Virus record (IMG/VR): IMGVR_UViG_3300002180_000647 | Coordinates: 1-22,518 of that record | From: a virus | DNA: 22,518 nucleotides | Direction: 5' to 3' (one strand) | Shown: in pieces, positions 1 through 22,518 of the stretch | Layout of the letters: each line of letters opens with the position of its first letter | Position numbering within the stretch: position 1 is the stretch's first letter | Made by a program: the position numbers and the translations under genes | The notes under the pieces: model-generated | Told to the model about the DNA's origin: nothing | What the model saw: only the letters and a program-made list of their open reading frames with translations | Database searches by the model: none

Positions 1-228
1 GGCGACAAACGCAAGATCCCCGACAAAAGCTATACCGAGGCCAACGTGATGGACGCGCTGCAATATGTGGCCCTGTCCAAGCTACGTGGCGACGGTGTTA
101 GCCCCATCACGTTCCCTGGCAAATCATCACCCCAAATGGGGCACAACCGCAGGTCGTCTATGCCAGGGCAAAAACCAAGTGGCCTGAAATCTGGATATGA
201 CATCCTTAACCCCTATGGAGATCGATAA
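1..228 (+). CDS. Terminase large subunit, C-terminal end (partial)
   Basis: The reading frame is open from the first base of the window and ends with TAA at 226-228, leaving the last 75 residues of a protein that begins upstream. The segment around residues 10-30 (SYTEANVMDALQYVAL) resembles the end of phage large terminase subunits, where a conserved helix carrying an ALQY/ALRY-like motif follows the nuclease domain. The remainder is a basic, proline- and serine-rich tail. Large terminases cut concatemeric DNA and pump it through the portal into the prohead. Position at the start of a head gene block, 1.35 kb before the portal gene, fits this. No catalytic motif lies within the visible part, so the call rests on the tail motif and gene order. 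The next start codon is two bases after the stop. Confidence 0.55.
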   Translation, partial: GDKRKIPDKSYTEANVMDALQYVALSKLRGDGVSPITFPGKSSPQMGHNRRSSMPGQKPSGLKSGYDILNPYGDR

Positions 229-229
229 A

Positions 230-547
230 ATGGCAAAAACGACCACAGCGACCAAACCAAAAACGGCAAAGACTGCCGCAACACCCAAACCAAAAACGGC
301 AAAAAAACCTGATATGGAAAAGCTGCAATCGCTGGCTGACGAGATCGGGCGCTATCGCGGCCGAAACCAAACCAACCTGGTGCACCGACTGGAAACCGAG
401 GAAGGCATGAAGGCCACCACCAGAGAAAACGGGTTCACATACATCAAACTTGCCGGCATCGATGCGCGCGCCCAAGGCGGTATGGATGCTGCCCTGATCA
501 ACTGGGGCAATGCTGCCCGTCGCGCCCTTGTGAAGGGTGCTACGTGA
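230..547 (+). CDS. Small basic protein with KPKTAK repeats, function unknown
   Basis: This 105-residue protein starts at ATG 230, with GGAG at 217-220 nine bases upstream. An in-frame ATG at 197 is possible but would overlap the preceding gene by about 30 bases and lacks a clear ribosome-binding site. Residues 1-27 are almost only Lys, Thr, Ala and Pro and include two KPKTAK units, like the tails of histone-H1-type proteins. Residues 28-105 look like a folded mixed helical domain (ADEIGRYRGRNQTNLVHRL, then GFTYIKLAGIDARAQGG). I do not recognise the family. The basic tail suggests contact with DNA or RNA, and its place right after the terminase could mean a packaging accessory, but that is inference. 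Its stop overlaps the next start (TGATG). Confidence 0.72.
   Translation: MAKTTTATKPKTAKTAATPKPKTAKKPDMEKLQSLADEIGRYRGRNQTNLVHRLETEEGMKATTRENGFTYIKLAGIDARAQGGMDAALINWGNAARRALVKGAT
253..303 (+). repeat. Two 18-bp direct repeats coding KPKTAK
   Basis: An 18-base segment (CAAACCAAAAACGGCAAA) occurs perfectly at 253-270 and 286-303, a spacing of 33 bases or 11 codons, so both copies are in frame. They encode the two KPKTAK units in the basic tail of the small gene here. Identity at the base level suggests a recent in-frame duplication. Confidence 0.8.
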
Positions 548-882
548 TGTCGGGGTTGAAGCTCACAGATAGCGAGCAGATGGCTGTTAATGTGGTTCGT
601 GAACTTGGCACAATGACGTTTTCCACCTTAATCTTGATGAATGCGGCCGGTGCGTTGGTTTGCTTTGCCTTGGGATTGATGACGGGCGGCTTTGTCGTTG
701 GTTTATTGGTCGCGTTTGCAGGCGTTTTAATCACATATGTGATGGCAGCTTTGTCTGTCACCGACCCAAGTTCATTGCGCCAAGTTAGCGTCACGGCCCA
801 TATGTTGTTGATGGTTGGCCCGCCCTTTGTGTCGTTGGTGGCATTTATTTTGGGGGTCACGCACCCGATGGTCCTGTCATGA
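547..882 (+). CDS. Small three-helix membrane protein, unknown
   Basis: This 111-residue protein from ATG 547 has about three hydrophobic segments, at residues 23-45, 48-69 and 80-105. A GTG at 544 just upstream is an alternative start, since the AAGGG at 533-537 serves either. It lies between the basic repeat protein and the acetyltransferase-like gene and overlaps both by a few bases. It is visibly richer in T than its neighbours, partly because hydrophobic codons are T-rich, so this need not mean transfer. Size and topology would suit a holin or another inner-membrane protein, but a better holin candidate sits beside the endolysin at 20.2 kb and no family motif is recognisable. Function left open. 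Confidence 0.7.
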   Translation: MSGLKLTDSEQMAVNVVRELGTMTFSTLILMNAAGALVCFALGLMTGGFVVGLLVAFAGVLITYVMAALSVTDPSSLRQVSVTAHMLLMVGPPFVSLVAFILGVTHPMVLS

Positions 883-1397
883 TCCAGATAGGACCCTATG
901 ACAACAACCTGTCCCTTGCGGTGTTTCGTGCGCTTGATCCGCACGACAAGATCGAGGCCGAGCTGACGCGCGGGGTGGCCACTGATCACCTATCGCTGTT
1001 TGCCGATTGGCGGAACGCACAAGCGCATGGGGTCTTATCGCATATTTTGGCGCTGGATGCTGCACATGGTGGGGCCCCATTCGCCGTTTTGGTGCTGGGC
1101 AACACCGGGCAGGCGGGGGTGGCACAAGCGGCCATGCTGGCCTGCAATCATATTAAGTATCGCCGCGCCCTGATCCATGTTGCGATCGCCATAAAGCACG
1201 AAATGCCCGCGTTCTGCACCGAAGTTGGCATTCATCGCATTGAAGCGCGCAGCTGGGCGGGCCATCCGACCGCTGCAAAGTTTCTGACGGCAATCGGCTT
1301 TGATTTCGAGTGTAATATGCCTGGCTTTGGTGGCCACGGCACAGCAAGTTTTAACCAATTCGCCTGGACAAACCCTGATCTAAAAGGAGATCACTAA
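879..1397 (+). CDS. GNAT-like acetyltransferase-fold protein
   Basis: This 172-residue protein starts at ATG 879 in an ATGA overlap with the previous gene. The C-terminal half has the pattern of a GNAT N-acetyltransferase: a strand ending in IEARSW, then a helix HPTAAKFLTAIGF, then DFEC, equivalent to the common N..A..FL..LGF..E signature. The acetyl-CoA loop (Q/RxxGxG/A) is not clear. T7-like podoviruses carry a GNAT-like protein, gp13 / internal virion protein A or DUF2833 type, among their head genes, and this is the likely counterpart. It may be structural or may modify a host protein; the sequence does not decide. It is preceded by a membrane protein and followed by the short MCF gene, with single-base stop/start overlap. 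Confidence 0.65.
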   Translation: MIQIGPYDNNLSLAVFRALDPHDKIEAELTRGVATDHLSLFADWRNAQAHGVLSHILALDAAHGGAPFAVLVLGNTGQAGVAQAAMLACNHIKYRRALIHVAIAIKHEMPAFCTEVGIHRIEARSWAGHPTAAKFLTAIGFDFECNMPGFGGHGTASFNQFAWTNPDLKGDH

Positions 1398-1585
1398 TGT
1401 GCTTTGCTAAAACCCCAAAGGTGTCAGCTGCCCGCGTTGCGGCCACTGACAATACCGAGGCCACACGGCAAGCGGATGTTGAGGCGCGCTTGCGCCGTAG
1501 ACGGGCAGGTGCCGCCGCCAATGTGTTGACGAGTGCAAGTGGCATTCCAGCCGCCACAGCGACAATGGGCGGGGTGGCATCGTGA
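1397..1585 (+). CDS. Short Ala/Arg-rich phage protein beginning MCF
   Basis: This 62-residue protein begins at ATG 1397, where TAATG joins it to the previous gene. A strong ribosome-binding site AAGGAG lies at 1384-1389. It is rich in Ala, Arg and Thr, with a central basic patch LRRRRAG, and ends in a small, flexible Ala/Gly stretch. The start M-C-F-x-K resembles short proteins near the portal in other podoviruses, and the gp14-like protein in this window also has Cys at position 2. It has no membrane segment or recognised domain. A minor virion or assembly role is possible but not shown. The portal GTG start overlaps its stop by four bases. Confidence 0.65.
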   Translation: MCFAKTPKVSAARVAATDNTEATRQADVEARLRRRRAGAAANVLTSASGIPAATATMGGVAS

Positions 1586-3258
1586 AGCAGACCCCGATTA
1601 TGGAAAATGACGATCGCGCGGTGGCGGCGATTGCGCGCTGGGATGAGGGCAAGGCTGATCCAGAGCGCACCCGGTCTGAACGGAATTGGGAGGATATTTC
1701 CGGCCTGATCCGGCCCCAACGTGGTGGATTTACGATGGGGAATTCTGCCGATCGTACTTTGGAGAAACCCCTGTCCAGCGTGCCGATTATGGCCAACAAC
1801 AGCCATGCGGCGGGGGTATATTCGGCAATCACCAACCCATCCTCACGGTGGGCTGGCCTGCAAACGCCAGACAAGGAGTTCAATACTTGGAAGCCAATGG
1901 CGGAATGGCTCGATTTGGCGGATCGGCGGGTGATGAACAGCTTTTCCGCCTCGATGTCGGGGTTCTATCCATCCAGCTATCAGGCATATGCCGATGTTTC
2001 GGCGTTTGGCAATGCGGTTGGATATGACCAGATCGACCCAATGAACCGCAAATTCATCGACGTTACCTTGTCATTGTCGGAATTCGTTGTCTGGATTGAT
2101 TTCCACGGTCGTGTTGACGAGGGTGTGCGCAAGTTTCGCCTGTCTGCGCGCGCAGCCATGCAGGAATTTGGCAAAGACGCCCTGCCCAAAACGCTGCAGG
2201 ACTATGCGGCTGATGGCAAACCGGATCTGTTTGATTTTTTCCAGCATGTTCATAAGAACTATGATTTTCAAAAGGGCAAACTGGGTCCAAAAGGCAAACG
2301 CTGGTTGAGCTATACCGCCTGTGAGGTTGAAAAATCGCTGGTGCGGGTCAAGGGCTATGAGGAAATGCCGTTTTACTGGATGCGCTGGGATGTTGACAGC
2401 GGTATGAAATACGGCACCGGCGGCGGAATGATTGCGTTGCCCAGTGCCCGGGTGAACAACCTGTTGACGGATGCCCAGATCCGTGCGGCGCAATATGGGG
2501 CTGATCCAACCAAGCTGGCCCCAGATAGCGACACGATCCCGATCAATGGGGTGTTTCGCCCGGGCGAGGTTATTCACGGCGGTGTCAATTCGCGCGGCGT
2601 GCCGATGGTCCAAAACTTGGACAACGGGGCCAACTACCATGTGACCGAGGCCGAACAGCGCAAGGTGCAGGAAGAAATCAAAGAGGTTTTCCAGTATTCG
2701 GTCATGGGCCTGCAGGGCAGAACCGGCATGACCACTGAGGAAACCCAAATCATTGAAGAAGCGCGGTTGCGCAACTGGGCACCACATGCCGATCGCATCA
2801 TGGAGGAATATGCCGCCCGCAAGGTCGAGCGGCGTTTTGCCATGCTGTGGCGGGCTGGGCAAATCCCACCACCGCCAACTGAAGCTGAAGGCTTGCCATT
2901 GCAGGTGCGCTATCAATCCGCCGCGACCCAAGCCCTGAAGGCGCGTGAAGGTTTGGCCATTCGCAGCTTTTTGAACGATCTTGGCCCGTTGGTGGCGATG
3001 GATCCGAGATATGGTGATCGTATCTCGCCAGATGATCTGACCGAGGCGATGCATGATGCCAGCCCTGCCTTGCCGGCATCGATCCTGCGATCGCGCGAAG
3101 AGGCGGATGTAATTGCGCAAGGGCGAGCCGATCGGCAGGCGCAGGCTGCGCAAATGCAGCAGCTGCAGGCGGGTGGCGGTGTGGCCAAGGATATGGCGCA
3201 GGCGGCAGGCGCATTACCTGAAGGCGCGCTGGAAGCGATGGGGGGGATGGTGCAGTGA
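1582..3258 (+). CDS. Portal protein (head-to-tail connector)
   Basis: This 558-residue protein matches the podovirus head-tail connector family in length and pattern. Near the N-terminus it has a W-E-D-I-S-x-L-I-x-P-Q-R-G segment. The middle carries an NPSSRWAGL motif and, at about residue 277, the YGTGGGMIALPSARVNN block, the counterpart of the conserved YGxGPGxxALxDixxLN segment. The C-terminal part is helical (IMEEYAARKVERRFAMLWRAG) and ends in a Gln/Ala-rich tail. Twelve copies form the ring at one capsid vertex through which DNA enters and leaves and to which the tail attaches. The GTG start at 1582 is chosen for its GTGA overlap with the preceding stop and a purine-rich GGGCGGGG upstream; ATG 1600 has no ribosome-binding site. 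It lies upstream of the scaffold and capsid genes, as expected. Confidence 0.92.
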   Translation: MKQTPIMENDDRAVAAIARWDEGKADPERTRSERNWEDISGLIRPQRGGFTMGNSADRTLEKPLSSVPIMANNSHAAGVYSAITNPSSRWAGLQTPDKEFNTWKPMAEWLDLADRRVMNSFSASMSGFYPSSYQAYADVSAFGNAVGYDQIDPMNRKFIDVTLSLSEFVVWIDFHGRVDEGVRKFRLSARAAMQEFGKDALPKTLQDYAADGKPDLFDFFQHVHKNYDFQKGKLGPKGKRWLSYTACEVEKSLVRVKGYEEMPFYWMRWDVDSGMKYGTGGGMIALPSARVNNLLTDAQIRAAQYGADPTKLAPDSDTIPINGVFRPGEVIHGGVNSRGVPMVQNLDNGANYHVTEAEQRKVQEEIKEVFQYSVMGLQGRTGMTTEETQIIEEARLRNWAPHADRIMEEYAARKVERRFAMLWRAGQIPPPPTEAEGLPLQVRYQSAATQALKAREGLAIRSFLNDLGPLVAMDPRYGDRISPDDLTEAMHDASPALPASILRSREEADVIAQGRADRQAQAAQMQQLQAGGGVAKDMAQAAGALPEGALEAMGGMVQ

Positions 3259-3566
3259 TTTTCAGCCGAACACCCCTGATCCAGTACTTTTTTGGCCAAA
3301 CCAGCGCCACTGTCGATATGGCGCGACGGTGGCGGCGGGCCTTTGCCGCTGATCCTGAGCTGGCCAGTGATTTAATCCGGCTTGGCGGGATATTGACCCT
3401 GCCGGCTGAACGCCAGGTTAATGGCGAAGCCGCCCCTGATCCCGTTGATCCCTACAAGACGGAGCGGGAACAAGGCGCGCGGATACTGGCAATAAAAATT
3501 CTCGCTCTAGGCGGAATGACACCCAACGAAATGAAACAACTCATGGAGAGAAACGATGAACATTAA
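3255..3566 (+). CDS. Bbp19-like small phage protein
   Basis: This 103-residue protein uses GTG 3255, overlapping the portal stop, with a GGGGGGA ribosome-binding site at about 3240-3246. The pattern of residues 20-85 (ARRWRRAFAADPE, then LIRLGGI, then DPYKTEREQGARILAIKIL) resembles the short Bbp19-like proteins that follow the portal in BPP-1-type podoviruses: a charged helix, a conserved R-x-G-G-I turn, a DPY-x-T-x-x-x-x-G-x-R segment and a closing helix. Their exact role is not established; position suggests a small virion or assembly component. The 3-prime end overlaps the scaffold start by 11 bases. I recognise the family from pattern memory only. Confidence 0.68.
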   Translation: MIFSRTPLIQYFFGQTSATVDMARRWRRAFAADPELASDLIRLGGILTLPAERQVNGEAAPDPVDPYKTEREQGARILAIKILALGGMTPNEMKQLMERNDEH

Positions 3567-4539
3567 TGATGTTTTCAAGATGCAAATTTGCTGGGCTGCA
3601 GATGACAGTACTGGCGGTGGCGGTGGCGGTGGCGAAGGTGCTGGCGGTGGCGGTGGCGGTGGCGAAGGTGCTGGCGGTGGCGGTGGCGGTGGTGAAGGTG
3701 CTGGCGAAGGTGCAGCCAAATGGTGGGAAGGTGACAAGTTTTCTGATGATCAGCGCACATCACTTACCGCTTTGGGTTTGACGGTTGATGATCCACTGGA
3801 AGCGGTCGCCAAGCTGACCGATATGGAAAAATCAGCCAAGCAACGCCTGGGGGCAAACCCCAATGATTTGCTGACCAAGCCCAAAGAGGGGCAGAACGTT
3901 TCCGAGTGGCTACGCGAAAACGGCGAAATGCTGGGCATCCCTGACGCGGCTGATAAATATGAGGTCGATAAGCCAGAGTTCTGGCCCAAGGAAATGCCCT
4001 GGGATGATGCACTGGAAGGCAAGGCGCGCAACATCGCACATGAGGAGGGTATCAGCGGTAAAGGTTTGAACCGTCTGGTCGAGTTGTTTGCACAAAACAA
4101 CTTTGATTTAAATAAAGGTGCTGACGATGCCCTGGCGGCTGCCAACGCGGAAATGATGACGGCGCTTGAGGTTGATTGGGGCGACCAAAAAGACGCTAAG
4201 CTGGCCGAGGCGCGCCAAGCGATGGGTGTTGTGGCCGAAGCCGCTGGGATGGATGCAGAGGCGCAGTTCAACATGATCGATGCTATCGCCAAAAAAGGTG
4301 GCGATGCCAACACTTGGAAGTTCATGTCGCAGCTTGCATCAATGATGGGCGAGGACAGTTTGGCTGGCCACCTTCAAGGTGCCAAGGAATTGGGTAAAAC
4401 GCCCGCCGAGGCGCGCGCAGAGTTGGAACAGATGCGCAGTCCAGATGGCGCATGGTTCAAGGCGGTGAATTCTAGAGATCAAAACGAGATCAGCCGGTTG
4501 AAACCAATTATGGATAATCTTACTAAAATCTCTGCCTAA
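3556..4539 (+). CDS. Scaffold-like capsid assembly protein with glycine-repeat N-terminus
   Basis: This 327-residue acidic protein starts at ATG 3556 with GGAG at 3545-3548. After 19 residues comes a 34-residue Gly/Glu/Ala block built from three ten-residue units plus a short one. Then follow a WWEGDKFSDDQRTSL segment, an acidic linker and long Ala/Glu/Lys-rich helices from about residue 150 to the end. Location directly before the major capsid gene, high charge and predominant helix are typical of podovirus scaffolding proteins (T7 gp9 type), which guide prohead assembly and then leave. The WW-x-G segment near the N-terminus followed by TDMEKSAKQRLGAN recurs in many alphaproteobacterial phage scaffolds. 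No protease motif is visible. The glycine block is probably a flexible linker whose length may vary. Confidence 0.75.
   Translation: MNINDVFKMQICWAADDSTGGGGGGGEGAGGGGGGGEGAGGGGGGGEGAGEGAAKWWEGDKFSDDQRTSLTALGLTVDDPLEAVAKLTDMEKSAKQRLGANPNDLLTKPKEGQNVSEWLRENGEMLGIPDAADKYEVDKPEFWPKEMPWDDALEGKARNIAHEEGISGKGLNRLVELFAQNNFDLNKGADDALAAANAEMMTALEVDWGDQKDAKLAEARQAMGVVAEAAGMDAEAQFNMIDAIAKKGGDANTWKFMSQLASMMGEDSLAGHLQGAKELGKTPAEARAELEQMRSPDGAWFKAVNSRDQNEISRLKPIMDNLTKISA
3613..3714 (+). repeat. 30-bp in-frame tandem repeat, GGGGGGGEGA x3 plus partial unit
   Basis: Three 30-base units at 3613-3642, 3643-3672 and 3673-3702 are identical except for one third-position change (GGC to GGT) in the last. A 12-base partial unit GGCGAAGGTGCA follows at 3703-3714. 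Each unit is itself a run of GGCGGT hexamers. The array is in frame inside the scaffold-like gene and gives a Gly-rich linker. Such arrays gain and lose units easily by slippage. Open frames overlapping it on both strands (Pro-rich and Ala/Val-rich) are by-products of the repeat. Confidence 0.95.
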
Positions 4540-4553
4540 TACGCCCCTCAAAA

Positions 4554-4599
4554 ACAACTAGATATGCCCCGCGTGGAAAAAATGCGGGGCATATGTTGT
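4554..4599 (+). terminator. Strong hairpin between scaffold and capsid genes (terminator or processing site)
   Basis: An 11-bp perfect stem (ATATGCCCCGC at 4562-4572, GCGGGGCATAT at 4584-4594) encloses an A-rich 11-base loop. It can be extended by ACAAC (4554-4558) pairing with GTTGT (4595-4599) across a 3-base bulge. It begins 14 bases after the scaffold stop. There is no proper T-tract downstream (TTGTATAAACTTCTT), so it may be a weak terminator, an RNase cleavage site or an mRNA end protector, not a full stop. The downstream genes have no other obvious source of transcript. Confidence 0.65.
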
Positions 4600-4648
4600 A
4601 TAAACTTCTTGACATAACGCCCAACATCTGAATCAAGTGCTTGCTAAC

Positions 4649-4793
4649 GGGTGACCCTGCACTTTTGGGTCCGTTTGACTTCGGGAATAGTACCGACGAT
4701 CAGTCGCCGATAGCGACAGGTGCGGGTCCGGATATCCGGGCGACCCCTCCGAAAACTCACAAATTTTGATGAATTTTCACAGGAGGGGCACCA
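4649..4793 (+). promoter_or_regulatory. Candidate cis-regulatory RNA leader of the major capsid gene
   Basis: The leader holds complementary segments that cannot all pair at once. Fold 1: GACCC-T-GCAC (4653-4662) pairs with GTGC-GGGTC (4720-4728), enclosing a hairpin GTCGC/GCGAC (4703-4707, 4713-4717). CCCCTCC (4744-4750) then pairs with GGAGGGG (4782-4788), the capsid Shine-Dalgarno sequence, and the stem is extended by GAAAA (4751-4755) with TTTTC (4774-4778). Fold 2: GACCC (4653-4657) pairs with the nearer GGGTC (4667-4671). GGGTCCGG (4724-4731) pairs with CCGG (4736-4739) and ACCC (4743-4746), breaking the long stem and using part of the anti-Shine-Dalgarno strand. This is the layout of a translational switch. 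The signal, protein or ligand is unknown, and I recognise no known riboswitch or ribozyme core. Confidence 0.55.
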
Positions 4794-5726
4794 ATGTCCT
4801 TTGATCTTCAAGTAGAACAACACCACAAACTGGCCTATGCGGGCGATGCCGTTATGGTCGCGCAGCAGCTGCAAAACCCGTTGCGAAATGCTGTTACGAT
4901 TGTCAGCGCAACAGGCGAAGCTATGTCAACGGCTGATCTGATGGGCGAAGAGGATTATGTGCGTGGGAAATCCCGCGACACGCGTAATCCGGAACTGGGC
5001 ACCGATAACACGCGGCGTTGGTTGGTTTATCCGGAATATGCAGTTGAGCACGGCAAGACGATCTTCAAAGAAGACACGTTTAAGCAAATGATGGATCCGA
5101 CCAGCAACACAATGCGCAAAGGTATTGCGGCGGTTGAGCGCGGCATTTTCGACACCATTCTGGGCGTTGAGAAGAAATCAAACGGCACATTTTCGGTCAC
5201 CGGAACCGGTATTATGGGGCGCGCCACCGAGGGCAAACGCCCGGGGGCGGCATCGGCGTTGCCGGCTGGCAATACCATCGCGCACGGCGGCCTAGGCTTA
5301 AACACGGAAAAGCTGCGTGAGGCGACCGAGGCGATGGAGCTGGAAAATTTCGGCCTTGAAACCGAGGATGAAATTTTTTCGCTGATCTCTCCAAAGCAAA
5401 AGACCGACCTGTTGAACCTTGCATTGGCCACAAAGGTCAATCTGAACCAGTTTGATATTGATCAAATTAAAAGCGGCAGGCCAACCAGCTTGTTGGGCAT
5501 CACCTGGATGTTCAGCAATCGGGTGCCGGTTAACGCTACAGGCAATCGCCTGGTGCCACTTTGGTCCAAGTCCAACATTGTCGCTGGTTTCTGGCAAGAT
5601 CTGCAGAGCCATATCTGGAACAACCCGGAGCGCAAAAACCTGCCTTACGTCTTTACGGATGCACTGCTTGATTGTGTGCGCCACCAAGATGGTGGCGTGC
5701 GCATTGTCGAGTGCGTGGAAACCTAA
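4794..5726 (+). CDS. Major capsid protein
   Basis: This 310-residue protein is the right size and in the right place (after the scaffold, before the cement-type gene) for a podovirus major capsid protein of the BPP-1 type, with an HK97-related fold. Residues 1-40 form a hydrophilic arm. Then follow a loop region with the charged segment YVRGKSRDTRNPELGTDNTRRW, a long helix around GIAAVERGIFDTILG, and the central-domain block ENFGLETEDEIFSLISPKQKTDLLNL, where the E-x-x-F-x-L-I-S-P-K pattern is typical. It ends with GGVRIVEC, a usual capsid terminus. About 400-600 copies would form the shell. It has a near-ideal Shine-Dalgarno AGGAGG at 4781-4786, seven bases before ATG, but that site can be hidden by the upstream leader. 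A hairpin follows the stop. Confidence 0.9.
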   Translation: MSFDLQVEQHHKLAYAGDAVMVAQQLQNPLRNAVTIVSATGEAMSTADLMGEEDYVRGKSRDTRNPELGTDNTRRWLVYPEYAVEHGKTIFKEDTFKQMMDPTSNTMRKGIAAVERGIFDTILGVEKKSNGTFSVTGTGIMGRATEGKRPGAASALPAGNTIAHGGLGLNTEKLREATEAMELENFGLETEDEIFSLISPKQKTDLLNLALATKVNLNQFDIDQIKSGRPTSLLGITWMFSNRVPVNATGNRLVPLWSKSNIVAGFWQDLQSHIWNNPERKNLPYVFTDALLDCVRHQDGGVRIVECVET

Positions 5727-5732
5727 TCCCTT

Positions 5733-5757
5733 AACGGCCGGACCTGATCCGGCCGTT
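5733..5757 (+). terminator. Hairpin after the capsid gene
   Basis: A perfect 10-bp stem AACGGCCGGA (5733-5742) with TCCGGCCGTT (5748-5757) and a five-base loop begins 7 bases after the capsid stop. The following sequence TTCTAAATTT is only weakly T-rich, so it may be a leaky terminator or a 3-prime stabiliser that sets capsid against downstream expression. Confidence 0.72.
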
Positions 5758-5796
5758 CTAAATTTCCCAATTCACTGACCATAAGGAGACACTCAC

Positions 5797-6255
5797 ATGG
5801 CAGTCGTAGAAGTAAAATCAAACCTGAAGCCGGACTATCTGGACACGTCAGTTCGCCAGCCCGATCCGGTCGAGGTTGCCGCACGCAAGATCTTTGCAAA
5901 CGGCAATGTTGCAAATGGTGCCGCCGACAGTGCGCTTTCAACCTATCATCTGATGGATCTACCATCTGATTGCATTTTGGCTGAAGAAACCTTTTTCAAG
6001 GTGGATGCCTGGGGTTTTGCCCAGATCCAGATCGGCACAGAAACCGACCCAACGGCGCTGGTCAATCAGACCAAGGCAACCGAGGCGATCGTCACCCCGA
6101 TCGCCAACGGTGACACCAACCACGCCAAACGTCTTTGGGAAGTGCTGGGCATCGCGTCAGACCCTGGCGGCAATATCGGGATCTATGCCAGCGCTGCAGC
6201 TGGGGCAACCGGTGCCGGCACCATGACGTACCAGCTCGCCCACCTCTACCACTAA
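5797..6255 (+). CDS. Capsid cement/decoration protein candidate
   Basis: This 152-residue protein starts at ATG 5797 with AAGGAG at 5783-5788. It is strand-rich, with a hydrophilic N-terminal arm (KPDYLDTSVRQPDPVEVAARKIF), then a core ending in small residues (GIYASAAAGATGAGTMTYQLAHLY). BPP-1 has a jelly-roll cement protein encoded directly beside the capsid gene, and the length and order here fit that role: stabilising the shell after expansion. It is flanked on both sides by hairpins and has a strong ribosome-binding site, as expected for an abundant virion protein. I cannot align it residue by residue to a known cement protein, so the role rests mostly on position and size. Confidence 0.68.
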   Translation: MAVVEVKSNLKPDYLDTSVRQPDPVEVAARKIFANGNVANGAADSALSTYHLMDLPSDCILAEETFFKVDAWGFAQIQIGTETDPTALVNQTKATEAIVTPIANGDTNHAKRLWEVLGIASDPGGNIGIYASAAAGATGAGTMTYQLAHLYH

Positions 6256-6268
6256 CCCCAAGCATCTA

Positions 6269-6298
6269 CATCGAGGCTGGTTTGATCCGGCCTCGATG
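6269..6298 (+). terminator. Hairpin terminator after the cement-type gene
   Basis: A 12-bp stem (6269-6280 with 6287-6298, including one G-T pair) closes a TTTGAT loop. It is followed by CACCTTCGTTTT, giving a short T-run. The stem starts 14 bases after the cement stop. It probably lowers transcription into the tail genes, whose first member has no clear ribosome-binding site. It shares TGATCCGGCC with the hairpin after the capsid gene. Confidence 0.75.
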
Positions 6299-6324
6299 CA
6301 CCTTCGTTTTGGATAATTGAACCT

Positions 6325-6921
6325 ATGCCTGATCCAATCGCAGCTTCAAGTATTGTTGCCCAAGCCTGGCGGATGATGGAGCTATCGCCAATCAGCTCCT
6401 TTGCGGATGACAGCCCGCAAGCCGAGGCATCCCGCGAGCAGTACCCGATTGCCCTGGGGATGTGCCTAGAGGACCACGATTGGGCGTTTGCGCGCCGCCT
6501 TGCGCACCTGGCCCCAGCTGATCTGGCCGAGCATGAGATTGCCGATGATGAGCTGCCCTATCAGGCCATGATGCCAGGCGAGGCGGTGGCCTTGCGACTG
6601 GTTAAGCCGGCGACAGCGAATTACCGATTGGACGGGGATATGCTGCGCTTTGATCAGGGGGCTGGCGTTGACATCCGCTACACCCGATTGATCACCGGCG
6701 AGGCAAAATTGCCCGCGACATTTCAAACGGCCGTATCCGCCCAGCTGGCGGTTTTGCTGATGTCAAAATGGGTAAAAACCCGCACCAAAAAGGCCGACCT
6801 GACCACGGCGCTAGAAGATCTCATGGCAAAGGCCCGCAAGAACAATCGCGGGATGTCATCGGCCACGCGCCTTGATGGGCAGCCGCGCCAGGGTGACTGG
6901 GCCAGCGAGGCGACCCGATGA
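6325..6921 (+). CDS. Tail tubular protein A-like (gp11-type adaptor)
   Basis: This 198-residue protein has the plan of podovirus tail tubular protein A, the ring that joins portal to nozzle. An N-terminal helix (IVAQAWRMMELSPISSF) leads to a YPIALGMCLEDHDWAFARRLAHL block, matching the family's Y..aR..lL....W.fA.r...L. Then comes DELPYQAMMPGEAVALRLV (family P-x-D-x-L-R-V), the Y-x-x-x-G-x-x-L-x-x-D strand, and a C-terminal helical region. T7 gp11 is 196 residues. The start ATG 6325 has no good Shine-Dalgarno (only GGA at 6311-6313), in keeping with lower expression than the genes before it. The stop overlaps the next start as ATGA. Confidence 0.85.
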   Translation: MPDPIAASSIVAQAWRMMELSPISSFADDSPQAEASREQYPIALGMCLEDHDWAFARRLAHLAPADLAEHEIADDELPYQAMMPGEAVALRLVKPATANYRLDGDMLRFDQGAGVDIRYTRLITGEAKLPATFQTAVSAQLAVLLMSKWVKTRTKKADLTTALEDLMAKARKNNRGMSSATRLDGQPRQGDWASEATR

Positions 6922-9152
6922 CCCAATTTCGCCCGCCCCAGGTTGCTTTTTCCAGCGGTGAGGTTTCGCCGTTTTTGTATGCGCGCAATGATTACCAACG
7001 GTTTCAAACAGGTGTGCGCGCGATGCGGGGTTTTTTGCCGATGCGCGAGGGTGGTTTCACCCGCGCCCCGGGCACATTGTTTCGGGGCTACACCAAAGAT
7101 AATAACCGCGCGCGGTTTCTGGATTTTGAATTTGCAGTCAATGACGCGCTGACCTTGGAATTCACAGACGGAGTGATCCGCGTTTGGCGCTATGGCCAGC
7201 TGGTCGAGGTCACAGGGATGCCTGGCACGGTTTACGAGTTGGCCTCACCCTACACCGAAGCGCGGTTGGATCAGTTGCAATGGGAGCAATCGGCCGATGT
7301 TATTTATCTCGCCGATGGCGCTGGCCCGATCCAGAAACTATCGCGGTTTGCGCTTGATAACTGGACGATAGCACCGGCGCATTACAAATCCGGACCGTTT
7401 CGCATCCAAAATCTGGATGAGGCAATCACCATTCAGGCATCCGCCATGACGGGTGCGATCAATCTGGCAGGCGTTGGTGATCCATTTGAAGCCAGCCACG
7501 TTGGCGTGCAAATGCGCATGACGGCCGTCGATTACACCAACATCCCGCTTTGGTCGAGTAACACGGCGGTGGCGATCAATGATCAGATGCGCGTGGGTGT
7601 GAATGTTTATCAACTGGTTGCTGGAGCGAGTACGGGTGTCAGTGCGCCTGTCCACGTCGAGGGCACACAGCTGGTTGATAAAACCACCGGCGCAAAGTGG
7701 AAACACGTTTCTGACGGGTCGGGCATTGTCGAGATCACCGGATTTACCAATGCCAACTTGGTCGCAGCCACCGTGATTAAATCTGTGCCGCAGGCTTGCG
7801 TTGATGATCCAACTTATCGATTTGCCGAAAGCGCCTGGTCAGGTCGGCATGGGTATCCCAAAACCATATCAATTTATGATCAGAGCTTTTTCGCGGCCGC
7901 CAGCCCATCCAGCCCGCGCACAATCTGGGTGTCCACTCTGGGGGCCTTTGACAATTTTGAGCCAAGCACCGAGGCTGACGGATCCTTTGCCTATGGGATT
8001 GGCGGTACAAACAGCCAGAACGGCATCAATTGGCTGGCGAGGGGCCGAAAGGGGATCTATATCGGCGCGCTTGGCGAAGTGTTCAGGGGGTTTTCCACTG
8101 AAGTAAAGCAACGCATCGGGCCAACCACCTTTGACACCGAAACAGAATCAACGGATGGATCGACCGGCGCGCGCCCGATCGCACCTTACGGCTATCCAAT
8201 TTTCATAACCAAAGACGGCAATCGGGTTGCAGAACTGCGGTACTCCTTTGAGGAAGATGGCGGCACGCCTTTGGAGTTGTCGGCCCCTTCAGACCATATC
8301 GGCCCCGAAGGCGGCGGCTTTGCCGGAATAGTTTGGCAGTCATCACCACGCCGCTTGGCTTGGTTGCGGCGCGGCATCGGTGATCTGGCTGTGATGCTGT
8401 ATGATCCAAAAGAGGATGTGCTGGGCTGGGCTGTGTGCTCGCTGGCCGGCGGCGTTGTGGAAACTATGTCGGTGACATCTTCGCCAACCGGTGGAAACGA
8501 CATTCTGACCATGGTGGTGCGCCGCGAAATCGATGGTGCAACCGTGCGCATGGTCGAGGAGCAAGCCCTGATCTACGGCACGTTGATTGGTGTTCAACCG
8601 ATCCATGAGGCTGTGCATTTCTTTGCATCATCAGTTTTTGTAAATGATCCGGAAACCGATACGTTTTCGGTGCCGCATTTGGTTGGCCAAGATGTTTACG
8701 CCTGGACCGATCGCGGCGAGTTTGGCCCCCTCACGGTGCCAGCTGGTGGCGAGATCGTTCTGGGGGTTGATTGCGGGCACGCAGTCATCGGGCTTTTTGA
8801 CGAGACCCATCATTGCGAAACGCTGGATATTCAGGCGGTCGCCAAAGACGGTGATCCGCGCGGCCGGCCAGAACGCCTGCACGCGGGCGGTGGCTTGGTT
8901 TTGCATCGCACAGCGGCTGGAAGAGTTGCGGCAGTTGAACGTGATTTTGACGATGAACCCCGCATTGGGCACGCGTACGAATTGATCGATCTGCCGGTGG
9001 CGGCGGATCTGGTCAACTCGTTTTCCGGAACAACAGATCTATCCAACGTATCCGGTTTTGCCCAAGAAACCTCATTGCGGTTTACGCCACGCGGTGGTGC
9101 GCCAATGACGGTTTTGGCAATTATTCCACCAATCGAGGGGGCCAACGCTTAA
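6918..9152 (+). CDS. Tail tubular protein B-like (gp12-type nozzle)
   Basis: This 744-residue protein opens with the typical nozzle start: QVAFSSGEVSPFLYARNDYQRFQTG, then MRGFLPMREGGFTRAPGT. This pattern (F..GE.SP.l.gR.D...Y..g...l.NF.p...GG...RPGT) marks the podovirus gp12-type tail tubes. The next segment (FLDFEFAVNDALTLEFTDG) and the DVIYLADG block also follow the family. The central part holds an inserted strand-rich region (about residues 150-280), then FAESAWSGRHGYPKTISIYDQ, matching the conserved W....GyP..v.fy..Rl. T7 gp12 is 794 residues. Six copies make the tube below the adaptor and hold the fibres. Translation is coupled to the adaptor gene by a 4-base overlap. Confidence 0.9.
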   Translation: MTQFRPPQVAFSSGEVSPFLYARNDYQRFQTGVRAMRGFLPMREGGFTRAPGTLFRGYTKDNNRARFLDFEFAVNDALTLEFTDGVIRVWRYGQLVEVTGMPGTVYELASPYTEARLDQLQWEQSADVIYLADGAGPIQKLSRFALDNWTIAPAHYKSGPFRIQNLDEAITIQASAMTGAINLAGVGDPFEASHVGVQMRMTAVDYTNIPLWSSNTAVAINDQMRVGVNVYQLVAGASTGVSAPVHVEGTQLVDKTTGAKWKHVSDGSGIVEITGFTNANLVAATVIKSVPQACVDDPTYRFAESAWSGRHGYPKTISIYDQSFFAAASPSSPRTIWVSTLGAFDNFEPSTEADGSFAYGIGGTNSQNGINWLARGRKGIYIGALGEVFRGFSTEVKQRIGPTTFDTETESTDGSTGARPIAPYGYPIFITKDGNRVAELRYSFEEDGGTPLELSAPSDHIGPEGGGFAGIVWQSSPRRLAWLRRGIGDLAVMLYDPKEDVLGWAVCSLAGGVVETMSVTSSPTGGNDILTMVVRREIDGATVRMVEEQALIYGTLIGVQPIHEAVHFFASSVFVNDPETDTFSVPHLVGQDVYAWTDRGEFGPLTVPAGGEIVLGVDCGHAVIGLFDETHHCETLDIQAVAKDGDPRGRPERLHAGGGLVLHRTAAGRVAAVERDFDDEPRIGHAYELIDLPVAADLVNSFSGTTDLSNVSGFAQETSLRFTPRGGAPMTVLAIIPPIEGANA

Positions 9153-9670
9153 TGTGTGTATTAGGGCTATTACCGGCACTGGCTGGGGCAGGCGGTGCAA
9201 CTGCAGCCGGTGCAACTGCAGCAGCGGCAACGACCCTGCAAACAGTCGGCACGATCGTCGCGATCGGTGGTTCTCTGTATTCAGGCATTGCGGGGTACAA
9301 CGCCTCAAAAGAGCAGGCCGCGCAGATCGCGGCCCAAAAACAGACCGAAGCCGAGTTAACCGCGGTCAAAGACCAGCGCTCACGCCAACAGTTTCAGTCC
9401 GAGATCCGCAAACAGTTTGCCGAGATGGCTGGTCGTGGCGTGTCATTGGACAGCCCAACCGTTGTGTTGCTGGGCCAAGAAGCCGCGCGCGAAATGAGTT
9501 TTGAAAGCCAGGCCATTCGCCATGAGGGTATCGCCACACAAACAGAACTGACCCACCAACAGCGCATCACCAAAGCAAATGGCACTAAAAGACTAATCGG
9601 CGGTGTCACAGGGGGGGCCAGCTCATTTTTGAAACATGCCCCTAATGTTTGGCCGGAGTTGCTGGCATGA
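9152..9670 (+). CDS. Internal virion protein, gp14-like (ejection protein)
   Basis: This 172-residue protein starts at ATG 9152 in a TAATG junction. Residues 1-50 are hydrophobic and small (Ala, Gly, Thr, Val), with Cys at position 2, and end in GSLYSGIAGYNASKEQ. Then follow Gln/Ala/Glu-rich helices and the MAGRGVSLDSPTVVLLGQEAA segment, equivalent to the conserved GV.l.sGs...vl.d motif of small podovirus internal proteins. T7 gp14 (196 residues) enters the host outer membrane and forms the first part of the DNA ejection channel. It is followed by the two large ejection genes in the same order as T7 gp14, gp15, gp16. A short internal repeat (GGTGCAACTGCAG twice near 9195) lies in the hydrophobic part. 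Confidence 0.8.
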   Translation: MCVLGLLPALAGAGGATAAGATAAAATTLQTVGTIVAIGGSLYSGIAGYNASKEQAAQIAAQKQTEAELTAVKDQRSRQQFQSEIRKQFAEMAGRGVSLDSPTVVLLGQEAAREMSFESQAIRHEGIATQTELTHQQRITKANGTKRLIGGVTGGASSFLKHAPNVWPELLA

Positions 9671-11820
9671 GCTTAACGGTTCCCAAGGCTGGCTTAACTG
9701 CAGGTCGCGCCGCCCGCGCGGGTCATGCCGTGCCGAATGCTGGAGCCGAGTTTGCCCAGCTGGGTGACAATCTCGCCGCGGCCGCCACAGCGATTGAAAA
9801 CGATCGGTTATCTCGGGAGGCGCAGCGCCTTCAGGTAGATCTCACCAAAGACATGAACGATTTGCGTTTAGAGTTCGAGCAGATTGGCGATCCGGATCAA
9901 ATTGAGGAGCAATGGGGTCAGCGCATCGCTGCCCTGCGAAATGAGTATTTCACAGGCGCGAATGACGAAGGCCGGTTGCGGGTAGACCCGAAAAATCATG
10001 AACGGTTTGGCTTGGCCTTTGATGACCTTTCCCAGCGACACGGCTTTGCAATGGCACAGCGGGCAATGGCGGGGCGCTTTTCACAACGCGAAGCCACATG
10101 GGTGGAATACCAGCACGAAGCTATAAACGCCGGCGCGAATGCAGATCCGGAAACCCGGGATGGATTGCTGGCCAGTGGCGATGCGATGATTGACGAACTG
10201 GTGGCCAACAACGTGATTGATGCTGCCACAGCCGCCAAGCGCAAACTGGCCTTGCGTGGCGATATGAGCAACGCCAGCGCAATTTCGTTGGTTAATGCAG
10301 ATCCACAGGCATATCTGGAATTGGCTGATGCTGGCGAATTTGACGATCTGGGGGGCGAAGCCAAGGCCCGCTACGCAGTCCAGGCGCAAAATGCGCTGGA
10401 CCGGCAGGCCACAGCCGCCATGACAGCTGAAGAAAAGGCAACACGGGCGCGCGAAAAGGAAATCGATGGCCAGCTGGATGATATTATCGCAATTGCTGGC
10501 GAGGGCCGCACGTCCGTAGATGAGGCTTGGCTAAATTCCCCGGAGGTGCTGGGCCGACCAAAACACGCCGAGGCGATGGCCGCAATTTCACTGCGCGAGG
10601 AGCAGCCAGGCTTTGATCAAATGACCGTCGCTGATCTGGACGGGCTGATCACAACAGAGCGTGGCAAAAAGCTATCTGAACCATTTCAGGCCGAGCGTCT
10701 GAAGGTGCTGCAAGAAACCCGCGCAGCGCGCGCCGATGCCTGGCAAAAGGATGCAGTTGGAACTGGCCGTGCCCAGGGGATCCCCACACCAAACTTGCCG
10801 GAATATGATCCAAACAATCCGGCTGATTTTGCAGCCGGACTAGAAGCACGTCTGACCCACGCACAATGGATGGTCGAAAAAGGCTATACAGATCAGGTTC
10901 AGCTGTTTGATGCTGACGATCTTGAAGCCATAAAGCCTCATTTGGCGCTCGATGCCGATCCAAAAGATCGCGCCAACCTTGCAACGATCCTGACCAACAC
11001 GATGGGCGAGGATGCGCCTAAAATGGCAGCGCGGATGGGGGCGGATGCCGCGTTTGTGTATTCCACCAACCTGACAGCGCAAGGCGCGCCGGCCGCCACC
11101 GTTTCCGACATCATGGCCGGCAGCCAAAAACTGGCCGCCAAAACTGTGCAGATCCCGACGCACAATAAATTCGTCGCGGAATTCGGCAAGCAAACCGAAG
11201 GCATGTTTTTAGAGCAACCCGAACTTGCCCCGCAAATTCTGGCATCGGCCAAGGCATTGTATGCTCAATCGGGCGCATCCGATGATCCTGCAGAAATTGA
11301 CACAGAGGTTTTTGCCACGGCGCTACAGCGCGCACTAGGCGGCGAAGCGGACGCAAATGGTCAGCTGACCGTTGGCGGCCTGCAAACCTTTGATGTGCGC
11401 GGTACCTGGGGTGGATCCGGTGATGATTATGCCATCCCGTTGCCGGTAGGTGTGCCGGCCGCTGGTGTGAATGGTGCACTGGATCAGATCGAGGCGGATT
11501 TAAGCAAACGCTGGGTGCGCGACCACGCCGGCACAACTGGCCCAGACACTGGCAGCTATTCCAGCCCAAGCATGGACCGGCTTGCGGCCGCATCGATCAC
11601 AGGGGCCGCGCCAAATTTTGGAGATCCGGAGGCTGACGATTTTGATCCGGCTGAAACATTTTCCAACATGCGCCTTGGTGCATATTGGCAGGGTGGCAAA
11701 CCATCCGACACCTACGTGTTTTATGCCGAACGTGGCGGCCGCAAGGTGTTTTTATATGACACCGAAGGTAAGGTGTTCCGGATCAGCTTAAAGCAGCTTT
11801 TGCAGGGGGCGTCGCAATGA
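9667..11820 (+). CDS. Internal virion protein, gp15-like (ejection protein)
   Basis: This 717-residue protein starts at ATG 9667 (ATGA overlap), with GGAG at 9654-9657; an upstream TTG at 9649 is not needed. It is largely helical, acidic and Ala-rich, with coiled-coil-like stretches at residues 25-75 and 220-260 and no enzyme motif. The segment QRHGFAMAQRAMAGRFSQREATW, and repeated RARE/ARAD helices, are like podovirus core proteins that line the inside of the portal and form the periplasmic tube during ejection. T7 gp15 is 747 residues. The C-terminal 90 residues are different: compact, aromatic, ending GAYWQGGKPSDTYVFYAERGG. This could be a small strand-rich domain. Function follows from size, order and composition. 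Confidence 0.72.
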   Translation: MSLTVPKAGLTAGRAARAGHAVPNAGAEFAQLGDNLAAAATAIENDRLSREAQRLQVDLTKDMNDLRLEFEQIGDPDQIEEQWGQRIAALRNEYFTGANDEGRLRVDPKNHERFGLAFDDLSQRHGFAMAQRAMAGRFSQREATWVEYQHEAINAGANADPETRDGLLASGDAMIDELVANNVIDAATAAKRKLALRGDMSNASAISLVNADPQAYLELADAGEFDDLGGEAKARYAVQAQNALDRQATAAMTAEEKATRAREKEIDGQLDDIIAIAGEGRTSVDEAWLNSPEVLGRPKHAEAMAAISLREEQPGFDQMTVADLDGLITTERGKKLSEPFQAERLKVLQETRAARADAWQKDAVGTGRAQGIPTPNLPEYDPNNPADFAAGLEARLTHAQWMVEKGYTDQVQLFDADDLEAIKPHLALDADPKDRANLATILTNTMGEDAPKMAARMGADAAFVYSTNLTAQGAPAATVSDIMAGSQKLAAKTVQIPTHNKFVAEFGKQTEGMFLEQPELAPQILASAKALYAQSGASDDPAEIDTEVFATALQRALGGEADANGQLTVGGLQTFDVRGTWGGSGDDYAIPLPVGVPAAGVNGALDQIEADLSKRWVRDHAGTTGPDTGSYSSPSMDRLAAASITGAAPNFGDPEADDFDPAETFSNMRLGAYWQGGKPSDTYVFYAERGGRKVFLYDTEGKVFRISLKQLLQGASQ

Positions 11821-14800
11821 CCATTTTGCCAGAGCTTCCAGAAGAACAAGACGTAGATGTGACAGCCATCACCGCGCGCCCGCCTGCAGCTGATCGGTTT
11901 TCGGCAGCATGGCAAAGTGAGACCGTGCGCACAGATGCATGGTGGTATACAGCGCGCCAGCGTGCAGACGTGAACCAAGAAGTTTACCTGCGGCTATCAC
12001 CCGAGGCCAAAGAGCGTGTTTTTGACGGCTATGGCGATGTTTGGCGGCAACCTGACGTGCAGGATCAAAGCGCTGAAATGGAAAAGATCCTGTTGCGCGA
12101 GGCCGCCAATGACGAAAATGGCGGGCCACGTTGGCATGGGATCCCGACCACCGAGGAAGAAATCAACACTGAGGTATTGCGTCGACGTCAAGACGCCCTG
12201 ACCGAGGCCGAGGCGGTACTGGCCATCGATGGCGGCGGTGCGGCTGGATTAGCGGGCACTTTTTTGCGCGCTGCAACCGATCAAAGCAGCGTGGCGATGG
12301 CCCCGCTGGGGTTGCAAGGCAGCCTGGCGCGTGTGATCGCTGGCGAGTTTGCGCTGGGAGTGGCGGGCGAGGCGGCCATTTTACCCCGCGAATTTGCAGT
12401 TGCTGACGAGCTGGGGTTGGAGGAACCGAAAATTCTGCCACGCCTGGCAATGGGTGCTTTGGCTGGTGGCGCATTTGGTGGGTTGATCGCAGGCGCGCCT
12501 CGCGCCTATCGATATTTGACGACAAAGCGGGAAGCCACCACCGCCGCCCGACAGACCGGCACCGATCCGGTCGATCATGAATTGTCGGTCGATGAAGAAT
12601 ATGCGCGCATGACGGATACCGAAGCGCCCGCCGCCGAGCTTGAGCGCCAGCATGCGCAAGAGCCAAAGACCGGCCCGTTGAAATTCAGTGATTTTGATTT
12701 CACGCCCGCCGGCAATGCCAGCCCCAGAAATAACCGCATAGGCTATGTTTTCGGCAAATTGTTGGAGCTTGGTTATGAGCCACACACAGCGGCCGGCTTG
12801 ACTGGCAACTTTATGCAGGAAAGCGGTGTGTCGCTCAATACGCGCGCTGTTGGGGATGGTGGCAATGCTTATGGCATGGGGCAATGGAACGGCCCGCGCC
12901 GGCGTACCTATCTGGCCTTTGCTAAAGCCCAGGGCACCAATCCGGAAAACATTGATACGCAAATTGCGTTTTTCCATCACGAAATGCAAACGAGCGAGCG
13001 CACGGCCGCCCAGAAGATACTGGCAGCACCCGACGCCAAATCAGCCGCGTTGATCGCTTCACAGGCTTTCTGGCGCCCTGGTGCGCCCCACAACGCAAAC
13101 AGAATGAACTATGCCGGTCTGATATTTCGTCAATATCAGGATGGAGCAGTGCCCAAATGGCAGGGGCCGATGTCTTCAGCTCAAAATTCTGCAAATGACT
13201 ACACCGGATATTCCACCAGTCGCGGCTACACCACCACGGGCACGGTCACAGCCGGCGACAGCACCCGCATCGATGTTAAATATGAAGTTGTGGACGCCTC
13301 TTTGCTGCAGCGCGCCAGCGGTGATTTGCAGCCGCGCGACAGATCCCGCGCCGCCAGCGATGAGCAAATTGCTGAAATTGCGGCACGTTTGGATCCAGCC
13401 CGTTTGATGCCATCGCCAGAAGCTGATCGAGGCGCGCCAATTGTTGGGCCCGACAGCGTGGTTGAAAGCGGCAACGGGCGCTATCTGGCCATCGAGCGGG
13501 CCGCACAACAGCACCCCGATCGGTTTGCAGCTTACCGCAAGGCAATTGTTGATGCCGGTTATGAAATTCCGGATGGCGTTGAAACGCCCGTTTTGATTGC
13601 GCGCCGCACATCCGATCTGGATCCGGACGCCCGCCGCCAGTTCATTCGCAACGCCAACACATCGGCCGTGGCGCGGATGTCAGCGACCGAGCGCGCCGCG
13701 TCAGATGCGGCCTCGATCGACAATGACACCGTTGGCTTGTTTGTCCCAGGCGAGGCGTTGAGCGCCAAAGCCAACAAGCCATTTGTGACCCGCACCCTGG
13801 CCGCGATGCCACAAGCGGAACGCAACGCCCTGGTTGATGCCAAGGGCGCTTTGAACGCTGAAGGCATTGCGCGGATCAAACAGGCGCTGTTTGCCCGCGC
13901 CTATGATGCCCCAGACATTTTGGCCAGGTACGCCGAAACCGAGGCCGGAGATCTGCGCGCCTTGGTCGATGCGCTGGAAGAGGCGGCACCAGCATGGGCT
14001 GCGATGCGCGCTGATGTTGCGGCTGGCTTGATCCGCCCCGAGCTGGACATCACCGAGTTTATGCTGGACGCCATGCGCCTGATTGCCACCGCCCGCCAAA
14101 TCGCCCGCAGGGACGGCACAGCCGCCGCCCAGGTGATCAAAGAGCTGTTGAGCGACATCGACCTGCTAGAGGGTGCCCTGCACCCCCTGACAGCGGCGCT
14201 GGTGCGCAAATTTACCCCCAACGGCAAGGCAGCTCCGAAAGACAAGATTGCTAGATTCCTGACCCGTTACGCAGACGAGGCACGCAAAATAGGTAGCACA
14301 GAGGGCGGCCTATTTGGTGATAGCCCTGGGCCGGTTCAAGTTCTACGTGCGCTTGATAAAGAAACCTTTAGCGGTCTGCCAGATGAAATGCCGGCTGCTC
14401 CTGTTCGGCATGATGAAATCGCGCCGGCAATGGATCTGGAAGCGATGCCGGATCGCGCCTATGCCGAGGGTGCCAATTCACCTGAAGCAAAGATGGCGAC
14501 GGATCTTGCGGACGCCCAATTGCGCAGCGATGTCGAGGCGGGCAACCAGCTGGTGCGCCGGCTGAACCAACAAGCCTTGGCCGATCTGACCGAGTTCAAA
14601 AAAGGTCAGCCGGCAAATACTGTTGATGAGATTTATCAGCATGCGGATATTTCGCACAAAGAGTTAACAGGAGTGGCACTGCCTCTAGCGCGCGACCTTG
14701 GCGTTGATTTTGTAGATCCTGGCTTGAAGGTTCGAAAAACAGTCGACGAGAAAATGGTGCGCAAGCAATACCAAACGGCCCATCAAATCACAGATGTTGT

Positions 14801-15539
14801 TCGCGGCGCGTTTTTAATCCGCAAGGCAAGTGATGCCGATGCGGTGATTGATGGTCTGATTGCGAAATTTGATTTGATCGATGAAGGTTGGAAGCTGACC
14901 GAGGCGGGATATACTGACCGTAAGCTGCTAATTCGCACCAAAAACGGCATTTTGGCTGAAGTCCAAATCCTGCCAGAGAAGCTATATCGTTCCAAAAAAG
15001 AGGGCGGTCAGGCGTTATACACAAAACGCCGTGTGGCAAAGAATGAAGTTGAGCGCACAGCGATACTCGAAATGGAAGCCAAGCTTTATTCGGCTGCCAT
15101 GGATGCGTCTGACGCCTCGTTTGGCAATTTGGAAATGTCCAAAGGCCCAAAATTACTTTCAAACAGCGCGCGCCAATCGTCCTCGGATAGCACGGCCGCG
15201 GTTTCGGTAACATCGGCCTCGTCAACTGCGACCCAATCACCGTCAGGTTCTAGTATTGCAAACGCTCGGTTAAAGCCGAGTGATACCGCTGGTCGATCAT
15301 CCCATGAAGAAAATACCATAAATAACACTCCTTTCACTCAAAACATAAGCACGCCAGGCGAAGATGTCCAGACTGCCCTGCGCAATGAGCTGAACGAGTT
15401 TCGCGCCAACAGCGGTGATCTGGAGTTTGAGCAACCCGATGGCAGCACCTTCAGCACACGCGAGATACTCGACGATCTGGACAGCGATGCGGATCTGGAT
15501 GCGTTGATCGATATTTGCAACATGAAAGGATCTGCATAA
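11817..15539 (+). CDS. Multidomain ejection protein: lysozyme, ParB-like nuclease and RelA/SpoT-like domains
   Basis: This 1240-residue protein starts at ATG 11817 in an ATGA overlap. Residues 1-300 are helical with a Gly/Ala-rich, possibly membrane-active stretch near 140-230. Residues 305-440 match phage tail lysozyme: GNFMQESG with catalytic Glu335, then GNAYGMGQWNG and a closing AFWRPGAPH. Residues 520-635 match the DdrB-type ParB-like domain found in phage polyvalent proteins: VESGNGRYLAIERA (GNGR at 552-555) and RNANTSAVARMSATERAASDA. A helical region follows to about 860. Residues 940-1095 resemble the RelA/SpoT nucleotidyltransferase core: VRKTVDEKMVRK (Arg973), TDVVRG (Asp993), GYTDRK (Tyr1032), LAEVQIL (Glu1048). 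Residues 1110-1165 are a Ser/Thr-rich linker overlapped by a minus-strand gene, then a short acidic end. It takes the gp16-like role of opening the cell wall. Confidence 0.85.
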   Translation: MTILPELPEEQDVDVTAITARPPAADRFSAAWQSETVRTDAWWYTARQRADVNQEVYLRLSPEAKERVFDGYGDVWRQPDVQDQSAEMEKILLREAANDENGGPRWHGIPTTEEEINTEVLRRRQDALTEAEAVLAIDGGGAAGLAGTFLRAATDQSSVAMAPLGLQGSLARVIAGEFALGVAGEAAILPREFAVADELGLEEPKILPRLAMGALAGGAFGGLIAGAPRAYRYLTTKREATTAARQTGTDPVDHELSVDEEYARMTDTEAPAAELERQHAQEPKTGPLKFSDFDFTPAGNASPRNNRIGYVFGKLLELGYEPHTAAGLTGNFMQESGVSLNTRAVGDGGNAYGMGQWNGPRRRTYLAFAKAQGTNPENIDTQIAFFHHEMQTSERTAAQKILAAPDAKSAALIASQAFWRPGAPHNANRMNYAGLIFRQYQDGAVPKWQGPMSSAQNSANDYTGYSTSRGYTTTGTVTAGDSTRIDVKYEVVDASLLQRASGDLQPRDRSRAASDEQIAEIAARLDPARLMPSPEADRGAPIVGPDSVVESGNGRYLAIERAAQQHPDRFAAYRKAIVDAGYEIPDGVETPVLIARRTSDLDPDARRQFIRNANTSAVARMSATERAASDAASIDNDTVGLFVPGEALSAKANKPFVTRTLAAMPQAERNALVDAKGALNAEGIARIKQALFARAYDAPDILARYAETEAGDLRALVDALEEAAPAWAAMRADVAAGLIRPELDITEFMLDAMRLIATARQIARRDGTAAAQVIKELLSDIDLLEGALHPLTAALVRKFTPNGKAAPKDKIARFLTRYADEARKIGSTEGGLFGDSPGPVQVLRALDKETFSGLPDEMPAAPVRHDEIAPAMDLEAMPDRAYAEGANSPEAKMATDLADAQLRSDVEAGNQLVRRLNQQALADLTEFKKGQPANTVDEIYQHADISHKELTGVALPLARDLGVDFVDPGLKVRKTVDEKMVRKQYQTAHQITDVVRGAFLIRKASDADAVIDGLIAKFDLIDEGWKLTEAGYTDRKLLIRTKNGILAEVQILPEKLYRSKKEGGQALYTKRRVAKNEVERTAILEMEAKLYSAAMDASDASFGNLEMSKGPKLLSNSARQSSSDSTAAVSVTSASSTATQSPSGSSIANARLKPSDTAGRSSHEENTINNTPFTQNISTPGEDVQTALRNELNEFRANSGDLEFEQPDGSTFSTREILDDLDSDADLDALIDICNMKGSA
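15086..15319 (-). CDS. Small acidic protein encoded antisense inside the ejection gene; possible immunity factor
   Basis: This 77-residue frame starts at ATG (plus positions 15319-15317), with AAAGGAG eight bases upstream (plus 15334-15328), and ends with TAA at 15088-15086. A GTG at 15337 is a longer alternative but would start at the ribosome-binding site itself. The protein looks real: it has three Trp, about 17 Asp/Glu against 4 Arg/Lys, and folded-looking segments (GFNRAFAILEPDGDWVAVDE, then LSEDDWRALFESNFGPL). Other antisense frames in this window are Ser/Arg/Pro-rich shadows. Here it is the plus-strand product that is Ser/Thr-rich and looks like the shadow. It lies directly after the RelA/SpoT-like domain. 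Strong acidity and position would suit an antitoxin or immunity protein, but that is inference; no family is recognised. Confidence 0.58.
   Translation of the reverse strand: MVFSSWDDRPAVSLGFNRAFAILEPDGDWVAVDEADVTETAAVLSEDDWRALFESNFGPLDISKLPNEASDASMAAE
15342..15370 (-). promoter_or_regulatory. Candidate sigma70-type promoter for the antisense gene
   Basis: On the minus strand TGGACA (plus 15370-15365; five of six match TTGACA) and TATGTT (plus 15347-15342; four of six match TATAAT) are separated by exactly 17 bases. Transcription would start near 15335, about 16 bases before the ATG at 15319 and next to its AAAGGAG. The spacing is ideal but such matches occur by chance, so this counts mainly because it is aligned with the ribosome-binding site and frame. 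Confidence 0.42.
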
Positions 15540-18031
15540 TGGCCAATTTGCATGACTGCCTACAGCGCGCAATGGATGCAGGTGAGCTGGATAAAACACG
15601 CGGGGCAGAGGCCCAATCAGAATTCAGCCAATTGGTGGAACAGTACTCACAGGCGATGCCAATTCACCAGGCTGAAGCGACCGCAGCGGCCCATTTGAAG
15701 GAGGTAACTTCAAGGGCCGCTCGGTCGCGCAGACACACGGTTTTGAACCAGCTGCAGACAATGGTGCGCATCAAGCATTTGATTGTCACAGCCAAAGATC
15801 CAGCAGTGGCAGTGCGCAACCTTTTGGAGCATTCCCCGGGATCAGGCTTCAAAGGTGAAAGCATCGAGAAATTGGCCGATGCAATAATCGTGTCGGTTGA
15901 TGGTGGCATCAATGATTTCCTGCGCGAGGCTGGCCTTAAAATGACGGGCAGTAGCCGCAACAAAGCGTTGATGACAGACGTGATGCGCGAGCTGCATTTG
16001 CAAGAGACCGGCAACCCGCGTGCGGTTGAGCTGGCCGATGCTGTGCGCAAGCAGCAAACCCGCTTGCGTCAGATGTTCAATGCCCACGGCGGCGACATTG
16101 GTGTTTTGGCCGACTTTGGTGCCAGCCACAGCCATGACGCCATGCGGATCCGCAAGCTGGGTGTTCGCAGCTGGTCGGAAAATGTTGGCCCAAAGCTGGA
16201 TTGGTCGCGGATCGAGAACAAGCGAACAGGCCAACCGTTTGTTGCCACCAAAGGCGAGCGGCCGGATCCGGCCACAGAAGCAGAATTTTTGAAGATTGTT
16301 TATGACGGCATCACCACCAAAGGCTGGAATGTCCGCGAGCCATCAATGACGATGGGCGGCAAGGCGCTATACAATCAGCGCGCCGAACATCGCGTTTTGC
16401 ATTTTCTGGATGCAGACAATTGGTTGTCCTACAATAAGGAATTCGGCACATCCGATCCATTTTCGGCCCTGATCGGCGGCTTGCACGGTATGGCGCGCGA
16501 TATTGCGATGATGCGCGTTCTGGGGCCAAATCCAAAAATGGGGCTGGAATATGCCGCACAAGTTGCCAAAAAACATGCGGTCACCATTGGCGATACCAAG
16601 CTAGAGCGCCGTGTCGGCAAGAAAGCGGCTATGGCCAAAACCATGCTGGCACATTTTGACGGATCGGTGAACCATACCGAATGGGCCGCAAGGTCAGCCT
16701 TCTTTTCTGGCACCAGCAAGGTTTTAACATCGATCCAGCTGGGATCGGCAGCCCTGTCAGCGGTCACGGATATGGCCACAATCTCGGTGGCCAGCCGCGC
16801 GGTTGGTATGAATGCCAGCAATGTGCTGTCGCGCCACGTTCAATTGATGGCCAGCAGCGCCACCCGCGAAACCGCAGCCCGCATGGGCTATGTGGCCGAA
16901 ACGCTGGCCGATGCGGGGGCCACGGCCGCCCGCTGGACCGGCGATACCATTGCCCCGCAACTGGCCGAGCGGCTATCTGGCTTCACAATGCGCGCCTCTG
17001 GCCTGTCTTACTGGACGGATATGGCAAAAACGGCGTTCCGGATGGAATTTTCCGGATTGCTGGCTGACAACACCGGCCGCGCTTTTGACCAGATCGATGA
17101 GCCTTTGCGCGAGATCCTGACAGCGCGCGGCATCACATCTGCCGATTGGGAGCATTTGCGCGATCCACAAGCCTTGTTCCGGACTGACGGCGGTGCAACC
17201 TTCCTGTCACCCATCCATTGGTTGAACAGAACACCAATGCCAAAGGCCGAAGCCGAGGGCTTGGCACTGCGCCTGCAGATGATCATCGAGGAAGAGCTGG
17301 AACTGGCGGTGCCCACGGCGAGCCTGGAAGCGAAGGCGTGGGCATTGCGTGGCTCTGACCCTGGTTCCCCTCTTGGCATCCTTGGTAGATCAGCCTTCAA
17401 ATACAAAGCCTTCACCGGCACATTAATGCTGAACCAAATTAGGCGTTTCAATGCTATTCCTGCGCCGCAAAACAAATTCAAATATGCCGCATCCATTTCT
17501 GCAGGTCTGTTGTTGCTGGGGGGCGTTGCTGTTCAGCTGAAGGAAGTCAGCAAAGGCCGCGATCCGCGTCCGATGGATGAGAAAAAATTCTGGCTGGCTG
17601 CATTCATGCAAGGCGGCGGTGCAGGCATTTTCGGCGACTTCTTTGCCGCAGAAACCAGCCGATCCGGCGGCGGTCTTGCAGAAACGATCGCAGGTCCAAT
17701 TGTTGGCGCAGCAAGCGACGTTATTAAGCCGATTGCCTCAAACCTAAAACGCGGATTTGAAGGCAAAGAAACCCTGCTTGGCCGTGATCTGGCAAACTTC
17801 ACCCGTCGCAACACACCGGTCGCGTCCAGCCTTTGGTATACGCGGCTGGCTTTCGATCGGATGGTTTCAGATCAGCTGCAAAGTTTTCTGGATCCCGAGG
17901 CCGAAGTGCAGTTTCGCCGGCAAGAACGTCGCCGGCAGCGCGACTATGGCACAGCGACCTATTGGCCACGCGGCGATTTCACACCCGAACGCACCCCCGA
18001 CCTGACAAACGCACTTGGAGGCAACCGATGA
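15539..18031 (+). CDS. Large internal virion protein with membrane segment (gp16-type C-terminal half)
   Basis: This 830-residue protein starts at ATG 15539 (TAATG junction) with GAAAGGA at 15524-15530; the longer frame from 15515 has no better site. It is mainly helical. The block YNKEFGTSDPFSALIGGLHG followed by MARDIAMMRVLGPNP (from residue 298) is a signature of large podovirus ejection proteins, and FFSGTSKVLTSIQLGSAALSAV follows. One clear membrane-like helix (ASISAGLLLLGGVAVQL, about 649-668) and a Gly-rich hydrophobic stretch near 685-740 follow, then a basic tail (RRQERRRQRDYG) ending in a YWPRGDF motif. In T7 one protein, gp16, carries both the lysozyme and the channel part. Here the enzymes sit in the previous gene and this protein probably forms the inner-membrane part of the channel. 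Confidence 0.78.
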   Translation: MANLHDCLQRAMDAGELDKTRGAEAQSEFSQLVEQYSQAMPIHQAEATAAAHLKEVTSRAARSRRHTVLNQLQTMVRIKHLIVTAKDPAVAVRNLLEHSPGSGFKGESIEKLADAIIVSVDGGINDFLREAGLKMTGSSRNKALMTDVMRELHLQETGNPRAVELADAVRKQQTRLRQMFNAHGGDIGVLADFGASHSHDAMRIRKLGVRSWSENVGPKLDWSRIENKRTGQPFVATKGERPDPATEAEFLKIVYDGITTKGWNVREPSMTMGGKALYNQRAEHRVLHFLDADNWLSYNKEFGTSDPFSALIGGLHGMARDIAMMRVLGPNPKMGLEYAAQVAKKHAVTIGDTKLERRVGKKAAMAKTMLAHFDGSVNHTEWAARSAFFSGTSKVLTSIQLGSAALSAVTDMATISVASRAVGMNASNVLSRHVQLMASSATRETAARMGYVAETLADAGATAARWTGDTIAPQLAERLSGFTMRASGLSYWTDMAKTAFRMEFSGLLADNTGRAFDQIDEPLREILTARGITSADWEHLRDPQALFRTDGGATFLSPIHWLNRTPMPKAEAEGLALRLQMIIEEELELAVPTASLEAKAWALRGSDPGSPLGILGRSAFKYKAFTGTLMLNQIRRFNAIPAPQNKFKYAASISAGLLLLGGVAVQLKEVSKGRDPRPMDEKKFWLAAFMQGGGAGIFGDFFAAETSRSGGGLAETIAGPIVGAASDVIKPIASNLKRGFEGKETLLGRDLANFTRRNTPVASSLWYTRLAFDRMVSDQLQSFLDPEAEVQFRRQERRRQRDYGTATYWPRGDFTPERTPDLTNALGGNR

Positions 18032-20238
18032 CCACAGAGACATTTACTCCAGCCCCCAAATATACCATCGATGGCATCGGTCCTTACCATGTGCCGCACG
18101 CCTATTCAGCTGCGACCGACATTCTGGCCGTTGTCAACATCGATGGTGCACTGGTCGACGTGCCGGTCGCTGACATTTCTTTGGTGCCGCTAACATCGGA
18201 AATCAAGGGCGATGTTTGGCTGGATGCTACATATGCGGCAACCAATGACGGGTTGGATCTGTATATCACGCGTCAAACCTTTTTGGAGCAGGGCTGGGTT
18301 GGCGTTGGCGGATCTCGTGAGAAGGGGCTTGAGTACCAGATGGACCGCCTGACACGTCGCATTCAGGACGCGGCCCAGGGTGCTGACACATCTTTGCGCG
18401 TCCTCAAATCGTCGGCAAAAGCCTATGTGCCAAACGATCAATCTGTGCCGATTTGGGATGAGGCATATGGTGGATTTCTAAATGGCCCGAACGCAAGTGA
18501 CATTGCGGCCGCTCAAGCCTACGCCGCCCAAGCCGCAGCAAGCGCTACCATCGCATCAACATACGCCAACCAGCCTTTTACAAGCCGCGCCGCTCTTATC
18601 GCTGCAACCGTTGAGGCAGAGGTCAAAATCGTTGCGTTCTTTAGCTCAAATGGCCACCTTCTTTACTGTGTCGATGGCGCTGTGAACGTGTGCGCAACGT
18701 CCAACGCTGGCACGCGAAATTGGGTGCCAAGCGGCAGGGCAACCCCAGACCATTACCAAGAGAACACGACGCCCAAGATCACGGATATGATAACAGGCTT
18801 CACTGGAATGATTGCCTGGATGAACACCAACGCCACCAAGGGGCGGCTTCTTCCTGGCGCTTATTTGTGCGACGCTACTATTCCAGAATTAACCACCCCT
18901 GGTATTGGTATACATGGTGAGGGCCAAGGCAACAGCGCAAACTTGGTCCCGTCTGTAGACGCACCAACGATGGTGATCCTAACAGGAACGGGGCGCGGCT
19001 TTCTGCTCACAAATGACGATCAGGAGTTGATCGGGTTTCGCCTGACCTCTGACGCTGCACGGTATGCGCTGGCGTTTGATATTGATCAACCAGGTGTTCG
19101 GGTGGAGCCAGCAGATACCGCCACTGGCCGCGCTGATCGCTGCAAGATCGACCTTCGGATTGACAAGCAACCTGGTGATGGCGTTCTATCGGTGGGTCTC
19201 ACGCCGTATTTGGACACCTCAAATTGTGACATCTACGAGTGTAAAGGCAACGGTAGACGCTCAGACCCAGGCATCCACCCTGACCTGACGCGCACCAACA
19301 CCTTCTATATCTTTGAGCATATCGGCGACAATATGCGGATCGGCTTTTGCGGTGGGCACGCGATAGCAATATCCCACCCTGACGCAGACCAGCAGGCAGA
19401 AATTGGTATTCGGTGCATCTTTGAGGGCATGGATAGCTTTGGGAACGGGATTGATACGTCCATTATGTATCCCACATTCAATGGCATCTACCACGATGTT
19501 TGGATTTTTGGCGAGCAATGCGAAGTGAACAACAGCGCCCCATCCGGCCTCCAAGGGTACGGTCTGACGAAAGAGGTTTTGGGGGGCATTCACATCCAAG
19601 GACGTGATAATAAACTCCTAAACAATCGTTATATCGAGACCGCACAGCCTATCAGTTGGGAGCATTTAACCGCACAACCCAACTCTGGATTGATTGTAAA
19701 CGAGGGTCGGTTGGTCAACACGACGCTGACCCACGACGAGCTTATTGACATCGAAGACCTGACATCAACGGGCCTGAACGTGACTTGGGCGCGGATGGAG
19801 TTCTTGACTGCGATATGTGACGCGGGGCTGGCAGACGCGATAATCAACCGGCCTGACGTGTTCGAAGTCCGCAAAACCCTAATGCTAGATGGCAACGCTG
19901 TTGGCGGTGTAGAGGTGACAATTGCGGACGACGCCGTTGCCAGCATCACGCCGCCTAGGACAGCAGGTCGGGCGATTATCAACAATATCAGGACGGTTGC
20001 GAGCATTGACTACCCAGCGAAGGTTCACAGCGGCGAGTTTTGGTATGATGTCGGTGGTTCTTTAGACGCTGTTGATACCACCCCCGCAGGTCTTGGTGCC
20101 AACTTGGATGTCGGAACAACCACACTGACCGGCACCACGGGAACGGATACCAACACAACGGTCTCCGCCCAAACGGGCGTTATCCAGATTGAGAACCGCA
20201 CAGGGAACGAATGCGAATATCAGGTGACGTTCCTATGA
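18028..20238 (+). CDS. Tail fibre/tailspike with T7-type N-terminal anchor
   Basis: This 736-residue protein starts at ATG 18028 (ATGA overlap); the open frame continues upstream in another gene's sequence but that part is not used. Residues 1-120 resemble the T7 gp17 N-terminal domain that fixes fibres to the nozzle: YTIDGIGPYHVPHAY, then DLYITRQTFLEQGWVGVGGS and LEYQMDRLTRRIQDAAQG. An Ala-rich helix follows (about 158-183). Residues about 240-560 are strand- and Gly/Asn/Asp-rich (GIGIHGEG, GGHAIAISHP, GGIHIQGRDNKLLNN), as in a right-handed beta-helix. The last 100 residues are Thr/Gly-rich and probably trimerise or bind. It recognises the host surface; a beta-helix often means polysaccharide binding or cleavage. 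Codon choice in the distal part differs by eye from the head genes, as common in exchanged fibre tips. Confidence 0.85.
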   Translation: MTTETFTPAPKYTIDGIGPYHVPHAYSAATDILAVVNIDGALVDVPVADISLVPLTSEIKGDVWLDATYAATNDGLDLYITRQTFLEQGWVGVGGSREKGLEYQMDRLTRRIQDAAQGADTSLRVLKSSAKAYVPNDQSVPIWDEAYGGFLNGPNASDIAAAQAYAAQAAASATIASTYANQPFTSRAALIAATVEAEVKIVAFFSSNGHLLYCVDGAVNVCATSNAGTRNWVPSGRATPDHYQENTTPKITDMITGFTGMIAWMNTNATKGRLLPGAYLCDATIPELTTPGIGIHGEGQGNSANLVPSVDAPTMVILTGTGRGFLLTNDDQELIGFRLTSDAARYALAFDIDQPGVRVEPADTATGRADRCKIDLRIDKQPGDGVLSVGLTPYLDTSNCDIYECKGNGRRSDPGIHPDLTRTNTFYIFEHIGDNMRIGFCGGHAIAISHPDADQQAEIGIRCIFEGMDSFGNGIDTSIMYPTFNGIYHDVWIFGEQCEVNNSAPSGLQGYGLTKEVLGGIHIQGRDNKLLNNRYIETAQPISWEHLTAQPNSGLIVNEGRLVNTTLTHDELIDIEDLTSTGLNVTWARMEFLTAICDAGLADAIINRPDVFEVRKTLMLDGNAVGGVEVTIADDAVASITPPRTAGRAIINNIRTVASIDYPAKVHSGEFWYDVGGSLDAVDTTPAGLGANLDVGTTTLTGTTGTDTNTTVSAQTGVIQIENRTGNECEYQVTFL

Positions 20239-20552
20239 CCAAAATACTTGAAGCCTTAATGAATGACGCGGAGTTCTGGATCACTGTTTTCTTGGGGGCA
20301 GTGATCAAGTCGTTATTTAGTGAACGACATAGCTGGACCCGTTCAATCGCTTCTGCACTGTCTGCGGTCTGGCTTGCGAGTATCGCAACCGATCCGGTCT
20401 TGAAATGGTTCGACCTATCGCCAACCGACTACCGCATCCCAGTGGCCGCCGTTTTTGCAATCACCGGCGATAGTATCGTGCGCTGGATCATCACGAAAAC
20501 AAATGATGGAGAATTTCTTTCCAGCATCTTTGCAAGGTTGATGAAGAAATGA
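20235..20552 (+). CDS. Holin candidate (three-helix)
   Basis: This 105-residue protein starts at ATG 20235 (ATGA overlap with the fibre gene) with AGGTGA at 20222-20227. It has three likely membrane segments, near residues 13-27, 36-55 and 68-88, with charged loops (SERHSWTRS, then DLSPTDYRI) and a charged C-terminus ending in LMKK. The pattern resembles phage holins of the LydA / superfamily III kind: short N-terminal part, GA-x-I-x-x-L-x-S-E-R motif, and a G-D-x-x-x-R-W-I segment. A holin opens the inner membrane at a set time so the endolysin can reach the wall. It is directly upstream of a second small membrane protein and the endolysin. Confidence 0.75.
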   Translation: MTKILEALMNDAEFWITVFLGAVIKSLFSERHSWTRSIASALSAVWLASIATDPVLKWFDLSPTDYRIPVAAVFAITGDSIVRWIITKTNDGEFLSSIFARLMKK

Positions 20553-20689
20553 GGGATGTTCACATCAAAGAGCGCTGGTGGATGGCCTTGGCGTTTGCAT
20601 TGGGGGCTTACGTTCTATTCGGGGCGTATCACTATGCAGAAAGCAACCTCAAAAAATCAGAAAAAACTGTGTTGGAGAATGCGCGATGA
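20549..20689 (+). CDS. 46-residue single-span membrane protein in the lysis cassette
   Basis: This short gene lies between holin and endolysin: ATG 20549 overlaps the holin stop (ATGA) and its TGA at 20687-20689 overlaps the endolysin ATG at 20686 the same way. Its sequence starts MRDVHIKERW, continues with one hydrophobic helix (MALAFALGAYVLFGAYHYA, residues 12-30) and ends with a charged tail (ESNLKKSEKTVLENAR). Because both ends interlock with neighbours and the space would otherwise be a 130-base gap in a tightly packed region, it is very likely real. It may be a second holin, a holin antagonist or a pore helper. The sequence does not decide which. Upstream AAGG (20533-20536) is far, so translation may rely on coupling. 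Confidence 0.78.
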   Translation: MRDVHIKERWWMALAFALGAYVLFGAYHYAESNLKKSEKTVLENAR

Positions 20690-21300
20690 GTAATTTTTCT
20701 AAGCAAGCGATTGCGGCAATACTTATCCATGAGGGCGGCTATGTGAACAATCCAAAAGACCCGGGGGGGGCGACGAATAAGGGCATCACATTGGCGACGT
20801 TTCGTCGCTACATCAAGCCTTCTGGTTCAGTTGCTGACCTCAAGGCTTTGACGGTCGAGCAAGCTACGGTCGTTTACAAGCGGCAATACTGGGACGCGGT
20901 AATGGGTGATGATCTGCCGAATGGGGTTGCCTACGCTGTGGCGGATTTTGCCGTAAACTCTGGACCTAGTCGTGCAGCCAAGTATTTGCAGAAAGTTGTC
21001 GGCGCAAAACAAGATGGGCGGATCGGTCCTGCCACCCTAGCCTTGGTTGAATTGGATCATCCGCAACGAATTATCAATGTCCTGTGTCGTGAGCGTTTGG
21101 CATTTATGAGGCGGATCAAAAACCGCAAAACTGGCGCGTTGCTCTGGAAGACGTTTGGTCGTGGGTGGCAAGCCCGCGTTGATCGTGTTCGAGGTCAGGC
21201 GCTGGTCTGGGCTTCAACACATAAAGAGGCTGTGACGCCTATTGAGCGGGCAAGAACCCATCGCCCTCTGTGGCTACGCTGGCTGCGAGGTGATCGGTGA
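20686..21300 (+). CDS. Endolysin, glycoside hydrolase 108 family
   Basis: This 204-residue enzyme starts at ATG 20686 with GGAG at 20674-20677. Residues 5-95 follow the GH108 pattern: ILIHEGGYVNNPKDPGGATN with catalytic Glu16 in H-E-G-G, then KGIT and YKRQYWD. Residues 95-180 follow the usual companion peptidoglycan-binding domain: VADFAVNSGPSRAAKYLQKV, DGRIGPATLA, LCRERLAFMRR, then W-x-x-F-G-R-G-W-x-x-R-V. Thus it is a lysozyme-like muramidase that degrades the wall at lysis. The C-terminal basic segment (RPLWLRWLRG) is not a standard membrane helix. No N-terminal signal is visible, so it should depend on the holin. An eight-G run (20763-20770) codes part of the PGG motif; the frame is intact. 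Confidence 0.93.
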   Translation: MSNFSKQAIAAILIHEGGYVNNPKDPGGATNKGITLATFRRYIKPSGSVADLKALTVEQATVVYKRQYWDAVMGDDLPNGVAYAVADFAVNSGPSRAAKYLQKVVGAKQDGRIGPATLALVELDHPQRIINVLCRERLAFMRRIKNRKTGALLWKTFGRGWQARVDRVRGQALVWASTHKEAVTPIERARTHRPLWLRWLRGDR

Positions 21301-21551
21301 TGTTCGGCCCGAACAGATATCTCGCTGTGGCGGGCGCTGTGGCCCTGTTGGGGGCTGGTGGCTATGTCTGGGCCTTAAAGGCGTCTGTGGCGACCCTACG
21401 GGCGGAAAAGGCGGTGTTATCGGCTGAATTGGCCACCTGCACGGCACGAACAACCAATATCATAGAGGATAGGACTTCTGATGCGACGATTGATGCAATA
21501 CCCGACGCTGATCTTGGTGATGTTCCTGATCGCTGGCTGCGCAAAAAATGA
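21300..21551 (+). CDS. Inner-membrane spanin subunit (Rz-like)
   Basis: This 83-residue protein starts at ATG 21300, sharing one base with the endolysin stop, with AGGTGA at 21286-21291; GTG 21297 is an alternative. It has one N-terminal membrane helix (residues 8-26, LAVAGAVALLGAGGYVWAL) followed by a heptad-like helix (ASVATLRAEKAVLSAELATC) and a polar tail with an acidic then basic end. That is the plan of an i-spanin, anchored in the inner membrane with a periplasmic coiled coil, though shorter than lambda Rz (153 residues). The lipoprotein gene begins inside it in another frame, which is the classic Rz/Rz1 arrangement. The pair disrupts the outer membrane in the last step of lysis. Confidence 0.8.
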   Translation: MFGPNRYLAVAGAVALLGAGGYVWALKASVATLRAEKAVLSAELATCTARTTNIIEDRTSDATIDAIPDADLGDVPDRWLRKK

Positions 21552-21726
21552 CCCGCCTCCGATAGTCACGGCAGCTTTGTTCTGTGATGTCGAAGAACCG
21601 CGCAGCTTCTCGCAAGAGGAAATTGACTGGCGGGCGGCCAACGCCCCTTGGAACCTCAGAAAAGACTACAAGACCAACCTGACTTTTGAGCGCTTAGATT
21701 GCTCGCTGAAACTAGAGGAGAAATAA
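21481..21726 (+). CDS. Outer-membrane spanin lipoprotein (Rz1-like)
   Basis: This 81-residue protein begins at ATG 21481, 71 bases inside the preceding gene but in a different frame, with AGGA at 21471-21474. The N-terminus is a lipoprotein signal: MRRLM, a hydrophobic stretch, then the lipobox I-A-G-C with the lipidated Cys at residue 20. The mature part starts CAKNDPPPIVTAALFCDVEE and continues RSFSQEEIDWRAANAPWNLR, so it has a short Pro cluster near the lipid anchor and two further Cys (about residues 35 and 74) that could form a disulphide. Together these mark it as the o-spanin partner. It is longer and less Pro-rich than lambda Rz1. It ends two bases before the next start. Confidence 0.85.
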   Translation: MRRLMQYPTLILVMFLIAGCAKNDPPPIVTAALFCDVEEPRSFSQEEIDWRAANAPWNLRKDYKTNLTFERLDCSLKLEEK

Positions 21727-21727
21727 C

Positions 21728-21958
21728 ATGGCACGAATTACAGGCATATCAGAAACATGGGTGTCGGTTACGCTGACCCAAGATGAAATTTGGCAATGTA
21801 TCGGTGGGTCTGTTCTTATCACCGCAGAAGCCTCACCGGCAACGGAAGACGGTATCCGCCTGGATCAACTATCCGGCAAGGAAATAGCCAACGGCACGAC
21901 AGTCCGTTATCGCCGGTTTGGTGGGACAGCGGCCATTATCGCGCGTGAGGCCCTGTAA
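21728..21958 (+). CDS. Small strand-rich protein, unknown
   Basis: This 76-residue protein starts at ATG 21728 with GAGGAG at 21715-21720, a strong site. The sequence alternates hydrophobic and polar residues as in beta structure (WVSVTLTQDEIWQCIGGSVL, then GTTVRYRRFGGTAAIIARE). It has no signal or membrane segment. Similar short proteins occur near fibre or lysis genes of phages, where they might be a small virion or receptor-binding part, but I cannot name a family. It is joined to the next gene by TAATG, so the two probably act together. Confidence 0.7.
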   Translation: MARITGISETWVSVTLTQDEIWQCIGGSVLITAEASPATEDGIRLDQLSGKEIANGTTVRYRRFGGTAAIIAREAL

Positions 21959-22518
21959 TGAAGATTTTGGGCCAGAGCAGGTGGATACTTGGTGGGCGGC
22001 CCGCCGTGCGCAATACTATCCTAAATTCTGCCAACGCGGATACGGCTGGATTTTCAGTTGATACCGTGGCCATCACTGGTGAGTATTTAACTCGAACATC
22101 TGCCACGCAGAACTCATTTTCTAGTCTTCCTGTTCCTATCCCGGGGCCAATTGGCGAGGTCTTTTCTTTTCAAGCAGAAGTTAAATCCGCCACGCTTGGG
22201 GGCCTAATAGGCTTACGCATAGCCGGGGGGTATCCTCCTCGTATCGACGTTGTTGTCAATGGGTTGACTGGGGTTGTTGAATACCAAAACGGAGATACTT
22301 TCTCTCTCGATGCCGTCGAAGTCACAAGCGCCCCGGACGGGTTTTGGTTAGTGAAAACAACAGCCACGATTGCAGGAAGCGCCGCCACCGCGCTGATCAT
22401 AGGCCCGACTGATTTGGCCAGTGGCGGCTGGGAGGTAAAGCGGCTGATACTTTCGAATTGCTACATCAGAAAACTACAGTACGAAAAAGGGCTTCCGACT
22501 GGCTATCAGGCTACCTGA
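21958..22518 (+). CDS. Putative carbohydrate-binding or fibre-accessory protein
   Basis: This 186-residue protein starts at ATG 21958 and ends exactly at the last base of the window. It is strand-rich throughout. The plan LNSANADTAGFSVDTVAITG, a central FSFQAEVKSATLGGLIGLRI with GFWLVKTTATIAG, and a final RKLQYEKGLPTGYQAT follows a common phage module. That module opens with N-S-A-x-x-x-x-x-x-W/F, has an E-V-K/Y-V-K strand, and ends in QxExGxxxTxYQ. It is a jelly-roll-like, carbohydrate-binding-type domain seen in fibres and small virion proteins. Here it stands alone as a gene after the lysis cassette, with GAGG at 21946-21949 upstream. It may sit on the virion surface or help adhesion. Confidence 0.65.
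   Translation: MKILGQSRWILGGRPAVRNTILNSANADTAGFSVDTVAITGEYLTRTSATQNSFSSLPVPIPGPIGEVFSFQAEVKSATLGGLIGLRIAGGYPPRIDVVVNGLTGVVEYQNGDTFSLDAVEVTSAPDGFWLVKTTATIAGSAATALIIGPTDLASGGWEVKRLILSNCYIRKLQYEKGLPTGYQAT

What the first reader, a model, noticed from the sequence alone, without database searches (positions are those of the whole stretch)
11817..15539. RelA/SpoT-like nucleotidyltransferase domain carried by an ejected virion protein
Residues 940-1095 reproduce the order and spacing of the alarmone synthetase core: a basic K/R-x-x-S/T-x-x-x-K-x-x-R-K helix (Arg973), the D-x-x-x-R strand (Asp993), the G-Y motif (Tyr1032) and E-V-Q-I (Glu1048). These correspond to the ATP-binding Arg, metal-binding Asp, GTP-stacking Tyr and catalytic Glu of RelA/SpoT enzymes. 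Ejection proteins enter the host with the DNA, so an active domain would act at the first moment of infection, by making (p)ppGpp or a related nucleotide or by modifying tRNA as toxSAS enzymes do. A delivered enzyme of this type would be a notable phage effector.
Basis: partly seen in the sequence, partly recalled or inferred. Interest (0 to 1): 0.82.

Follow-up and report, generated by a model that had tools for sequence, protein, structure and literature searches.

The report
Phage-delivered toxin hiding its own antidote
A protein that this bacterial virus probably injects into its host carries an enzyme domain related to bacterial alarm-signal toxins, and a small gene that is probably its antidote is written on the opposite DNA strand inside the toxin gene, an arrangement conserved in dozens of related viruses.

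Summary
Residues ~928-1104 of the 1240-aa protein form a RelA/SpoT-type pyrophosphokinase domain. Pfam PF04607 misses it, but a three-sequence phage profile hits Tas1 at E=1.3e-9. AlphaFold gives a confident model (pLDDT >90 over most of the domain) that aligns best to Tas1 (Z 14.2) and small alarmone synthetases. Catalytic positions are invariant in about 40 phage homologues; the conserved basic residue is K971, not R973. The domain is an optional cassette at the C-terminus of the third of three ejection-type proteins; sister phages lack it or carry a PBECR1 nuclease there.

The larger finding was missed. The apparently disordered stretch after the domain is an antisense gene: minus strand 15319-15086, 77 aa, with a Shine-Dalgarno site and an upstream promoter-like site. 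The protein family is new to Pfam, PHROGs and the PDB. It is nested antisense in 35 distinct homologues, codon-position variation shows selection on the antisense frame, and every locus found with its profile also encodes the RelA domain. Where the toxin protein ends at the domain, the same gene lies outside it, downstream or convergent.

Best reading: a toxSAS-type effector delivered by a podovirus, with its immunity gene nested antisense inside it. The gene and domain are well supported; immunity, enzyme product and ejection are inferred.

The parts
11817..15539 (+). 1240-aa ejection-type (polyvalent) virion protein carrying the RelA/SpoT-like domain
   Evidence: ORF and translation; orthologues in 18 phages between the 723-aa and 838-aa protein genes
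12741..13130 (+). Phage_lysozyme2 domain (aa 309-438)
   Evidence: PF18013, E 3.3e-27
13257..13607 (+). DdrB-like ParB domain (aa 481-597)
   Evidence: PF18763, E 2.2e-35
14598..15128 (+). RelA/SpoT (Tas1-like) pyrophosphokinase domain (aa ~928-1104); K971, K979, R982, K983, D993, R996, Y1032, D1034-R1035-K1036, E1048, Q1050
   Evidence: Profile hits to Tas1 E 1.3e-9; AF2 model and VIA Z 14.2; invariant residues
15129..15374 (+). Stretch of the + strand protein with very low predicted order (aa ~1105-1186), largely overlapping the antisense gene
   Evidence: pLDDT <50 over most of it; conservation explained by the antisense frame
15086..15319 (-). Nested antisense gene: ATG at 15319, stop TAA at 15088-15086, 77 aa (MVFSSWDDRPAV...); candidate immunity protein
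15328..15334 (-). Shine-Dalgarno-like AAAGGAG, 8 nt before the antisense ATG
   Evidence: GGAGG/AGGAG/GAGGT in 22/29 homologues vs 1% of control ATGs
15342..15370 (-). Sigma-70-like promoter TGGACA-17-TATGTT upstream of the antisense gene
   Evidence: in homologues TTGA[CT] starts exactly 48 nt before the ATG in 12 of 29
15375..15536 (+). Conserved C-terminal tail (aa 1187-1240) shared with phages that lack the RelA cassette
   Evidence: Alignments
9152..9670 (+). 172-aa internal virion protein
   Evidence: phrog_418, E 3.4e-15
9649..11820 (+). 723-aa second ejection-type protein
   Evidence: Position and orthologues
15515..18031 (+). 838-aa virion structural protein directly downstream; neighbour of the cassette protein in nearly all homologous loci
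   Evidence: phrog_684, E 3.7e-154

Best explanation
The C-terminal domain is an active-type RelA/SpoT (SYNTH) pyrophosphokinase of the Tas1/Apk and exported-alarmone-synthetase branch, carried as a swappable effector cassette on a podoviral ejection protein. It probably moves the beta,gamma-pyrophosphate of ATP onto the 3' hydroxyl of an acceptor (nucleotide or tRNA end) once the protein is inside the host, slowing or killing the cell. The antisense gene at 15319-15086 encodes its immunity protein, made from its own promoter independently of the late structural operon. It would protect the cell that makes virions, cells carrying the prophage, or an infected cell once the incoming genome is expressed. 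Shown by computation: the fold, conserved catalytic residues, the cassette nature, the antisense gene and its exclusive association with the domain. Inferred: enzyme activity and product, ejection, and neutralisation by the antisense protein.
For: Domain. Cassette: sister phages lack it at the same site or carry PBECR1 there; in nearly all homologous contigs the domain is in the protein next to the 838-aa protein gene. Antisense gene: open in 31/31 linkers; 35/35 distinct loci start with ATG and 32/35 have an SD-like site, against 8% of control ATGs; a -35 element at a fixed distance. Codon-position pattern is reversed relative to normal + strand coding (antisense pos1/pos2 ratio 1.34, CI 1.10-1.67), and antisense mismatches are more conservative (mean BLOSUM -0.33 vs -0.84). 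Toxin link: 41 loci found with the antisense profile alone all contain the RelA domain; no hit in RelA-less neighbour loci. The same family occurs as ordinary separate genes: L086 5134-5400 (+), L110 and L118 as repeated copies downstream, and convergent in L080, L083 and L134. Whenever the toxin protein ends 15-23 aa after the domain the gene is outside it; whenever it extends at least 112 aa the gene is nested.
Against: No experiment. The antisense protein has no structure prediction here and no hit to any known immunity family, Tis1 included. Openness of the frame alone is weak evidence: synonymous shuffles of the forward protein leave it open in 44% of cases on average. The acceptor motif GYxDRK differs from characterised (p)ppApp and (p)ppGpp synthetases, so the product is unknown. 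The phages are related, so counts are not independent.
Confidence: 0.7

Rival explanations
1. The antisense product matters as an RNA: a type I-like antisense transcript that lowers translation of the ejection protein, with no protein role.
For: It has a promoter-like site and is transcribed against the toxin coding sequence if active.
Against: A protein family is conserved with third-position variation and conservative substitutions in the antisense frame, ATG and SD are conserved, and the same protein occurs as a separate gene that is not antisense to the toxin in L086, L110 and L118.
Confidence: 0.08
2. The antisense protein is real but is not an immunity protein: for example an activator, chaperone for packaging the domain, or regulator.
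For: No known immunity homologue; PBECR1 cassettes at the same slot show no obvious nested gene.
Against: Exclusive pairing with the toxin domain and gene arrays downstream of C-terminal toxin domains are the usual layout of toxin-immunity modules (MuF toxins, PMC5576092).
Confidence: 0.17
3. The domain is a catalytically dead relic or a structural module of the ejection protein.
For: It is dispensable: many sister phages lack it.
Against: Metal, ATP-phosphate and catalytic positions are invariant in about 40 divergent copies, and a linked small gene is kept.
Confidence: 0.06
4. The antisense reading frame is an artefact of codon bias opposite a low-complexity linker.
For: Synonymous shuffles leave the frame open in 44% of cases.
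Against: Homologues outside any overlap (L086, L110, L118), SD and -35 signals far above controls, reversed codon-position constraint.
Confidence: 0.03

Closest known systems
Tas1/Apk1, type VI effector (p)ppApp synthetase (PDB 6ox6)
   Same: Best sequence and structure match (E 1.3e-9; Z 14.2); D-x-x-R and E-x-Q motifs; toxin with immunity protein
   Different: Delivered by T6SS; acceptor motif GYxGxN rather than GYxDRK; immunity protein Tis1 not detectably related to the antisense family
Apk2, MuF polymorphic toxins of temperate phages (PMC12226406, PMC5576092)
   Same: Phage-encoded C-terminal synthetase domain thought to be delivered with the virion; small immunity gene next to the toxin gene; L080 and L083 appear to be MuF-type carriers of this very domain family
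   Different: MuF head protein, not ejection protein; immunity genes iapK and aph1 follow the toxin gene, not nested antisense
Phage-type polyvalent proteins with RelA/SpoT and DdrB-ParB domains (Iyer et al. 2017, PMC5512222)
   Same: Multidomain injected proteins with lysozyme, DdrB-ParB and effector domains; RelA/SpoT and PBECR domains named
   Different: RelA/SpoT reported from Spirochaete and epsilonproteobacterial (pro)phages and MuF fusions; no immunity or antisense gene mentioned in the passages read (the words overlap and antisense do not occur)
Exported alarmone synthetases (SaEAS, VpEAS; PMC12691689)
   Same: Same SYNTH branch (8vx3, Z 13.8); Photobacterium relatives share GYxDxK
   Different: Sec-exported single-domain enzymes without immunity genes; that survey of export domains does not list ejection proteins

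Membership tests
RelA/SpoT (SYNTH) pyrophosphokinase fold | SYNTH fold by structure | tested here: met
   AF2 pLDDT >90 over most of the domain; Foldseek E 1.4e-7 and VIA Z 14.2 to Tas1, 13-14 to SASs
RelA/SpoT (SYNTH) pyrophosphokinase fold | Conserved catalytic set (K, K, D-x-x-R, Y, E-x-Q) | tested here: met
   Invariant or nearly so in about 40 homologues
RelA/SpoT (SYNTH) pyrophosphokinase fold | Passes Pfam PF04607 threshold | tested here: not met
   No hit; the domain is a divergent branch outside the model's reach
Tas1/Apk (p)ppApp synthetases | Sequence relatedness to Tas1 | tested here: met
   E 1.3e-9 and 2.7e-9
Tas1/Apk (p)ppApp synthetases | GxN signature at the acceptor site (syn3) | tested here: not met
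   D-R-K instead (signature from PMC12226406)
Tas1/Apk (p)ppApp synthetases | Makes (p)ppApp | not testable with these tools
   Needs an enzyme assay
Phage-type polyvalent proteins | Several effector-type domains in one late-gene virion protein | tested here: met
   Lysozyme, DdrB-ParB and RelA domains in the virion gene block
Phage-type polyvalent proteins | Delivered into the host with DNA | not testable with these tools
   Inferred from gene order
Polymorphic toxin with immunity | Variable C-terminal toxin domain on a conserved carrier | tested here: met
   RelA, PBECR1 or nothing at the same site
Polymorphic toxin with immunity | Linked small gene found only with the toxin domain | tested here: met
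   All 41 loci found with the small-protein profile contain RelA; none in RelA-less neighbours
Polymorphic toxin with immunity | Linked protein neutralises the toxin | not testable with these tools
   Needs co-expression
MuF toxins | MuF domain in the carrier | tested here: not met
   No MuF domain in the 1240-aa protein by Pfam

The most novel reading that the evidence does not exclude
A protein immunity gene with its own promoter lies wholly inside its toxin's gene on the opposite strand, conserved across dozens of podoviruses. The overlap is kept because the toxin cassette sits in the middle of an ejection protein whose C-terminal tail must still be translated through the immunity gene.
Probability: 0.7. 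Interest if true: 0.87.

Novelty: new variant of a known kind. Interest (0 to 1): 0.78.

Why it matters
It shows a virion-delivered alarmone-synthetase-type effector in podoviruses and gives it a testable partner. It is a strong case of antisense-overlapping protein genes: the overlap is conserved, has promoter and ribosome-site signals, and has non-overlapping relatives that prove the frame. The antisense family matches no Pfam or PHROG model, so ordinary annotation would miss the antidote. If the pair works as proposed, it bears directly on why phages carry toxins in their virions: protection of lysogens or producing cells, or making survival depend on expression of the incoming genome.

Tried and rejected
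Full-length and single-sequence scans of viral contigs found no relatives; relatives came by way of the neighbour gene and then profiles. Chance resemblance of the motifs: rejected by profile and fold evidence. The conserved S/T/P-rich stretch after the domain as a protease site or flexible linker: rejected once the antisense frame was translated. Autoinhibition by the linker or tail: AF2 leaves the linker below pLDDT 50, and the tail reaches only 50-60. A (p)ppGpp/(p)ppApp hydrolase (PF13328) as the immunity: none in 14 related contigs. A nested gene opposite PBECR1 in L011 and L013: no shared antisense reading seen by eye. Known relatives of the antisense protein: none above threshold in Pfam, PHROGs or PADLOC, none meaningful in the PDB, and none in annotated phages or plasmids with the two queries tried. 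Open-frame statistics alone: judged insufficient, so codon-position and non-overlapping-homologue tests were used instead.
Full report
WHAT THE WINDOW IS. The window is a 22.5-kb IMG/VR phage contig. Gene order is portal (PF12236), a capsid-assembly-like protein, major capsid protein, tail tube A and B, a 172-aa internal virion protein, a 723-aa protein, the 1240-aa protein of the finding, an 838-aa structural protein, a tail-spike-like protein, holin and endolysin. This resembles the internal-protein block of T7-like podoviruses, with the peptidoglycan hydrolase in the third protein. Ejection is an inference from this order.

THE OBSERVATION. The ORF is as stated. It carries Phage_lysozyme2 (aa 309-438) and DdrB-ParB (aa 481-597) domains. 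Pfam PF04607 does not detect the C-terminal domain. Neighbour-gene searching recovered 18 orthologous proteins including the window's; three of them (window, L008, L017) carry the domain, 37-44% identical over about 200 aa. A profile from these three hits Tas1 at 1.3e-9 and then small alarmone synthetases. A second scan found 48 viral contigs with it. Over about 40 distinct phage sequences the catalytic positions are invariant. Residue numbers: K971, K979, R982, K983, D993, R996, Y1032, D1034-R1035-K1036, E1048, Q1050. R973 is not conserved. Using the published Apk1 active site (R330, E382, E-x-Q; PMC12691689) and the printed alignment, R996 matches R330, E1048 matches E382 and K1036 lies at N370.

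STRUCTURE. AlphaFold with six related sequences gives pLDDT above 90 over most of the domain. Foldseek and VIA-align rank Tas1 first (E 1.4e-7; Z 14.2 over 162 residues), then exported SAS 8vx3 (13.8) and SAS1/SAS2/RelP (about 13.5), with CapRel at 11.2; unrelated polymerase-beta folds fall to about 7 and below. I could not measure distances in the model, so 'one pocket' rests on alignment with solved enzymes.

CASSETTE. Most sister phages lack the domain at this site (L005 joins aa 944 to 1188), while L011 and L013 carry a PBECR1 nuclease there (full Pfam score only in L011). The peptidoglycan-hydrolase slot also varies (VanY plus lysozyme in L010). In a far more distant phage, L041, the domain is 41% identical although the tail protein is only 28% identical, which suggests exchange of the cassette. 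The domain protein lies next to the 838-aa gene in nearly all contigs where both were held. Three of 296 genomes drawn from the family of the Salipiger genome carry the domain.

THE ANTISENSE GENE. The stretch after the domain is predicted disordered, yet conserved between divergent phages. Translating all frames showed one antisense frame open in 31 of 31 distinct sequences, reading a protein-like conserved sequence (W-D-x-R-P-A ... W-x-x-V-D-x-x-D-V). In the window it runs from ATG at 15319 to TAA at 15086, 77 aa, preceded by AAAGGAG and by TGGACA-17-TATGTT. All 35 distinct homologues start with ATG, and 32 have an SD-like site. Strong 5-mer SD sites precede 22 of 29, against 1% of control ATGs. 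TTGA[CT] begins exactly 48 nt before the ATG in 12 of 29, against 1.7% per 12-nt control window. These loci are related, so the figures are descriptive.

IS IT REALLY CODING? An open frame alone is not convincing: with the forward protein fixed, synonymous shuffles keep the frame open 44% of the time on average. Two better tests agree. First, antisense codon positions 1 and 2 correspond to forward positions 2 and 1. In the overlap the pattern fits antisense coding (ratio 1.34, 95% CI 1.10-1.67), and mismatches are more conservative in the antisense frame than in the forward frame. Second, the same protein exists where nothing overlaps: L086 5134-5400 on the + strand after a RelA protein that ends at its domain, with repeated copies in L110 and L118. 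In L080, L083 and L134 it is convergent with the toxin gene's end, and hhalign links the L080 version to the family at E 5.9e-9. L084/L085 (and the same contigs refetched as L111/L113) carry a nested copy plus two further copies. A weaker candidate lies nested in the chromosomal copy L094.

LINK TO THE TOXIN DOMAIN. A scan of viral contigs with the antisense family alone returned 41 loci; every one contains the RelA domain within reach. No antisense match occurs in the sister-phage loci lacking the domain. In the 296 genomes, the antisense family occurs in two, both among the three with the domain. Position follows a simple rule: proteins that end 15-23 aa after the domain have the gene outside, and proteins that continue at least 112 aa have it nested. 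The likely reason is that the ejection protein needs its conserved C-terminal tail (aa 1187-1240, shared with cassette-free phages), so translation must pass through the antisense gene. That is an inference.

MECHANISM. The domain should transfer pyrophosphate from ATP to a 3' hydroxyl. The acceptor is unknown: the syn3 motif is GYxDRK, not GxN (Apk) or SxH (RSH) (for the signatures). Photobacterium relatives that look like exported synthetases share GYxDxK, and the Vibrio enzyme VpEAS makes (p)ppGpp (PMC12691689), but I did not test that these are orthologous. The antisense protein is most simply an immunity protein made from its own promoter, outside late-operon control. It could protect lysogens, virion-producing cells or the newly infected cell; the data do not separate these.

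COMPARISON AND NOVELTY. RelA/SpoT domains in phage polyvalent proteins are known (PMC5512222), and MuF-Apk2 toxins with downstream immunity are characterised (PMC12226406; PMC5576092). A 2025 survey of exported synthetases lists five export-linked domains, none of them an ejection protein (PMC12691689). My literature searches found no immunity gene nested antisense in its toxin gene, but the library is incomplete. I therefore rate it a new variant of a known kind, with a genetic layout that may itself be new.

Noticed in passing
L011:6741-10001 and L013:6575-9982: A PBECR1-type nuclease domain sits at the same C-terminal slot of the orthologous ejection protein in place of the RelA domain (full Pfam score only in L011).
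   Followed up: partly
L110 6001-6730; L118 6001-6459: Repeated copies of the putative immunity gene lie downstream of a RelA protein that ends at its domain, like an immunity array.
   Followed up: partly
L084:9820-11418 (minus); same contigs as L111/L113: Two further copies of the antisense-family domain in one reading frame, besides the nested copy.
   Followed up: no
L083:6360-8540 and L080:6146-7087: Head-protein (MuF-like) carriers of the same RelA domain family with a convergent small gene; links this family to MuF toxins.
   Followed up: partly
L002:4750-5538 and 5758-6582 (Photobacterium sp. DA100, NZ_CP119424.1): Two adjacent genes for RelA-like proteins with signal-peptide-like N-termini, not listed in the PLSDB gene table; probably exported alarmone synthetases.
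   Followed up: no
L094:3-2750: A copy in a chromosomal contig of one of the sampled genomes, in an unusual reading frame, still with an antisense ORF preceded by TTGACG-17-TATATC and GGAGGT.
   Followed up: partly
window 17833-20238: Tail-spike-like protein conserved only in about its first 230 residues among relatives; the rest varies, as expected for receptor binding.
   Followed up: no
window 12741-13130 and orthologues: The peptidoglycan-hydrolase slot of the ejection protein is also swapped between phages (Phage_lysozyme2; VanY plus lysozyme in L010; other sequence without a Pfam hit in L008 and L011).
   Followed up: no
L037:1594-4926 and L038:6621-9953: A very divergent RelA-like match (E about 5e-5) in the corresponding protein of a distant phage group; no antisense-family hit.
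   Followed up: no
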